Shown piece after piece: positions 1 through 64,000 of a stretch of 64,000 nt of DNA (positions are counted from its first letter, which is position 1; every line of letters starts with the position of its first letter). Made by a program: the position numbers and the translations under genes. This DNA is from Candidatus Latescibacterota bacterium. GTDB taxonomy: Bacteria; Latescibacterota; UBA2968. Where the stretch lies: the NCBI GenBank assembly GCA_022824945.1, contig JAJDYX010000008.1, positions 62,001 through 126,000 of the forward strand, in the 5' to 3' direction. The notes under the pieces are model-generated. The model saw nothing but the letters and a program-made list of their open reading frames with translations, did not search any database and had not been told where the DNA came from.

Positions 1-3000
1 CGTATGTGGAAATCGCCGTCTTCGTCGAGCACATAAGCAATGCCGCCGGACATGCCAGCTGCAAAGTTGCGCCCGGTTTTGCCCAAAATGACGGCCATTC
101 CACCCGTCATATACTCACATCCGTGATCGCCAATGCCTTCGACGACTGCGCTAACGCCCGAGTTTCGCACGCAGAAGCGTTCGCCTGCCTGACCGCGGAT
201 GAAGGCTTGCCCATTGGTTGCACCGTAGAAGGATACGTTGCCGATGATGATGTTGTCTTCGGCTTTGAAGGTGGATCCCTTGCGCGGATAGACAATTAGT
301 TTGCTGCCGCACAGTCCCTTGCCAAAGTAGTCATTGGCGTCGCCTTCGAGGCGGAAGGTGATGCCCGGCGGGGTAAAGGCTGCAAAAGATTGTCCGGCTG
401 ATCCCTCAAAGGTGATGTCAACGGTATCTTCGGGCAGGCCATCGGGTCCGAACCTGCGGGTGATTTCACTGCCGAGGATAGTGCCGACTACGCGGTTGGT
501 ATTTTTGATGTCGAATTTCGCGTGTACTTTGCTGCCATCTTTGAGAGCGGGTTCGCAAAGTTCGAGCAGGATCTGGTTGTCCATCGCATTTTCGAGGCCG
601 TGATCCTGATCGATCTGGCAATAACGACCAATTTCGGGATCGGCGTCTGGTTTTTCGAGAATGGGAGACAGATCCAGATATTTCGCTTTCCAGTGATCGG
701 TTTTTGCCTGGTGGAGCAGGTCGGTGCGACCGATGAGTTCATCGATGGTGCGCACGCCGAGTTGCGCCATTATTTCGCGCATGTCCTGTGCGATAAAACG
801 CAAGAAATTGACGACCTGGTCGGGGTCACCCATGAACTTTTTGCGCAGTTCGGGATGCTGCGTAGCCACACCCACAGGACAGGTGTCGAGGTGGCAAACG
901 CGCATCATGATGCAGCCCATGGCGACGAGTGCTGTGGTGGCAAATCCAAATTCTTCGGCGCCGAGCAGGGCTGCAATGATTACATCGCGCCCGGTTTTGA
1001 GTTGTCCGTCGGTTTCGACTACGATGCGCGATCTCAGATTGTTGAGCACCAGGGTCTGATGGGTTTCGGCAACGCCGAATTCCCAGGGCAGGCCAGCGTG
1101 TTTGATGCTGGTTTGCGGCGATGCGCCGGTGCCGCCATCGAGGCCGGATATGAGTACCACATCGCCGTGGCCTTTGGATACGCCCGCCGCGACGATGCCG
1201 ACATTGATTTCTGCGACGAGTTTGACGTTAATCCTGGCATAGTGGTTGGCGTTTTTGAGATCGTGAATGAGTTGCGCCAGATCTTCGATGGAGTAAATAT
1301 CGTGATGCGGCGGCGGTGAGATGAGTTCTACGCCCGGCGTGGAGTGCCGAACCGTGGCAATCCACGGATACACTTTTTGGCCGGGCAATTCGCCGCCTTC
1401 GCCAGGCTTGGCGCCTTGCGCCATTTTGATCTGCAATTCTTTGGCATTGACCAGATAATTGCTGGTGACGCCAAAGCGTCCAGAAGCCACTTGTTTGATG
1501 GCGCTGTTTTTGGAATCGCCATTGGGTTCGAGGGTATAACGCGCCGGGTCTTCGCCGCCTTCGCCGGTGTTGCTTTTGCCACCGAGACGATTCATCGCGA
1601 TGGCGAGTGCTTCGTGCGCTTCCTTGGATATTGATCCATAAGACATGGCGCCGGACTTAAAGCGCCTGGTGATTGCTTCGACGGGTTCAACTTCGTGTAT
1701 GGAAATGGGGGCACTGGCATAGTTGAAGTCCAGGAGACCGCGCAGAGTTGCCAGATTTTTGGCCTGTTGATCGATGAGGCCGGCGTATTCTTTGTACACT
1801 TCGTAATCGTTGGTGCGCGTAGCGTGCTGGAGCTTGTGAATCGTAAGGGGATTAAAGAGGTGATATTCCCCGCCCTGGCGCCACTGAAAATGTCCGCCTA
1901 CATCGAGGGTGCTGCCATTGACTGAAATTTGGGGATACGCATCGCGATGCCGCATCAGGGCTTCTCGAGCAATGACATCGAGGCCAATGCCGTCTATGCG
2001 GGAGTCTGTCCAGGTAAAGTATTGGTCAATGACGTTTTTTGAAATGCCAACTGCTTCAAAAATTTGAGCACCCCGATAGGACTTGATGGTGGAGATGCCC
2101 ATTTTGGCCATGACTTTGACTACGCCTTTTGTCGCGGACTTGACATATCCTTTGACCGCATCGCGGTAGGCGATACCGGTCAATTGCTTTTCGGAGATCA
2201 TGTCGGCGAGGCTTTCATAAGCCATATAGGGATTGATCGCCTGAGCGCCGTAGCCGATGAGCAAGCAGAAGTGATGCACTTCGCGGGGTTCACCTGTTTC
2301 GAGAGCAATCCCGACTTTGGTGCGCGTACCTTCTCGGATCAGGTGGTGGTGAAGACCGCTCATGGCCAGGAGCGCGGGAATGGGGGCGTGGTCTTTATCG
2401 ACACCGCGGTCTGAAAGAATGAGAATGGTATAACCGTCTTCTATGGCTTTGTCGGCTTCTGCACACAATTTGTGCATGGCTTTTTCGAGGCCGGCTTCAC
2501 CATCGGCCACATTGAAGAGCATGGGAATGGTGGTGGCTTTGAGGCCCGGACGGTCAACGCCGCGCAATTGCTCGAGCTCTTCATTGGTCAAAACGGGCGT
2601 ATCGAGATGGATTTGCCTGCAACTTTCGGGTTCGGGAATCAGCAGATTGCGCTCGGGACCAATGGTCGCATCGGCTGAGGTGATGACCTCTTCCTTGAGG
2701 GGATCAAGGGGTGGGTTGGTCACCTGGGCAAAGAGCTGTTTGAAGTAGTTGTAGAGCAGGTGCGGTTTGTTGGACAATACCGCCAATGGCGCGTCGTTGC
2801 CCATTGATCCGACGGGATCGCGCCCAATTTTGGACATGGGACCGACAAAAATTTTGAGATCTTCAAACGTATAGCCAAAAGCCTGTTGCCGCGTGAGTAT
2901 TTCGGCGTGACTTGTGGGAGGTGCAATAGGTGCAACTGCGGGCAAGTTTTTGAGTGAAATGAGATGGTCATCGAGCCATTGCTGGTAGGGATGCTCGGAG

Positions 3001-4298
3001 ATCATTGACTGTTTGACTTCGTCATCGGAAATGATGCGGCCCTTTTCAGTATCGACGAGGAGGATGCGACCGGGTTGCAATCGACCTTTGTAAGCGATGC
3101 GCTCGGGTTCTAATTCGCAGACACCCGCTTCGGAACTGAGGATGAGCAGGTCGTCTTTGGTGACGTAATAACGCGAAGGACGCAAGCCATTGCGGTCGAG
3201 GCAGGCACCCACGATTTCGCCATCGGTAAAGCCAATAGAAGCGGGACCATCCCAGGGTTCCATGAGGCAGGAATGGTATTCGTAGAAGGCGCGCCTTTCG
3301 GGACTCATACTCTCGTGATTTTCCCAGGGTTCGGGAATCATCATGACGGCTGCGTGCGCCATTGAGCGGCCAGATAGAGACAGAAATTCAAAGCAGTTGT
3401 CAAAGATTGCGGAATCTGACCCGTCTTCGTAGAGGATGGGGGATATTTTTTGTACGTCATCACCCCAGAGCTCTGAAGCCAACATCGCCTGTCGGGTTTT
3501 CATCCAGTTTTGATTTCCGCGCAGGGTGTTGATTTCGCCGTTGTGAATAAGGTAGCGATAGGGGTGCGACCGTTCCCAGGAGGGAAAGGTGTTGGTGGAA
3601 AAACGGGAATGCACGAGGACAATCGCGGCTTCCATGCGGTGATCTTGCAGTTCGGGATAAAATTCGGGCACCTGCATGGGCGTGAGCATGCCTTTGTACA
3701 CTATGGTGCGCGACGACAAGCTGGGGATGTAAAAATTTTTGTCGTGTTCGGCATAGCGGATCGTATTGGTGGCGCGCTTGCGAATGACGTAGAGTTTGCG
3801 TTCAAATGCCATGGAGTCGGGCAAGTCGGCACTGCGACCAATGAAAATTTGCCACACAACGGGTTCACAGGATCTGGAGGTGAGGCCCAGATAGAAGTTG
3901 TCGGTGGGCACTTTGCGCCAGCCGAGGACTTCCTGCCCTTCTTCCTGGACAATATCCTCAATGATTTGACGCGTTTTTTGGCGGATGGATCGATCCTCAT
4001 CATCGGTCATGAAAATCATGCCGATACCATAGTGACCGGGATCTGGCAGATCGATGTCGATCCCCTTGCAGGCGTGTTTGAAGAAACGATGTGGAATTTG
4101 CATCAAAATGCCAGCGCCGTCGCCCGTGTTGTCTTCGGCACCGCGCGCCCCCCGGTGGTCGAGACAGACAAGGGATTCGAGGGCCATTTTGACGATCTGG
4201 TTGGATTTTTCGCCTTTGATATTTACGACAAATCCAATGCCACAGGCGTCGCGTTCGTATTTGGGGTTGTAGAGTCCGTGCTTGCGAGGATATGCCAT
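1..4298 (-). CDS. gltB: Glutamate synthase (GOGAT) large subunit, 3' end off the window
   Basis: Makes two glutamates from glutamine and 2-oxoglutarate. The reading frame is open from the ATG at 4298 to the left edge (about 1432 codons; the family is usually about 1500, so only the very C-terminus is missing). The N-terminus reads [11 protein letters not shown] and continues to Asp-Ala-Cys19-Gly-Ile-Gly, so Cys19 is the class II amidotransferase nucleophile exposed after propeptide removal. The FMN synthase domain carries the 3Fe-4S pattern Cx5Cx4C at about residues 1128-1139 (ending CHLDTCPVG), and the glycine-rich beta-helix domain starts near residue 1330. The ribosome-binding site is AAGGAAT. 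It lies just downstream of a ferredoxin gene, which fits a ferredoxin-dependent enzyme, but a separate GltD subunit could be outside the window. Identity is secure; the electron donor is inferred. Confidence 0.96.
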
Positions 4299-4326
4299 AA
4301 AATTATTCCTTAATCACATGGCGCGA

Positions 4327-4359
4327 AAATGCCAGAACCGCGATCCGGCCCTGGCATTT
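4327..4359 (-). terminator. Hairpin between ferredoxin and gltB
   Basis: A perfect 9-bp stem, AAATGCCAG paired with CTGGCATTT, with a 15-nt loop, lies in the 85-nt gap between the ferredoxin stop and the gltB start. On the minus strand it is followed by only four T residues, so it may be a weak or partial terminator, or an mRNA-stabilising hairpin that sets the ferredoxin:gltB ratio. Confidence 0.5.
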
Positions 4360-4383
4360 GAAAACCGGTTATTTTGTTAGATG

Positions 4384-4647
4384 CTATTCAAAGGCGACTG
4401 CATTGATTTCGATGTACTCCAACCATTCGTCTGGCGTGTCTTCTTCGGCAAAGATCGCTTCAACCGGGCATTCGGGTTCACAGGCTCCGCAGTCGATGCA
4501 TTCTTCGGGATGAATATAGAGCATATTGAGACGTTCATCTTCCGGCAAATCGGTTGCGTCGGGTTCGTAGATGCAGTCCACCGGACAGACTTCCACACAG
4601 GCCTTGTCCATAACATCAATGCATGGCTCGGCGATAATATAGGCCAT
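4384..4647 (-). CDS. fdxA: 7Fe/8Fe ferredoxin (FdxA type)
   Basis: An 87-residue soluble electron carrier. The N-terminus [20 protein letters not shown] is characteristic of actinobacterial-style FdxA. Cysteines occur at about 9, 17, 21 and 25, followed by the classic [12 protein letters not shown] cluster motif, so two Fe-S centres (3Fe-4S plus 4Fe-4S in the family) are expected. The C-terminus is acidic. It sits between a siroheme nitrite/sulfite reductase and glutamate synthase, both of which can take electrons from ferredoxin, so a donor role to one or both is a reasonable inference. A good sigma70-like promoter lies directly upstream. Confidence 0.9.
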
Positions 4648-4690
4648 TTTTATTTTTCCTTTCCTTTGCTATTGTTCCGACTCATCCGGC

Positions 4691-4731
4691 GTTGGCTTTG
4701 CCAAATATACTTATTTGGTTGGCTTTGTCAA
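4691..4731 (-). promoter_or_regulatory. Promoter of the ferredoxin gene with a direct-repeat operator candidate
   Basis: On the minus strand TTGACA (4731-4726) and TATATT (4709-4704) are 16 nt apart, close to the sigma70 optimum. The 10-mer GTTGGCTTTG (plus-strand reading) occurs twice, at 4691-4700 and 4718-4727, exactly 27 bp apart, one copy overlapping the -35 and the other just past the -10. This spacing could be a regulator site; the regulator is unknown. Confidence 0.6.
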
Positions 4732-4785
4732 GTATTGTAAGTTAAAATTATGATTGCAGGTACGAAAAAGAAGAATTTTTTACTT

Positions 4786-5349
4786 TTAGGACAGATTTTC
4801 GAGGAGTTTTGCAACGGACCAATCGCCTTCGGCGCGAATGTCCAGGGTGAATCGTTGCCTGGTATCTTTTCTGCGTTCGGCAATTACCGCTGAACCGTTG
4901 TAAAGCTGGTGTAAAAAAGCCTGAAGGTCGTCATTTATGGCGTTGTGCGTGTTTTCTGTATTGGGAGCATTGAGGCGGTCGTTGAGGATGAGTCTGAGTT
5001 CACTTCCTCGGAACGCGACCGCTTCTTCTGCTTCAAGGCGCTGGCAGATTGCACAGGCCGCGTGAACCGCTGAGGACAATTGCTGTGCAAAATTACCTCC
5101 GTTGGGTTGCTTGCGGTTGTAGAGCAGGCCGCGTTTTGCGTCCGTGTCGTCAATGCTGATGTCGTATTCGTGACCGATTAGCAGGGTCACGGGTCCATTG
5201 GGTACGTGACTGTAATCGGCTGCATCGAGTAGCACATCGGACCCATTGTGGGCAGAAATCCAGTTGTTGAAGGTTTTGAACCAGGTCTCAGGTGCGATAT
5301 TGTGCCCCTGATCGAGATAAAATTTGACGCTGATTTTGTGGGTTGGCAT
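4786..5349 (-). CDS. Hypothetical protein downstream of nitrite/sulfite reductase
   Basis: 187 residues, starting MPTHKISVKFYLDQGHN, not recognised. No signal peptide, membrane segment or obvious catalytic motif is visible; the composition is that of a soluble mixed alpha/beta protein with a basic stretch (RRKDTRQRF) near the C-terminus. It starts 9 nt after the stop of the reductase gene, so the two are almost certainly co-transcribed and the protein may assist the reductase (assembly, electron transfer or regulation). Function otherwise unknown. Confidence 0.75.
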   Translation of the reverse strand: MPTHKISVKFYLDQGHNIAPETWFKTFNNWISAHNGSDVLLDAADYSHVPNGPVTLLIGHEYDISIDDTDAKRGLLYNRKQPNGGNFAQQLSSAVHAACAICQRLEAEEAVAFRGSELRLILNDRLNAPNTENTHNAINDDLQAFLHQLYNGSAVIAERRKDTRQRFTLDIRAEGDWSVAKLLENLS

Positions 5350-5358
5350 AATTACCTT

Positions 5359-7587
5359 TCACACCACATTCATTTGACCATAACAGGCATAGGCTTCTTC
5401 GATGAAGAGTTGTGCTTCTTCGACGACCTGATGGGCTATGTCGCGGGTGTATTCGGCGACTTCTTCTTCGTGAACGCGGAAGAGATAACTGGCAAATTTT
5501 GCGCCGGCAAACTGGTTGTAGAACAATTCGGTATCGCAAAAACGCGTGCGAAATTCTTCAATGATGACATCGGCATCTTCTGGTACATCGAGAAACTGCG
5601 TTTTGACCAGTGCTTTGGCGGCGTGCAACATGGCGCTAAAAGCCGTTTTGTACGCGGCTTCGTAGTCTCCTTCCTCCAGGTAAATCTGTGATTCAAAGGA
5701 TTCGGTTTCACAGCCGGACAGTTCAAATTGCACCAGTGAAACCACTTCGCCAGCGCATTCGCCTTTGCCCATATCGCCGATGGTAAATTCGCGCGTATCG
5801 CCCCAGTCCGTATAGTAGGAGGGGTCTATTTCGTGCATGGGAACCTGCGTGAGGCCCTGAAGCAGTTCTTTGACGTCTTTTTTTCCGATGCGCTGAATAT
5901 AGGCCTGAAAGCTTTCGTCTTTTTCGCGGTTTTCAACGTAATTGTCGGTGATGCGTTCGATGACGGCCGGAATATTTTTTGAGGGGATAGCACCCATGGC
6001 CAGGCCATAAGAGGCCGCATTTTCGGTCCATTGTCCGCCGAGTACGACCTGGAAATGCGGCACGGTATAGCCATTGATTTTTCGGCTGTTGCCGTAAAAA
6101 CCGAGATCGGCTACGTGGTGTTGCCCGCAGGAGTTAAAACACCCGCTGATTTTGATGCGGAAGTTTTTGATGGCTTCGTCGAGTTGGAGATTCTGTTGCG
6201 CCAATTGCGTTCGCAATTCCGCAGCGAGACCGCGCGATGAGGAAATGCCCAATTTGCAGGTATCGGTGCCCGGGCAGGCGGTGACATCGACAATGGTGCC
6301 AGCCCCGGGTTCGGCTAATCCCAGTTCACAGAGGTCATTGTAGAGTGAAACGACATCGGATTCGCTGACCCATCGCAGGATGATGTTTTGTTCGACGGTG
6401 GCGCGAATGGTGTCTTTGACGTATTTGCGCGCGATATCGGCCAGGTCTCGCATCTGGTCGGATGTGATATCCCCAAGAGGCAGACATATTGTTGCGACCA
6501 CATAACCTTCTTGTCGTTGTTTGTAGATGTTGGTCTCTGCCCAGGCGTCAAATTCTTTGGGACGCGCAACCCCATTTAGGGGAGCCGCGATTTTGAGGGG
6601 TTCTTCACCGTAGCTATCCAGGTCGTCGAGATAGGCCGTCCACGCAGGGTCGTCGGGCATGATTTTGCGTTCTTCTTCGACCAGGCGAATAAATTCTTCG
6701 ATGCCGAGCTTGGCGACGAGGAATTTGATGCGGGCGCGGGCGCGATTTGTTTTTTCGCCCAGGCGGGCAAAAACGCGGCATATTGCCTGCGCTGTGGGCA
6801 AGAGTTCTTCGGGGGGCAAAAATTCCGAGTAGAGTTTGGCCTGGTGGGGCACGGCGCCCAAGCCGCCGCCGACGTAGGTTTCGAACCCACGCTTGCCGTC
6901 TTTGATGCGCGCGATCATGCCCATATCGTGCATGCTGGTCAAACCGCATGCTTCCTGAGCGCATCCGGAAAAGGCGATTTTGAATTTGCGACCAAAGTCC
7001 TGGCAGTCGGGATGCCCGAGGAGGAAGTTGGCAAGGGCATGAGAATACGGCGTGACATCGAATGTTTCGGTGTGACACACGCCCGAGAGCGGACAGGCCG
7101 TGACATTGCGGATGGAGTTTCCGCAGGCTTCGCGGGTGGTAATGCCCACGGCGGCGAGGCGGCGCATGAGGTCGGGTGTGTCTTCGATGTGTACGTAGTG
7201 AATTTGAATATCCTGGCGCGTGGTGATGTGCAAAATGCCATCAGAATATTCTTCGGCTATGTCGGCCAAGACATCCATTTGATCGGTGGTAAGACCGCCA
7301 TAAGGGATTTTGATGCGCTGCATACCAGGCGCATCCCAGACCGTGTCTGGCCCTTTGAGAAGGTCGCCGCTGGGGTATTGGAGTGGTTTGGTTACCTGGC
7401 CGTCAAAGCGTTGTCCATTGTCGTATCGCTGGCCGTAAACACCGCGGCGCAGACGGGTTTCGGCAAAGACGCGGTCGTCAATTTGTCCCTGTTTTTTTTG
7501 TTCGATCTGCGCTTCAAATGTATCGATTTCAGCACCTATATCTTCCGGGATCAAATCGCGCAATTCTTCTTTCCAGTTCGCGTTCAT
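5359..7587 (-). CDS. Ferredoxin-type nitrite/sulfite reductase with helical C-terminal extension
   Basis: 742 residues; reduces nitrite to ammonia or sulfite to sulfide with a siroheme-4Fe-4S centre. Two ferredoxin-like/siroheme repeats are present. The second carries the full cluster signature, TACPGTDTC near residue 438 and ISGCFNSCGQHH near 480 (Cx5C ... Cx3C). The first repeat has a related but altered set, TACPLSGVC and SGCAQEACG (Cx5C ... Cx4C). Family members usually end near residue 560-580; here about 130 extra, mostly helical residues follow, including an AYKTAFSAMLHAAKALV helix that resembles HEPN-type domains. The start has an AGGTGA ribosome-binding site. The neighbours (ferredoxin, glutamate synthase) favour nitrite, but sulfite cannot be excluded from sequence alone, so no symbol is assigned. 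Confidence 0.9.
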   Translation of the reverse strand: MNANWKEELRDLIPEDIGAEIDTFEAQIEQKKQGQIDDRVFAETRLRRGVYGQRYDNGQRFDGQVTKPLQYPSGDLLKGPDTVWDAPGMQRIKIPYGGLTTDQMDVLADIAEEYSDGILHITTRQDIQIHYVHIEDTPDLMRRLAAVGITTREACGNSIRNVTACPLSGVCHTETFDVTPYSHALANFLLGHPDCQDFGRKFKIAFSGCAQEACGLTSMHDMGMIARIKDGKRGFETYVGGGLGAVPHQAKLYSEFLPPEELLPTAQAICRVFARLGEKTNRARARIKFLVAKLGIEEFIRLVEEERKIMPDDPAWTAYLDDLDSYGEEPLKIAAPLNGVARPKEFDAWAETNIYKQRQEGYVVATICLPLGDITSDQMRDLADIARKYVKDTIRATVEQNIILRWVSESDVVSLYNDLCELGLAEPGAGTIVDVTACPGTDTCKLGISSSRGLAAELRTQLAQQNLQLDEAIKNFRIKISGCFNSCGQHHVADLGFYGNSRKINGYTVPHFQVVLGGQWTENAASYGLAMGAIPSKNIPAVIERITDNYVENREKDESFQAYIQRIGKKDVKELLQGLTQVPMHEIDPSYYTDWGDTREFTIGDMGKGECAGEVVSLVQFELSGCETESFESQIYLEEGDYEAAYKTAFSAMLHAAKALVKTQFLDVPEDADVIIEEFRTRFCDTELFYNQFAGAKFASYLFRVHEEEVAEYTRDIAHQVVEEAQLFIEEAYACYGQMNVV

Positions 7588-7663
7588 AATATATCACCTG
7601 TAGCGGAGATTGTAGATTGAACATGATCAAAAAGCGAATGTGAAACTTAGTGTATTATGGGGA

Positions 7664-7697
7664 TTTGTCAAGGGTAAAAGGTAAGAGGTGAGAGGTG
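7664..7697. repeat. Short iterated intergenic motif GGTAAAAGG/GGTGAGAGG
   Basis: The gap between the reductase and moaA contains GGGTAAAAGGTAAGAGGTGAG in tandem variants. A closely similar run (AAAGGTGAGAGGTAAAAGG and variants) lies at 54721-54752. On the minus strand the same segment also supplies a TTGACA box (7669-7664) without a convincing -10. Confidence 0.5.
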
Positions 7698-8708
7698 TTA
7701 TCCCCCGATTTGATACATTTCGATTTTGCGCGTTGCCGGGGTGTGAGCAGAGCGGATTTCAGAGTAGCGGTCCGTACGGTGATGCCATATCCGGGTGATC
7801 TGGTCGCGCAGATGGGCGTTGGACGCGCCTCGTCTCAGGGCATCGCGCAGATCTGTTCCCTCTGAGGCGAAGAGACAGGTGTAGAGTTTGCCGTCGGTGG
7901 ATAGGCGCGCGCGCGTGCAGTCGCCACAAAAGGGTTGCGTGACAGAGGCGATGATGCCGATTTCACCGCCGCCATCGAGATAGCGATAGCGTTTTGCGAC
8001 TTCGCCTGTGTAGTTGGGGTCAAGGGGTTCGAGGGGTAAGACGGTGTGAATGCGATCAATAATTTCTACAGCGGGCACGACCTGATCCATGTTCCAATTG
8101 TTGCGATTGCCCACGTCCATAAATTCGATAAATCGCAAGATGTGTCTCGTGTTGTGGAAGTGTTGGGCAAGGTCGATAACGAGGTGATCGTTAATGCCTT
8201 TTTGTACGACTGCGTTGATTTTTATCGCCTGAAAGCCCGCTTTTTCAGCCGCGCGGATGCCTTCGAGTACGCGCTCGGTGCCATAGGTGCGACCGCTCAT
8301 GAGATTAAAGGTCTGGTCGTCAATCGCATCGAGGCTCACGGTGAGCCGGTGCAGACCGGCGTCTTTGAGGCTCTGTGCTTTGTCGGCGAGAAGATAGCCA
8401 TTGGTGGTGAGGGTGAGGTCTTGTACGCCATTTATCTGCGACAGTTTGGCGATGAGGGTTTCGAGGTCTCGGCGCAGGAGGGGTTCACCGCCGGTAACGC
8501 GGATTTTGGTGACGCCGAGATCGACAAAAATTCTGGTGAGGCGGGTGATTTCTTCAAAGGTGAGGATTTCTACTTTGGGAAGAAATTCGTATTTTTCGCC
8601 AAAAATCTCAGCGGGCATGCAATAGGGGCAGCGGAAATTGCATTTGTCAGTGACCGAGATACGCAGGTCGCGGATGGGGCGTTGCAATGTGTCGAGGAGG
8701 TCGGACAT
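7698..8708 (-). CDS. moaA: GTP 3',8-cyclase MoaA
   Basis: 336 residues, normal family length. Radical-SAM enzyme for the first step of molybdenum cofactor synthesis (GTP to 3',8-cyclo-H2GTP, processed by MoaC to cPMP). The SAM-cluster motif CNFRCPYC lies at about residues 23-30. The second cluster is formed by FCGDCTRARLSTDG followed by YTC near residue 260. The protein ends in the Gly-Gly tail (MYQIGG) that MoaA needs for activity. There is no clear Shine-Dalgarno sequence: the 20 nt before the ATG are an A/T run made of TTTTTAA repeats. Other moa genes are not in the window. Confidence 0.96.
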   Translation of the reverse strand: MSDLLDTLQRPIRDLRISVTDKCNFRCPYCMPAEIFGEKYEFLPKVEILTFEEITRLTRIFVDLGVTKIRVTGGEPLLRRDLETLIAKLSQINGVQDLTLTTNGYLLADKAQSLKDAGLHRLTVSLDAIDDQTFNLMSGRTYGTERVLEGIRAAEKAGFQAIKINAVVQKGINDHLVIDLAQHFHNTRHILRFIEFMDVGNRNNWNMDQVVPAVEIIDRIHTVLPLEPLDPNYTGEVAKRYRYLDGGGEIGIIASVTQPFCGDCTRARLSTDGKLYTCLFASEGTDLRDALRRGASNAHLRDQITRIWHHRTDRYSEIRSAHTPATRKIEMYQIGG

Positions 8709-8728
8709 GGGAATTAAAAATTAAAAAT

Positions 8729-9745
8729 TTAGAATTTCAAGATTGTCCATACGGGTACGTGATCCGAAGCAAAGTCGCCGCGTGTCGTATAGACGATTTC
8801 GCCGTCAGAGAAGCGGATGCGCGAGCGGGTTCCCTTCACGGCTTCGGCGTGGGTGAAAATGCCCGATGATTGGACGTGATTTTTCAGGTTTTGGGACACG
8901 AGGATTTGGTCGAAGAGGATCGCTTTGACTTTGACGTCTCGCGCAAAATTGTGAGGCCTGTCCCGCCATTTGTTGTTTTCTGCGCGCGCACCCGGGACCA
9001 TAGGGTCAAAGGTATCGCTTTCGATTTTGTTGTAGAGATAGTTATATCCATAAGAACAATGGTCCCGATTCAACAAGGCTTCGGATGTGTTGTAGAGAAA
9101 TGCATCGGGTACCTGGTCGATTCCGGGAAGCGCGTCGGGATTGCCGTATTCGAGAATGTTGAGCGAGCGGTCGTCGGGGTTGTCGTTGAAGTCGCCGAGC
9201 AATACGATGCGGTCGTATTTCACGCGGCTGGTGAGATAACGCATGGTCATGGTTGCGCTGGCTTCTCGGCGCAGGCTGGTTTTGGCGCGTCCACCTGATC
9301 GCGATTTGGCGTGGTGAACCAGAACTATCAGGCGGCGACCATATCCTTCGACATAAGCCTGAAGCAGGTCGCGCTTTCGAGGAAATGCCTGGTCGTGTAC
9401 TTTTTCGGGAAAGACCATTTTGAGATCGGTAATTTCATAAGGCTCGCGTACAGCTATGGCGAGTTCTTGAAGTTCATCGGGATCATTGAGCATGCCAATG
9501 GTATAGTTGTCGGGCAGAATGCGTTCGAGTGCGGATTTTGATTGGATTTCCTGAAAGCCGATGATGTCCGCATCGAGTTCGCGCACAACTGTTTGCAGGC
9601 GTTCCTGGCGTGCGGCGGAAATGCCATCGTCGAGCCAATAGATGTTGTAAGTCGCAATCTTGATCTCGGCGGGCTGTGGACCACACGCAAAAAATAGAAG
9701 CAGAATCAGGGGGGCGAGATATGTCATCCGTGCATGTTTTTGCAT
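8729..9745 (-). CDS. Exported lipoprotein of the endonuclease/exonuclease/phosphatase family
   Basis: 338 residues from the ATG at 9745, chosen because AGGAGA lies 7 nt upstream and because it gives a lipoprotein signal (MQKHARMTYLAPLILLLFFAC; the lipobox Cys follows LFFA). A longer frame exists to 9868 but runs through the smc terminator. The mature part starts with KIATYNIYWLDDG and IIGFQEIQS, the Mg-binding Asn and Glu of the DNase I/endonuclease-exonuclease-phosphatase fold; LLGDFNDNP and SDHVPV supply the other catalytic residues (Asp-Asn and Asp-His). The substrate may be a nucleic acid or phosphoester outside the cytoplasm. It ends 20 nt before moaA. Confidence 0.85.
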   Translation of the reverse strand: MQKHARMTYLAPLILLLFFACGPQPAEIKIATYNIYWLDDGISAARQERLQTVVRELDADIIGFQEIQSKSALERILPDNYTIGMLNDPDELQELAIAVREPYEITDLKMVFPEKVHDQAFPRKRDLLQAYVEGYGRRLIVLVHHAKSRSGGRAKTSLRREASATMTMRYLTSRVKYDRIVLLGDFNDNPDDRSLNILEYGNPDALPGIDQVPDAFLYNTSEALLNRDHCSYGYNYLYNKIESDTFDPMVPGARAENNKWRDRPHNFARDVKVKAILFDQILVSQNLKNHVQSSGIFTHAEAVKGTRSRIRFSDGEIVYTTRGDFASDHVPVWTILKF

Positions 9746-9802
9746 GCTGATCTCCTGATAGAGTACGGGTAGGGCTATCTGTCCAATAATATACACGATT
9801 GC

Positions 9803-9845
9803 GAAAAAAATAAAAGGGCGGCGGTTGTTTATACCGTCGCCCTTT
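9803..9845 (-). terminator. Intrinsic terminator of smc
   Basis: On the minus strand AAAGGGCGACGGT and ACCGCCGCCCTTT form a 13-bp stem (one G-T pair) with a 7-nt loop, followed by TATTTTTTT. It lies 20 nt beyond the smc stop and ahead of the lipoprotein start. Confidence 0.88.
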
Positions 9846-9864
9846 GTGTTGTCCGAGGTTGGGA

Positions 9865-12800
9865 TCAATCGTCATCTGCGGGTTGTGCCACGGCTTCGGT
9901 GAACGAGTCAACACTATCGACCTGGTTTTCGCTGTCGCTGGATATTTTGACGGAAACGAGTCTGGAGACGCCGGGTTCTTCCATGGTTACGCCGTGCAGA
10001 GTTTCGCCAGATTCCATCGTCCCTTTGTTGTGGGTGACAACGATGAACTGCGATTGTTTGGCGAATTTTTGGATGACTTTTACAAAGCGCGCGATATTGG
10101 CATCATCGAGGGGCGCATCGACCTCGTCGAGGACGCAAAAGGGACTGGGTTTGACCAGATAAATTGCAAAGAGAAGGGCGATGGCCGTCAGCGCGCGTTC
10201 GCCGCCGGAAAGCAGGTTAATGCTCTGAAGGCGCTTGCCCCATGGACGCGCTGTGATGATGATGGGTGCCTCGAGGGGATCTTCGTCGGGTGGCATGGTC
10301 AGATCGGCTTCACCGCCTTCAAAAAATTCCTGGAATGTGGTCTGGAAGTGTTCTCGAATGCGGCCAAAGGTATCGAGAAAGCGCTGGCGCGCCGTGCGGT
10401 CGATGCGCTTGATGGTGCGCTTGACGATTTCTTCGGCTTCCAAAAGGTCGTCGCGCTGGTGCGTGAGAAATTCGAGACGTTCTTTTTGAACTTCGTACTC
10501 TTCGAGTGCTGCCAGGTTGACAGACCCCATGCGCCGCATACGCTCTTGTAGTTCGTGGGTCTTTTTTTCTGCCATATCCACATTAAATTCGGGATCTTGA
10601 AAACGCCCCTGTTCGGGAATATCGACTTCGTAATCGCGTTTGAGACGTTCGATGATTCCTTCACCGCGCTCTTTGATATGCGCCATGGCGACTTGTATTT
10701 CGCTCAAACGCTCGCGGTGTTGTGTTGTGCGGCGATTTTTTTCTCGCAACTTTTCTTCAATGGCGCGCGCCGCCATCACGATTTCGTGTTGTCTGTGCGC
10801 TTGTGCATCGCGTTTGTGCTCAATGCGGGATTGTTGCTTGTGCAGGACTTCGAGGTCGCCCGACGCTGTTCCGATGCTTTCTTCGCGTTCGCGTTTGCGT
10901 TTTTGGCTTTCATCGGCCTCGCCGGACAAGCGTTCGATTTCTCGGGCAATAGCTTCTCGCTCTCGGCTCTGGCGCACGGCTTCGTGTGCCAGGCTTTCAA
11001 TGCGTTCTTTCAAAGAAGCGATTTCCACGCGCACAGCAGCGACGCCATCTTGAAGTACGCGTCTCTGGTGTTCTTTTTTGCGCAAGTCTTCATCGGCACG
11101 GCGAACCACGTCTTCGAGGGTCTCGCGTTTGGCGTCGAGCTTTGTTTGCGCCTCCTCTGCCTGGGAAATCAAATGCATCAATTCGCTTTCGCGCTGTGCG
11201 AGTTGTGCAGTCTCCTGGTCGAGTTCTGTTATAGCCCGAGCCTGGCGTTTGGCTTCTGTTTCGGCATTTTGCCGGTCTCTTTGAAGGCCAGCACGGCGGT
11301 TGTGCAAATCGGCCAATGCGTTATCGCAGACCTCAATTTGCGCGAGGTGTTTGTCGAGTGCTTTGAGCGTGCGTGCCAGTTGTGTTTCGATTTTTGAGGA
11401 CTCGGATTGGGCGGATTCTATGGCCGACTGGAGATCGTCAATTTGTTGCTGGCGACCAATGAGGCCCGATTCTGAGGTTGCATCTGCACCGCCATATACC
11501 GTGCCATCGGCGGAAAAAACTTCGCCGCTGAGTGTCACAATCTCAACGCCTGTGGCGTGCATGGCCGCACTGTGAGTAAGCGCGGTTTGTGTGTCGTTTA
11601 CTATCAGGGTGTGGCGCAGTAGCGCAGATACGGCACCGTGTATATCGCGCTGTGGGTTTAACAGATCGTTTGCCAGCCCGACAATCCCCTCTCCTTTGGG
11701 TACTTCGCAAGGTGTGCCATTGGTGGAGATGATGCGTTCGAGGGGCAGGAATGCAGCAGCACCGTGCTCTCCTTGCCTGAGAAAATCAATGGCCCAACGC
11801 GCGTCGTCGGTATTGCGGACGATCAAACATTCCAGGGCACGTCCCAGCGCGGCTTCGATGGCGGTGACGTATTCTGGCTCGACATCGACCATGTCGGCGA
11901 CAACGCCCTGTATGCGATTGGAAAAAGGCGAATCCACAGCCAGTGCGCGCACGCCTTTGGAATAGCCTTCAAAGCCTTCTCTCAGTTTTTGGAGGAGGGC
12001 GACTCGCGCCTGATCGGCTTCGATATTTGCGCGCAAGCGGTTGCGAGATTCGATTTGTTCATCGCGCTGGGCAATACAGCGATCTCTACCGGCGATCTGT
12101 TGCTGTCGTTCTTCGGTGTGTTGGACAATTTGACTTTCAACTGCGGCGATTTGTTCTGCGGACTGAACGGCGGTTTCGTCAGCTTCTTGGCGGCGTGCAG
12201 CTACGCGCTCAATATCCTGAGTCAAACGCGACTTGCGCTGTACAATGCCTTCGCGCTCGGCCTGCATGCGTTCGAGGCCCTTGCCCTGATCGCTATTTTG
12301 GCGCAATAGATCCATCAACTGAGATTTTTGGGCATCGACTTGTGTGCGCTGTGTGTCCAGATCCTGGATTTCGGCTTCGAGTTCGGCGGTTTCCGCTTTG
12401 AGTTTTGCTTCTGCAACTTCGAGTTGCTCGGCGGCTTTTTGCCTGTCTTGCTCGGCGGCTTTTTGGCCTTTTTTGGCGCTGTCAAGACGTAATTTGAGCG
12501 ATTTTTGCTGATGCTCGGCGCGTTCTAAAAATGCCTGAATATTGCGCACTTCTTCGCGTGCAACGAGTATCTCGCTGTCTTTGCTGTGTACGCGCTCAAT
12601 GTGTTGCGATAGCTCGATATTGGCCTCGGCCAGTGCGCGGTCCTGGTCGGTTAGTTCGGCGCGCATTTCTTCGAGTTGGGCCTCGAGGGTGGTCATGTCG
12701 GTTTCTGAAATTTCAATGTCTTCTTTGAGGAAGACCATTTCCTCGCGCAGAGGCCCAGATTGGTCGGCAAGGTCGAAGTATTGGAACCGCGCCAGTTTGA

Positions 12801-13479
12801 TTTCGAGGTTGCGCAATTCATCGGATAGTGTTTTATAGAGCCTTGCTTTTCGCTCCTGCCGTTGTAGCGATGCGACCTGGCGTTGGATTTCTCCGAGCCA
12901 GTCTTCCATTCTCTGCAGGTCTTGTTGCACGGCGATGAGCCGATTCCACGCAGATCGCCGTCGGATTTTATACCGCGTTACACCGGCGGCTTCTTCAAAG
13001 CATCGTCGGCGTTCTTCGGCGTTGTCGCTAATGATTTCATCCACCATGCCCTGTTCAATAACATAGGAAGACTGCGTGCCCAGCCCGGTGTCCATCAGCA
13101 AGTTTTGAATGTCTTTCAGGCGACACGGAATTTTATTGAGCAGGTAGTCGCTTTCGCCGGATCGGAACAATCGCCGGGTAATGGTGACTTCGGAAAATTC
13201 GGTGGGCAAAATTTTTTGTGAATTGTCGAGTGTGAGCGATACTTCGGCCATACCGAGGGGTTTGCGCGAGCGCGTACCGGAAAAAATCACGTCTCCCATA
13301 CTGCCGCTACGCAAAGATCGGGGACGCTGTTCGCCCAGTGCCCAGCGCAGCGCATCGACCACATTGGACTTGCCACAACCATTTGGTCCCACAACACAGG
13401 TAATGCCTTTTTGGAGGGGCATGTCGAGCTTTTGTGCAAAGGACTTAAAACCCAGTGCTTGCAAACGAGTCAGGTGCAA
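9865..13479 (-). CDS. smc: Chromosome segregation ATPase SMC
   Basis: 1204 residues, the usual length. Walker A GPNGCGKSN is at residues 31-39, the hinge lies near the middle (around EGYSKGVRALA to DGTVYGGADATSE), flanked by two long coiled coils rich in Glu, Gln and Arg. The C-terminal head has the ABC signature LLSGGERALTAIALLF and Walker B CVLDEVDAPLDDAN. Works as a homodimer with ScpA/ScpB in chromosome organisation. The start codon is TTG (13479), supported by a strong AGGAGG 7 nt upstream. It has its own promoter and terminator, so it is probably monocistronic. Confidence 0.97.
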   Translation of the reverse strand: MHLTRLQALGFKSFAQKLDMPLQKGITCVVGPNGCGKSNVVDALRWALGEQRPRSLRSGSMGDVIFSGTRSRKPLGMAEVSLTLDNSQKILPTEFSEVTITRRLFRSGESDYLLNKIPCRLKDIQNLLMDTGLGTQSSYVIEQGMVDEIISDNAEERRRCFEEAAGVTRYKIRRRSAWNRLIAVQQDLQRMEDWLGEIQRQVASLQRQERKARLYKTLSDELRNLEIKLARFQYFDLADQSGPLREEMVFLKEDIEISETDMTTLEAQLEEMRAELTDQDRALAEANIELSQHIERVHSKDSEILVAREEVRNIQAFLERAEHQQKSLKLRLDSAKKGQKAAEQDRQKAAEQLEVAEAKLKAETAELEAEIQDLDTQRTQVDAQKSQLMDLLRQNSDQGKGLERMQAEREGIVQRKSRLTQDIERVAARRQEADETAVQSAEQIAAVESQIVQHTEERQQQIAGRDRCIAQRDEQIESRNRLRANIEADQARVALLQKLREGFEGYSKGVRALAVDSPFSNRIQGVVADMVDVEPEYVTAIEAALGRALECLIVRNTDDARWAIDFLRQGEHGAAAFLPLERIISTNGTPCEVPKGEGIVGLANDLLNPQRDIHGAVSALLRHTLIVNDTQTALTHSAAMHATGVEIVTLSGEVFSADGTVYGGADATSESGLIGRQQQIDDLQSAIESAQSESSKIETQLARTLKALDKHLAQIEVCDNALADLHNRRAGLQRDRQNAETEAKRQARAITELDQETAQLAQRESELMHLISQAEEAQTKLDAKRETLEDVVRRADEDLRKKEHQRRVLQDGVAAVRVEIASLKERIESLAHEAVRQSREREAIAREIERLSGEADESQKRKREREESIGTASGDLEVLHKQQSRIEHKRDAQAHRQHEIVMAARAIEEKLREKNRRTTQHRERLSEIQVAMAHIKERGEGIIERLKRDYEVDIPEQGRFQDPEFNVDMAEKKTHELQERMRRMGSVNLAALEEYEVQKERLEFLTHQRDDLLEAEEIVKRTIKRIDRTARQRFLDTFGRIREHFQTTFQEFFEGGEADLTMPPDEDPLEAPIIITARPWGKRLQSINLLSGGERALTAIALLFAIYLVKPSPFCVLDEVDAPLDDANIARFVKVIQKFAKQSQFIVVTHNKGTMESGETLHGVTMEEPGVSRLVSVKISSDSENQVDSVDSFTEAVAQPADDD

Positions 13480-13675
13480 TGAAAACCTCCTACTCGAATC
13501 TTTCTAAGAGCATAAAGTGCGAAAAAACAATAGGATATGGTGATACAAGTCAAAATTTGTGTACAAAATTCAATGAAAAAAATAGGGGAAGCACTTTGGA
13601 CTGCATTTACACACAGCAACCCGGGGAGAGTTGGGGAACTACATTTTGTGGAGGGGAAGGTTATTATCCGTCGCT

Positions 13676-13704
13676 ATAATACTATATCTTGTGGCAGTCG
13701 TCAA
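13676..13704 (-). promoter_or_regulatory. Promoter of smc
   Basis: On the minus strand TTGACG (13704-13699), a 17-nt spacer and TATTAT (13681-13676) form a near-consensus sigma70 promoter about 195 nt upstream of the smc start codon, giving a long leader. Confidence 0.7.
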
Positions 13705-13746
13705 GGGTAAAAAACGATAGAAAAATTGACTGAGTGGAGTACCTGT

Positions 13747-13839
13747 CTGCCTCTGCACAGGCAGGCAACTGACCGCTTCTCAGGTCAATTCATAGATGAG
13801 CCTTCCCTATCTGCGTTTATCTGCGTTCATCTGCGGATG
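13747..13839. repeat. Intergenic gap with hairpin and dispersed TCTGCG repeat
   Basis: The 470-nt gap between smc and the next gene has no coding sequence. Besides two promoters it holds an inverted repeat CTGCCT/AGGCAG (about 13747-13767) and a tandem run of an about 11-nt unit, variants of TATCTGCGTT (13808-13839). The same unit recurs at 46611-46671 and 52827-52858. Confidence 0.65.
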
Positions 13840-13871
13840 TATTTTGGAGGCCGGGCGGGGTTCTTTGGCAA

Positions 13872-13900
13872 TTGACATTATATCAGGTGTAATCTAATTT
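13872..13900 (+). promoter_or_regulatory. Promoter of the enolase-superfamily gene
   Basis: TTGACA (13872-13877), exactly 17 nt, then TAATTT (13895-13900). The start codon follows about 50 nt later. Confidence 0.75.
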
Positions 13901-13950
13901 AGGCATGGCGTTTCGCACCTGTGCAACACTTTCACAGAATGGGAGTTTTT

Positions 13951-15081
13951 ATGCTGAATTTACACGGTGAAAAAATTGTTCGAATTGAAAAAGTGGTTAT
14001 GAAATTTAAGCGTCCCCGCCTGATTGGGCGCAATGCGCGGATTGGCGTTCACGGAGATATGGTGACGGATCCCGTGGTTCGCATCCACACAAGTAGTGGT
14101 GCTATTGGCGTTGGATGGTCCCGGTTGGGACGGGAAGAAGCCGAGTCATTGGTGGGCAAAAGCATTGGGGATGTGTTCCAATTGCCGGGGGGATCAAACG
14201 ACGCTGGCGCGGCGATTGATTTGCCTTTGTGGGATCTGGCGGCCAAATTATCGGATCAGCCGTTGTACAAACTGTTAGGTGCTCGAGGATCTCGGGCGGT
14301 TGAGTTGTACGATGGCTCGGTTTATATCGACGATCTGGATGCTTCGGACGAGGAGGCTGTGGAGATATTTCAGGACGAAGTGAAGACCGGGCACGATTAC
14401 GGGTATAAAAATTTTAAAATTAAAATTGGTCGCGGCGCGCGATGGATGCCCGTTACAGAAGGGACAGATCGAGATGTTCTGGTTATTCACATTGTTCGGG
14501 AAGCCGCTGGTGCAGATGCAAAAATTCTCGTTGACGCGAATAATGGCACGACGCTCAATATTGCTAAGGATATTCTCGAACGTTGCGAAGATGTGGGGAT
14601 TTACTGGTTTGAAGAACCGTTTCCGGAAGATAGGGCTTTTAATGAAGATTTTAAGCAATTTATCGTTGAAAAAGGATACGATACCCTCGTTGCCGATGGA
14701 GAATCGGGACCTCCGCCGCCCACGTATTTCGATATGGTGAGAAATGGATGGATCGATGTGGTGCAACACGATTTTCGCGCCAAGGGGCTTACGTGGTGGC
14801 GCGAGACTGCCGCGATGATCGAACCGTGGGGCGGCCAGTGTGCGCCTCATTGCTGGGGGAGCTTGATCGAGCGCTATGCCCACGCGCATTTTGCCGCTTC
14901 AGTCCCCCATTTTTCGCTTCAAGAAGCCGCCCCCGCAGATATGCCGGGTGTTGTGCTGGATGGCTGGAAGATGCAGGACGGATGTTTGATGGTGCCAGAT
15001 ACGCCGGGTACGGGGTTTGATCTCGAGACAGATGTGATTGAAGAGGGCGTGAAACGAGAAGACGGGTTCAGGGTGGGATAA
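13951..15081 (+). CDS. Enolase superfamily, mandelate racemase/muconate lactonizing type
   Basis: 376 residues. Abstracts a proton alpha to a carboxylate of an acid sugar or related compound, using Mg2+. The barrel shows the Lys-x-Lys motif in NFKIKIGRG (about residue 157), metal ligands in VDANNGT and FEEPFPED, and a third acidic ligand in ADGESGP. The start at 13951 is preferred over upstream GTG 13921 because GGGAG lies 5 nt before it. Substrate unknown; a sugar-acid dehydratase is most likely. The end is 6 nt before the next gene, suggesting a common transcript. Confidence 0.88.
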   Translation: MLNLHGEKIVRIEKVVMKFKRPRLIGRNARIGVHGDMVTDPVVRIHTSSGAIGVGWSRLGREEAESLVGKSIGDVFQLPGGSNDAGAAIDLPLWDLAAKLSDQPLYKLLGARGSRAVELYDGSVYIDDLDASDEEAVEIFQDEVKTGHDYGYKNFKIKIGRGARWMPVTEGTDRDVLVIHIVREAAGADAKILVDANNGTTLNIAKDILERCEDVGIYWFEEPFPEDRAFNEDFKQFIVEKGYDTLVADGESGPPPPTYFDMVRNGWIDVVQHDFRAKGLTWWRETAAMIEPWGGQCAPHCWGSLIERYAHAHFAASVPHFSLQEAAPADMPGVVLDGWKMQDGCLMVPDTPGTGFDLETDVIEEGVKREDGFRVG

Positions 15082-15087
15082 TAGGCC

Positions 15088-16905
15088 ATGAATAGAGAAG
15101 CGGGAACGCTTGAAGCATTGTTGAGCTTGCGAGTGGTTGATGAACTGAAGAAGTTGGCACGGCTATTGACGGGGGCAAAACTTCCCACGCGCAAGGCGGA
15201 GATTATCGCCGTTATTGTGCGCGAGATGACGGAGCACACGCGCGATTATTGGGGTCTGCTGGATGACCTGCAGCAAAAAGCCGTAGCAGAAGCACTTTAC
15301 GCGCCGTGGTTTGACAAAGAGGGATTTTATTCCAAATATGGCGAGAGTCCAGATTGGGGCGAGACGTCCTCATGGTCCTACTCTCGTATTAAGGAGCCAT
15401 CGCTGCTCAACCTGTTTATTCTTAGTGGTGATCGCTATGATTCTTCCCGTGGCCAAAAGGTGGTGCCCGATGATTTGCAAGTCATCCTCAAAAAATTTGT
15501 GCCCCAACCGACGCCTGCCAAATTGGACGTTGAAACAGAACGCCCGGAAATTGCAAAAATTATTCGCCATAATTTTTGGACGGAGAAAAATAGGGTCAAA
15601 AAAATTCCGCTTTATCACGCCGATACCGAGCAGACGGCACAGGAAGACCTGATGTCTGTATTGCGACTGATTGAGGCAGGCAAAGTGGGTCTGACTGAGA
15701 AGACCAGACGGCCAACAGCAGCGAGTATTCGCGCGATTAGCGAAGTTCTTTGGGGTGGTGATTTTTATCCAGACCGAGAAAAGCGCAATGAATGGGAAGA
15801 ATTGCCCGGCCCGATTAAAGCGCATGCGTGGCCGCTACTCATTCACGCGGGAAAGCTGGCACGGTTGCAAAGCGGCAAATTGCACTTGACTCCCGCGGGT
15901 CGAAAGGCATTGGCGGTACCACCTCACGAAACAATTAAGACGCTGTGGCAGGCGTGGCTCAAAAATGCAAAGACAGATGAAATGCAACGGGTGAGTGCCA
16001 TTCGCGGGCAAACTGGACGGGGAAAATCGGGCATGACTTCTCCGGTAAAGCGGCGTACTGTAATTGTCAAAGCACTCCGAGCATGCCCTATCGAGAAGTG
16101 GTTTGGTTTTGACGCCTTTTGCAATTTTATGCGTGCAGCGGGCTATTGGTTAATTGTGTCGGATGAGCCGTGGGAACTTTATATCGGCGATTATCACTAT
16201 GGGCATTTGTCCGACGATAACTGGGCTTTGCTGACGTCTCGCTATACAATGGTATTGCTTTTTGAATATGCCGCGACATTGGGGCTTGTAGATGTAGCCT
16301 ATATCGATCCGGCGGATGCATCTTTAGATGTAGATTTTGCGCGAGATCTTGCGTTTTTGAGTCGTTATGATGGGTTGATGTATTTGCGTATCAATGCGTT
16401 GGGGGCTTTCTGTTTGGGGCGGAAGCGATCTTATACGCCTTCGGAAGTAGAGATTGAACATGTGCTCAAAGTGCTGCCCAATTTCGATGTGGTCGCATTC
16501 AAGCCCCTGCCGTCGGGCGATCAAATTGCGCTGGAACAATTTGCAGAGAAGACCGCTGACAATGTGTGGAAGATTCGGTCCGAACAGATGCTCAAAGGTC
16601 TGGAGAGTGGGCAATCGCTCGATCACATGCGGTCATTTTTGAAGCACAAAAGCGGCGAGGAGTTGCCACATCCTGTGGCCGTGCTGTTTGACGATATGGC
16701 CGATAAAGTACCGCGTTTGCGTGCGAAGGGCACAGCGCATTTGATTGAGGTGACAGATGTTGAGACCGCACAGTTTCTCGCGCATGATCGTGGTGTAAGC
16801 AAACACTGCTATCTGGCCGGAGACCGCCAACTTGTTGTGCCAGAAAAATCTCTGACAGCATTTCGCAACGCACTGAGAAAAGTTGGATATATATTGCCGA
16901 AGTGA
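15088..16905 (+). CDS. Helicase-associated (XPB/Ssl2-like) domain protein without motor domain
   Basis: 605 residues. The last 170 or so residues match, by eye, the pattern of the bacterial helicase-associated domain (Helicase_C_3 type): a stretch around MLKGLESGQSLDHMRSFLK, then LPHPVAVLFDDMADK, then a final helix ending ALRKVGYILPK. The first 60 residues (VDELKKLARLLTGAKLPTRK) look like a SAP-type DNA-binding helix pair, and winged-helix-like segments occur in between (LQSGKLHLTPAGRKAL). No Walker motifs are present, so it is not itself a helicase. Likely binds DNA or a helicase partner; function unproven. Confidence 0.65.
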   Translation: MNREAGTLEALLSLRVVDELKKLARLLTGAKLPTRKAEIIAVIVREMTEHTRDYWGLLDDLQQKAVAEALYAPWFDKEGFYSKYGESPDWGETSSWSYSRIKEPSLLNLFILSGDRYDSSRGQKVVPDDLQVILKKFVPQPTPAKLDVETERPEIAKIIRHNFWTEKNRVKKIPLYHADTEQTAQEDLMSVLRLIEAGKVGLTEKTRRPTAASIRAISEVLWGGDFYPDREKRNEWEELPGPIKAHAWPLLIHAGKLARLQSGKLHLTPAGRKALAVPPHETIKTLWQAWLKNAKTDEMQRVSAIRGQTGRGKSGMTSPVKRRTVIVKALRACPIEKWFGFDAFCNFMRAAGYWLIVSDEPWELYIGDYHYGHLSDDNWALLTSRYTMVLLFEYAATLGLVDVAYIDPADASLDVDFARDLAFLSRYDGLMYLRINALGAFCLGRKRSYTPSEVEIEHVLKVLPNFDVVAFKPLPSGDQIALEQFAEKTADNVWKIRSEQMLKGLESGQSLDHMRSFLKHKSGEELPHPVAVLFDDMADKVPRLRAKGTAHLIEVTDVETAQFLAHDRGVSKHCYLAGDRQLVVPEKSLTAFRNALRKVGYILPK

Positions 16906-16926
16906 AGATACATTGGAGAATGTGAT

Positions 16927-17964
16927 ATGAACACGACATTTCCTGGAGCAGAATGGGAGACGAGACCGCCCGGCGATCTCGGGTTTAACGCGGAGAAACT
17001 CGCGCGGGTGCAGAGGTGGTTGCGCGAGGTGGCGGGTGATAGGTCCTTTCAGGTGGGGATTGCGCGTTATGGGTATCTCGCGGCGGAGTGGCGGCAAGGT
17101 GTTGCGGCTGATTCGATGCCCTCGCAGGCGTCTGCTGCAAAGTCGTATTATTCGACGCTTTTGGGCATTGTCGTGGCGGAGGGGAAGTTGGCTTCACCAG
17201 ATGAAAGAGTCGTCGATTATTTTCCAGAGATGATGGATGTGGGCGAGCAGGAGGGTCCAAAGCCCGGACGGTATGCGTTTGAAAAAGATCGCGATATTAC
17301 CTTTCGGCAGTTGATATGCAATGTGTCTGGCTATATGAAACCGGGAGAGAAACCGGGGAAGGTCTTTCACTATCAGACTTATGGGATGAATATTCTCACC
17401 CACGCAATGGCTAAAATTTACGGGTGTTACGATGCAGATGATCCCGAGGGTTTGCCGGGATGTGGGAAAGTGATCGAAGAAAAGTTGCGCGATCCAATTG
17501 GCGGTACCTGGACGCATTCGCATTCCAATTTTGATCTGTGGCCCAGTGCGCGGTTAAATATTTTCGGATATTACACACAGGTGCATACCACATTGCGAGA
17601 TCAGTTGCGGGTGGGACACCTGTGGGCCAATTACGGCAATTGGAATGGGGTTCAGGTCGCGCCGGAGAATTACTTGCGCGAGGCAACGGTGACGAATGAT
17701 TTTATTCTTGAAAATGAACCCGAGGAGAACTGGAAATACGGACACGGATTCTGGTGTAATGATCGCGGGATGCAGTGGGCAGATGCGCCGAGAGATTCTT
17801 TTGCCGCATCGGGCGCAGGTGCGAAGCATATCTGGATGTGTCCGCGATTGGGTCTGGTCATCGCGCAAAATCCAGGGCTGTGGGATCAGTTCAGGGAAGA
17901 GCAGGATAAGGTCGGAAGTCAGAATGAGGTGATTGCGCGAGTTGTGAATGCGGTAAAAGAATAG
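16927..17964 (+). CDS. Serine hydrolase of the beta-lactamase/DD-peptidase fold
   Basis: 345 residues, no signal peptide. The catalytic motif Ser69-Ala-Ala-Lys72 (in PSQASAAKSYYSTLLG) matches the SxxK of class C beta-lactamase-like esterases and DD-peptidases, and the following helix (GIVVAEGKLASPDERVVDYFPEM) is typical of this fold. A GHGFWCNDRG segment and a C-terminal FAASGAGAKHIWMCP region correspond to the third motif area. Substrate unknown; an esterase or amidase of small molecules is more likely than antibiotic resistance. Confidence 0.82.
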   Translation: MNTTFPGAEWETRPPGDLGFNAEKLARVQRWLREVAGDRSFQVGIARYGYLAAEWRQGVAADSMPSQASAAKSYYSTLLGIVVAEGKLASPDERVVDYFPEMMDVGEQEGPKPGRYAFEKDRDITFRQLICNVSGYMKPGEKPGKVFHYQTYGMNILTHAMAKIYGCYDADDPEGLPGCGKVIEEKLRDPIGGTWTHSHSNFDLWPSARLNIFGYYTQVHTTLRDQLRVGHLWANYGNWNGVQVAPENYLREATVTNDFILENEPEENWKYGHGFWCNDRGMQWADAPRDSFAASGAGAKHIWMCPRLGLVIAQNPGLWDQFREEQDKVGSQNEVIARVVNAVKE

Positions 17965-17977
17965 GGAGGATATATAG

Positions 17978-18020
17978 ATGGATACAAAACCAAAAAACCA
18001 CAGGTCGTTCAGGCCGTGAA
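17978..18020 (+). pseudogene. Degraded 5' end of an M20 amidohydrolase paralogue
   Basis: A good ribosome-binding site (GGGAGGA) and ATG are followed by about 43 nt that align with the start of the M20 gene at 19687. Read with one nucleotide added, it gives MDTKTKKPQVVQAV against MDAKTKKLQVDQAV in the intact gene. As it stands the frame is shifted and stops after 13 codons (TGA 18017-18019). The homology ends where the next gene begins. Confidence 0.65.
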
Positions 18021-18035
18021 TAGGATACTTGCGTC

Positions 18036-19610
18036 ATGCGCTTCTTCAATACTGCTGGCCCTATAAAGCCCGAGAGGCACTATTGCATCCCGCCTTTGGA
18101 GCGCTTAAATATGGACGAGGTGTTCGCACTCATCCGAGACGAGAAATACTTTGTCTTGCACGCGCCCCGGCAGACGGGGAAGACTTCTGCCTTGCTGGCA
18201 CTACGCGATTTGCTCAATGCTCAAGGTACCTATCGTTGTGTTTACGTCAATGTCGAAGGTGGACAAGCCGCACGCGAAGATGTGGAACAGGTGACGCGCG
18301 CCTTTTTGGGTGAGTTGGCATCTCGGGCGCGTTTAGTGGGTGACGGATTTCTGGACGAGATCTGGTTCGACATCCTGGCGAAATACGGGGGCCATGTTGC
18401 CTTGCGCGAGGCGTTGACGCGCTGGGCACAGGCTGCTCCAAAGCCATTGGTGCTGCTCATTGACGAGATCGATGCTCTGATCGGCGATTCTCTGCTGTCC
18501 GTGCTACGGCAGTTGCGGGCTGGCTATGACCTTCGTCCGGAGGGTTTTCCGCAGAGTGTGGTGCTGTGTGGGGTGCGCGATGTACGCGATTACCGCATCC
18601 AATCCACTGCAGAGAATGCGATCATCGCCGGTGGCAGTGCGTTTAATATCCGCGCCGAGTCCCTGCGTTTAGGGGATTTCTCACAGGACGAGGTATTCGA
18701 TCTCATCGCACAGCACACGGCAGAAACGGGGCAGGCATTCACAGCCGAGGCACTGGAGACGATCTGGACGCAGACCCAGGGACAACCGTGGCTGGTCAAC
18801 GCATTGGCTTATGAAGCTGGCTTTAAAAACAAGACCGGGCGGGATCGCAGCCAGCCCATTACGGACAACGCAATATGTGACGCACGGGAGCAACTCATCT
18901 TGCGCCGAGAGATACACCTCGACCAGTTGGCCGATAAGTTGCAGGAAGAACGCGTACAGCGCGTGATTGAACCGCTGCTGAGTGGGGCTGAGGAACGTCG
19001 CTTTATTGACCGCGATCTGGAGTATGTACGCGATCTCGGTCTTGTGGCTCAAGATCTGCCGTACCGCATTGCCAATCCGGTCTATGCCGAAGTCGTGCCG
19101 CGCGAACTGACGTGGGTGTTACAGGGAGAGTTTGAGCAGGAAACCGCATGGTATATCAATGCCGATGGTAGCCTGAATGTGGTCAAACTGATGACCGAGT
19201 TTCAGACCTTTTTCCGCGAACATTCAGAGCACTGGGTGAGACGATTTCAATATCAGGAAGCCGGTCCGCAGTTGTTGTTGCAGGCATTTCTCCAGCGGAT
19301 TGTGAACAGCGGTGGACGCATTGAAAGGGAGTATGGTTTGGGGCGTGGACGCACAGACCTGTTGATTGTCTGGCCGCAGGGCGATCAGATGCGCAAGTTT
19401 GTGATCGAGTGCAAAATTCTCCACAAGAGTCTGGAGCAGACCATTGCCGAGGGTTTGGAACAGACCGCGGAGTACATGGATCGTTGCGATGCGGAGGCAG
19501 GGCATCTGGTGATTTTTGACCGCCGTGAAGGGAGGCGTTGGGCGGACAAGGTATTTCGCGATAGTCGGACATCAAGTAGTGGGGTCGAGATTGAGGTGTG
19601 GGGAATGTGA
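18036..19610 (+). CDS. AAA-like ATPase fused to a PD-(D/E)XK nuclease-like domain
   Basis: 524 residues. Walker A is APRQTGKTS at residues 43-51 and Walker B is PLVLLIDEIDAL near 143. The N-terminus (FFNTAGPIKPERHYCIPPLER) is the usual start of a family of P-loop ATPases found in repeated copies in bacterial genomes. The C-terminus has a nuclease-like core: Asp in GRGRTDLLIV (about 440), then VIECKI (about 456) and a following alpha helix with GLEQTAEYMD, i.e. the D...ExK pattern. The role is unknown; this type is often lineage-specific and patchily distributed. It sits between a broken M20 start and the intact M20 gene, suggesting insertion. Confidence 0.8.
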   Translation: MRFFNTAGPIKPERHYCIPPLERLNMDEVFALIRDEKYFVLHAPRQTGKTSALLALRDLLNAQGTYRCVYVNVEGGQAAREDVEQVTRAFLGELASRARLVGDGFLDEIWFDILAKYGGHVALREALTRWAQAAPKPLVLLIDEIDALIGDSLLSVLRQLRAGYDLRPEGFPQSVVLCGVRDVRDYRIQSTAENAIIAGGSAFNIRAESLRLGDFSQDEVFDLIAQHTAETGQAFTAEALETIWTQTQGQPWLVNALAYEAGFKNKTGRDRSQPITDNAICDAREQLILRREIHLDQLADKLQEERVQRVIEPLLSGAEERRFIDRDLEYVRDLGLVAQDLPYRIANPVYAEVVPRELTWVLQGEFEQETAWYINADGSLNVVKLMTEFQTFFREHSEHWVRRFQYQEAGPQLLLQAFLQRIVNSGGRIEREYGLGRGRTDLLIVWPQGDQMRKFVIECKILHKSLEQTIAEGLEQTAEYMDRCDAEAGHLVIFDRREGRRWADKVFRDSRTSSSGVEIEVWGM

Positions 19611-19686
19611 CGGCATCTCCCACATTGTCCATTTACTGTGTTACGCAGTTTATCTACAACAGGTCGTCATTAGAGAGAGGATGAAA

Positions 19687-21009
19687 ATGGATGCAAAAAC
19701 CAAAAAGTTGCAGGTGGATCAGGCTGTGAAATCGCAGTCGCGGTGGGCGTTTAAGCTGTCGCGGAGTATTCACGGCTGGGCAGAGCGGCCGTTTCAGGAA
19801 TACGAGTCGTCAAAGGCTTTGGCGGCGTATTTGGAGGAGAACGGATTTCAAATTGAATTTCCGTTTAAAAAGATTCCAACGGCTTTTCGCGCCATCTGGG
19901 GCACGGGCAAACCCACTATTGGCATGTTGGGGGAGTACGACGCATTGCCCAATTGCGGTGCCGAGGAGGGCACCTGGGGCCACGGCTGAGGTCATAATCT
20001 TTTGGGCGTTGCCCCGGCCGCAGGTGCGGTTGCTGCAAAGACAGTATTGGAAAATTTGAAATCATCTGGTCAGATTATTTATTACGGCTGTCCGGCTGAA
20101 GAGACGCTGGCTGGCAAAGTGTATATGGCTCGCGATGGCGCGTTTAGAGATCTGGATGCGGTGCTGGCATGGCATCCGGGATCGGGTACGGGTGTCAGCA
20201 ATTATGGCGGTTCGTCGCTGGATTCGCTGGTATATGAGTTTTTTGGCAAGACGTCTCACGGCGCGAGTGCTCACAATGGGCGCAGTGCATTGGACGGGGT
20301 GATGTTGATGGATGTTGCGGCGAATTATTTGCGCGAGCACGTTCCCGAAAATGTGCGTATCCACTGTGTAATTCGGGACGGTGGAGACGCGCCCAATGTG
20401 GTTCCAGCTTATGCGAAGGTGTGGTACTATGTGCGGGGGAAGGATCGTGAACAGGTGAATAAAGTACGCAAGCGATTGACCAAATGCGCCAAGGGTGCGG
20501 CGATGGCTACGGAAACGACTATGAAATGGCATCGTATCACGGCTGTGTACCCGCGCTTGCCAAATGATGTGATGTGCGAAACTGTGCGTCAAAATCTCGA
20601 GTTATTCGGTCCGCCGCGTGCTTCTAAAAAGGATAAGGAACGCGTAGTGGAATTGGGATACAAAGGTGAATTTGACGGAAAGGTCAAAAAGGGGAAGGGG
20701 TCACAGGGGCGCGGGTCTTCGGATGAAGACAATGTGTCGTGGCTGGCACCTATGGGTCGGTTTCAGATGGTGTGTTATACAAAGGGCACGCCGGGCCATC
20801 ACCGCGATATGACCGCGCAGGCGATAATGCCTTATGCCGAGCGCGCAGTTCTGCAAACGGCAAAGGTGTTTGCAGGATCGGCTATTGATCTGATTTTGGA
20901 CAAAAAGCTGTTACAAGCAGCGCGTGCGGAATTTAAAAAGGGAACGAAGGGGTTTAAGTACGATCCGCTGATTAAAAAAAAGCAAAAGGTCCCTGTGGAT
21001 CCTCCGTAA
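19687..21009 (+). CDS. M20 family amidohydrolase (AbgB-like), probable selenoprotein with in-frame TGA
   Basis: 440 residues if TGA at 19987-19989 is read through. Both halves are in the same frame and together make a normal-length M20D/AbgB-type metal hydrolase (cleaves N-acyl amino acids or aminobenzoyl-glutamate-like amides). The TGA is codon 101 and falls exactly where the family has the metal-ligand Cys: His-Gly-[TGA]-Gly-His-Asn-Leu-Leu-Gly, against the family's HGCGHNLLG. The other expected ligands are intact: His103, Glu138/139 (CPAEET), His163 (WHPG) and His371/372 (TPGHHRD). No other stop or frameshift occurs in the following 340 codons. A SECIS-like hairpin follows the TGA. The start at 19687 is chosen over 19681 because GAGAGG is 6 nt upstream. 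The alternative is a recent nonsense mutation or a base-call error. A dehydrogenase gene follows 97 nt later. Confidence 0.8.
19987..20038 (+). promoter_or_regulatory. UGA codon and candidate bacterial SECIS hairpin
   Basis: The UGA is at 19987-19989. Downstream, CGGCCGC (20015-20021) pairs with GCGGUUG (20026-20032) around the tetraloop AGGU; beneath a 2x2 internal loop, UUGC (20009-20012) pairs with GCAA (20035-20038). The apical loop begins 32 nt after the UGA, within the range accepted for bacterial SECIS elements (roughly 16-37 nt as I recall), and has G in its first two positions, resembling the AGGU of the E. coli fdhF element. Confidence 0.7.
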
Positions 21010-21031
21010 GACGAATAGACGAATAGACGAA
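21010..21031. repeat. Short tandem GACGAATA repeat
   Basis: Two and a half copies of the 8-mer GACGAATA follow directly on the M20 stop codon. The same unit appears inverted at 26893-26914, again just beyond a gene end. Confidence 0.6.
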
Positions 21032-21106
21032 CCCCACCCAACTGCTATCGTAGATGAACTGGTCTGGAAAACGGCCAGTTGTACCCCTTCCACAGAGGAG
21101 ATGGTC

Positions 21107-22099
21107 GTGAAAGCACAACGATTAATATGTACAGATGTCCGGCGGATTGAATTAGAGGACTTTGATCTGCCGCGTGTGCCAGACAATGGTGTTTTGGTGC
21201 AGAATGATTATACTGCTGTGAGCGTTGGCACGGAAATTTACAATTATGCACATGGTGGTGAGCCGTCGCGTGCGAAGACATTTCCTCGGCCAACGGGATA
21301 TTGCAATACAGGTGTGGTGCTCGAGGTGGGCAAAGATGTGAAGGGGATAGAATCAGGTGATCGCATTGCCGCGCAGGGCAATCACGCCAGTCACGCGGTC
21401 ATAAGCGGGAATTTTTTTAGAGTGCCCGAGGGTGTTTCGCCCAGGTCCGCGGCTTTTATGGTTATGTGTGCTATTGCCATGCACGGGCATCGGGTTGGAC
21501 GGCCGGAGTTGGGCGAGGTTGTTGCTATTACTGGTATGGGTATTGTGGGGCAATTGGCTGCGACCTTTGCGCGGTTGGCTGGCGCATTCCCGGTTATTGC
21601 GATTGATCTGGATGATTTTCGGTTGGGTAAAGCGAGGGACAGGGGGGCAGATGTTTGTATCAATCCCAATACTGCAGGGGATGTCGCCGAAGCCGTGCGC
21701 GAGCATTGCGTGGGCGATGGGGTCGATCTGGTCATTGAAGCGACGGGTATTCCCGCGGTTTATCCCATGGCGCTGACTTTGCCCCGATTGGGTGGCCGTC
21801 TGGTCGCGCTGGGGTCTCCGCGGGGGACCGTGGAAGTGAGTTTTTTGCCCGAGATTCACTTGCGCGAGATTACGGTTCTGGGCGCGCATCAGCCCAAGAC
21901 GCCGGATAATGACCATATTTATTATCCGTGGAGCAAGGGTAGAGACCGCGAGCTAATTTTGCGTTTGATGGCTGCGGGCAAGTTGCCCATCGAAGATCTG
22001 ATTACCCATATCGGGAATCCCGCCGATTGCCAGACTATCTACGATATGCTCGCCGATAATCCGAGAGAAGTGTTGGGGGTGGTCTTTGAGTGGGTGTGA
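21107..22099 (+). CDS. Medium-chain zinc-type alcohol dehydrogenase superfamily protein
   Basis: 330 residues. NAD(P)-dependent oxidoreductase. The Rossmann motif GMGIVGQLAATFARLAGA and the following acidic VIAIDLDD (Asp suggests NAD) are clear. The N-terminal catalytic domain has SVGTEIYNYAHGG rather than the Cys/His zinc site of classical alcohol dehydrogenases, which places it in the group annotated as zinc-binding dehydrogenase with an uncertain metal site. The GTG at 21107 is preferred because GAGGAG lies 6 nt before it; the ATG at 21101 abuts the ribosome-binding site. A degraded copy of its 3' end lies 1.1 kb downstream. It is probably co-transcribed with the M20 gene. Confidence 0.85.
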   Translation: MKAQRLICTDVRRIELEDFDLPRVPDNGVLVQNDYTAVSVGTEIYNYAHGGEPSRAKTFPRPTGYCNTGVVLEVGKDVKGIESGDRIAAQGNHASHAVISGNFFRVPEGVSPRSAAFMVMCAIAMHGHRVGRPELGEVVAITGMGIVGQLAATFARLAGAFPVIAIDLDDFRLGKARDRGADVCINPNTAGDVAEAVREHCVGDGVDLVIEATGIPAVYPMALTLPRLGGRLVALGSPRGTVEVSFLPEIHLREITVLGAHQPKTPDNDHIYYPWSKGRDRELILRLMAAGKLPIEDLITHIGNPADCQTIYDMLADNPREVLGVVFEWV

Positions 22100-22149
22100 T
22101 CTCGCCTGCTAAAATAAAATCCCTGTCAGAACCATAGAGGAGATCGAAT

Positions 22150-23133
22150 ATGAGACGCCACTCTTTTAGAAGTCGTGCTGCGGTAAAGGTTTTCGGATTC
22201 TATCTTCTTTTGTTTTTCTCGTTCTCCGTTTTTGCTAATACCAGGAAAGTTTTCGCACAAAAAATCTCACAAAGCAGAGGTTTGACTTCACAGATGTCAG
22301 AGATAGCAAACATTAAAAATTACAAGTACGGCCCCCATGAGCGGAACGTATTTGATTTTTATCCGGCACAATCAGACGAACCTACCCCTGTTGCAGTGTA
22401 TATTCACGGCGGCGGTTTCAGAAACGGCAGCAAGGACGGGATTAATAATAAGACATTGAAGGCTTTATTAGATGCGGGCATTTCTGTCGCGGCTTTTAAC
22501 TATCGTTATGTCCAGCAGGCTCCTTTGCCTGCTGCGCACTACGATTGCCGACGCGCGCTTCAGCTTCTGCGTTCCAAAGCTACTGAATGGAACATCGATA
22601 AAAATCGGATCGGTGCATTTGGCGGATCGGCTGGGGCACAAATTTGTATGTATCTTGCTTTTCACGAAGACATGGCCCGTCCTGGCAGTGATGATCCAAT
22701 CGAACGCGAATCTACCAGACTTCAGGCCGTGGCCACATCTGGCGGCCAGACCACGATGGATGTTGCCTGGTGGAAGAAGAATATTCCCGGGTACGACGAG
22801 TCCCATCGAGATTTTTATCAGACATTAGGCGCAACGACCCAGGAAGAATATCAGAATCGCGTAAGCGAGATTTCGGCGCTTGATTTGGTATCAAAGGACG
22901 ATCCCGCTATTTATATGAGCTATAGAATGTCACCGAAAGACCCTGTGCCAGAAGGACAGGCTGCTCGCGGTTGGAAAGTGCATCACGTGCAGTTTGGTGT
23001 TGCTTTAAAAGAAAAAATGGCAGCGCTTGGTATAGAATCTGATCTGGTTTATCCAGGTTCAAAAAATAAATATCAAAGCAATGTTGACTACTTTATCTCA
23101 ATGTTAAAAAATAGGAGCCAAACCACAAAATGA
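22150..23133 (+). CDS. Secreted alpha/beta hydrolase (esterase-like)
   Basis: 327 residues with a signal peptide (basic MRRHSFRSR, hydrophobic FGFYLLLFFSFSVFA, cleavage likely after VFA). The oxyanion motif YIHGGGFRNGS and nucleophile elbow GAFGGSAGAQ (Ser of GGSAG) define the HSL/acetyl-esterase branch. The C-terminal region contains DPAIYMSYR and the HHVQFG segment, likely Asp/His positions. It probably removes acyl groups from polysaccharides or other exported substrates. RBS GAGGAG. The gene lies between the intact dehydrogenase and the remnant of a second one. Confidence 0.85.
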   Translation: MRRHSFRSRAAVKVFGFYLLLFFSFSVFANTRKVFAQKISQSRGLTSQMSEIANIKNYKYGPHERNVFDFYPAQSDEPTPVAVYIHGGGFRNGSKDGINNKTLKALLDAGISVAAFNYRYVQQAPLPAAHYDCRRALQLLRSKATEWNIDKNRIGAFGGSAGAQICMYLAFHEDMARPGSDDPIERESTRLQAVATSGGQTTMDVAWWKKNIPGYDESHRDFYQTLGATTQEEYQNRVSEISALDLVSKDDPAIYMSYRMSPKDPVPEGQAARGWKVHHVQFGVALKEKMAALGIESDLVYPGSKNKYQSNVDYFISMLKNRSQTTK

Positions 23134-23214
23134 GGTTGCGCCAAGAAACCAGTAAGTAAACGCCAGTTAAACGGTGCTCGGATTGAGCTCGTGCAATGAT
23201 AAGACCTTGCCGCC

Positions 23215-23298
23215 AATCCCGCCGATTGCTAGGCTACCTACGACATGCTCGCCGATAATCCCAAAGAAGCGCTGGGTGTGGTATTTAAACGGGGTTAA
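23215..23298 (+). pseudogene. Degraded 3' end of a second dehydrogenase copy
   Basis: About 84 nt align with the last 28 codons of the dehydrogenase gene ending at 22099: NPADC-stop-ATYDMLADNPKEALGVVFKRG here, against NPADCQTIYDMLADNPREVL and onward there. The first 15 nt are identical and the similarity continues past the stop (CCGTTAAAGTAAAACCC against CTGCTAAAATAAAATCCC). An in-frame TAG (23230-23232) replaces a Gln codon, so the copy is dead. The 370-nt gap 23134-23503 holds this remnant, a terminator and a promoter candidate; nothing else was seen. Confidence 0.8.
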
Positions 23299-23314
23299 TT
23301 TTCCGCCCGTTAAA

Positions 23315-23354
23315 GTAAAACCCTCGCCAAAATTACATTTGTCGAGGGTTTTAC
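23315..23354 (+). terminator. Terminator after the dehydrogenase remnant
   Basis: Perfect 12-bp stem, GTAAAACCCTCG with CGAGGGTTTTAC, 16-nt loop, followed by TTATG; the upstream arm begins with an A run and the downstream arm ends in TTTTA. It sits 17 nt after the remnant's stop, where the terminator of the original operon would be. Confidence 0.75.
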
Positions 23355-23423
23355 TTATGCAGGAGATGGTCATATGGGGATTTGAGAATTAGACTGTCGC
23401 AATTTGTTACATGGCTTTTTTCT

Positions 23424-23454
23424 TTGACAAGTTGCTTTTGGGGCGCAATTATAG
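23424..23454 (+). promoter_or_regulatory. Possible promoter of the rraA-like gene
   Basis: TTGACA at 23424-23429; the best -10 is TTATAG (23449-23454) at a long 19-nt spacing, so this is a moderate candidate. Confidence 0.4.
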
Positions 23455-23503
23455 GGGGCGTAGAAATGCAGATACGCTGTTAAAAATATTTACGAGGTGA
23501 TTG

Positions 23504-24001
23504 ATGGATTTCAAGACTACTGATTTGTGCGATGAACACGAAACCGATCCTGCAATTCAAGTTGCGGAACCGATATTCAACGATTATGGCGGTGTCACGG
23601 CATTTTGCGGTCCGATTGCCACGGTCAAAGTTCACGAAGACAATGTGCTCGTGCGCGAGATACTCGAAACACCGGGCGAGGGGCGGGTTCTCGTCGTCGA
23701 TGGCGAGGGGTCAGCGTGGTGCGCGCTTTTGGGGGATATGGTCGCTGAAATCGCCAGCGACAACGGCTGGTCGGGGATTGTCATAAATGGCGGTGTGCGC
23801 GATGTTTCTGAAATTGCGAAAATCGATATAGGTGTCAAGGCGCGCTTTGCCGTGCCGCGCCGTAGCCGAAAAGAGGGGAATGGCCGGCAGGATACGCCTC
23901 TTGCTTTTGCCGGTGTCACCTTTCTTCCGGGCGACTATCTCTATGCCGATGAAGACGGTATTTTGATTGCTACGAGAGATTTGTTAGACGCGCAGGATTG
24001 A
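23504..24001 (+). CDS. RraA-like protein
   Basis: 165 residues, normal for the family. RraA proteins either bind and inhibit RNase E or, in the related aldolases, cleave 4-hydroxy-4-methyl-2-oxoglutarate. The motif region GEGRVLVVDGEGSAWCALLGDMVAEIA, then NGWSGIVINGGVRDVSEI and the tail PGDYLYADEDGILI are the family hallmarks. In the aldolase branch an Arg and an Asp of the GGxRD motif bind substrate and metal; GGVRD is present. RBS GAGGTG fits the ATG at 23504. Whether it acts on RNase E or as an aldolase cannot be decided here. Confidence 0.88.
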   Translation: MDFKTTDLCDEHETDPAIQVAEPIFNDYGGVTAFCGPIATVKVHEDNVLVREILETPGEGRVLVVDGEGSAWCALLGDMVAEIASDNGWSGIVINGGVRDVSEIAKIDIGVKARFAVPRRSRKEGNGRQDTPLAFAGVTFLPGDYLYADEDGILIATRDLLDAQD

Positions 24002-24035
24002 CCTGCAATACAACCTCACACTATGGAGACAAAAT

Positions 24036-25403
24036 ATGCCGCAGACAGATCGACCCAATATCCTCTTTATCATGGACGACCAGCATCGTTTTGATTATAT
24101 GGGCTGTGCAGGTGCTGATTTTGTTCGCACGCCCAATATTGACCGCCTGGCAAATCAGGGGGTGCATTTTACCCAATGTACGACAAATTGCCCTGTTTGC
24201 GCGCCTTCGCGCATTGCTCTGGCTTCTGGCATGCAGCCCTCGCGCCTCGGTTGCGTTGGGAACAATTGCTTCTTGCCTCGCAGCCAACCGACTTATTACC
24301 AGCAATTGCGCGATTACAATTATTACGTGGGGTGTGTAGGCAAGCTCGATCTGGCCAAACCCGACGGGTATAATGGACGCGATGGCGATAGACCAGCTAC
24401 GTATATGTGGGGCTTTACCCATCCGGTCGAATGCGAGGGCAAAATGCACGCCGGGCATTCCAAAACACCGCAGGGGCCTTATAACCACTTTTTGGAGGAA
24501 AAAGGGTTGCTCGGTGCTTTTGTCGATGATTATACCCGTCGCTCCAAAGAGGGCTATCACGCTTCCTGTCACGATTCGGTTTTGCCCACCGAAGCTTTTG
24601 AGGATGTGTATATTGGGCAGCGATCTGTCGAGTGGATTGAGAATATTCCCGGGGATTTTCCCTGGCATTTATTTGTGAGCTTTGTGGGGCCTCACGATCC
24701 TTTTGATCCGCCAGCCGAATACGGTGAGAAGTACCGCGGTGCGGAGATGCCACCCGCCACGCCTGCAAATTTGCCGGGTAAACCAGCTTACTTAAAAGAT
24801 CGCATCAAAGATATGACTCCCGAAAAAATCGCGGAGACTCGACGGCAATATTGCGCGGCAATTGAAGTTATTGACGATCAGATCGGCGAGATGCTCGCGG
24901 CTGTGGAACGGCGGGGGATGACCGATAATACGTATGTCATCTTTTCCAGTGATCACGGAGAAATGCTGGGCGATCACGGTTTGTACACCAAAAGTGTGCC
25001 TTACGAAGCATCGGTACACGTTCCTCTCATTGTTGCGGGACCCGGTATTGAAGGTGGTCGCGTCTCTGATGCTCTCGTTGAACTCATTGACATGAATCCA
25101 ACGATATGTGATCTTGCTGGCGTGCCTCCGCTTTCGGATATCGATGCGCGATCAATTGGCGCGGTGCTTCGCGGAGAAGCAGAGGAACACCGCACGGAAA
25201 CCGTGAGTGGCATACAAAATTTCAGGTGTATCCGTACGCGGGAGTACAAATTGGTGGAGAACTACAACGATGTAACCGAACTCTACGATCTGATTGCAGA
25301 TCCCACGGAAGAACACAATATTGCCGAACAGAAGCCAGAGGTACGGCGCGAATTGTCTCGCCGTCTCTCAGCGCGTTATTTAGAAGGCACCTGGTATCGG
25401 TAG
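24036..25403 (+). CDS. Sulfatase (formylglycine-dependent arylsulfatase family)
   Basis: 455 residues, no evident signal peptide. Hydrolyses sulfate esters. N-terminal metal-binding motif NILFIMDDQHRFD; the sulfatase signature C55-A-P-S-R (in CPVCAPSRIALASG) is the site converted to formylglycine; VIFSSDHGEMLGDHGLY supplies the Asp-His metal ligands. The C-terminus has the usual TREYKLVENYNDVTELYDL segment. It overlaps no gene and is followed 9 nt later by an aldo/keto reductase, so the pair probably acts on one sulfated sugar-like substrate. The formylglycine-generating enzyme is not in the window. Confidence 0.95.
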   Translation: MPQTDRPNILFIMDDQHRFDYMGCAGADFVRTPNIDRLANQGVHFTQCTTNCPVCAPSRIALASGMQPSRLGCVGNNCFLPRSQPTYYQQLRDYNYYVGCVGKLDLAKPDGYNGRDGDRPATYMWGFTHPVECEGKMHAGHSKTPQGPYNHFLEEKGLLGAFVDDYTRRSKEGYHASCHDSVLPTEAFEDVYIGQRSVEWIENIPGDFPWHLFVSFVGPHDPFDPPAEYGEKYRGAEMPPATPANLPGKPAYLKDRIKDMTPEKIAETRRQYCAAIEVIDDQIGEMLAAVERRGMTDNTYVIFSSDHGEMLGDHGLYTKSVPYEASVHVPLIVAGPGIEGGRVSDALVELIDMNPTICDLAGVPPLSDIDARSIGAVLRGEAEEHRTETVSGIQNFRCIRTREYKLVENYNDVTELYDLIADPTEEHNIAEQKPEVRRELSRRLSARYLEGTWYR

Positions 25404-25412
25404 GAGGGAATC

Positions 25413-26396
25413 GTGAAATACACCAAACTTCCCGGTACGGATATCGATGTCTCTGTTATTGCTCTGGGGTGCTGGCCTTTTGCTGGTGGTGATGTCTGGG
25501 GCGAGCAAGACGACGATGTGTCTATCGCTACGGTGCATGCCGCGCTCGATGCGGGTATTACCTTTTTCGATACGGCGGAAGGCTATGGTAAGTCCGAGCG
25601 CGTGCTGGGGCAGGGGCTCAAAGGTCGGCGGCAAGATGCGGTGGTCGCCACCAAAGTTGGCGGCGGTCATCTTTCCTCCGATGATTTGCCCAAAGCATGT
25701 GAACAAAGCCTGAAAAGTCTGCAAACCGATTATATCGATTTGTACCAAATTCACTGGCCCAACCACAATATTCCCATCGCAGAAACAGCAAGTGCGCTTC
25801 AGCGTCTCCGCGATCAGGGAAAAATTCGGGCTGTTGGTGTTTGCAATTTTGCCTGCGGCGATCTGGGCGACTTGCTCACTGTTGCCGATATTGTCACCAA
25901 TCAGTTGTCCTATAGCTTGCTCTGGCGCGTTATTGAACGCGAGATTCAACCGATGTGTTTGGAGAACAACATTGGCCTGATATGCTATAGCCCACTGATG
26001 CAGGGGTTGCTTACCGGACGTTATGCCTCTGCGGATGATGTGCCAGATGGTCTGGCGCGAACCCGCCTGTTTTCGGATGATCGTCCCAGGGCCAGACATG
26101 GTGAAGAAGGCTGCGAGGCCGAAGTGTTTGACGCGCTGCAAAAAATTCGCGTTGTTGCCGATGAAGCAGGTATTGCAATGGCAGAGCTTGCCCTTGCCTG
26201 GGCACTACAACAACCCGGCATTACATCGCTTCTGGTGGGCGCGAGAAATCCCGATGAAGTGCAATGGAATCTTCCTTCGGTTGATCTCACATTGTCAGAA
26301 GACATTCTGCAACGCTTATCTGAGATCACAGAAGGGGTTAAAGATAAACTCGGCAATAATCCCGATATGTGGATGTCGGAGTCGCGGATGAGATAG
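25413..26396 (+). CDS. Aldo/keto reductase
   Basis: 327 residues. NADPH-dependent reductase of carbonyls, TIM barrel. Tetrad residues are visible: Asp and Tyr in FFDTAEGYGKSE (around 52-58), Lys in VVATKVGGGH (about 81), His in YQIHWPNHN (about 113). The C-terminal cofactor region is GITSLLVGARNPDEVQWNL. Tightly coupled to the upstream sulfatase (9-nt gap, RBS GGAGG). Confidence 0.93.
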   Translation: MKYTKLPGTDIDVSVIALGCWPFAGGDVWGEQDDDVSIATVHAALDAGITFFDTAEGYGKSERVLGQGLKGRRQDAVVATKVGGGHLSSDDLPKACEQSLKSLQTDYIDLYQIHWPNHNIPIAETASALQRLRDQGKIRAVGVCNFACGDLGDLLTVADIVTNQLSYSLLWRVIEREIQPMCLENNIGLICYSPLMQGLLTGRYASADDVPDGLARTRLFSDDRPRARHGEEGCEAEVFDALQKIRVVADEAGIAMAELALAWALQQPGITSLLVGARNPDEVQWNLPSVDLTLSEDILQRLSEITEGVKDKLGNNPDMWMSESRMR

Positions 26397-26471
26397 TTTT
26401 TCGAAACAAATTTTACTCGTATTTGTCTCAATTTTTAGATACGTTACGTTAGAAAAGATCAGGAGGCTCCC

Positions 26472-26819
26472 ATGGCTCATCTTCAGATTGACGATCCAGA
26501 AACATTTTTTCGCACCTTTGCAGATCTTTTGGCTGCTGGCGAAGACGACAAACACATGGCCCGAAAATTGGGATGCTCGCGGGGCGAAAGCAAGCGCAGG
26601 CGGCAGGCATTTCAAAAGGGGGGCATTGTGACGGAAAAAGGCGTATCTGAAGAGAAATTGGATGCGTGGCTGTCTTCAAGTGACGGTCAGCGCGCACAAC
26701 GCCAGTGGGAAGGTCATCACAAGCGGCAACAGGCTATGGGGGCAACGGGTACCAAACCGCAAAAGGGATTTCGCAGACAGCCCGAAGTCAAGCGCGGTTG
26801 GATGCGACAGAAGATTTGA
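26472..26819 (+). CDS. Small basic hypothetical protein with possible helix-turn-helix
   Basis: 115 residues, not recognised. It has a strong ribosome-binding site (CAGGAGG) and ends at a bidirectional terminator. An acidic N-terminus (DDPETFFRTFADLLAAGEDD) is followed by MARKLGCSRGESKRRRQAF, which reads like a helix-turn-helix with a basic second helix, then a Gln/Lys/Arg-rich C-terminus. A nucleic-acid-binding role is plausible; nothing more can be said. Confidence 0.65.
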   Translation: MAHLQIDDPETFFRTFADLLAAGEDDKHMARKLGCSRGESKRRRQAFQKGGIVTEKGVSEEKLDAWLSSSDGQRAQRQWEGHHKRQQAMGATGTKPQKGFRRQPEVKRGWMRQKI

Positions 26820-26845
26820 GGTAGTACACAATATATCAGTTTAAT

Positions 26846-26879
26846 AAAAAGGCCGATGAGCAATGTCCATCGGCCTTTG
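26846..26879. terminator. Bidirectional terminator between convergent genes
   Basis: AAAGGCCGATG and CATCGGCCTTT form an 11-bp stem with an 8-10-nt loop, flanked by A residues on the left and TTTGTTATTTTT on the right, so it can stop transcription from both sides. Confidence 0.85.
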
Positions 26880-26892
26880 TTATTTTTCATGC

Positions 26893-26914
26893 GAATCTAT
26901 TCGTCTATTCGCTT
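26893..26914. repeat. Inverted copy of the GACGAATA repeat
   Basis: On the minus strand GCGAATAGACGAATAG, the same 8-nt unit as at 21010-21031, immediately before the 3' end of the aldo/keto reductase gene. Confidence 0.55.
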
Positions 26915-27873
26915 TTTAAGTCCAGCCAATCGAGTTCTTCCTGTGTGAGTTTCAAGTTGAGAGCCTCGATATTGGCCTTGCATTCATCGGGATGGAATAC
27001 GCCGATTAATGAGAAGAGATTCAGGGGCTGATTCAGGTTGAATGCCAGCGCGATTTGTGGCACGGTTAGCCCTTTTTCTTTTGCCAGTTCTCCCGCGCGG
27101 TCCAGGCGTTTGAAATTTTGTTCGTAACAATAGGCTTCGACACAGGAACCCGGTAGATTTGCTTTGTAGTCTTCAAATGTTTCGCGCGTAAATCTGCCAG
27201 AGAAAAATCCCTGTGCGAGACTCGACCAGGTAAACAGGGGCATGTTTTGTTCTGCATACCACGCGCGGTCCGCCTCGTTGTCAGGCCCACTGATGCTGAT
27301 ACAGCCTCTCCAGGGTTCTTTCACCTGTTCTGCAAGGCTGTAATTGGGGCTGCTCACGGTGAATGGCTCCAGATTGTGCTTATATGCGTATTCATTGGCT
27401 TCCTGTATGCGCGGCACTGTCCAGTTTGATCCGCCAAATAGCCCGATTCGGCCCGCTGCTTTGTGTTCGTTTAGTATCTCTACTATGGGGCCAACTGCGA
27501 CATTGGGATCGTCGCGGTGCAATACGTAGATGTCGATAAAATTCGTTCGGCAACGCTCCAATGAAGTGGCCAGATCTGATGTAATATCAACTGGCGTGAC
27601 TTTATTTTTCTTCCCAGTATGATGTGCGCCTTTTGTCAAGATGACGGCTTCGTCGTGCAGACCGCGCTCGTCGAGCCATTGGCCCAGAACGCGTTCGCAC
27701 TGCCCGCCACCGTAAATATATGCTCCGTCAAATCCGTTGACGCCGAGTGCCCACACGCCGTCTAACAGGTCAAATGATTCTTGCAGGTGATCTTCGCGCA
27801 ACATCATTGTACCTTGCAAAATGCGCGAAATTTTTTTGTTCATTCCTTCAATTGTGCCGTATTCCATTGGCAT
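26905..27873 (-). CDS. Aldo/keto reductase
   Basis: 322 residues, distant paralogue of the reductases at 25413 and 43179. Catalytic tetrad region: Asp/Tyr in NGFDGAYIYGGGQCERV, Lys in AVILTKGAHH, His in DIYVLHRDDPN. The C-terminal cofactor loop is NLFSLIGVFHPDE, less typical than usual. The first codon may be 27873 or the ATG at 27867; GGGAAT is weakly placed for either. It follows the Gfo/Idh/MocA gene after only 4 nt, so both are in one operon with the upstream exporter and sulfatase. Confidence 0.9.
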   Translation of the reverse strand: MPMEYGTIEGMNKKISRILQGTMMLREDHLQESFDLLDGVWALGVNGFDGAYIYGGGQCERVLGQWLDERGLHDEAVILTKGAHHTGKKNKVTPVDITSDLATSLERCRTNFIDIYVLHRDDPNVAVGPIVEILNEHKAAGRIGLFGGSNWTVPRIQEANEYAYKHNLEPFTVSSPNYSLAEQVKEPWRGCISISGPDNEADRAWYAEQNMPLFTWSSLAQGFFSGRFTRETFEDYKANLPGSCVEAYCYEQNFKRLDRAGELAKEKGLTVPQIALAFNLNQPLNLFSLIGVFHPDECKANIEALNLKLTQEELDWLDLKSE

Positions 27874-27877
27874 GATA

Positions 27878-28864
27878 TTATTCCCTTTCCATCGGATATT
27901 TCAATCCCCATTGCTCTCGAATCGCGTCCAGTGTCTGCATATTGGCAAGCGTATCGTCGTGTGACATGAGATCGCTTTCCAGCTTGCCTTCTCGCACGCA
28001 GCGCGCCACTTCGGCAGCTTCACACTCGTATCCATTGCCAGCGCATTCCAGTGTTACGACTTCCTCTTTGTCGCCAGCGGACAGGGTTGCAGTGCGTCCG
28101 TCCCAAAACTTCGGTACTGTGATCATGCCATCCGTGCCCAGGATTTTTGCCTCGTGTGGCGTTTTGATTCGCACACCGCATGAGATCAATGCGAGTTGTC
28201 CTTTGTCGTAGCCAAATACCATAGCTGCCTGTTCATCTACTCCGGTTTCGCCAATATGCGCCTGGCTCGAAATGGTGGCGGGTTGTGTGTCGAAGATCAG
28301 GGATGCATAAGAGATGGGGTAGATTCCGATATCGAGCAGCCCGCCGCCGCCGAGTGCGAGATCGAATAAGCGACCTTTGGGATTGAGGCGAGCGCGAAAT
28401 CCAAAATCGGCGTATAACATTCGCACCTCGCCAATTGCGCCGTCTGCGACCCACGCTTTTACCTGTTTGGTGATGGGCAAGAATCGAGTCCACATGGCTT
28501 CCATCAAAAACACGCCTTCGCTGCGGGCAACTTCGATGACTTCTCTGGCTTCATATTGGTTGATTGTAAATGGTTTTTCACACAACACGGGCTTGCCCGC
28601 TTTCAGGCATAAGATACTGTTCTCTTTGTGAAAGGGGTGGGGCGTTGCCACATAAACTGCATCGACTTCTGGATCTTCGGCGAGTGCTTCATAAGATGCG
28701 TGGCGATTGGGTACATCATACGTGTCGGCAAAGGCGTCGGCGCGATCCTGACTGCGCGATCCCACGGCGACGAGTTGTGCATCGTCGAGGGCGCGCAATC
28801 CCGTGGCGAACTTGTGTGCAATACTTCCGGGGCCGATAATGCCCCAGCAAAAAACATCACTCAT
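27878..28864 (-). CDS. Gfo/Idh/MocA family oxidoreductase
   Basis: 328 residues from the ATG at 28864 (AGAGGA upstream; the longer open frame to 29614 is the antisense frame of the exporter and is rejected). N-terminal Rossmann motif WGIIGPGSIAHKFATGL, then AVGSRSQDRADAFA. The family motif CEKPF (VLCEKPFTINQYEAREV) holds the catalytic Lys near residue 95. The second domain has GGGGLLDIGIYPISYA, the metal-free sugar dehydrogenase signature. Oxidises or reduces a sugar or inositol-like compound. Confidence 0.94.
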   Translation of the reverse strand: MSDVFCWGIIGPGSIAHKFATGLRALDDAQLVAVGSRSQDRADAFADTYDVPNRHASYEALAEDPEVDAVYVATPHPFHKENSILCLKAGKPVLCEKPFTINQYEAREVIEVARSEGVFLMEAMWTRFLPITKQVKAWVADGAIGEVRMLYADFGFRARLNPKGRLFDLALGGGGLLDIGIYPISYASLIFDTQPATISSQAHIGETGVDEQAAMVFGYDKGQLALISCGVRIKTPHEAKILGTDGMITVPKFWDGRTATLSAGDKEEVVTLECAGNGYECEAAEVARCVREGKLESDLMSHDDTLANMQTLDAIREQWGLKYPMERE

Positions 28865-28881
28865 TGTTGATCCTCTTTTGA

Positions 28882-29610
28882 TTATGAGGTTGAAAATAGA
28901 ACGTACAAAACCATGCGTACGGCGAGCAGTGTTACCAGCCACCTTAAAATTACGCGAAAATGGTGCTCGGGCACGCGCCCGCGAATCAGGGTTCCCAGAT
29001 AAGACCCAAGAGATGCCGAGGCGATCATGCCAACGACCAATTTCCAATACGGCGCAAAGACAAATCCCAAAAACCCAAATGTCAAAATTTTCATCGCATG
29101 GCTCGATGCCATCTGAACCGAATGCGTGATTACCGTGCGATCTCGGAGCAGGTTTTCTCGCAGGAGAAATGGCATATTGAGCGGACCACTTACACCCAAA
29201 AACAAGGACAAAGCGGTTTGAAAAGCACCCAGAAGTGTGAATTTTGCGGGTAAATCGGGCGCGCGGGAAAATTTGGGCATCCACGTAATGATTAAAATAA
29301 AAATGCCCAAAAAGAGGGGCATGACTTCCCATTCTAAGTCGGCAATAAAACGAGAACCCAATGCGGCGCCAATCACTGTTCCGATTGCGTATTGCCCTAC
29401 AAGACGCCATTCGGTATGCTTGAGGCCAATGAGCGCGCGGCTCAAATTGCTGGCGATTTGCACCAGTCCGTGAACCGGGATAATCGCTGCTGCGGGGAGG
29501 AAACCCGGCATAATCGCAATGAGGACAACGCCGCCACCAACGCCGCCAACAGCCGCGATCATCGATGTTATACACGCCGCCCCGATCAAGAACCAATCTG
29601 CTATCTCCAT
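28882..29610 (-). CDS. TauE/SafE (TSUP) family membrane transporter
   Basis: 242 residues, about seven or eight hydrophobic segments. The start VGGVGGGVVLIAIMPGFLPAAAIIPVHGLVQIASNLSR region is the TSUP hallmark. The family exports sulfite, sulfoacetate or related organosulfonates. Placed 8 nt from a sulfatase gene (its upstream partner), which makes export of a sulfur oxyanion a natural guess, though sulfatases release sulfate rather than sulfite. Confidence 0.9.
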   Translation of the reverse strand: MEIADWFLIGAACITSMIAAVGGVGGGVVLIAIMPGFLPAAAIIPVHGLVQIASNLSRALIGLKHTEWRLVGQYAIGTVIGAALGSRFIADLEWEVMPLFLGIFILIITWMPKFSRAPDLPAKFTLLGAFQTALSLFLGVSGPLNMPFLLRENLLRDRTVITHSVQMASSHAMKILTFGFLGFVFAPYWKLVVGMIASASLGSYLGTLIRGRVPEHHFRVILRWLVTLLAVRMVLYVLFSTS

Positions 29611-29617
29611 GCACTCA

Positions 29618-31054
29618 TCACCAGGTCATATAATGCGTTACAGGCTCACCCTGTTTGGCGGTAAAGCGATCGTATTTCGGATGGATGAAATCTTCGGTTG
29701 CATCCATGTGGGCGTAAAAAGTCCGCTTCATTTCTTCCCTTTTTTCCGGTTGGGCGTCGTATAAATTGTTTAGTTCAAAGGGATCGTCGATTAGATTATA
29801 CAACTCGCCGTAATTTTTTGCCGGGTAGTGAATATATTTCCACTCTCGCGTGCGTATGCAGCGTTTATCGACTGCTTCGGCAAAAATTACGTCTCGTATT
29901 TTCGATTGTTCACCGTTCATCAGCGGCGATAAATCCAGGCCCTGCACGCATTCGGGCGCGTCAAAACCCGATAGCTGCGCGATTGTGGGAAATAGATCCA
30001 CGGTTTCGGTCAGGGCGTCGCAGTCGCTGCTGGCACGACCGGGCACGGCAATAAAACACGGTATATGTAACATGCAGTCGAGGAGAAATGGCGCTTTGGC
30101 CGGAATACCGTGATCGCCTAAAAATTCACCGTGGTCCGATAGAAAGATTACGATGGTCTCATCCGCCACGCCTTTTTTTTCTAATGTCTCGACGATCAGG
30201 CCCACCTGATGGTCAATTTGCGATACCATGCCGTAATACGCCGCCTTCATCTTGCGAAATGTCTCATCGGGAGCCTGGTCAAATCCGCGATATTTGTGGT
30301 GTTCTGCTTTGAAATACAAACTGTATTCGGGCGGTTTTTTTGCAATGTCGTTTTCCGTGCGCTGAAAGGGTGGCATCGCATTGGGATCGTACATATTTGC
30401 AAAGCGTCCTGAAGGGACATAGGGATGGTGCGGCCCGTAGAATCCTACCCATAAGAAAAAGGGATTGCTCGTATCCAGACCTTCCAGGTATTCAATGCTT
30501 TTCATTCCCACATAGGCATCGATGTGGCAATCTTCGGGGAGATCGGATGGTACGGCGCCGAGGTTTTTGCGAAAATTGGGCAGGGCGTATCCCGTTTTAT
30601 ATTCGTAGCCTCGATCGCGAACATATTGTTCAAATGGATTGGGATCGGTGACTGTATAATTTCCATCTGCGCGCTCTTTCCATCCCCGCCGTATTCCCAC
30701 GGCGTCCATGTGGTCGAGTATTTGTCGGAAACGCTGCTGTCCAATGCCGTGTTTGCCCACGCTGGCGGTTGTGTAGCCCTGGTTTTTGAACGCTTCTACC
30801 ATTGTAATTTCATTTTCGTTGAGCTTCGAACCGTTCCATTTTACGCCGTGGTTTTTGGGATAACGCCCGGTCATGAATGTCGCACGCGACGGTGAACACA
30901 CGGGGTTTTGCACAAAGCAGTTTGAAAATCGCGTGCTCCTTTCAGATAGGGCGTCAATCGCGGGCGTTTGTATGACGCGATCCCCTGTGTATCCCAGCGT
31001 ATCATACCGTAAATGGTCTGTTGTTATAAATACAATATTGGGCCGTTTAATCAT
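29618..31054 (-). CDS. Sulfatase
   Basis: 478 residues from the ATG at 31054 (TGAGGT lies 5 nt before; the ATG at 31066, which overlaps the upstream stop as ATGA, is an alternative and adds MRYA). Signature C53-S-P-S-R in NPVCSPSRATFMTGRYP, first metal motif PNIVFITTDHLRYD, second VIFLSDHGEFLGDHG. No signal peptide is apparent. Part of a run of minus-strand genes with an isochorismatase-like hydrolase upstream and a TSUP exporter downstream. Confidence 0.95.
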   Translation of the reverse strand: MIKRPNIVFITTDHLRYDTLGYTGDRVIQTPAIDALSERSTRFSNCFVQNPVCSPSRATFMTGRYPKNHGVKWNGSKLNENEITMVEAFKNQGYTTASVGKHGIGQQRFRQILDHMDAVGIRRGWKERADGNYTVTDPNPFEQYVRDRGYEYKTGYALPNFRKNLGAVPSDLPEDCHIDAYVGMKSIEYLEGLDTSNPFFLWVGFYGPHHPYVPSGRFANMYDPNAMPPFQRTENDIAKKPPEYSLYFKAEHHKYRGFDQAPDETFRKMKAAYYGMVSQIDHQVGLIVETLEKKGVADETIVIFLSDHGEFLGDHGIPAKAPFLLDCMLHIPCFIAVPGRASSDCDALTETVDLFPTIAQLSGFDAPECVQGLDLSPLMNGEQSKIRDVIFAEAVDKRCIRTREWKYIHYPAKNYGELYNLIDDPFELNNLYDAQPEKREEMKRTFYAHMDATEDFIHPKYDRFTAKQGEPVTHYMTW

Positions 31055-31062
31055 CGCATACC

Positions 31063-31803
31063 TCATAGCAGATCATTGCTTAAAATCGTTGGACACCAGA
31101 ATTTTTCGATAAACGAGATTACCAGTTGCGTGCCCGCTTCATGGCTCACATAAGGCGGCTTTGCGGGGTTGTACATCGCATCGGTCAAATCTCGAATTAG
31201 CGCGACCTGGATGCCCCAGCGTGTCATTTGTTTGATTGCAAACGTGCGATGCAACACGCACATGTTGGTATGCACACCCATGATGAGCATTTTGTCGATT
31301 TCCCGATGCTGCATATAACTGTAAATTTCTTGTCCCTGATCGGAAATAATATCCCGTTCCTGGTCAATATCTATCCCCGCGTGTTGCCGCGTCCAGACCT
31401 GCGTGTTGATTTTTTTAGGGTCTTCACCCGTGTCTGACCCGCCATCCGAATCGTCGATTGGCAGTGGGGGATCAGCGAGATCTAAATTTTCAGGCGGCTC
31501 AACAGAAGGGACATCCAATACCCGTCTCCGCGCAGGCGTATTGGCATAAACATCGAGTGTGTTTGAGGGTGCGTGAATAATGGTCACACCGTGCTTCCTC
31601 GCGCTTTGTACTACGGCGTGCATGCGGGGAATCATTGCTTCTAATCGCTCGACTGCACCGCGACACCAGTGGTTATTCCATACATCGCATAATAACAGGA
31701 CTGTTTGCTCGGGGGGCCAATAGACTCGTTCTGTTATTGTTTCCCAAACCGTGTGTTCACTGTCATCCCACAATAAGGACTGCCTCTGCATGGTTAGATT
31801 CAT
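31063..31803 (-). CDS. Isochorismatase-like cysteine hydrolase
   Basis: 246 residues from the ATG at 31803 (GGAGGG 4 nt upstream; the open frame to 31941 overlaps the upstream gene and is rejected). Asp40 in TVLLLCDVWNNHWC and the Cys in MGVHTNMCVLHRTFA are the nucleophile pair; the Lys of the triad is likely within the SARKHGVTIIHAPS region. The family hydrolyses amides such as nicotinamide, ureidoacrylate or N-carbamoyl compounds. It overlaps the next gene's possible start by ATGA. Confidence 0.86.
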   Translation of the reverse strand: MNLTMQRQSLLWDDSEHTVWETITERVYWPPEQTVLLLCDVWNNHWCRGAVERLEAMIPRMHAVVQSARKHGVTIIHAPSNTLDVYANTPARRRVLDVPSVEPPENLDLADPPLPIDDSDGGSDTGEDPKKINTQVWTRQHAGIDIDQERDIISDQGQEIYSYMQHREIDKMLIMGVHTNMCVLHRTFAIKQMTRWGIQVALIRDLTDAMYNPAKPPYVSHEAGTQLVISFIEKFWCPTILSNDLL

Positions 31804-31823
31804 CGTGCCCTCCATATCAAAGA

Positions 31824-32645
31824 TCAGGTTTCCCACACCAACCGAGGCCCCTCGTCCAGCCCGCATACCACTCCCAATTGTCTTTCGCGCTGATAGCCCA
31901 GACAATGAGAAATATACGTCACACCCTCGATTTCTCGACATCGATTGCGATGCTGATGGCCGTATATGTGAATCGATGAACCGAGTTTTCGCAATAGGCG
32001 ATCTAAGGCCCTTGTGCCAGCCACCCGACTGAAATTGAAATTCGACGCGCTCGTCAATGGGCGCGGGCGGGGAGCGGAATGGGACCTGCCAAAGATCAAC
32101 TCCCGTCTGGGCAAAAAGTGGCTAAAGGTAATGACTGGCCCATCGCCCTGAACAGGCGCGGTATTTTGGGCGAGCATATAGCGCGCAATGGATCGCTCAC
32201 CCTCGGTCCAGCGAATCAGACGGTTGTCCGCCCACATGTGCAAGGCTGCGTCTTCTCTTTCCTGAGGCACGTACAAACTGTCGGTACTTTCTTCGGGTTT
32301 TTCATACCACGACAAAAGCGGTACAATTTGTACACCCGACAATTGCGCCCACGAGGTTTCTATGTCCAACACGTTGCACAAAGCCATAAGCGCGTGGAAT
32401 TTCTCCAACGAGTCGCATCGCTCATTGGGCCTCACCCACAAATCGTGATTGCCCGGTACAAAAAAAACGCGTGCAAATTTTTGCTTCAGTCCGCACAGGG
32501 TATCGCGCATCGGGTCGGCGCGGTCAGTTACATCTCCGGCCACAATCACCACATCATCGGTAAAATCGCAATTGGAAAGCCGCTGCACCCACCGATGGTT
32601 TTCCCTGTAATCGATGTGCAAATCAGAAATGGCAAAAACGCGCAT
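31824..32645 (-). CDS. Metallophosphoesterase
   Basis: 273 residues. Calcineurin-like fold with two metals: AISDLHIDYR (Asp8, His10), VVIVAGDVTDRA, FFVPGNHDLW and IHIYGHQHRNR are the successive ligand motifs. No signal peptide. Substrate unknown. Follows the JmjC-like gene and precedes the isochorismatase-like gene by 20 nt. Confidence 0.9.
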   Translation of the reverse strand: MRVFAISDLHIDYRENHRWVQRLSNCDFTDDVVIVAGDVTDRADPMRDTLCGLKQKFARVFFVPGNHDLWVRPNERCDSLEKFHALMALCNVLDIETSWAQLSGVQIVPLLSWYEKPEESTDSLYVPQEREDAALHMWADNRLIRWTEGERSIARYMLAQNTAPVQGDGPVITFSHFLPRRELIFGRSHSAPRPRPLTSASNFNFSRVAGTRALDRLLRKLGSSIHIYGHQHRNRCREIEGVTYISHCLGYQRERQLGVVCGLDEGPRLVWET

Positions 32646-32701
32646 GGGTTATCCAGTTGAAATAGCCACAGAAGGCATAAAAATCACAAAAGAAATCACG
32701 G

Positions 32702-33496
32702 TCAGTACCTCACATCAACCAGCCACGCATTTTTTGGATTTTTTTCCCAGTGTTGGCGCAACACCTGTTCGTTTGGGCAAAATTCACCGCGATAGGCGAC
32801 TCCACCATGAGAAATATTAAAGCTCATGGCGACTTCATCTTCACCCGCATCAACCCAGTGGGGGGTTAATAACTGGTTCCACAGCAAATCGCCGGGTTGC
32901 ATGTCATAGGTCAAAATATCTGCTGGATCTATTTGGGGGATATCAATGCGCGTAACGCCTGTTCGATCTTCCACGAGTTTTTGAACAGGTTCGCGTTTTT
33001 CAGGTTCTAAAAACCCGTGGAAATGTTTTTCCCCATAAACTTGCCACGCGAGTACATGCGAAGAATCTGCATGATAGGTCGAACTGCACCCTTTTCCAGA
33101 GATAAATATAATGGGATAACATCTTTGCCACGTAAATCCGAGTTGAGACAGGAAGGTGCGCCAGGGAATCATCACACATTCTTGAAAGTGTTCGAGAAAT
33201 TGTCCCGCGCCATAAAAGTTTTGCAGATGAAAATGCGCCAGACTAATCGGCATTTCGACGGCTTTTTCTATGGGTACAGACTTGAACTTTTCGACCAGAT
33301 TATTTTGCTCTGCATCGCTCAAGCTATCATCTAAAAATTGAATGCGCGCTTCGGAATCGCGCCGCAAGATATCTATGACTTCTTCGGCGGGGATGAGTGG
33401 CATTTCAAATTTGAACAACGCAGCATGGATAAGAAAATTTCGCTCGCCATTCCAAAGCTGGCGAAAATCGTCTGCTGTCTTGGCAATCAGGTGCAT
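32702..33496 (-). CDS. JmjC/cupin-like 2-oxoglutarate oxygenase candidate
   Basis: 264 residues. The segment SSTYHADSSHVLAWQVYGEKHF has the His-x-Asp iron ligand pair (HAD) and the downstream Lys region, and LLTPHWVDAGEDEVAMSFNI supplies the distal His, the pattern of cupin-8/JmjC-type hydroxylases. It would hydroxylate a protein or small molecule using Fe(II), O2 and 2-oxoglutarate. Only 56 nt separate it from the metallophosphoesterase; no promoter was identified. Confidence 0.7.
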   Translation of the reverse strand: MHLIAKTADDFRQLWNGERNFLIHAALFKFEMPLIPAEEVIDILRRDSEARIQFLDDSLSDAEQNNLVEKFKSVPIEKAVEMPISLAHFHLQNFYGAGQFLEHFQECVMIPWRTFLSQLGFTWQRCYPIIFISGKGCSSTYHADSSHVLAWQVYGEKHFHGFLEPEKREPVQKLVEDRTGVTRIDIPQIDPADILTYDMQPGDLLWNQLLTPHWVDAGEDEVAMSFNISHGGVAYRGEFCPNEQVLRQHWEKNPKNAWLVDVRY

Positions 33497-33606
33497 TGTT
33501 TACCTCAGTGGTTAGTGGTCAGCCCGGTCCCAGGCCCCTTACCTATCTAACATACATCATCACCCAAAGAGATTCAAGCAATCAAGATAGGGCGGCGGGT
33601 AAGTAC

Positions 33607-33635
33607 TTGACAGTAAATTCTCTTGCATTCATTAT
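33607..33635 (+). promoter_or_regulatory. Promoter of the second enolase-superfamily gene
   Basis: TTGACA (33607-33612), 17 nt, CATTAT (33630-33635); the start codon is 33 nt further. Confidence 0.7.
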
Positions 33636-33668
33636 GGACTATCAATTTTTTCCATATAGGAGGCTAAG

Positions 33669-34892
33669 ATGAAAATCACCGATATTGAAGTCATTCCCAT
33701 TGCGATGCCTTTGGCAAAACGCTACGACAACCACCACGGGCGCACGCGCATGTATGATATCGATCAGCATGTGGTGGTCAAAATCCATACGGATAATGGG
33801 CTGATTGGCTATGGCGATTACGAAGACCGCTCTGCGATTGCGTCTGAGGAAATCGAGCCGTTGATCGGCCGCAATCCCTTTGATTTTTTGCACAATAATT
33901 TCAATATGGCTCTTGGGATGGCGCTCTACGATGTCATGGGCAAGTACCTCGAAGTGCCTGCCTATAAGCTCTTGGGGCAAAAGGTGAGAGATGCCGTGCC
34001 TGCGGCGGCATGGACGCGACCTTGCTCGCCCGAAGTATTTGCCGGAGAAATCCAGCGCGCTGTCGATCAGGGGTATCACATTTTCAAGATGCACTCCGAC
34101 GCACGATATGATGTTATTGAACAAACGCGAGCCGCTGCCGAGGTCGCGCCAGAGGGCTTTAAGCTCCACTGGGATTTTAACCACAACCGCACGATGGGTG
34201 TTGTGCTTCCCATTGTTGCCGAACTCGAACGCAATTATCCGGTGGTCGGTTTTATTGAAGACCCGCTGCCCTGGGCCGATATTGATGGCTGGCGCACATT
34301 GAGACAAAAAACGCAACTGCCGCTTATCATGCACAATCCCCAACTCGGCGGCATGCAGGAAGTCCTGCACGGCACTGCTGATATTTATATGATTGGCGGT
34401 CGCATTGGCGATACTATGCGAAAGGGATTTGCATACGGTCAGGCCAATATCCAGACGCTTCTTCAGCAATCGGGCAATACCCTGATGAAGGCTTTTACGT
34501 TGCATCAGGCTGCGGTCTTGCCCACAGCAACCGCGCATATTATTACCCTTGATGATCAATACGAAGACGATATTACCACGTCGCAACTGCTGCCGACCGA
34601 GGGCTTTTGCCGCGTGCCCGAGGGCGCGGGGCTTGGTGTTGAGGTCGATGAGGAAAAGCTCAAGCTGGCCGCCCAACGCGAACATATTCCCAAACTCGAT
34701 GTCATTGGCGTGCTCCACCTGCCTTATGGACGCAAGTATTATACCCGTGGCGAACCCAATGTTACAAATCTTACTGGCTTTGAAGAAGGCGCATTGCGCG
34801 GTATCCATTGCGAACGCCTCGTCAGAGGCGAATCTCCCGACTTTGAGCGCGTTCAAAAGCGGCTCCAAGAGGAGGGACCATTTGTTGAGTAA
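33669..34892 (+). CDS. Enolase superfamily protein (mandelate racemase-like)
   Basis: 407 residues. N-terminal capping domain from MKITDIEVIPIAMPLAKR; barrel with metal ligands in HWDFNHNR (Asp about 184) and FIEDPLPW (Glu about 212). The second-strand base motif is KMHSD (Lys-x-His) at about residue 143 instead of the Lys-x-Lys of mandelate racemase, so the chemistry or stereochemistry may differ from the protein at 13951. RBS TAGGAGG. Monocistronic, with its own promoter. Confidence 0.85.
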   Translation: MKITDIEVIPIAMPLAKRYDNHHGRTRMYDIDQHVVVKIHTDNGLIGYGDYEDRSAIASEEIEPLIGRNPFDFLHNNFNMALGMALYDVMGKYLEVPAYKLLGQKVRDAVPAAAWTRPCSPEVFAGEIQRAVDQGYHIFKMHSDARYDVIEQTRAAAEVAPEGFKLHWDFNHNRTMGVVLPIVAELERNYPVVGFIEDPLPWADIDGWRTLRQKTQLPLIMHNPQLGGMQEVLHGTADIYMIGGRIGDTMRKGFAYGQANIQTLLQQSGNTLMKAFTLHQAAVLPTATAHIITLDDQYEDDITTSQLLPTEGFCRVPEGAGLGVEVDEEKLKLAAQREHIPKLDVIGVLHLPYGRKYYTRGEPNVTNLTGFEEGALRGIHCERLVRGESPDFERVQKRLQEEGPFVE

Positions 34893-34899
34893 AAAAATT

Positions 34900-34931
34900 A
34901 ACAGGACATCTCTATAGAGAAATGTCCTGTT
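34900..34931 (-). terminator. Terminator of the symporter operon
   Basis: AACAGGACAT pairs with ATGTCCTGTT; the interior CTCTATAGAG is itself a palindrome. On the minus strand it is followed by AATTTTTTT, a good U-tract, so it mainly serves the minus-strand operon, but it also lies 8 nt past the plus-strand enolase gene stop. Confidence 0.8.
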
Positions 34932-34974
34932 GCGCGTTGGACGAGCGGGTATAGGGGCGTGCTATACCTCTAAT

Positions 34975-36420
34975 TCAAAAAAATCGATCTGCATCACGAG
35001 GTGGCTTGGTGGCGAAAGATACGAGGATGAGAATGAGCGCGGAAACAGGGACGATAATGCCAGCGGGGATCAAGCCGGTTCCACCAATGCTGTACGCGCC
35101 TTCTGCGTTCAGGGAATCTGCATAAAAAAATAACCATAGACCAATTACACTCAGGATTGCCGCAGTTGCGCCCTGCTTTGTGCTGCGTTTCCAATATAGT
35201 GCGCCGACGAATATGGGCACCAATCCCGCGAAACCCGTGAGTGACCATGCGCCGAGTTCAAAAATTGACCGCGTTGTAAATAGCGATGCGACAAAGGCCA
35301 GTACGAGGAATGCAGCGACAAATAGGCGTCCGAATAAGACTTGCTGTTTTTCGGATAACTGATTGTCAAAACCGTAAAATCGCACAATATCTTCGGTAAA
35401 CATCGCGCCCAGGGCAAGGGTTTGAGAGTCGAGCGAAGACATAATTGCAGCAAAAACACCTGCTGCCAGGCACCCCGCCAGTACGCCGCCCGTATGTGCC
35501 AGTATTAATTCAATCAGTATAGGGCCACTCAGTGGTGCCGTGAAATCGATGCGACCGACCATTCCGAGGGTGACGCTGGGTACCCACACAGCGGCGATAC
35601 ACAGGGGGTAGAATACAATGGGCGTTTGAAATGACCGGGCAGTTCGAGCAGAGAGCCAATGGCCATAAATATGGGGAAATGCCGCGACACTGATGGGTAG
35701 CAGGAGATAGGAGAGCATTTTGAATACGGTATAAGAGCCGCTGCCAAAAACCACAAATTCTGGGTGTGTATCGCGCAGCGTTGCCATAGCCTCGCCGATC
35801 CCACCGTATTGATCCATAATGACGAGATAGGCAACGATGCCCACGAGCATAAATACCGTTGTTTGAAAGGTATTTGCCCAGGCTGTACTTCGCATCCCGC
35901 CATAGGTTACGTACAAAAATGTTACGCCACATACGAGCAAACTGCCTGCCCAACTCGGCCATTCACCGCGCGTGATTGCCGCGAGTGCATCGCCTCCGCC
36001 TTTGACTCCTATCAGGATGTAGGGTAGCATCAACAATACCACTACGACAAATAAGAGCGTTCCCAATGCCGGCGAGGTATAGCGATCTCGGATCATTTGG
36101 ATTTGGGTGACATAGGAAAATCGTTTGCCCAACCACCAGCTTTTTGTGCCGAGATAATAAAAGAGAAATGGAATCAGGATGGACGAACTCGCGCCCATCA
36201 GGCCGAAAACGACAATTCCCAGGCGATAGGCTTCTCCGGATGCCCCCAGCATTGTAAATGCCGTTAGATTGGTGCCCAGCAGTGTCATCAGCAGAACTAC
36301 AGGACCAATGCTTCGGCTTGCGACAAAGTAATCTTCTGCAGTATTGCGAAACAGACGATGTCCCAGAGAGCCGACCACTATAACCAGCCCCAGATAAATT
36401 GCGACAACCGCAATAATCAT
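34975..36420 (-). CDS. Sodium:solute symporter family transporter
   Basis: 481 residues, about 13 hydrophobic segments, from the ATG at 36420. The first helix is IIAVVAIYLGLVIVVGSLGHRLF and the following AEDYFVASRSIGPVVLLMTLLGTNLTAF is the typical SSS core start; GGMRSTAWANTFQT and the SSLDSQTLALGAMFTEDIVR region also match. Takes up a solute (possibly a sugar acid, pantothenate- or proline-like) with sodium. The start overlaps the stop of the small upstream gene by ATGA, so translation is coupled. Confidence 0.93.
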   Translation of the reverse strand: MIIAVVAIYLGLVIVVGSLGHRLFRNTAEDYFVASRSIGPVVLLMTLLGTNLTAFTMLGASGEAYRLGIVVFGLMGASSSILIPFLFYYLGTKSWWLGKRFSYVTQIQMIRDRYTSPALGTLLFVVVVLLMLPYILIGVKGGGDALAAITRGEWPSWAGSLLVCGVTFLYVTYGGMRSTAWANTFQTTVFMLVGIVAYLVIMDQYGGIGEAMATLRDTHPEFVVFGSGSYTVFKMLSYLLLPISVAAFPHIYGHWLSARTARSFQTPIVFYPLCIAAVWVPSVTLGMVGRIDFTAPLSGPILIELILAHTGGVLAGCLAAGVFAAIMSSLDSQTLALGAMFTEDIVRFYGFDNQLSEKQQVLFGRLFVAAFLVLAFVASLFTTRSIFELGAWSLTGFAGLVPIFVGALYWKRSTKQGATAAILSVIGLWLFFYADSLNAEGAYSIGGTGLIPAGIIVPVSALILILVSFATKPPRDADRFF

Positions 36421-36632
36421 TCCGCATCCTCCACATCTAAATGATGAGGCCAGGCCAGGCGCACTATTACGAGCATAGAGAGTGTGGTCAGGACGCACAG
36501 GCCGATGTGGTAAAGCAGATTGATCGGCAGTCCCAGGATTAGGGCGTCGTTGTTCCACATCCAGACATTAAAAAATAAAATCAACAGAACGAGCAAAACA
36601 CTCAAGGGCCAGATTTTTGTTTTTTGTGACAT
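36417..36632 (-). CDS. Small membrane protein (DUF3311-like) paired with the symporter
   Basis: 71 residues with two hydrophobic helices (WPLSVLLVLLILFFNVWMW and LLYHIGLCVLTTLSMLVIV). Small proteins of this type (DUF3311, by recollection) often precede an SSS symporter and probably act as an accessory subunit. Overlaps the symporter by 4 nt. Confidence 0.75.
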   Translation of the reverse strand: MSQKTKIWPLSVLLVLLILFFNVWMWNNDALILGLPINLLYHIGLCVLTTLSMLVIVRLAWPHHLDVEDAE

Positions 36633-36660
36633 CGATGTTATCCTTTTTATTTTTTATAGA

Positions 36661-37632
36661 TTACGGCTTCTGCGCGCCTTTGGCTTCGAGGTACACTGAG
36701 TACAAACACATGCCGCCTGTCATGAAGAGGCGGTTTTTCTTTTGTCCGCCAAAGCAGAGGTTGGAACACACTTCGGGCAGGTGAATTTTGCCAATGAGGT
36801 CACCATTGGGCGCGAATATTTTGACGCCGTTATCTTCGGGGTTACCCCAGCCCGAACTGCTCCACAGGTTGCCGTCAATGTCGCAGCGAATGCCATCGGC
36901 AAATCCGGGTGCCATGTCGGCAAAGATGCGACTGTTTTTGAGGTGGTCATTTTCCACATCAAAAGCGCGAATATGTGCGGGACCTCCCAGTCCATGAGAG
37001 GACCCGGTATCGGTGATGTAGAGAATTTTTTCGTCGGGTGAGAAACACAGCCCGTTGGGGCGCACAAAATCGTCGGCAACGACTGTGGCATTTCCAGTGT
37101 TGGGATCGAGGCGATAGACGTTGGTGGGCAGTTCGGCATCGGCAATGTGGCCTTCGTAGTCGAGCATGATGCCGTATCCTGGATCGGTGAACCATATACT
37201 GCCATCGGAATGCGAGGTGACGTCGTTGGGGGCGTTGAGAGGTTTGCCCTCAAAGCTGTCGATGAGGACGGTGATGGTTCCGTCGTATTCGGTGCGTGTG
37301 ACGCGCCGCGTGCCGTGTTCACAGGTAATCAGACGACCTGTTCGGTCGCGGGTGTGACCATTGCAATAATTGGAAGGTTGACGATAGACGCTGAGGCTGC
37401 CATCGCTTTCGTTCCAGCGCATGATGCGATTGTTGGGGATGTCGCTGAAGAGCACACAACGCGCGTCTCCAAACCACACCGGGCCTTCGCCCCAGCGCAA
37501 GCCAGTACAGAGACGTTCGACCGCGGCGTTGCCTATGGCGTATTTTTCAAAGCGCGTGTCCAGAATTTCAATGGCGGGGTCGGGATAAGAGACAGGGCTG
37601 CCGTCCCAGGGACGGGTTTTCCAATCGGACAT
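36661..37632 (-). CDS. SMP-30/gluconolactonase family protein
   Basis: 323 residues, six-bladed beta-propeller. Motifs: GLRWGEGPVWFGDA (metal-binding Glu), CNGHTRDRTGRLITCEHGTRR, LNAPNDVTSHSDGSIWFTDPGYGI (Asn-Asp), RPNGLCFSPDEKILYITDTG and FADGIRCDIDGNLW. Hydrolyses lactones of sugar acids. It stands upstream of the symporter pair (29 nt), so the three genes probably import and open a sugar-acid lactone. Confidence 0.94.
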   Translation of the reverse strand: MSDWKTRPWDGSPVSYPDPAIEILDTRFEKYAIGNAAVERLCTGLRWGEGPVWFGDARCVLFSDIPNNRIMRWNESDGSLSVYRQPSNYCNGHTRDRTGRLITCEHGTRRVTRTEYDGTITVLIDSFEGKPLNAPNDVTSHSDGSIWFTDPGYGIMLDYEGHIADAELPTNVYRLDPNTGNATVVADDFVRPNGLCFSPDEKILYITDTGSSHGLGGPAHIRAFDVENDHLKNSRIFADMAPGFADGIRCDIDGNLWSSSGWGNPEDNGVKIFAPNGDLIGKIHLPEVCSNLCFGGQKKNRLFMTGGMCLYSVYLEAKGAQKP

Positions 37633-37743
37633 TTTTTCTCCTTAGAAGCGGTTTGATGTCTGCGCGTACAATGGGCTTCGACGAGTACCGTGCTCTGAAG
37701 GGCTGTGGGTATAAGAGAGGATGGGAGGAGGGAGCTAATCCAA

Positions 37744-37830
37744 CGAAAATTCTATCGGCATAAACATTCAGACTTTGCGGCGTTCTCCCTGGTGTTTGCC
37801 GGGGCGAAATCGTGCCTCTATTGTCGCTTC
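37744..37830. repeat. Partial tandem duplication of the tonB 3' end
   Basis: 37744-37830 repeats 37833-37931 at 89-101 nt offset. Only a few substitutions are seen in the first 69 nt, then a 12-nt deletion, then 18 nt of continued similarity. In the extra copy a TGA replaces the Trp codon of the KVWMFMPIEFS segment, so it is non-coding. The current tonB stop codon (TAG at 37818-37820) lies inside the duplicated part. Confidence 0.85.
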
Positions 37831-38570
37831 AGCGAAAATTCTATCGGCATAAACATCCAGACTTTGCGGCGTTCTCCCTGATGTTTGCCGGGGCGAAATC
37901 GATATTGCCGCGCTGCCTCTAATGCCGCTTCTTTGAAAATTTCCGGGCCGTGTACAAACTGGACGTCTTCTACGTTGCCTACCTTGTCAACCAGTACTTT
38001 GACCATGGCTTTGCCTTCGAGGCCCTTTTTTCGCGCTTCAGCGGGATATTCCGGCACGACAATTCGACTTGGATGTGGTTTGTAGTCAATCTCAGTATAG
38101 TCCAGTGGTTCGTCTAAGTCTATCCCCTTTGTGGTCGCCAAATTGGGGATAAATATTTTGTCGAGGTCCAATTCCGTTGATTCAATTGTCACATCCTCGG
38201 GTATCTCGTCGCCTTCAACGGCCAGTGGCACTTGAGGGCGTGGGGGCGGTGGCGGGCGCTTTATTTGACTGGTTTCTGGAATATCAACTCTGAGAACTTG
38301 AGGAACGGATTGCGTCAGATGTACGGTGGGATGGTATTCGGGATAGAGAAAAACAACGGCGATGAAGAGTATGAGATTTGACAGGCTCGCGCGCATCATG
38401 TTCGGCCAGTAGGGCAACTTCAAGTCAGCAGAAGGGTTTTTTGAGCGCGTTTCTATCTGGACATCGCAGGGCTGGGCAGATAGTCTTTTTTGAAATTCGC
38501 GCTGCGCCTGGCGCGCCTGATAAATTTGACCACTTAGTGTATTTCCAAATCTAATCTGGACGAGGTTCAT
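37818..38570 (-). CDS. TonB family protein
   Basis: 250 residues. One N-terminal membrane helix (ASLSNLILFIAVVFLYPEY, about residues 61-79), a proline-rich periplasmic stretch (SQIKRPPPPPRPQVPLA) and a C-terminal TonB domain (YPAEARKKGLEGKAMVKVLVD, then AALEAARQYRFRPGKH). It carries energy from the ExbBD proton channel to outer-membrane receptors, so the cell is Gram-negative. RBS GGGAGA. An unusually long cytoplasmic N-terminus (about 60 residues) precedes the helix. Confidence 0.93.
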   Translation of the reverse strand: MNLVQIRFGNTLSGQIYQARQAQREFQKRLSAQPCDVQIETRSKNPSADLKLPYWPNMMRASLSNLILFIAVVFLYPEYHPTVHLTQSVPQVLRVDIPETSQIKRPPPPPRPQVPLAVEGDEIPEDVTIESTELDLDKIFIPNLATTKGIDLDEPLDYTEIDYKPHPSRIVVPEYPAEARKKGLEGKAMVKVLVDKVGNVEDVQFVHGPEIFKEAALEAARQYRFRPGKHQGERRKVWMFMPIEFSLKRQ

Positions 38571-38725
38571 GCGTCTCCCGTTTAATAAACAATTTTGATC
38601 AGTCAGGTATTCTTTAAATTTTCAACGAAGAATAAAGTTCCATTTCCAAGGATCAGAAGGGCAATAGAGGACAACAATTTATATGAGTCTGTGGTGTTTG
38701 TCCAGACGAATCCGTATCAAACCAG

Positions 38726-38754
38726 TTGTGTTTTGGGGCGATGGATTGTAATAT
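38726..38754 (+). promoter_or_regulatory. Promoter of the CurA-like reductase gene
   Basis: TTGTGT (38726-38731), 17 nt, TAATAT (38749-38754). The 226-nt gap before the gene otherwise shows nothing notable. Confidence 0.5.
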
Positions 38755-38796
38755 AAAAGAGGTAGTTGGGTGATGACAAACTTATTGGAGGAAAAA

Positions 38797-39798
38797 ATGA
38801 ATCGTCAGATTACGCTGGCCGCACGTCCTGAAGGATTTCCCGTACCGGAGGATTTTAAGCTTGTTGAAACGCCTATTCCAGAACCGGGCGAAGGCGAAGT
38901 GTTGTCGAGAACGCTGTTTATGTCGGTTGATCCCTATATGCGTGGGCGGATGAATGATCGGGCATCGTATGCGGCAAATGTGCAAATTGGCGATGTGATG
39001 GTGGGCGGTACGGTGGGTGAGGTGATCGCGTCGAATGATCCCGATTTTGAAGTTGGCGATATTGTTCAGGCGCAAATCGGATGGCAGGCTTATGGCGTGT
39101 CTAAGGGATCGAATTTGCGCAAGGTCAATCCAGACCTCGCACCTGTGTCAACGGCTTTGGGAGTGTTGGGCATGCCGGGACTTACGGCGTATTTTGGATT
39201 GTTGGAAGTTGGGCAGCCCAAAGAAGGCGAGACTGTGCTGGTGACGGGTGCTGCTGGTGCTGTGGGATCAATTGTGGGACAAATTGCCAAGATCGTGGGG
39301 TGTCGCGTTGTGGGTGTGGCGGGATCAGATGAAAAGATCGCCCATGTGGTCGATGAGTTGGGTTTTGACGCTGCTTTTAATTACAAGGAGGTCGATGATT
39401 ACAGTGCCGAGTTGCAACGCCAGTGTCCCGATGGTATTGATGTATTCTTCGACAATGTGGGGGGCGCGGTTTCCGATGCGGCATTTCCCCTGATGAATGT
39501 GCGTGGTCGCATTTCCGTTTGCGGGCAAATATCGCAATACAATTTGACTGCTCCAGAACAGGGGCCGCGGATGATGTGGTACTTTATTTCACAAAGATTG
39601 ACGATGCGCGGTTTTCTGGTTTTTGACTTTGAAGATCAGCACGCCGAAGCTCTCAAACAGATGGCCGTTTGGGTCAATGAAGGGCGGATTAAATACCGGG
39701 AAGATATCTGGGAGGGGTTGGAGAATGCACCCGAGGCATTTATCGATATGATGCGGGGTGGTAATGTTGGGAAGCGCGTTGTAAAGGTGGCGGACTGA
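38797..39798 (+). CDS. NADP-dependent oxidoreductase (CurA / leukotriene B4 dehydrogenase type)
   Basis: 333 residues, medium-chain reductase without zinc. Reduces the double bond of enones. VSVDPYMRGRMND, VLVTGAAGAVGSIVGQIAKI (Rossmann glycine motif near 150), VGVAGSDEKIAHVVDELGFD and FDNVGG are family marks. The ATG at 38797 follows GGAGGA by 4 nt; the frame opens further upstream without a ribosome-binding site. A close paralogue lies at 45485. An ATG 8 nt downstream starts the PhyH gene. Confidence 0.94.
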   Translation: MNRQITLAARPEGFPVPEDFKLVETPIPEPGEGEVLSRTLFMSVDPYMRGRMNDRASYAANVQIGDVMVGGTVGEVIASNDPDFEVGDIVQAQIGWQAYGVSKGSNLRKVNPDLAPVSTALGVLGMPGLTAYFGLLEVGQPKEGETVLVTGAAGAVGSIVGQIAKIVGCRVVGVAGSDEKIAHVVDELGFDAAFNYKEVDDYSAELQRQCPDGIDVFFDNVGGAVSDAAFPLMNVRGRISVCGQISQYNLTAPEQGPRMMWYFISQRLTMRGFLVFDFEDQHAEALKQMAVWVNEGRIKYREDIWEGLENAPEAFIDMMRGGNVGKRVVKVAD

Positions 39799-39805
39799 GA
39801 TAGAT

Positions 39806-40564
39806 ATGACAGATTATCAGATTGAACATTTTCATCGCAATGGGTTCTTTTTTGTTCCAAATCCGCTGGACGATGATGCTATGTTCGAGATTGATCAACG
39901 CCAGCGCGCGGTTGAACCGGAGTGGTTACAGGTCGGGTGGGCAGAGGGTTTTAACCGGGGGGCTTGCCAGTTTTTTATGGTGGGCGAGCCGTTGTTGCAG
40001 GCGGTGGAGCGCCCGGAATTTGTGGGTATGGCGCGGCGCATTTTGGGGTGTGAAGATGTGCATGTGGGCGCGTGTGGGTTGGGAGATGCGTCGAAGGTTG
40101 TGTCGGCAGATGGGCGTTTGCGCCAACAAGTCCACTGGCACGCGGATGGGGGTCCCGATGTACGGCAGGTGTCTATGCGTACGGCATTGGATCGACACGA
40201 CCCATCCAATGCGCCGTTGCGCGTATTGCCCGGGACCCATGTCAGATCGCGCGAGGAAGTCGAAGAAGAATTGCGACAAATCGAAATTGCCACCGGACAG
40301 TACGATGAGATGCCCGAGTTGTTATTTGCCTCACATCCCCGCGAGGTAGAAGTGATTCTGGATCCCCGATGGACGCTGGTGTGGACGCCGAGTTGCTGGC
40401 ATGCGACGGGTGTGAAGACGGCGGCGGGGCCAAGGCGTGCGATGGCGTGGAATTATTTTCCGAGCGGTGGTCGCAAGCGAGATGTGGAGGCGCTTAAGTA
40501 CGTGATTGAGGGGTGGGAGGATTGGTCCGATGATCGGAAGGGGTTATGGGGGCTTGTGGCGTGA
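39806..40564 (+). CDS. Phytanoyl-CoA dioxygenase (PhyH) family protein
   Basis: 252 residues. Iron/2-oxoglutarate hydroxylase: the His-x-Asp pair is in QVHWHADGGP (about residue 112), the distal His in WTPSCWHATG (about 198), and PLRVLPGTHVR is the family's core motif. The N-terminus (YQIEHFHRNGFFFVPNPL) is typical PhyH. Substrate unknown. Eight nt after the reductase gene, so the two may be one operon. Confidence 0.9.
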   Translation: MTDYQIEHFHRNGFFFVPNPLDDDAMFEIDQRQRAVEPEWLQVGWAEGFNRGACQFFMVGEPLLQAVERPEFVGMARRILGCEDVHVGACGLGDASKVVSADGRLRQQVHWHADGGPDVRQVSMRTALDRHDPSNAPLRVLPGTHVRSREEVEEELRQIEIATGQYDEMPELLFASHPREVEVILDPRWTLVWTPSCWHATGVKTAAGPRRAMAWNYFPSGGRKRDVEALKYVIEGWEDWSDDRKGLWGLVA

Positions 40565-40575
40565 GCGATCCGCTC

Positions 40576-41721
40576 TTATTTTTCGAATGTAATTACCAGT
40601 GCGCCGATGGCATATATTCCACCGCCAATGAGAAAAATCCAGTCCGACGGCAAATGTACCTGCTGCGTCATCCATCCGAGCATGGGACCTGTTGCAGAGC
40701 CGAGGTCAGATGCTGTTACGTATCCGGCAACTGAACGCGAACCGCGCATTCCCGCCTCGGCGTGCATTATTACCGTTGCGCCAACACCACATAAAAAAAA
40801 TATCACCACGCACAAGATCAACAATCCCATATTGGATGTGATTGACGCCGAGAACAGAGCCAACATCCCGATGCCAAAATAAATGGTCCCACTCATCTTT
40901 CGTCCCAGCCGATCACTGATATGGCCCAGAAAAGGGGCGCCGATCGCGTCGGCAATCCACCGTGAAGATAGCAACAGGCCGTTTAATGTGGCTACGCCAA
41001 TGACCATGCCCAACAGGTTCAGGGATGTGCCCACGGTTTCGACGAGGACTACTCCCAGGGTGGACATTAAAATGCCCGGCCCAACGCACCCGATCACAAA
41101 TCCACAAATCATTAATTTTGGGACCCAGCCCGCGTCCTCAGCACTTTCTTTTTCTCGATTTCCATGTAAAACGGCGCGTCGAGCTAACCATCCCAGGGGT
41201 GTTCCTGTCAACGAGATGATGGCGAATAAAAAGAGTGTGAGTGTAAATCCAATGATGTCGTGAGCCAGCCCGCCTAAAAAATTGCCTCCCAACGATCCCA
41301 GACGCGATACGCCGTTGTAAAATCCCATCCTCTGACCGATCATAGATGGCGGCGTGGTATCTACGACGGTCATCAAACCAATCTGGCGTATAAATGACCA
41401 GGATAGTCCCCAGAGCATGCGCGCGATAAGCAAGATGGGAAAAGAGGTGACAACGCCGTAAACCGCGGTCAATACGGCTCCGAGAATCAGGGAGCCTGTC
41501 ATCAAAGCCGTCAGATTATAGCGCTGACACATTTTTTCAGCCAGGGTGTTCGTTATCAGGCGTACCCAGCGATTTACCGAGAGAATGATGCCGACCTGAT
41601 AAGGCAGCAGTCCAATTTTGGCATAATGCGTTGGCAGCACGGAGTACAGCATCTGGTCGCCCAGCAAGGAAAATGCCGTGGCCAGTGCAATAAATACGAC
41701 AGCGTGTGACGATTGCATCAT
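40576..41721 (-). CDS. Major facilitator superfamily transporter
   Basis: 381 residues, about 12 hydrophobic segments. The start at 41721 (ATGATG overlapping the creatininase stop) is preferred over the longer frame to 41895. Segments such as GMVIGVATLNGLLLSSRWIADAIG, GHISDRLGRKMSG (the MFS loop 2-3-like motif) and MRGSRSVAGYVTASDLGSATGPMLGW fit an exporter or importer of small molecules. Substrate unknown. Confidence 0.88.
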   Translation of the reverse strand: MMQSSHAVVFIALATAFSLLGDQMLYSVLPTHYAKIGLLPYQVGIILSVNRWVRLITNTLAEKMCQRYNLTALMTGSLILGAVLTAVYGVVTSFPILLIARMLWGLSWSFIRQIGLMTVVDTTPPSMIGQRMGFYNGVSRLGSLGGNFLGGLAHDIIGFTLTLFLFAIISLTGTPLGWLARRAVLHGNREKESAEDAGWVPKLMICGFVIGCVGPGILMSTLGVVLVETVGTSLNLLGMVIGVATLNGLLLSSRWIADAIGAPFLGHISDRLGRKMSGTIYFGIGMLALFSASITSNMGLLILCVVIFFLCGVGATVIMHAEAGMRGSRSVAGYVTASDLGSATGPMLGWMTQQVHLPSDWIFLIGGGIYAIGALVITFEK

Positions 41722-42443
41722 GGATGATGTTCGACATTTTCTCCGCGATGATCGCCGTCGATAAATGCCTGCGTAAATGCCGTTACCTGTGTGATCGCAT
41801 CTTCGACGAGTGCTGCACCGGCTTCTGCGGTGGCTTCCAGAGGTTCCTTGTCTGTTTGATCTTGCATTGCATCGTGGCGCACGTTTTCGGGCCACAGTGC
41901 CAGCGCGAATGCCGTTTCAAATTCCTGTGCGTGTCCCGGATAGCTTTTTGTTTTTAAGTTTTGTTCGGCCACGTCTTTTGACATGAGATCCCAATAAGAA
42001 GTCCACTGCAGATTTACGTCGGGGCGGTCGATCTTGAAAAACAACCGCCATTGACCAAATATGCCCCGCAAGGGCGCTACATTGCCGCCGTGACCATTTA
42101 GCACAATGACATTTTTTACGCCATGGCGCACCAGGCTTTCGACTGCGTCGAATAATACGGCCAACCACGACCCGGGTTTGGCTGTCACAGTTCCTTTGTG
42201 TACCATGTGGTGTTCGGAGATGCCTACTGCCATCGGCACGTTGACAATTACCTGGGGATATAATCGTTTGGCTGCCTCCACCGCGACATGGGTTGACGAG
42301 GCGGTGTCGTGTTCCATTGCCAGGTGCTCTAAATGCTGCTCGTTGCTTCCCACCGGTATAATCGCCGTTTGAAATTCTCCGCGTTCCAGTGCTTCCCGAA
42401 ACTCGCGTCGCGTCAATTTTGCCAGCAGTACTTGTTCGCTCAT
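41718..42443 (-). CDS. Creatininase family amidohydrolase
   Basis: 241 residues. Metal-dependent ring or amide hydrolase; related enzymes include creatinine amidohydrolase and mycofactocin or FAPy deformylase-type proteins. Metal motifs: PVGSNEQHLEHLAMEHDT (Glu/His/Asp) and NVIVLNGHGGNVAPLRG. It overlaps both neighbours by ATGA (4 nt with the MFS gene, 4 nt with the M50B-like gene), so all three are translated together. Confidence 0.93.
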   Translation of the reverse strand: MSEQVLLAKLTRREFREALERGEFQTAIIPVGSNEQHLEHLAMEHDTASSTHVAVEAAKRLYPQVIVNVPMAVGISEHHMVHKGTVTAKPGSWLAVLFDAVESLVRHGVKNVIVLNGHGGNVAPLRGIFGQWRLFFKIDRPDVNLQWTSYWDLMSKDVAEQNLKTKSYPGHAQEFETAFALALWPENVRHDAMQDQTDKEPLEATAEAGAALVEDAITQVTAFTQAFIDGDHRGENVEHHP

Positions 42444-43171
42444 TGCGTCTCTCCTTGTGTTGTTTGTGTATAATATTCCTCGGGCTGGTCAGATGATGCC
42501 ACCGCGCCATTTTGTGTCCGGATTAACCCCCGCATCGCCCTGAACATGACATAAATCGAAATAGCTGCCCAAACAAATGCAATGGGATATGCCAGTATCT
42601 CTATGCCGAAATACCGCGCCAATATCCCCGCATCGGTGCGCTCTGTCTGCATCCATAAATCCGTGCGAAAATCGTACAAGCTGTACAAACACAGGACAAT
42701 ACCGATCCACGTTGCCAATACATGGGAGAAGCGACCAAACCGAATTGTTACGACAATCAATACGAGACCGCAGATCGCACCAAACCAGAAATCGAGTGTC
42801 CCAAAGGGTGTGTACAGTGCAGCCATTCCAATTTGTAGAAGGCCGATCAGTCCGAGCAATATTCTTTGCGTGCCCAGGCATCGGCCCGTGTAAATCAGCA
42901 ATGCACCGAGAATGGCAGATCCCACATAACCCGCTGAACTGATGAGTGGAAATATTCCCCCTCGGCTGATCACATGTCCCGATTCATTCCACCGCACGCG
43001 CAGTTCCTCTACTTCTCCACCTGTTGCAATTGCCATGCTCGCATGGCCCATTTCGTGTATCCACACCACAAATACGCGAAAGGGTTTTATCACGGGTGTG
43101 TCCCACAATGCCAGCGCGACAACCGCCAATAGCAGATGCAGCCAGAATGTTCTTATTATGATCATTCCCAA
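42440..43171 (-). CDS. M50B-like membrane metalloprotease
   Basis: 243 residues with about six hydrophobic segments. The zinc motif HEMGH (WIHEMGHASMAIATGGEVEEL) is in the first third, followed by a Gly-rich helix (LISSAGYVGSAILGALLIY), the pattern of the M50B-like family. The start may be TTG 43171 (AGG 6 nt upstream) or ATG 43165. Its substrate is unknown; position inside a catabolic operon is unusual for an intramembrane protease. Confidence 0.8.
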   Translation of the reverse strand: MGMIIIRTFWLHLLLAVVALALWDTPVIKPFRVFVVWIHEMGHASMAIATGGEVEELRVRWNESGHVISRGGIFPLISSAGYVGSAILGALLIYTGRCLGTQRILLGLIGLLQIGMAALYTPFGTLDFWFGAICGLVLIVVTIRFGRFSHVLATWIGIVLCLYSLYDFRTDLWMQTERTDAGILARYFGIEILAYPIAFVWAAISIYVMFRAMRGLIRTQNGAVASSDQPEEYYTQTTQGETQ

Positions 43172-43178
43172 TGCAAAC

Positions 43179-44153
43179 CTATCGTCCAGATTCGAGATTT
43201 ACGGAAACGGTGTCCAACTTGTCTCGCAATACGGGATCCAGAACCCATCCCACGCCTCCGATATTGTCCTCTAAATGTGCGATGGTGTCCCCACCTGTAA
43301 TTGCCACGGTTACTTCGGGATGCGACAGGACCCATGATAGGGCGACCTGTCCCGGCGTTTTGCCCAGTTCCTTTGCGATATCAAAGAGGATTGTTAGCAC
43401 TTTTCCTTCTCTGCCTGCCATCATGGTTTCGTATTGGTCCTTTCGGCGTTTTGCCCACAGCGAACCTTCGGGTGGAGGCGCGTCGGGTTTGTAAAATCCG
43501 CTCAACATCCCCACGGCTAATGGGCTGTAAACCATTATTCCCAGACCCTCGCTTTGGACAAAGGGGAAAATTTCCCGCTCCAATGCGCGATGTAGCAAAT
43601 TGTATGGATTTTGCATGCACATATACGGTACCAGATTCAATGTGTGTTGAATCCAGAGTGCTTTGCACGCTTGCCAGGCCGAGTGATTGCAACATCCGAT
43701 ATAGCGCACTTTGCCCTGATGCACCAGGTCGTCCAATGCGCGTGCGGTTTCTTCAATCGGTGTCGATTCATCGAAGTTGTGTACGAGATATACGTCGATA
43801 CAATCAATGTCCAATCGGTTTAGAGAACGCTCCACTTCCCGCATGATGTGGTAGCGGGATAGTCCCTGATCATTTGGTCCTGCACCGATGCGGCTAAATA
43901 CTTTCGAGGTAATTACTACATCATCGCGTTTGCCCTTCAGAGCTTTGCCCAATACGACCTCTGAACGTCCGATATGCGTGCGATCATCTCCTGGCCCATA
44001 GGTATTGGCGCAGTCGATGAGGTTGATGCCCAGATCTATCGCTCGCTCAATGATCCTTTGACCTTCCGCCTCGTCTGCCTGTCCGCGAAATCCCAGACCG
44101 AGTGCCAGCCGACTTACTTTTACACCTGCAGAGCCAAAGTTGACATATTCCAT
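43179..44153 (-). CDS. Aldo/keto reductase
   Basis: 324 residues. Tetrad: Asp/Tyr in NLIDCANTYGPGDD (about 49-55), Lys in DVVITSKVFSR, His in VYLVHNFDE. C-terminal cofactor region VTVAITGGDTIAHLEDN. Starts 22 nt after the sulfatase stop (44176) and leads into the M50B-like gene, so it is part of the operon 40576-46498. Confidence 0.93.
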   Translation of the reverse strand: MEYVNFGSAGVKVSRLALGLGFRGQADEAEGQRIIERAIDLGINLIDCANTYGPGDDRTHIGRSEVVLGKALKGKRDDVVITSKVFSRIGAGPNDQGLSRYHIMREVERSLNRLDIDCIDVYLVHNFDESTPIEETARALDDLVHQGKVRYIGCCNHSAWQACKALWIQHTLNLVPYMCMQNPYNLLHRALEREIFPFVQSEGLGIMVYSPLAVGMLSGFYKPDAPPPEGSLWAKRRKDQYETMMAGREGKVLTILFDIAKELGKTPGQVALSWVLSHPEVTVAITGGDTIAHLEDNIGGVGWVLDPVLRDKLDTVSVNLESGR

Positions 44154-44175
44154 AAAATCTACTCCCGTTAATTAT

Positions 44176-45483
44176 TCATATTTTCGCCAATAAGCCTGGT
44201 GCGAGTTTATCTCTTGTTTTGTTTGACCAGGCTTGCAGGTGGGTTTTCAAATTTGCGACGGTTTTAGATCTTGCCATCTCTTGCCAGCGGTTTTGCCGTT
44301 CACCCGGGTCGCTGGGCAAGTGATACAGTTCGGGTTTTCTAACGGTTGACAAAATCAGTTTCCAATCGTCTGATACCACACACCGCTCTTCTCCTTTATC
44401 GAGTTCGGGCTGATTGGGGCCTTCGCCTTTTTTATCGATAAATGGCGTATTTACTATGACGAGTGCCTCGCGTCCTGTTTTGCCACCCTGTCGGATTGAA
44501 TCGCTGAGGTCTATACCATCGAGGCCCTCGGAGACTGCATATCCCAGGAGGCCGAGGATTGTCGGTATCAAATCGACCGAACTGATGAGGGTTTCGCCGA
44601 TTCCGCCGCTGGCAATTGCCGCGGGGAATCGCATGAGCAGAGGGATGCGTGAGACAATGTCATAACAGAGGCGTTTGCTGTGGTCATTCCACCGGTGGTC
44701 AAAGAGGTGACCGTGTTCGGAGGTAAAGACAACGAGGGTATTTTCTGCAATTCCTTTGTCATCGAGTGTTTTCAACAGGTCGCCAACTGCATCGTCAATC
44801 GCTGTACACATTGCGTAGTATTTGCGCCGTTTTTCGTCATTGGGGTAGAGATCCTGATAAAGGGCTTCGTATTGTTCGGGGACGGAGTAAGGTGGATGGG
44901 GAGGATAATAGGATACATAAGCGCAGAATGGACGTGTGTCCTCTTTGCGAATAAAGTCAATGGCGTCTTGTGCCAGCACATCCGTTTGATACATTTTTTT
45001 CTCGCCAATTGTGTAGTAATGCCCTTGTCCCCGTCCGTCGCGGGGATATGTGGGCATTGTCTCCCAGGCGTCTCGGGCGGGGTCTCCCAGATGCCATTTG
45101 CCAAAGTAGGCACACCGATATCCCACAGCTTTGAGGAAATCGGGAAAAAGCGGTATTTCTGGATCTATATCCCATGTGTTTTCGAGCACGCCGTGATTGT
45201 GTGGATAAAGGCCCGAGAAAATTGTGCCGCGATTTGGCGCGCAGACGGGTTGTGCGGCATAAGCTCTGTCGAATCGCATTCCGTCCGATGCCAACCGATC
45301 CAGATTGGGGGTTATAATGCCCCTTTTTCCATAACATCTCACGCCGTCTCGCCGCTGTTGGTCTGTTAAGATGAATAGCAGATTGGGTTTTGGCTCTGCG
45401 GTAGCTTTGCTCATCATCGACAATCCCACAGCCGTGCTGCCAACTGCTCCTATGAAATCTCTCCGCGATACATTTTGTGCCAT
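44176..45483 (-). CDS. Tat-exported sulfatase
   Basis: 435 residues from the ATG at 45483 (GGGAAT 6 nt upstream; one nt after the previous gene's stop). The N-terminus MAQNVSRRDFIGAVGSTAVG carries the twin-arginine motif SRRDF and a hydrophobic stretch, so it is probably exported folded. The sulfatase signature is C81-A-P-N-R (in AAQPVCAPNRGTIFSGL), with Asn where most sulfatases have Ser, Ala or Thr. The second motif TLVVFTSEHGHLFDHRWND also differs (Glu-His instead of Asp-His). Confidence 0.9.
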   Translation of the reverse strand: MAQNVSRRDFIGAVGSTAVGLSMMSKATAEPKPNLLFILTDQQRRDGVRCYGKRGIITPNLDRLASDGMRFDRAYAAQPVCAPNRGTIFSGLYPHNHGVLENTWDIDPEIPLFPDFLKAVGYRCAYFGKWHLGDPARDAWETMPTYPRDGRGQGHYYTIGEKKMYQTDVLAQDAIDFIRKEDTRPFCAYVSYYPPHPPYSVPEQYEALYQDLYPNDEKRRKYYAMCTAIDDAVGDLLKTLDDKGIAENTLVVFTSEHGHLFDHRWNDHSKRLCYDIVSRIPLLMRFPAAIASGGIGETLISSVDLIPTILGLLGYAVSEGLDGIDLSDSIRQGGKTGREALVIVNTPFIDKKGEGPNQPELDKGEERCVVSDDWKLILSTVRKPELYHLPSDPGERQNRWQEMARSKTVANLKTHLQAWSNKTRDKLAPGLLAKI

Positions 45484-45484
45484 A

Positions 45485-46498
45485 TCAATTCCCATCACAT
45501 TTCACCAGCCGCTTGCCAATATTATCACCTCGCAGCATGCCGATAAATGCACGGGGTGCGTTTTCCAATCCCTCGACAATATCTTCCCGGTAATTGAGCC
45601 GGCCTTCCTTTAGCCAGGCCGACATCTGTTGCAATCCCTCGGCATGTTGATCAGCGAAATCGCCCACCAAAAATCCCTGCATGTGCAACCGCTTGCCAAT
45701 AAAGCCGGCCATTATTCGAGGCCCCATTTCCGGTTCGATGAGGTTGTATTGTGATATTTGTCCGCAAACGGAAATTCGCCCCCACATGTTCATAAGGGAA
45801 AAAACCGTATCGGTAATGCTTCCGCCCACATTGTCAAAATACACATCGACGCCATTGGGGCATAAGCGTTGCAATTCGGCGCGATAATCCGCTGTGGTTT
45901 TGTAATTGAACGCGCCATCAAAACCGAGGCCATCGATGATGTATCCCACTTTTTCATCGCTGCCAGCTATGCCAATGGCGCGGCATCCTTTGATTTTGGC
46001 AATTTGCCCGACCAGCGATCCCACGGCACCGGCGGCTGCCGAAACCACGACGGTCTCGCCAGCTTTTGGTTTGCCGACTTCCAGTAAGCCAAAATAGGCT
46101 GTCAATCCCGGCATGCCGAGAATGCCGAGTGCAGTTGAAACAGGTCCCAGCGTGGGATCTATTTTCCGGAGACCTTGCGCTGATGAAATCCCGTAAGCCT
46201 GCCATCCGTGATCGGACCAGACAATATCTCCGGGCTGGAATTCAGGATGGTTGGATGCGATTACTTCGCTTACACTTCGCCCAATCATAACCGCACCAAT
46301 TTCTACATTTGGCGCGTAGGATTTCCGATCATTGATGCGCCCGCGCATGTAGGGATCTACGGAGAGATACTGCGTTTTTAAGAGCAGTTCTCCTTCGCCG
46401 GGTTCGGGAATGGGCGATTCCTCAATTGAGAAATCGGATGTTTTGGGATATCCGACTGGACGCGCAGCCAATCGAATTTGAATATTTTTTTCTGCCAT
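45485..46498 (-). CDS. NADP-dependent oxidoreductase (CurA type), paralogue
   Basis: 337 residues, strongly similar to the protein at 38797: identical blocks such as LSVDPYMRGRINDRKSYA, ALGILGMPGLTAYFGLLEVGKP and ISVCGQISQYNL. Nucleotide-binding motif VVSAAAGAVGSLVGQIAKI. First gene of the operon that continues with the sulfatase. Confidence 0.94.
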   Translation of the reverse strand: MAEKNIQIRLAARPVGYPKTSDFSIEESPIPEPGEGELLLKTQYLSVDPYMRGRINDRKSYAPNVEIGAVMIGRSVSEVIASNHPEFQPGDIVWSDHGWQAYGISSAQGLRKIDPTLGPVSTALGILGMPGLTAYFGLLEVGKPKAGETVVVSAAAGAVGSLVGQIAKIKGCRAIGIAGSDEKVGYIIDGLGFDGAFNYKTTADYRAELQRLCPNGVDVYFDNVGGSITDTVFSLMNMWGRISVCGQISQYNLIEPEMGPRIMAGFIGKRLHMQGFLVGDFADQHAEGLQQMSAWLKEGRLNYREDIVEGLENAPRAFIGMLRGDNIGKRLVKCDGN

Positions 46499-46610
46499 AT
46501 CAACTCCAGATCAGGATTTTCAGAGCTTGCACTGGAATGGTTCTATCCAGTGATGAAAGGATGAACAGGATTCCCCTCACCGCCATTGCCAGTAAACTAC
46601 TTTTGTCCAT

Positions 46611-46671
46611 TTTTCATCTGTATTCATCTGTATTCATCTGCGTCCATCTGCGTCCATCTGCGGATCATTCT
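46611..46671. repeat. Dispersed TTCATCTG tandem repeat
   Basis: A run of five to six imperfect 11-12-nt units (TTCATCTGTA, TCCATCTGCG) fills most of the gap upstream of the CurA-like gene and reaches the stop of the UxuA-like gene. Related copies lie at 13808-13839 and 52827-52858. Confidence 0.75.
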
Positions 46672-47693
46672 GCATAAACCGCTTCTCGCAAGCCCATCAA
46701 ATATCCGACGGCAAATAGTCGCGCGATGCCTTGTTCGTCGCCAAATTGATCGTCCCCCATTTTCGGATAGTGGTCTGGACGGCACACGCCGTCAAATCCA
46801 GTGTCTCGATACGCCCGCAAACATTCGACGAGGTCTGTTTTGCCATCGTCGTGAAATGTTTCTTCAAATTTATCGGGTTGGCCGACGACATCCCGGATGT
46901 GTAAGAAATGGATTTTTTTCTGTTCGCCAAAATGCCGGATGACCGAGGGCAAATCGTCTGTCATCAGTGTAAAATTGCCTTGGCAAAGCCCAATGCCATT
47001 CATCGGGCTCGGTACGAGGTCAACGAGTTTTTGGTAGTTTTCAACGCTGCTCATAATGCGCGCAATGCCTCGGATGGGCGATAGTGGTGGATCGTCGGGA
47101 TGCAGGGCCAGTTTGACGTTGGCTTCTTCTGCCACGGGGACGACGCGTTCGAGAAAATATTTCAGATTAGCCCACTGTTGCTCCTCTGTCACGGTTTCCG
47201 CGGAGATCTCTTGTTCGGCTATTGAGATGCCGTCAATATTGCGTATGGGACGCTCGGCTAGATCGCCTTGCGATTCCAGTGCATTGAGATCGAATCCGCT
47301 TACATGCGCGCCACCCCGCGAGGAAATGGATCGGGATGTGCGCATGACGCCCAGAATGGGCATCCACGCATAACACCACACGGGGATTTCGAGTTTGCCC
47401 ATGTTCCGGAGCAGTTCACAGACTACCTCAATTTCCTCATCCCGTCCGGGTAATCCCAGTTTTATCTTTTCCATGGGCGGTCGCGATTCAATGACCTCAA
47501 AAGGTATTCCTGCCGCTTCGTAAGCGGCTTTTGCCTGTGCCAGCGATGTGTAACTCCAGGGCTGTTCTTCTGGCTCTGCATCTGATTTTGGGCGCAATGT
47601 TATGCCTCCAACCGCGCCTTCGACTCCGCATTGTTTCATGAGTGTCCACCGCTGATTGGCTTGTGGCGGTGCCAGGATAGCAATTCTCAGCAT
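46665..47693 (-). CDS. Mannonate dehydratase-like (UxuA) protein
   Basis: 342 residues. UxuA removes water from D-mannonate to give 2-keto-3-deoxygluconate. Family features: VEGAVGGITLRP, LALHPDDPPLSPIRGIARIMSS (metal His and Asp), GLCQGNFTLM (Cys ligand) and IHFLHIRDV. Start at 47693 (GGGA 6 nt before) rather than 47699. It is not in a complete uronate operon here, so a related hydro-lyase is possible. Confidence 0.85.
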   Translation of the reverse strand: MLRIAILAPPQANQRWTLMKQCGVEGAVGGITLRPKSDAEPEEQPWSYTSLAQAKAAYEAAGIPFEVIESRPPMEKIKLGLPGRDEEIEVVCELLRNMGKLEIPVWCYAWMPILGVMRTSRSISSRGGAHVSGFDLNALESQGDLAERPIRNIDGISIAEQEISAETVTEEQQWANLKYFLERVVPVAEEANVKLALHPDDPPLSPIRGIARIMSSVENYQKLVDLVPSPMNGIGLCQGNFTLMTDDLPSVIRHFGEQKKIHFLHIRDVVGQPDKFEETFHDDGKTDLVECLRAYRDTGFDGVCRPDHYPKMGDDQFGDEQGIARLFAVGYLMGLREAVYAE

Positions 47694-47808
47694 GATCATT
47701 CCCTTTCATTGTTGATGTTTTTGCCAGCTCAATCGCTGCCCAATATATGCAGACCGGGGGCGACATGCCATAAAAAATCTATTGCTAATAGCGCGGTCTA
47801 AATGGCTT

Positions 47809-47837
47809 TTGAGAAGCTGTGCTCTTGCATATATTAA
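47809..47837 (+). promoter_or_regulatory. Promoter of the EF-hand esterase gene
   Basis: TTGAGA (47809-47814), 17 nt, TATTAA (47832-47837); start codon at 47883. Confidence 0.55.
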
Positions 47838-47882
47838 GAATGTCAAAAGGCAATCACCACTTTGCGTACCAGGAGGCTTAAT

Positions 47883-49193
47883 ATGACCTATAAATTGCTG
47901 GCGCAGTCATGCTCGAATTACTCGCCTTCATACCTCGCTTGGAAAATTCTCGCGATCATCCTGTTGATCGCACCACCTCTGTTTGCTCAGGAGCAAGCTG
48001 AAAGCCGCTACCAGCGCGCGGCGGAGCGATATTTTGAGCGCAATGACAAAAATAAAGACGGCAAATTGTCTCGGGAGGAATTTCCCCAACAACGGCGGCG
48101 CCTGTTTGAGCAAATTGATACAGATAAAGATGGCTTTGTCACACTCGAAGAAGATATTTTTTATCGCAAAAGCGCGCCGGATCGTTTTTTGGCGCGCAAT
48201 GACAAAAATAAAGACGGCAAATTGTCTCGGGAGGAATTTCCCGAACAAATGCGCCGTCTGTTTGAGAGAATTGACACAGATAACGATGGCTTTGTCACGC
48301 TTGAGGAAGATATTTTTTATCGCAACAACCCACGGAGGAATACCGTGCAGATTCCAGAAGGTGTAACTGTCCACCGAGACTTGATCTACGGACGGGTTGG
48401 GGAAAGAGAGCTTCCCCTCGATCTCTATCTTCCGCCCGATACATCATCCCCTGTGCCCGTGGTGATATGGGTTCACGGAGGTGCGTGGCGTGGGGGGGGC
48501 AAAGGCAATGGCGGACGGGCGCGCAATATGACTACACGCGGATTTGCCGTTGTTGCTGTGGAATATCGGCTCAGCGGCGAAGCCCTTTTTCCAGCGCAAA
48601 TCGAAGACTGCAAAACAGCCGTGCGATGGGTGAGAGCAAATGCAAAAAAATACAATCTCGACCCCGACCGCATTGGCGCGTGGGGTTCCTCTGCTGGGGG
48701 GCATCTCGTGGCGCTGATGGGTTTAACGCATGATGAAAATGTATTTGAAACGGATGATCACAGTCAGTATTCGAGCCGGGTACAGGTGGTATGCAACTGG
48801 TTTGGGCCTACAGATTTTTTGCGTATGAATGATTTTGAGGGTCGAATTGATCACGACGCAGCCGATTCGCCCGAGTCCATGCTCATTGGTGGTCCCATCC
48901 AGGAAAATGTGGAGAAAGTCGCTGCGGCCAATCCCATTACTTATGTCAGCAAGAACGATCCGCCCATGCTCATCCTGCACGGAGAAAAAGATCTGTCGGT
49001 TCCGTATAACCAGAGTGAGTTGCTCTATGCTGCGATGCAAAAAGCGGGTTTGGATGTTACGCTTTACAAGGTTGTCAATGCCGGTCACGGCTTTGGCAAT
49101 GCCACGCAAGATAGCACAGCATCGCTCATTGAAATGTCTGTTCAATTTTTTGAAAAGCATCTCAAATTTCAAACTGATGCCGCATCACCGTAA
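47883..49193 (+). CDS. Exported esterase with N-terminal EF-hand repeats
   Basis: 436 residues. Signal peptide (helix ILAIILLIAPPLFAQ), then four EF-hand calcium loops in two pairs (DKNKDGKLSREE, DTDKDGFVTLEE, DKNKDGKLSREE, DTDNDGFVTLEE, about residues 54-145). The pairs are a near-perfect 52-codon duplication. The C-terminal domain is an alpha/beta hydrolase: VWVHGGAWRGGG, GAWGSSAGGHLVALMG (nucleophile Ser), HGEKDLSVPYNQ and NAGHGFG (catalytic Asp and His). Calcium may anchor or activate an acyl or feruloyl esterase acting outside the cell. RBS AGGAGG. Confidence 0.92.
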   Translation: MTYKLLAQSCSNYSPSYLAWKILAIILLIAPPLFAQEQAESRYQRAAERYFERNDKNKDGKLSREEFPQQRRRLFEQIDTDKDGFVTLEEDIFYRKSAPDRFLARNDKNKDGKLSREEFPEQMRRLFERIDTDNDGFVTLEEDIFYRNNPRRNTVQIPEGVTVHRDLIYGRVGERELPLDLYLPPDTSSPVPVVIWVHGGAWRGGGKGNGGRARNMTTRGFAVVAVEYRLSGEALFPAQIEDCKTAVRWVRANAKKYNLDPDRIGAWGSSAGGHLVALMGLTHDENVFETDDHSQYSSRVQVVCNWFGPTDFLRMNDFEGRIDHDAADSPESMLIGGPIQENVEKVAAANPITYVSKNDPPMLILHGEKDLSVPYNQSELLYAAMQKAGLDVTLYKVVNAGHGFGNATQDSTASLIEMSVQFFEKHLKFQTDAASP

Positions 49194-49210
49194 GAGTATA
49201 ATGTGAATGA

Positions 49211-49250
49211 AAAAGCCCTGGAGAATTCAATCTCCAGGGCTTTTGTTTTT
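49211..49250 (+). terminator. Intrinsic terminator of the EF-hand esterase
   Basis: AAAAGCCCTGGAGA and TCTCCAGGGCTTTT form a 14-bp stem with a 6-nt loop, followed by GTTTTTT. Confidence 0.92.
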
Positions 49251-49280
49251 TGAAGTGATAGGCATTCATACCTGAGTAAG

Positions 49281-49889
49281 TCAACGAAACTCCAAACTCG
49301 CCACAATTTGCTCATATTCGGTTAGCGGATAGCCTACATCCCGGCTGCCATTGCCGATCATGTAATACCCTACCTGATTGTGGATGGCTATGGCTACCAG
49401 AAATTGGGTGCCGGGATAATTTCGGTTGGATCGTTCCAGTTGAGAATAGCGGAATTGCCACTGCATCGCCTCGCCCACCCTGAGTCGGATGCGCTGTTTT
49501 TCACCAATAACGCGATATTGATCAAATTCTCGCATTAGATACTCATCTTCAAACGCCTGAACGAGCTGATCCAGTGTCATTGTGGTGAATCTGGCTGGTA
49601 ATGCTTGTGGATACAAGTGCATTTGTGGACGAAGTTCACGCGTAAACTGAGGACTGAGAATGCGTACGGTTACGGGTGATAAACCATTGTTGGGATCTCT
49701 TTGGGACGTAAGGGTTGCGACATCGATACCCCACTGGTCGTTGGGACGACTGACTCGAAATCCCCAGTCGTTGTTGGTATAAACGAGCCCGTCTAAAGTA
49801 GTTTGAGGCTCTGTGGGGATTGGTTTACACCCAGAAGTTACCAACAGGCTACACAGCGCAAAAGCGCAAAATATTCGGGCGCATATCAT
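49281..49889 (-). CDS. Putative lipoprotein, unknown
   Basis: 202 residues. Signal peptide with lipobox (ALCSLLVTSGC, Cys about 21), then a mixed sequence beginning TEPQTTLDGLVYTNNDWGFRVSRPNDQW. Not recognised; the C-terminal half (VAIAIHNQVGYYMIGNG) resembles domains that bind or sense ligands at the cell surface only in a general way. It begins 42 nt after the stop of the large cytochrome fusion (49932), in the same direction, so they may be co-transcribed. Confidence 0.8.
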   Translation of the reverse strand: MICARIFCAFALCSLLVTSGCKPIPTEPQTTLDGLVYTNNDWGFRVSRPNDQWGIDVATLTSQRDPNNGLSPVTVRILSPQFTRELRPQMHLYPQALPARFTTMTLDQLVQAFEDEYLMREFDQYRVIGEKQRIRLRVGEAMQWQFRYSQLERSNRNYPGTQFLVAIAIHNQVGYYMIGNGSRDVGYPLTEYEQIVASLEFR

Positions 49890-49931
49890 AGCAGTCTCCT
49901 CACTGATTAATCGCGAAAATGGACAAGTACT

Positions 49932-52850
49932 TTATTTGACGCCAGATGGTGTGGCTGTGTTCCTATCGCGTTGGAGCAATTCCGGATGCAGGCGATAAAA
50001 TATCGCTTCTATCTGCTTCAGACCCTCGGCCTGCACCACAAAACGCCCGTCGATTACCACAGTCGGCGATCTCGTCGGTATTATGCCGAGTGCTCGAGCA
50101 GTGGCGTGTATTTCTGCACTGTTGTCTTTTTTGCTGACGCCAATGCCCGTCTGTTTTAAGCAGTTTTCCACAGAAGATGTGTCAGAAGTAGCTTTTTGTT
50201 TGTGGCATAACAGGGCGTCAATTATCCGCTCTGGAGCGGTTTGTTGTGCCTGCCGAAATAGCGCGTTTTGTTTGTCATTGCCTACAAAATGCAGGCGTAA
50301 GCGCTCAGGAGCCTGGACTTTTTTGACCCATTGCAAGAGCCGTTCTGCTATTTGTAGTGCTGGAGACACACTAACATCCATAAACAGGTCCATACCATCT
50401 ATATTCTGGCCTTGAAAAACTCGTGCAATTGGTGTCAATAGCACGGTTGGCACAAAATGATCGCCAACGCGCTGCATCAGGTGTGCAAACCGATTAAAAT
50501 GGGCTGTTTTCTCAAACTCATTGTTCAGCACATAAGCTGGCACCCGATCCAGTCTATAATGCGCAATCAGGTTCTGTCCCATCTCGCTGTTCACATCTAC
50601 GGTTTCGAACTCAGCACCGGGAAAGAGTGATAGTGTAGATCGAATAAACGAATAGGTATCACATACTTCACAGGTCGCGTCGTTGAGAATGGTCGTTTGA
50701 AAAGAGATGGGATCGCGCACTTCGCATTGCGCGTTGGGCGTTCCGCCGTTTAAGCACAGGCCAACTTTGCCCGGATGTACACAATCCCGATCGCTCAGGC
50801 ACTCGGGAACATCGGCGCAAAAGGGCAAATTTTTGTTATTGCGACAGATGAACTGCGACACCTCATGAGAAGAGGTTCTGACATCGCGCCCATTTACGCG
50901 CAATGTGGGCGATGCATTGATCCCCAGCAGATTGGCTCGGCGTATATTTTCGGCAAATAGCGTTTCACCCGCATCGCTTTCGGACAATTCGGCGATTTTG
51001 TCCGCGTCCATGTTCACCTGTGTTGCACAAACCCGCCAATCGGTTGCAATGCCCGATTTATTGCGACATAAAATGTAATCCCAGAACCGATTGGGATACA
51101 GCGACATTACCACGGTTTGCCGAATGCCTTCGGCTATTTCTCTATCGCCGTGCAAACTGCGAAATCGGCCCGATCCCGTCGAGGTGGTCGCCTGACATCC
51201 AGGCTGTGTTGTTCGTGTCGTGCGTGCGGCAGGGGGAGGCGACGCGACATCCTTTGCGCTCGCTTCATCTGCGATAAAATACAGATGAAAGTCGATTTGA
51301 TCCCTCAATTTGTGAAACAAAGGGGCAAGGGTTTGTTCTGCACGGATGCCATAGGGACAATCTGCCATCACAAATAGCTCGACGAGGGGACGATCATTTT
51401 GGCTCTGTCCCGTATCCTCGTGCTCTTCCGATTTGGTTATTGCGTGAGAAGAACCGTGTCCTTTGTGATTCACTTCTGCCAGCATATCGGCAAATCGGGT
51501 GTCAAAGTCGGGCGTCTGATTTGCATCGTGACAGCGCTGGCACAAGTCGGGAGATGGCGTGCGGCGAATATTGCGGACTTCGGGGCGCCGCGCGTGTTGT
51601 TCTCCCGGCCCGTGGCACACTTCACACTGCACATTTGTAAGTCGTTTGACATCTTTGCCAATTCGGAATCCCGTGGGATATCCAAATCCCGTGGTATGAC
51701 ACGTTACACAGTCGGGCTGATAGTGTTTTTGTTTTTGCAACAAGCGATTAAATGCATTCGCATGATGTGACTGTTCCCAGTCTGCAACCTCGGCAGCATG
51801 GCATCCACTACACGTCTCTACCCCCACATATCTATTGGTGCCCTGACGCACCTGATCTTCCAGGACAAAACCCGCAAATCTCGGTCGCGCCGTCTGCTGC
51901 AATGCCGAATTTTTTTGAACCAGATTGTAGAATTCATCCACGAGTCGTTTCACTGTGCGGTCTTCGCCAATGGATTCTGAGAGCAATACGGAGGTGATTT
52001 GTTCTGCTGTCACCTGTCTATTTTCTACGGTCAATATCGCTTGCCCAATTGCCTTGCCCTGAGGCTGAATGCCCAGCAATAGGGTATTGCCAACCCGATG
52101 GGTTGTTTCAGTTGACCGCGCGCTGATCACAATATCTATATCGGCGATATTTTGTACGAGGTCGCGTTCCGCCTCTCGATCCAAATCGCTCAATACAACT
52201 ATGAGATCGGTCTTTTGACGCACAGATGCGACCACTTCCTGGATGCCATCGAGTTTAACATCTATACCATCGGGTATATTTATATGTGAGGTATTTGCCC
52301 CCATTTCCATACCGTGTACTTCAATCTCTCGTTCACCCGCCACACCTATGATACCTACGCGCACATCACCTGCATTCAAAATTTTCACGGGCGCCCCCAT
52401 TTGTACGCCATTTATCTTCAAGTTTGCACTTATAAAAGGGACGCCACCCGAATCGCGCATGGTCTCAAAGAACGCTTGTCCAAACCGCAATTCTCCCACA
52501 CCGACATTGACCGCGTCGTAATGCATGGCTTTCATGGCTTTCAAATGTATTTTGCAACGCAATTGGTCCAATACGGTATCGCCTGCAAATAAACCGCCAG
52601 CATCTAATAACAGGGCATTGGGATACGATCGCTTTATGTCATTTACCATTGTTGCGCGCCGCGCAATGCCGCCGAGCTGATTGTCCGCGCAGCCACACAC
52701 TTCCAGGAAGCTCTGTGTGTCTCCTGTATAAAGCAATACTACTTCCGCCGCTTTACTTTGCCCGATGAGACAAAAGACAGCTAATAGGAGACACAAAACG
52801 AGGGGTGCCCCGGCTATTGGTCTTTCACATCTGTGTTCATCTGTGTTCAT
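49932..52850 (-). CDS. Exported UshA-like phosphoesterase / tetraheme cytochrome c / thioredoxin-fold fusion
   Basis: 972 residues from the ATG at 52850. The start is uncertain: it lies within a dispersed repeat, has no clear ribosome-binding site, and a longer frame to 52919 passes through the lepB terminator. Signal peptide PLVLCLLLAVFCLIGQSKA. Residues about 36-330 resemble 5'-nucleotidase/UshA, with VLLYTGDTQSFLEVCGCADN; CGC here corresponds to the site that is Sec in some relatives that I recall as 'UshA-like (seleno)protein'. Four CxxCH heme sites lie near 346, 380, 408 and 436 (CSGCH, CVTCH, CEVCH, CQRCH). The C-terminal half carries at least two thioredoxin-like segments (LFVMADCPYG; CEVCDTYSFI). 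Probably a periplasmic redox or disulfide enzyme. Confidence 0.8.
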   Translation of the reverse strand: MNTDEHRCERPIAGAPLVLCLLLAVFCLIGQSKAAEVVLLYTGDTQSFLEVCGCADNQLGGIARRATMVNDIKRSYPNALLLDAGGLFAGDTVLDQLRCKIHLKAMKAMHYDAVNVGVGELRFGQAFFETMRDSGGVPFISANLKINGVQMGAPVKILNAGDVRVGIIGVAGEREIEVHGMEMGANTSHINIPDGIDVKLDGIQEVVASVRQKTDLIVVLSDLDREAERDLVQNIADIDIVISARSTETTHRVGNTLLLGIQPQGKAIGQAILTVENRQVTAEQITSVLLSESIGEDRTVKRLVDEFYNLVQKNSALQQTARPRFAGFVLEDQVRQGTNRYVGVETCSGCHAAEVADWEQSHHANAFNRLLQKQKHYQPDCVTCHTTGFGYPTGFRIGKDVKRLTNVQCEVCHGPGEQHARRPEVRNIRRTPSPDLCQRCHDANQTPDFDTRFADMLAEVNHKGHGSSHAITKSEEHEDTGQSQNDRPLVELFVMADCPYGIRAEQTLAPLFHKLRDQIDFHLYFIADEASAKDVASPPPAARTTRTTQPGCQATTSTGSGRFRSLHGDREIAEGIRQTVVMSLYPNRFWDYILCRNKSGIATDWRVCATQVNMDADKIAELSESDAGETLFAENIRRANLLGINASPTLRVNGRDVRTSSHEVSQFICRNNKNLPFCADVPECLSDRDCVHPGKVGLCLNGGTPNAQCEVRDPISFQTTILNDATCEVCDTYSFIRSTLSLFPGAEFETVDVNSEMGQNLIAHYRLDRVPAYVLNNEFEKTAHFNRFAHLMQRVGDHFVPTVLLTPIARVFQGQNIDGMDLFMDVSVSPALQIAERLLQWVKKVQAPERLRLHFVGNDKQNALFRQAQQTAPERIIDALLCHKQKATSDTSSVENCLKQTGIGVSKKDNSAEIHATARALGIIPTRSPTVVIDGRFVVQAEGLKQIEAIFYRLHPELLQRDRNTATPSGVK

Positions 52851-52858
52851 CTGTGGTT
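52827..52858. repeat. Dispersed ATCTGTGTTC repeat at the start of the cytochrome fusion
   Basis: Three tandem units of ATCTGTGTTC/ATCTGTGGTT. On the minus strand they encode QMNTDEHR, providing the proposed initiator Met. The same repeat family appears at 13808 and 46611. Confidence 0.75.
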
Positions 52859-52877
52859 GTTTTCTGAGTTTTGCCTG

Positions 52878-52908
52878 TAAAAAAAGGCCCGATATCTCAT
52901 CGGGCCTT
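52878..52908 (-). terminator. Intrinsic terminator of lepB
   Basis: AAGGCCCGAT and ATCGGGCCTT form a 10-bp stem with a 5-nt loop; on the minus strand a run of seven T follows. It is 22 nt beyond the lepB stop. Confidence 0.92.
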
Positions 52909-52929
52909 ATAAATACCATTTTTATACGG

Positions 52930-53595
52930 TTACTCCACCAAACCCAGCCTGCCCCAACGGATTTTTTGAAAAATATTCCACAGAGGCTTTTCGCTATCCC
53001 AGGAATAATAAATAAATAATGGGTGTGCTTTTACTTTTTCCATGGGCACCATCCCCCAAAACCGGCTGTCGTAACTGCTGTCTCGGTTGTCTCCCATCAC
53101 AAAAATGTGTCCCGGCGGCACTGTGTTCGGTCCGTAGTTGTCGCGAGGGCTATGCTGTTTGTGTTCTACTCTGGGGTCTTCGTGTTTAACACCTTCGGGA
53201 TTCTCAAATCGCGTTCCATCTACATATACAATTTTGTTTTTTATTTCGACTGTTTGCCCTTCAACGGCAATACACCGTTTGATAAAATCGCGCGACTCAT
53301 CCCGGGGGAATTCAAAAATTACCAGATCCCCTGGTTGAGGGGTCGAAAATCCCGGTACGCGAAATGAGGGCAATTTGGTATTCAGTATGGGGACGCGGTC
53401 GGGTATTTGCGTGCCGAAGGTCAGTTTATCGCCCAGTACGTAATCGCCTTCTAATAGCGTATTTTCCATCGATCCCGAGGGGATGTGGTACGCTTGTACC
53501 AGCGTTCCCCGGATCAAAATGGCTAAAAATATGGCGATTCCAAATTCTCGCAACGCACTTCGTTTCCGCTTCTTTTTCCTGTTTCTTTTGAACAT
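52930..53595 (-). CDS. lepB: Signal peptidase I
   Basis: 221 residues from the ATG at 53595 (AAGG 3-4 nt upstream), beginning with a very basic MFKRNRKKKRKRS then one membrane helix (FGIAIFLAILIRGTLVQAY). Catalytic Ser42 in YHIPSGSMENTL and Lys106 in FIKRCIAVEGQ form the Ser-Lys dyad; GHIFVMGDNRDSSYDSR is the conserved box E. Removes Sec signal peptides. The longer frame from 53649 lacks a ribosome-binding site. Confidence 0.97.
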   Translation of the reverse strand: MFKRNRKKKRKRSALREFGIAIFLAILIRGTLVQAYHIPSGSMENTLLEGDYVLGDKLTFGTQIPDRVPILNTKLPSFRVPGFSTPQPGDLVIFEFPRDESRDFIKRCIAVEGQTVEIKNKIVYVDGTRFENPEGVKHEDPRVEHKQHSPRDNYGPNTVPPGHIFVMGDNRDSSYDSRFWGMVPMEKVKAHPLFIYYSWDSEKPLWNIFQKIRWGRLGLVE

Positions 53596-53726
53596 AGTCC
53601 TTCCATTGTGAATTGAGTGGTTTGTCCGCCCATCCCTGCAACCCATCAAGGGGCTGGAGGCTGGGGGTTAGGGCAGGAAGAACCAGTCCCCAGTCCCCGG
53701 TCAGGGGTTGGGTGGGGCCTTATTCT

Positions 53727-54704
53727 TCAACGATTTTGCGAAAAATAAGTTCGCTCTGGTTGACCCGTTTCAGCAGATTTGTTTGCGGCGAGCGAAATAT
53801 CGAGGCTGCGCAAACCGTCTTCAAAGTCAGATAATATTCCCGATCCATCTCCCGCGCGAATTGCGGCCATAAATACTTCGTCAATATCTTCCGATTCGTG
53901 CGTTTCGCCGACTTCAGCCGCATCGCCTGGAAATACAGTTACACCATTTCCGCCCACGGTCGCTCGCATATCGCGCATGATGATATCGATGCCATTTGAG
54001 CCACCGCCATTTCGGAGAACGCATGTGGAACTCAGCGTGCCCACAGCACCATTTTCAAATTTGAGCGATAGGGCATATACATCGGGGATATCGAGATTTT
54101 CGACGTCGTTCAATGCGCGGGTGGCGTAATATGCGTGTACTTCTGCAACATCGCCCACGAGGTAACGCAATAAGTCGATCTGATGCGTGGTCTGTTCGAC
54201 GATCTGCCCACCCGACTGCGCCATCACGCGCCACCACGGCGTGCCAGGCAATCCGCCCCATCGATAGGCCAGGGCCATGGCGACGGTCTTGTCTTTCAAA
54301 AATTCACGCCCCTGTTTTGCCCAGCCCGTATATCGCTGTTGATAGCCTACCGATGTCAGTACACCCGATTTTTGAACGGCTTCCAGAATTTCCAATCCCT
54401 TTTCCATTGAGGGCACTACGGGTTTTTCCAATAACATGTGTACGCCCTGTTGCGCCGCCAAAATCTCTGCATCGTAATGTGCAAATGTCGGCACGACCAC
54501 ATACATCGCGGTCAAATTTTCACTGTCCAGCATCACGCGATAGTCGGTATAAGCCGTGCCACCAAATTCTGAAGTTGCGCTTTGTGCGGTTTCTTCTTTT
54601 ATGTCACAAATTGCGACGATCTCAACATCTTCTATATTGGCTAACGCGCGCATGTGCGACCTCGCACGTCCTCCAGCACCCACAAAACCCACATTTATGC
54701 CCAT
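53727..54704 (-). CDS. Gfo/Idh/MocA family oxidoreductase
   Basis: 325 residues. NVGFVGAGGRARSHMRAL (NAD(P)-binding), VEIVAICDIKEE, HMLLEKPVVPSM (catalytic Lys about 94) and the C-terminal GGQIVEQTTHQIDLLRYLVGD with Glu/His positions typical of sugar dehydrogenases. RBS GGAGG before the ATG. About 100 nt after its stop (53726-53596) only low-complexity CCAGTCCCC-type repeats occur before lepB. No obvious partner in the operon. Confidence 0.93.
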   Translation of the reverse strand: MGINVGFVGAGGRARSHMRALANIEDVEIVAICDIKEETAQSATSEFGGTAYTDYRVMLDSENLTAMYVVVPTFAHYDAEILAAQQGVHMLLEKPVVPSMEKGLEILEAVQKSGVLTSVGYQQRYTGWAKQGREFLKDKTVAMALAYRWGGLPGTPWWRVMAQSGGQIVEQTTHQIDLLRYLVGDVAEVHAYYATRALNDVENLDIPDVYALSLKFENGAVGTLSSTCVLRNGGGSNGIDIIMRDMRATVGGNGVTVFPGDAAEVGETHESEDIDEVFMAAIRAGDGSGILSDFEDGLRSLDISLAANKSAETGQPERTYFSQNR

Positions 54705-54720
54705 TTAGAGCCTCCATTCA

Positions 54721-54800
54721 AAAGGTGAGAGGTAAAAGGTAAAACGTAAGAGGACCACCTAACTCACCAGTCTCCAGTCCCCTCACCTTTCAAAAATAGA
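54721..54800. repeat. Iterated GGTGAGAGGTAAAAGG and CCAGTCCCC motifs
   Basis: The gap 54705-54850 carries tandem GGTGAGAGG/GGTAAAAGG units (compare 7672-7697) and CCAGTCTCCAGTCCCC (compare 53641-53715). They appear to be dispersed intergenic sequences of this genome. Confidence 0.5.
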
Positions 54801-54850
54801 CTGCATGACCAAAACTGTCAAGAGGTACGCCCATTATGTGGCACTTTGCA

Positions 54851-56596
54851 TTATTTTTTTGCCACTGGACCCTTTGGCGCCTCCTTGCTGTACAATGTAC
54901 TGCCTCGCTCGTAAGACGAGACGACTGAACCGTCGGCAATTTCTAACCTGGGCACGTTCTTGTCGAACACATCGCGGTCGGGACCGCGCATGACTGCCAT
55001 CTGTTCATCGGTCATGCCCGAGACGAGGTCGCCCCACCGTTTTTCTGGATGGGTCAATTCTCCGCCACTGCGATTGAAGTTGCGCGATGAGTATTTGTGC
55101 AAAATCCCCCGTCGCGAGATGTCGCTTTTCCACGCCAATGTGCCATGTGTGGTGCCGCCGTCCATGAAGAAGAGCACGTCGCCTGCTTTCATCTCTACGT
55201 GTTTTACCAATCCCATGTGATCATCGCAGGTGCGCACGCCCGGGGGGAGTGAATAATACGCTTTGTGCGATCCCGGCACGCACGCAAATCCCCCGTCGGC
55301 TTCGGTCACATCGCGCAATTGCCAGGTTACGGTTACGGCTTCGCAATAGCTTCGGCCATTTTGATAGATATATCCTCGCCCTGGATTGAGCGGCTCATTG
55401 GAGTCGTGTAGAGAATGGCCCGATGTGCCTTTGACCGCGCAAAATGCCGTTCCTCCGCCCGTGCGACCACCACTGGCACCCATCCAGTTCAGCCGATGTT
55501 CAACTGCCGGATGGGCGAGCATTCGTCGGAATGGGTCGCAATAGGGACTGGGCAATTGAGTCAGCCCATTCAACAGGGGTCTGCCCGTGCCTGCGAGGCT
55601 TTTTGACCCGCGTGCGAGTTCTTCGCCAACGACGATTCGGTCCTCAAATTTGTCAATGGCGGCGTTGGCCTGTGCCAGCCATTCTTCATCCATGACCCCA
55701 CGTAGCACCAGGTACCCGTTCAAGTCCCAAAAGTAAAACTCTTTTTCGTCAATGCCCGAATTTGGATTTTTCATCAGGAAAGATGGGTGAAAAATCTCGC
55801 GAGATTCGTCCAATGCAATTGTCTCGCCATCTGTTTTTAATGTGGGTGGCGGCGTTGTATCCCAATACCCTGGGCGATACAGCGATGCGCTCTGTTCAGG
55901 AGTCATTCCCGTCATCGAGTCGGATACTGGCATTTTTTTCGATTCAGGTGCAGGTCCCGCAGAACGTATCACACCGCGTCCTACGTATTCGTAGGACAAT
56001 AAGCGCTGAAGTCCCTCGCCATGCCAGGGGCGCATGCCCTGTACGACGCTCAAGCCGACGATGAGCAGATCGCCCGCTTTTAGTTCGGGTTGAAAAAGAT
56101 AATCCGAGTCATCCTCGCCGGTTAATATATCTTCTGGCGTTTCTACATTTGACTTGTGGGTACACTGTACAAATGCAAACCCGCCATCGCCAGCTTTTAC
56201 GTCCGAGAGTGCCCAGATTACGCGCACGCCTTCGCAAAATCTTCGACCGTTCTGATAATAATATGCCAGGGCGGGATCTCTCGGCTCATTGCCTCCTGCC
56301 AGTGGGGCAGAGGTGTCACAGGTTTCGTCGCACAGTATTTCAGGTGCGCGGTCGAGTCTGAAACCGTGTCCGACAATTTGGTTCAGATACCACACGAGTT
56401 GGGGATGGATCAATAAATCGCGGAATGGCTCGCGCAAATCGCCTTCCCAGCCGAGCATGCCCTCAAGCGATCCAGCCCGATCAATCGCATCGTTCAACCG
56501 CGCGATTTCGGGACGGGTCAGGACCCCCGGTATATGCAAATAGCCCGTTAAATCAAAGGCGTAATTCTCTTCGTTTGTCATTGTTTCCCGGTCCAT
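54851..56596 (-). CDS. Double-domain PhyH-like protein, copy A
   Basis: 581 residues, two PhyH-type halves. Half 1 begins NYAFDLTGYLHIPGVLTRPEI (about residue 10), half 2 EFYFWDLNGYLVLRGVMDEEW (about 288). Each half has the core region with YYYQNGRRFCEGVRVIWAL or YIYQNGRSYCEAVTVTWQL and a GGFA-type motif. The typical His-x-Asp iron pair of PhyH was not found in either half, though distal His in DGGTTHGTLAWK remains, so it may be inactive or use different ligands. Tandem with copy B (nearly identical at nucleotide level). Confidence 0.85.
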   Translation of the reverse strand: MDRETMTNEENYAFDLTGYLHIPGVLTRPEIARLNDAIDRAGSLEGMLGWEGDLREPFRDLLIHPQLVWYLNQIVGHGFRLDRAPEILCDETCDTSAPLAGGNEPRDPALAYYYQNGRRFCEGVRVIWALSDVKAGDGGFAFVQCTHKSNVETPEDILTGEDDSDYLFQPELKAGDLLIVGLSVVQGMRPWHGEGLQRLLSYEYVGRGVIRSAGPAPESKKMPVSDSMTGMTPEQSASLYRPGYWDTTPPPTLKTDGETIALDESREIFHPSFLMKNPNSGIDEKEFYFWDLNGYLVLRGVMDEEWLAQANAAIDKFEDRIVVGEELARGSKSLAGTGRPLLNGLTQLPSPYCDPFRRMLAHPAVEHRLNWMGASGGRTGGGTAFCAVKGTSGHSLHDSNEPLNPGRGYIYQNGRSYCEAVTVTWQLRDVTEADGGFACVPGSHKAYYSLPPGVRTCDDHMGLVKHVEMKAGDVLFFMDGGTTHGTLAWKSDISRRGILHKYSSRNFNRSGGELTHPEKRWGDLVSGMTDEQMAVMRGPDRDVFDKNVPRLEIADGSVVSSYERGSTLYSKEAPKGPVAKK

Positions 56597-56618
56597 GTCA
56601 GTCTCCTTTTAGTTTGTA

Positions 56619-58364
56619 TTATTTTTTTGCCACTGGACCCTTTGGCGCGTCCTTGCTGTACAATGCACCGCCTCGTTCATAAGACGCGACGACTGAACCG
56701 TCGGCAATTTCCAATCTGGGCACGTTCTTTGTGAACACATCGCGGTCGGGACCGCGCATGACTGCCATCTGTTCATCGGTCATGCCCGAGACGAGATCGC
56801 CCCACCGTTTTTCTGGATGGGACAATTCTCCTCCGCTGCGATTGAAATTGCGCGATGAGTATTTGTGCAAAATCCCTCGCCGCGAGATGTCGCTTTTCCA
56901 CGCGAATGTGCCATGTGAGGTGCTGCCATCCATGAAGAAGAGCACATCGCCCGCTTTCACCCCTATGTGTTTTACCAATCCCATGTGGTCATCGCAGGAG
57001 CGCACACCCGGGGGGGTAGGATAATACGCTTTGTGCGATCCCGGCACGCATGCAAACCCACCATCGGCTTCGGTTACATCGCGCAACTGCCAGGTTACGG
57101 TTACGGCTTCGCAATAACTGCGTCCATTTTGATAAATATATCCCCGGGTTGGATTGAGCGGCTCATTGGAGCCATGCTGGGAATGGCCCGATGTGCCTTT
57201 GACCGAGCAAAATGCCGTTCCTCCACCCGTGCGACCACCACTGGCTCCCATCCAGTTTAGCCGATGTTCAACGACCGGGTGGGCGAGCATTCGCCGGAAT
57301 GGGTCGCAATAGGGGCTGGGCAACTGGGTCAATCCACCCAACAGGGGTCTGCCAGTGCCCGCAAGGGTTTTTGATCCTTGTGCGAGTTCTTCACCAACGA
57401 CGATTTGATCCTCAAACTTGTCAATGGTGGCATTGGCTTGTGCCAGCCATTCTTCGTCCATGACCCCGCGCAGCACCAGGTACCCGTTCAAGTCCCAAAA
57501 GTAAAATTCTTTTTCGTCAATGCCCGAGTTTGGATTTTTCATCAGGAAAGATGGGTGAAAAATCTCGCGAGATTCGTCCAATGTGATTGTCTCGCCATCT
57601 GTTTTCAAAGTCGGTGGTGGCGTGGTATTGCGATATCCGGGGCGATAGAGCGATGCACCCTGTTCAGGTGTTAGTTCCTCAATCAAGTCGGATACTGGCA
57701 TCTTTTCCGATTCAGGTGCAGGTCCCGCAGAACGGATCACACCGCGGCCTACATATTCGTAGGATAGCAAGCGTTGCGGTCCCTCGCCTTGCCACGGACG
57801 CATGCCCTGTACGACGCTCAGACCGACGATGAGCAAATCGCCCGCTTTTAGTGCGGGTTGAAAAAGATAATCCGAGTCATCTACACCGGTCAATATATCT
57901 TCTGGCGTTTCTACATTTGATTTGTGGGTACACGGTACAAATACAAATCCGCCGTCGCTGGCTTTGGCATCAGAGAGTGCCCAGATTACGCGCACACCTT
58001 CACAAAATCTTCGATCGTTCTGGTGATAATATGACAGCGCGGGATCTCGTGGCTCATTGCCGCCCTCCAGCGGCGCAGAGGTGTCACAGGTTTCGTCGCA
58101 CAGTATTTCAGGTGTGCGGTCGAGCCTGAAACCGTGTCCCACAATTTGATTCAGATACCACACGAGTTGGGGATGGATCAGCAAATCGCGGAATGGCTCG
58201 CGCAAATCGCCTTCCCAGCCGAGCATGCCCTCGAGCGATCCGGCCCGATCAATCGCATCGTTTAACCGCGCGATTTCGGGACGGGTTAGAACCCCCGGCA
58301 CATGCAAATAACCCGTTAAATCAAAGGCGTAATTCTCTTCATTCGTCATCGTTTCCCGGTCCAT
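56619..58364 (-). CDS. Double-domain PhyH-like protein, copy B
   Basis: 581 residues from the ATG at 58364 (AGGAGG 5-6 nt before); the frame opens to 58415 but upstream codons lack support. Identical length and architecture to copy A, about 90% identical by eye, with small differences (for example DGSTSHGTF for DGGTTHGTL, and GHSQHGSNEP for GHSLHDSNEP). Lies 22 nt ahead of copy A, so they are one operon produced by a recent tandem duplication of about 1770 bp. Confidence 0.85.
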   Translation of the reverse strand: MDRETMTNEENYAFDLTGYLHVPGVLTRPEIARLNDAIDRAGSLEGMLGWEGDLREPFRDLLIHPQLVWYLNQIVGHGFRLDRTPEILCDETCDTSAPLEGGNEPRDPALSYYHQNDRRFCEGVRVIWALSDAKASDGGFVFVPCTHKSNVETPEDILTGVDDSDYLFQPALKAGDLLIVGLSVVQGMRPWQGEGPQRLLSYEYVGRGVIRSAGPAPESEKMPVSDLIEELTPEQGASLYRPGYRNTTPPPTLKTDGETITLDESREIFHPSFLMKNPNSGIDEKEFYFWDLNGYLVLRGVMDEEWLAQANATIDKFEDQIVVGEELAQGSKTLAGTGRPLLGGLTQLPSPYCDPFRRMLAHPVVEHRLNWMGASGGRTGGGTAFCSVKGTSGHSQHGSNEPLNPTRGYIYQNGRSYCEAVTVTWQLRDVTEADGGFACVPGSHKAYYPTPPGVRSCDDHMGLVKHIGVKAGDVLFFMDGSTSHGTFAWKSDISRRGILHKYSSRNFNRSGGELSHPEKRWGDLVSGMTDEQMAVMRGPDRDVFTKNVPRLEIADGSVVASYERGGALYSKDAPKGPVAKK

Positions 58365-58600
58365 GGCAACCTCCTTGACCGTGGTGTACCTGTTTGCCTC
58401 TCGGCATCTAGGCATAAATGTGATGGTTTATTCATGAAAAGCCCAAATCGCTGCAAAAAACAAGTATAAAATGTATCCCCTCTCGACCGATTACTTGACG
58501 CACTTGCTGTGGCTCTGTAAATTGCGCCTGTTCTCCCGATGGTACTTGTTTTATCCGGATCACTAAAATTTTTCTGCTGTGAGTAATAAAAGGCATCCCA

Positions 58601-60034
58601 ATGGCAAAGCCTCGTCCCAATATTGTGCTTGTGATGTGCGACCAAATGCGCTGGGATGCGGCTGGTTTTGCGGGCAGTTCTGTTGTTCAAACGCCCCATC
58701 TGGATCGTCTGTCCGAGGGGGGCGTGTGTTTTGAAAATGCCTATTGCGCTTCTCCTGTTTGTTCGCCTGCTCGGGCGAGTTGGTTGACCGGATGCTATCC
58801 CCATGCCCATCTGCAATTGCGAAATTACGGGCCACAACGAGGAAAAGACTGGGGGTGTTATCTGCCGCAGGACCGTGTTACAATGGGCGATGTCTTGAAA
58901 CGCGCGGGATATCGCTGCGGCATGGTCGGTCCCTGGCATCTGGGTGATGATCATGCTCCACAGCACGGGTTTGAGGATTTCTGGCAGACCTATCGATATC
59001 TCGGCGACGAATATACAGATCCCCTTTTCGATTATTTTGAACGCGAGGGGGTACCCAATCTCTACAGCGATAAGGAAGCTGTCACTCAGTACGGAAATAT
59101 ACTGGCTTTTACGACACTTACAGATCCGAGACAGCAGCGTACGACCTGGACAGTTGACCGCGCGATTGATTTTTTGCGCCAACAAGAAGACGATCCGTTT
59201 TTTCTTTTTGTGAGTGTCAAGGACCCGCATCCCCTCATCGTTATCCCGCCAGAATTGCTCAAGCACTATCCGATAGATCAAATGCCCTTGCCGGATTCTC
59301 TGCGAGATCCTCTTGAAGGTAAACCGCATTTTCAGAACCGTACAAAATTTCGCATGCCCAATACGGTGACAGATCGGCAATTCCGCGAGATGATTGCGTA
59401 TTATTACGCCCTGATCACTCATATTGACGCGCAGGTTGGCCGTTTGATCGATGTTCTCGAAGAACAGAATATGCGCGATGATACACTTGTGGTTTTTATG
59501 AGCGACCACGGCGAATTGCTCGGCGATCATGGCTGTACAGAAAAGTGTCTTATGTACGAGGCCTCGGTCAGAGTTCCCTGCTTGCTCTCGTGGCCGCGTA
59601 CTCTACCGGCGGGATTGCGTGTGACGACGCCACTTGCCGGTGTTGATTTGATGCCGACTTTGCTCGATCTGGCAAACGAGGCGCTGCCCGAAAAAATTGA
59701 TGGTCGTTCTGTTGCAGACGCGATTCTGAATGGTCGGCAACCCAAACCGCAACCCATTTTCGCCGAGATCGCCAGCCAGGAAGCTATTTATTGGGGTTCA
59801 ACAGAAAGAGAGCAGTTTGCCGCGCATGTGATGAATCTCGATGGTCGCTGGAAGTATATTCGCAATCGCTTTGATATCGACGAGTTGTACGATTTGGAAA
59901 CAGATCCGGGCGAAATGCAAAATCTCGCGCAGCTTTCCAAATATCAACCGCGCATTACAGCTATGCGCCAGCAAATCGCGGAGATGATTTGCCATACGGG
60001 TCCCGGACCTTACGACTGGTGTTTACAAGTGTAG
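58601..60034 (+). CDS. Sulfatase
   Basis: 477 residues. PNIVLVMCDQMRWDAAGF, signature C54-S-P-A-R in ASPVCSPARASWLTGCYPH, and LVVFMSDHGELLGDHGCT are present. No signal peptide. Upstream gap 58365-58600 (236 nt) shows nothing recognisable; RBS AAAAGG is a little distant. The next gene is 23 nt downstream, so the sulfatase and the glycosidase-like protein probably form an operon. Confidence 0.95.
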   Translation: MAKPRPNIVLVMCDQMRWDAAGFAGSSVVQTPHLDRLSEGGVCFENAYCASPVCSPARASWLTGCYPHAHLQLRNYGPQRGKDWGCYLPQDRVTMGDVLKRAGYRCGMVGPWHLGDDHAPQHGFEDFWQTYRYLGDEYTDPLFDYFEREGVPNLYSDKEAVTQYGNILAFTTLTDPRQQRTTWTVDRAIDFLRQQEDDPFFLFVSVKDPHPLIVIPPELLKHYPIDQMPLPDSLRDPLEGKPHFQNRTKFRMPNTVTDRQFREMIAYYYALITHIDAQVGRLIDVLEEQNMRDDTLVVFMSDHGELLGDHGCTEKCLMYEASVRVPCLLSWPRTLPAGLRVTTPLAGVDLMPTLLDLANEALPEKIDGRSVADAILNGRQPKPQPIFAEIASQEAIYWGSTEREQFAAHVMNLDGRWKYIRNRFDIDELYDLETDPGEMQNLAQLSKYQPRITAMRQQIAEMICHTGPGPYDWCLQV

Positions 60035-60057
60035 ATAGCGTGCGAAAAGGAGGACTG

Positions 60058-61023
60058 ATGAGAACAGGTTTTACTGAGAACGACGCCATTCCATTTGAGG
60101 TTTTTGCGGGTTTCGAGCGGCTTGAGGATGTTAACCCTATCATTGCCTGCGAGCCGCCAGAGTGGGCCGCCGCCGCCCATGCATTTGTGATGGATGATAC
60201 GGTTCACTATTTGTGGGGGAGAAGAAAAGAGGGCAACTATTGGATTTTGATGCATAGCACGGCTCCGGTAAATGATCCCGCAAAGATCGCGCACGATCCG
60301 CGCAATCCCGTGCTTTTGCCTTCGAGTGAGGGGTTTGACGATTATACTATCGAATATCCTTTTCCTTTTTGGAATCCCGCCGATGGCAGGTTTTATGTTT
60401 ATTATTTGGGACGACGACAAAAGCCGCCAAAGCAGACGGGCCTATTGGTGGGAGACGGCGATTTTGGCAAGTGGACGCGCGTTTGCCAGACGCCTGTGAT
60501 TGCCTCAGACACCACGCACGAGCGGCAGGGTTCGTCGCATCCCTCGGTTGCGGTGGTGGATGATACCATACATATCATTTATACGGGGGAGTCGGCAGAT
60601 CCGCCGACCTTATGTCACGCGACTGCACCGACCAGCGATCCTGCAGCCGTTACCAAAGATCCCGCGAATCCCATTTTTAAGGGTAGCGGAGAAATGTGGG
60701 ATAGTTGTGGTGTCCGAGAGGCTGAGATTTTTAAGGGTCCACAGTATTTCCATCTCTTTTACGGGGGGTCCGATGGCGAGGCCTGGCGGATTGGACATGT
60801 GCGAACGCGCGATTTTCGCACCTTTGAACCCAATCCGTACAATCCAATTTTTTCGCCTTCGCCAGATCCCGACGCATGGGATTGCGATGGGATACTAACG
60901 CCTCAGGTGATTGAGATTGACAACCGCTACTACATGGTCTATGCGGGTATGAGAGGGAGGGAGTGGCAGACGGGTCTTGCGGTGGCTCGCTCGCCAGTGC
61001 TCAGTCTTTCAGAACGCGATTAG
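60058..61023 (+). CDS. Glycoside hydrolase-like five-bladed beta-propeller protein (GH43/GH130 type)
   Basis: 321 residues from the ATG at 60058 (AGGAGG 4 nt upstream; longer frame rejected). The protein shows repeated blades with AHAFVMDDTVHYLWGRR, YTIEYPFPFWNPADGRFYVYY, GSSHPSVAVVDDTIHIIYTGE and REAEIFKGPQYFHLFYGG. Acidic residues at blade tops suggest a glycosidase or phosphorylase acting on a (sulfated) sugar. Its last codons overlap the 3' end of the convergent beta-helix gene by 23 nt. Confidence 0.75.
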   Translation: MRTGFTENDAIPFEVFAGFERLEDVNPIIACEPPEWAAAAHAFVMDDTVHYLWGRRKEGNYWILMHSTAPVNDPAKIAHDPRNPVLLPSSEGFDDYTIEYPFPFWNPADGRFYVYYLGRRQKPPKQTGLLVGDGDFGKWTRVCQTPVIASDTTHERQGSSHPSVAVVDDTIHIIYTGESADPPTLCHATAPTSDPAAVTKDPANPIFKGSGEMWDSCGVREAEIFKGPQYFHLFYGGSDGEAWRIGHVRTRDFRTFEPNPYNPIFSPSPDPDAWDCDGILTPQVIEIDNRYYMVYAGMRGREWQTGLAVARSPVLSLSERD

Positions 61024-62101
61024 GCGTGTACTGGTTTGTGTAGTGACGCATGTTTCCCACGGCGTTGTTCTGTTTTATGGCGTCAGCAGGAAAGGTATGT
61101 AGAAACCAGTTGTTGTAGATTTCAGCACTTTCCTGGGGGATGCCGCGAATGACTACGGCGGGTACACTGGTGGCGTGAAAGGTGTTGTGGTGGATTAATA
61201 TAAGATCGCCAGCGATGTGTGTGTCGTCACCGCGGTCTCGGCCGCCGTGCATGTCAAAGCTGTGGCTGTTGGCGTTTTCCAGGATCAGGTTGTAACGGGC
61301 TTCATAGCTGGTGCCGGGTCTGCCAGTGCCTGCAATGTGGTGGCGGCACCAGTCGAACAAATTGGCCTCAATCAAGGCGGTAGATTGGTCCATTACCACG
61401 CCGTAGCCCAGGCCCTGGCGCTGGTTGTGGTGAAAATAGTTGTGATGGATGTGGTTGTCCGTTGAGCCGGCACGCAGGAAGATCGCGCCGTGGCTCCAAC
61501 CCCAGAGTTCGCAGTTATCGACTTCGAGGTTGGGATATTCGGTCTGGATGGCGCGGGAGTTGGGGATGCTGTAGTAGCGTCCTTCGGCATGGAGTTGCCT
61601 CATCTGCTCGGTGCGCCTGAGGGTGTCCGGTCCCTGGAAGCGGAGGCCTGTGATACGGACGTTGGGCCCGGTGGCGACAAAGAGCGGCAGGGTTTCGAGT
61701 TGTTCGGAGTAGAGCAGGGCACCTTGAGAGCCGGGTTTGCCCCGGCCACTGGCGAGTGTGACGCCTCCGCGTATGGCGATGTTCTGGTGTCCGGTCAGGT
61801 CGATTCTGATGGTATCTACTATATAGACTATCTGGTTGGGACCGGCGAATTCGAGGGCGTCGAACAGTTCCATGCGGTTCGTGACCAGGAATTCGGATGG
61901 GTCAATCAGGCGGTTATAGCCCTCGCCACCACCGATGGGATTGCCGGTGGGGTTGATGTCGGCACCAAATTTGTCATCTGAAAGCAGAGGTTTTTCCTGC
62001 TGACCGTTGCCATCTGGGGTATCGGGGGTGAGTGGCTTTTCTTTCTCAGAACATGCAAACAGAAGGAGCAATGCGGTGAGATATCGGAGTGTTCCTGACA
62101 T
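61001..62101 (-). CDS. Right-handed beta-helix lipoprotein (pectate lyase-like)
   Basis: 366 residues from the ATG at 62101 (AAGGAG 7 nt upstream; a longer frame to 62413 is rejected). Lipoprotein signal SGTLRYLTALLLLFACSEKE (Cys about 17). The core has pectate-lyase-like parallel beta-helix repeats: NRMELFDALEFAGPNQIVYI, IRGGVTLASGRGKPGSQGAL, NCELWGWSHGAIFLRAGSTDNHIHHNYFHHN. Probably binds or cleaves a polysaccharide at the cell surface. Confidence 0.88.
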   Translation of the reverse strand: MSGTLRYLTALLLLFACSEKEKPLTPDTPDGNGQQEKPLLSDDKFGADINPTGNPIGGGEGYNRLIDPSEFLVTNRMELFDALEFAGPNQIVYIVDTIRIDLTGHQNIAIRGGVTLASGRGKPGSQGALLYSEQLETLPLFVATGPNVRITGLRFQGPDTLRRTEQMRQLHAEGRYYSIPNSRAIQTEYPNLEVDNCELWGWSHGAIFLRAGSTDNHIHHNYFHHNQRQGLGYGVVMDQSTALIEANLFDWCRHHIAGTGRPGTSYEARYNLILENANSHSFDMHGGRDRGDDTHIAGDLILIHHNTFHATSVPAVVIRGIPQESAEIYNNWFLHTFPADAIKQNNAVGNMRHYTNQYTPNRVLKD

Positions 62102-62215
62102 GTCAATCTCCTTCTTCATTTTAGAATGATTCGTCAGTGAAAAACTACGGCAATTTAGTTGATTGATCAAGTCGAATAGAAGCCCAGCTAACAACTCACG
62201 AGAAAGGAGTTCGCA

Positions 62216-63184
62216 ATGCGCGATATTGTGGTCTTTAGCGGAAACGCACATCGTCAATTGGCAGAGCATATATGCCAGTATCTGAGCGTGTCTCTTAGCC
62301 GCAGCACGATCAACCGCTTCAGCAACGATTGTATTCAGGTGCAGTTGAACGCAAATTGTCGGGAGGCCGATGTCTTCCTGATTCAGCCTCTTGTTCCACC
62401 TGTCCAGGACCATCTCATGGAACTCCTGCAGATGCTGGACGCGGCACGCGGGGCATCGGCTGCCCGTACGACGGCCGTTATTCCATATTACAGTTACGCG
62501 CGGTCAGATAAAAAAGATGCGCCTCGTATCTCTATTGCAGGGAGATTGGTGGCAGATTTGATTGATACAGCAGGTGCAAATCGGGTGCTCACGATGACTC
62601 TCCACGCGCCGCAGGTACATGGATTTTTTCGCATTCCCGTCGATCATCTCAATGCCCTCCATGTGTTGGCGAGATATTTTCAGGGCAAAGATCTGGCGAA
62701 TACAGTCGTTGTTTCGCCCGATCTTGGAGGCGCAAAGGAGGCAACGCATTTTGCCCGGCTGCTCAAGCTGCCCGTAGCAGCCGGAATCAAACGCCGCATC
62801 AGTGATGAAAAAGTTGTGATTGATGCAATCGTCGGCGATGTAGAGGGAAAGAAGGTGATTGTTCTGGACGAAGAGATAGCTACGGGGGGAACACTTGTGG
62901 AACTTGTTGATCGTCTGCGAGACCGCGGCGTTAATAACATCACGGTATCCTGCACACATGGGCTTTTTACGGGACAGGCCCTGCCGCGTTTGAGTGCAAT
63001 TGCAGAAGTGAAGGAATTGGTGACGACAGATACGGTTCCGCTTTCTTCACAGGACCAATGTCATCCCAATCTGACCACTCTATCTGTGGCACCTCTCCTG
63101 GGTGAGGCGATCCGCAGGATACACCACGGGGAATCAGTCAGCAGTCTATTCACGGCGCCAGATTGGATCGTCGATACGGGATAG
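62216..63184 (+). CDS. prs: Ribose-phosphate pyrophosphokinase
   Basis: 322 residues, slightly longer than E. coli Prs. Makes PRPP from ribose-5-phosphate and ATP. IVVFSGNAHRQLAEHICQYL and FVLIQPLVPPVQDHLMELLQMLDAAR-type regions, YSYARSDKKDAPR (ATP and ribose loop) and the PRPP motif VIVLDEEIATGGTLVE are recognisable. The last differs from the usual DDMIDTAGT in having EEIATGGT. A second, more canonical Prs may exist elsewhere; this could be a paralogue of modified specificity. RBS AAAGGAG. Confidence 0.9.
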   Translation: MRDIVVFSGNAHRQLAEHICQYLSVSLSRSTINRFSNDCIQVQLNANCREADVFLIQPLVPPVQDHLMELLQMLDAARGASAARTTAVIPYYSYARSDKKDAPRISIAGRLVADLIDTAGANRVLTMTLHAPQVHGFFRIPVDHLNALHVLARYFQGKDLANTVVVSPDLGGAKEATHFARLLKLPVAAGIKRRISDEKVVIDAIVGDVEGKKVIVLDEEIATGGTLVELVDRLRDRGVNNITVSCTHGLFTGQALPRLSAIAEVKELVTTDTVPLSSQDQCHPNLTTLSVAPLLGEAIRRIHHGESVSSLFTAPDWIVDTG

Positions 63185-63212
63185 ATGGGACAGGGGTAGG
63201 CACTTTTAGCAA

Positions 63213-63512
63213 TTAAGTTGCAGGAGCAGTATGAGTTAACGGCTCAATTTGAAGATCGCCGATCTTTTGTTGCGCGTGCCAGAGGTCGTATTGCAGTTGC
63301 AAATTCATCCAGAAAACAGGTGTTGTTCGAAATGCTTTGCTCAACCGAATCGCCATTTCTGGACTCACTCCGGCCTTGCCATTGACAAGCTCTGAAACAG
63401 TCTTTCGCGCCACGCCGAGTGTCTGCGCTACTTCTGTCACAGTCAGGTTTAGTGGGATTAAACAAAGTTCCTTGAAAATTTCACCTAGGTGAGCCGGGTT
63501 GTGCATTTCCAT
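63213..63512 (-). CDS. HigA-type antitoxin / XRE-family regulator
   Basis: 99 residues with a helix-turn-helix ([39 protein letters not shown]) in the HigA antitoxin pattern (N-terminal HPGEIF-like motif here AHLGEIF). No HigB toxin ORF is found on either side (63513-63739 holds only a promoter). It is therefore an orphan antitoxin or a stand-alone regulator. Confidence 0.85.
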
Positions 63513-63551
63513 AAAAATATTCCTTTATGCCGAAATTTTTCAATCATCAGA

Positions 63552-63580
63552 AATGTAACCCGTAACGTGTCAGGTGTCAA
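63552..63580 (-). promoter_or_regulatory. Promoter of the HigA-type gene
   Basis: On the minus strand TTGACA (63580-63575), 17 nt, TACATT (63557-63552). The spacer contains GACACCTGACAC, a direct repeat of GACAC that could be an autoregulatory operator. Confidence 0.7.
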
Positions 63581-63739
63581 GCCATGTATAAACGATGAAT
63601 GATTTACAATGCAATTTTCGTGCCACTTGCAAAAAGCTTAGGATTTCGGCATTTTTAATTTCTGTGCAAAGATAGGTTGAATATGTTGTTCAACTCCCCA
63701 CTCTACATTTTGTAAATCCTGTTCTCGGATGGATTAAAT

Positions 63740-64000
63740 ATGACACAGAAAGCGGTTGTCTTGCTCAGCGGTGGTTTGGATTCTACCACAACTCTGGCGA
63801 TTGCCAAAAACAAAGGGTACGCGTGTTACGCGATCACCTTTCGCTATGGGCAGCGGCACGAAACCGAACTCGAATGTGCGAAAAAAATTGCCGCTCATTT
63901 TGGCGTGCGGAATCACGTTATTGCCAATATTGATTCGCGTGCTTTTGGTGGTTCGGCATTAACCGACGATATCGATGTGCCCAAAAATCGGGATGAGAGT
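63740..64000 (+). CDS. queC: 7-cyano-7-deazaguanine synthase, 5' part
   Basis: 87 codons to the right edge. The N-terminus [20 protein letters not shown] contains the PP-loop SGGLDSTT of QueC, followed by [20 protein letters not shown], which is diagnostic. QueC makes preQ0 from CDG in queuosine synthesis. The family is about 220-230 residues, so about 60% is outside the window. No strong ribosome-binding site or preQ1 riboswitch was seen in the 225 nt upstream; only the inverted repeat GTTGAA/TTCAAC near 63676. Confidence 0.94.

Follow-up and report, generated by a model that had tools for sequence, protein, structure and literature searches.

A probable selenoprotein among the M20D-type amidohydrolases of Latescibacterota, with selenocysteine predicted at the metal-bridging cysteine position

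Does an in-frame TGA at the position of a metal-binding cysteine encode selenocysteine (Sec), and what might selenium do in a hydrolase? The question is raised by an M20D-type amidohydrolase gene in a 64,000-nucleotide stretch of a Latescibacterota genome (hereafter the window). We consider it likely, with a probability of about 0.85, that this gene encodes a selenoprotein in which Sec stands in place of the metal-bridging Cys of an M20D-type hydrolase. Behind this reading are results that were computed directly, namely a conserved TGA, the Sec machinery, a constrained SECIS-like hairpin, a single branch in the protein tree, and an intact fold and ligand set.

The source genome (G000, with the window on contig G000:C41) comprises 5.49 Mb in 57 contigs, with a completeness of 98.01 and a contamination of 5.98. 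The frame opens with ATG at 19687 and runs through 100 codons before the TGA and 339 sense codons after it, with no second internal stop before the TAA at 21007-21009 (Table 1). Purine-rich stretches lie upstream of most orthologous starts. An earlier, sequence-only reading had placed a single in-frame TGA at codon 101, at the Cys of an HGCGHNLLG motif and with both halves in one frame, and the frame and alignments agree with it (peptide context EEGTWGHG-U-GHNLLG). It had also counted 340 further clean codons; they are indeed clean, although that figure includes the terminator.

The predicted protein matches the NCBIfam profile TIGR01891 at 197.7 bits (cut-off 153.75), and the sole Pfam domain recognised in it is the M20 dimerisation domain (PF07687, 31.4 versus 21 bits). 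A profile built from 33 relatives matches HmrA (3RAM, 1.7e-80) and PM20D2 (7YH4, 1.6e-69). The AlphaFold2 model has a pLDDT of 91.5 and a pTM of 0.90, and its best structural matches are PM20D2, HmrA and the Corynebacterium aminoacylase 6SLF. Both halves of the frame form one protein, because alignments to Cys-bearing PDB chains run across the TGA column, in which residue 101 lies opposite the H-x-CGH cysteine of 3RAM, 7YH4/8XZC and 1XMB.

In all 33 sequences of alignment A2 (20 Cys proteins and 13 TGA proteins, the latter out of 22 full-length ones; one relative, L111, excluded), residue 101, His103, Glu138, Glu139, His163 and His371 are invariant. The rest of the M20D ligand set (His103, Glu139, His163, His371) is retained, as the first reading had said, with the Cys of the bridging position replaced by TGA (predicted Sec). 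Its statement that this family Cys bridges or binds the metals holds for CsAga, an M20D enzyme in which a cysteine bridges two zincs (PMC11511702).

Table 1. Features of the amidohydrolase locus, in window positions.
Feature	Position	Strand	Basis
AGGA, probable ribosome-binding site, 5 nt 5' of ATG	19678..19681	+	inference from sequence
CDS of the predicted M20D-type amidohydrolase selenoprotein	19687..21009	+	frame, homology, fold model; 440 residues, TAA terminator
TGA, predicted Sec codon 101 at the metal-ligand Cys column	19987..19989	+	TGA in 23/24 class orthologues
His103, predicted metal ligand	19993..19995	+	invariant 33/33
Codons +6 to +14 after TGA, least synonymous variation in the gene	20005..20031	+	lowest of 411 nine-codon windows
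Bacterial SECIS-like hairpin, 7-bp stem, loop AGGU at 20022-20025, 32 nt 3' of TGA	20015..20032	+	bSECIS model, codon constraint
Glu138 (predicted general base) and Glu139 (predicted metal ligand), PAEE motif	20098..20103	+	invariant 33/33
His163 (WHPG), predicted metal ligand	20173..20175	+	invariant 33/33
His371, predicted metal ligand of the C-terminal part	20797..20799	+	invariant 33/33

All 15 available genomes of the GTDB family possess the orthologue with one TGA. Among the 47 genomes searched in the class, 24 have an orthologue (at least 67% identity), with TGA in 23 (72-100% identity) and TGC in the remaining one, G040. The orthologue of G012, one of the 23, lies in two pieces on separate contigs (L038, L039); it is included in this count and in the 23-sequence hairpin alignment and excluded from the tests on 22 genes (terminators, selection, tree, fourfold codons, SECIS model). 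The TGA-bearing orthologues span several genera and families, and two lie in single-contig chromosomes (L072, L073). A comparison of homologues at this column, which the sequence-only reading had proposed, finds Cys in the relatives alongside the TGA of the class, and the sequencing error that it had allowed for, a true TGC or TGT, does not appear in the independent assemblies, L072 and L073 included, which show TGA. A published criterion for selenoproteins asks that the TGA be kept in at least two different sequences (PMC1088965); here it is kept in 23 genomes.

Across 64 genomes of the phylum we found no additional TGA copy of the amidohydrolase, and some M20 relative was present in 57 of them; a wider scan of genome contigs found 48 relatives, using peptide patterns that favour close relatives and, over the motif, Cys codons, so that distant TGA copies could be missed. 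Loci that cover the column without a TGA carry TGC or TGT there, with the exception of L111, a sequence of 32% identity with Glu (GAG). In a protein tree of 43 rows (L111 left out), a branch with support 94/95 separates the TGA genes from the rest, and a single change between Cys and TGA suffices in 92% of 200 bootstrap trees. The G040 gene is sister to the TGA genes, and the Cys genes of Kiritimatiellota and Planctomycetota fall outside.

Purifying selection acts on both sides of the TGA: among 12 pairs with the window gene, omega is 0.05-0.21 for the 5' part and 0.05-0.13 for the 3' part, in six pairs each, the remainder being saturated. The final terminator is TAA or TAG in all 22 full-length TGA genes and TGA in three of ten Cys genes; the weight of the count for the TGA genes is lowered by their shared descent.

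The candidate SECIS element is the hairpin CGGCCGC-AGGU-GCGGUUG (7 bp, 32 nt from the TGA, -9.4 kcal/mol). It was evaluated against the published bSECIS model, which specifies a 3-9-nt loop with G within its first two positions, a 4-16-bp stem, a distance of 16-37 nt from the UGA and an energy of at most -7.5 kcal/mol (PMC13188914); our scan is our own literal version of the printed model, with unbroken stems only and the energy of the hairpin alone. A fitting hairpin follows the TGA in 22 of 22 full-length TGA genes, compared with two of ten Cys genes (L082, L088) and 26 of the 1992 TGAs on both strands of the window, nine TGAs having a hairpin at least as stable. The selD gene of the same genome, used as a positive control, also passes the model (GGU loop, 20 nt, -8.5).

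The strongest sign for a SECIS is the constraint on codons. Synonymous difference over codons +6 to +14 is 0.091, against a gene mean of 0.47. Fourfold codons whose residue is unchanged in the 22 genes are invariant in 6 of 7 cases over the hairpin versus 0 of 79 elsewhere (Fisher 1.5e-8), and ten chosen representatives give 6 of 7 versus 1 of 84 (Fisher 7.3e-8); these values are optimistic owing to kinship, although hairpin and non-hairpin codons share one tree. Each of the 19 distinct sequences forms all seven pairs. Two of the pairs vary on one side (C-G/U-G and G-C/G-U) and two-sided compensatory changes are absent among these 19, while column shuffles of the pairing are uninformative because the columns hardly vary. 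Folding energies of the hairpins were not below those of shuffles, and Rfam reported no SECIS family in the 251 bases surrounding the TGA.

The source genome encodes the complete machinery that the sequence-only reading had asked for. The selB (391 bits) and selA (493 bits) genes are adjacent, and selD (371 bits) adjoins a tRNA-Sec gene (selC; 73 bits) that ARAGORN calls as tRNA-SeC; the window itself contains no tRNA according to ARAGORN. Within the class, selA exceeds 165 bits in 45 of 47 genomes, the exceptions being G008 and G040. The genes selB, tRNA-Sec and selD were searched in eight of the 47, and ARAGORN confirms tRNA-SeC in seven of these eight. G008 has the TGA gene and lacks selA in its assembly; given that tRNA-Sec, selD and a selB fragment cut at a contig start are present, an assembly gap is likely. 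On all the evidence, a selenoprotein gene is very probable, with Sec predicted from sequence at codon 101.

The selD of the source genome (at G000:C29:6424-7344, minus strand, within locus L125, G000:C29:4000-9000) is a selenoprotein gene itself, with a TGA in VSCGG-U-ASKL and a GGU-loop hairpin 20 nt 3' of it. This TGA was seen in six of the eight genomes searched; G027 has only the C-terminal part of the gene and G040 has no selD.

The sole class orthologue with Cys (TGC) resides in G040, a genome without recognised selA, selB, selD or tRNA-Sec. Searches there returned no selA-sized match, neither selB nor selD over the cut-offs, and no tRNA-Sec over the gathering score (the best match is a tRNA-Leu); G040 is 86% complete, and each single absence is therefore weak. 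This lineage may have kept the ancestral Cys or may have reverted to Cys upon loss of the machinery. Outside the class, Cys is not tied to missing machinery, as selB is over the cut-off in three of the ten Cys-carrying genomes tested (G040 included); a further one of the ten, G072, has two selB-like fragments. The G040 Cys gene (L061/L080) retains GTG GGT GCG GTC, like the TGA relatives of family f2, with a broken 5' arm of the hairpin, and might represent a decayed SECIS. In a Kiritimatiellae Cys gene (L082, TGC), a model hairpin lies 34 nt after codon 1198-1200 (-10.3 kcal/mol) in a genome with selB not over the cut-off; it is either a remnant of a lost Sec state or due to chance.

Two long open frames split by a TGA are not rare by themselves. 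The window holds 47 TGAs flanked by long open frames (at least 80/60 open codons), and that of codon 101 alone has a hairpin fitting the bacterial SECIS model. A Pfam scan of eight of the other 46 frames found no best-scoring domain that stretched across the TGA. Accidental adjacency of open frames was rejected on these grounds and on the retention of the TGA in 23 genomes.

Under the proposed mechanism, SelB bound to the hairpin would direct the ribosome to read the UGA as Sec, and the product would be an M20D-type amidohydrolase of 440 residues carrying Sec101. Judging from homology, the selenium would replace the cysteine sulfur that bridges two catalytic divalent metals, and given a selenoprotein this bridging role is quite probable. 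We take His103, Glu139, His163 and His371 to be the further ligands, and Glu138 to be the general base, from what is known of the M20 family. The predicted enzyme would hydrolyse an amide, such as that of an N-acyl-amino acid or a dipeptide-like substrate. Most likely, Sec would benefit the enzyme through a metal-selenolate centre with better recovery from oxidation than a thiolate offers, or through an altered metal preference.

Several other accounts of the TGA were weighed. A Cys codon becomes TGA in one step from TGC or TGT, and a paralogue in G038 resembles such a case, so a pseudogene, nonsense mutation or assembly error has to be considered; yet the TGA recurs in 23 independent assemblies, down to 72% identity and in two single-contig chromosomes, and, with dN/dS downstream as low as 0.05-0.13 in the six of twelve pairs that gave a usable dS and with frozen hairpin codons, we hold such damage to be extremely improbable. 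The frame is open whatever the TGA encodes, as would also be expected if a variant code or near-cognate readthrough gave an ordinary residue (Trp, Cys or Arg). Against this, a Cys codon occupies the column in the paralogue L002, and the full Sec machinery and the hairpin are present. Among the window's 39 stop-to-stop frames of 300 codons or more, moreover, TGA is the commonest end (19 frames), and therefore is not reassigned; decoding as an ordinary residue is very unlikely. An in-frame TTG at 20002 could serve as the restart of a C-terminal protein behind a 100-residue N-terminal fragment, but neither of these two products would have the whole invariant ligand set, the spacing and the frozen codons suit a SECIS rather than a restart, and the Cys orthologues are continuous, which leaves this arrangement with hardly any probability.

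A different role for the same residue deserves more weight. The protein could be a selenoprotein in which Sec101 acts mainly as a redox switch or as protection against oxidation, where oxidation of the selenolate frees a metal and turns the hydrolase off and reduction turns it on again. Most known selenoproteins are redox proteins or redox-like (PMC13188914), and the sequence evidence for such a switch is identical to that for a bridging ligand. Residue 101, however, lies within an invariant metal-ligand motif, a UxxC/CxxU partner is absent (the motif reads UGHN), and the nearly invariant Cys135 is distant in sequence. We consider a mainly redox role unlikely and prefer Sec as a ligand bridging the metals.

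The closest known systems include Cys-bearing aminoacylases and dipeptidases of the M20D group. HmrA (3RAM), PM20D2/Xaa-Arg dipeptidase (7YH4), CsAga (6SLF) and ILL2 (1XMB) likewise have the GHxCGHN, PAEE and WHP motifs and the C-terminal His, and HmrA and PM20D2 fold alike (TM-score by query length 0.77-0.80); all four differ in having Cys where our gene has TGA, and the nearest solved structures share 26-27% identity. Cys orthologues of the subfamily in Latescibacterota (G040/L080, 67%), Kiritimatiellota (55-57%) and Planctomycetota (45-54%) are collinear and have the same invariant residues, but carry TGC at the column, and eight of ten are without a model hairpin. Sec on a catalytic metal is found in formate dehydrogenase (Mo/W) and [NiFeSe] hydrogenase (Ni) (PMC13188914); these are redox enzymes with one metal at the selenium, whereas ours is a predicted dinuclear hydrolase. 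Sec has also been predicted in proteins named as hydrolases, including a trypsin-like serine protease and MucD in the GOS survey (PMC2398784) and UshA-like proteins (PMC13188914). The authors of the survey propose thiol redox chemistry for its proteases (PMC2398784), and neither the proteases nor the UshA-like proteins are M20 enzymes.

The best reading of the sequence is that the amidohydrolase represents a new selenoprotein family with Sec replacing a metal-bridging Cys. The 119 prokaryotic selenoprotein families compiled in 2026 in Table 1 of PMC13188914 include neither an M20 enzyme nor an amidohydrolase, and the terms hydrolase, peptidase, protease, acylase, PF01546 and M20 are never mentioned in the main text of that paper. 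Among the matches listed for the open literature (PMC2398784, PMC12013277 and PMC9312934 included), no M20-type selenoprotein is named. PMC13081902 treats a different amidohydrolase superfamily, PMC2276186 places ygeY, an ordinary M20 gene, in a cluster related to selenium and does not list it as a selenoprotein, and the passages on Latescibacteria in PMC8318568 do not have selenoproteins as their subject. NCBIfam (June 2026) has no dedicated model, and 33 of 33 members of A2 match the general TIGR01891.

Selenium occurs chiefly in redox proteins, and holding metals is an uncommon role for it; the advantage of Sec over Cys outside redox chemistry is an open question. It is reasonably probable that this would be the first dinuclear metallohydrolase with Sec bridging its catalytic metals, a tuned ligand in a non-redox hydrolase that has been selected across several families of the class, with the SECIS inside the coding sequence. 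The natural TGA and TGC (G040) orthologues, at 67% identity and with fold and other ligands equal, make sulfur versus selenium at a metal bridge directly testable in a simple hydrolase. The gene is also of a type that ordinary annotation splits in two.

The amidohydrolase gene is flanked by an AAA/nuclease-like gene and a zinc-type dehydrogenase, and the gene run also includes a mandelate-racemase-type enzyme, a beta-lactamase-fold protein, an alpha/beta hydrolase, an RraA-like protein, a sulfatase and an aldo-keto reductase, which points to a possible catabolic island. At 13 of 18 TGA loci (L068-L079, L081, L056-L060; some from duplicate genomes), at least one of two neighbours, the dehydrogenase or the racemase-type gene, lies nearby, and neither is found within the available stretch at L075-L078 and L081.

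Another M20 gene, the G038 paralogue (L123, G038:C97:1-3500, around 1190), keeps its Cys and has a single in-frame TGA elsewhere. It was rejected as a second Sec case, as the TGA is off the Cys column and occurs in G038 only; it is probably a nonsense change or a read error. Elsewhere in the window, positions 54845-58059 contain a direct duplication with a spacing of 1768 bases (300 nt at 93%) and four related 79-base copies, all within a region of protein repeats.
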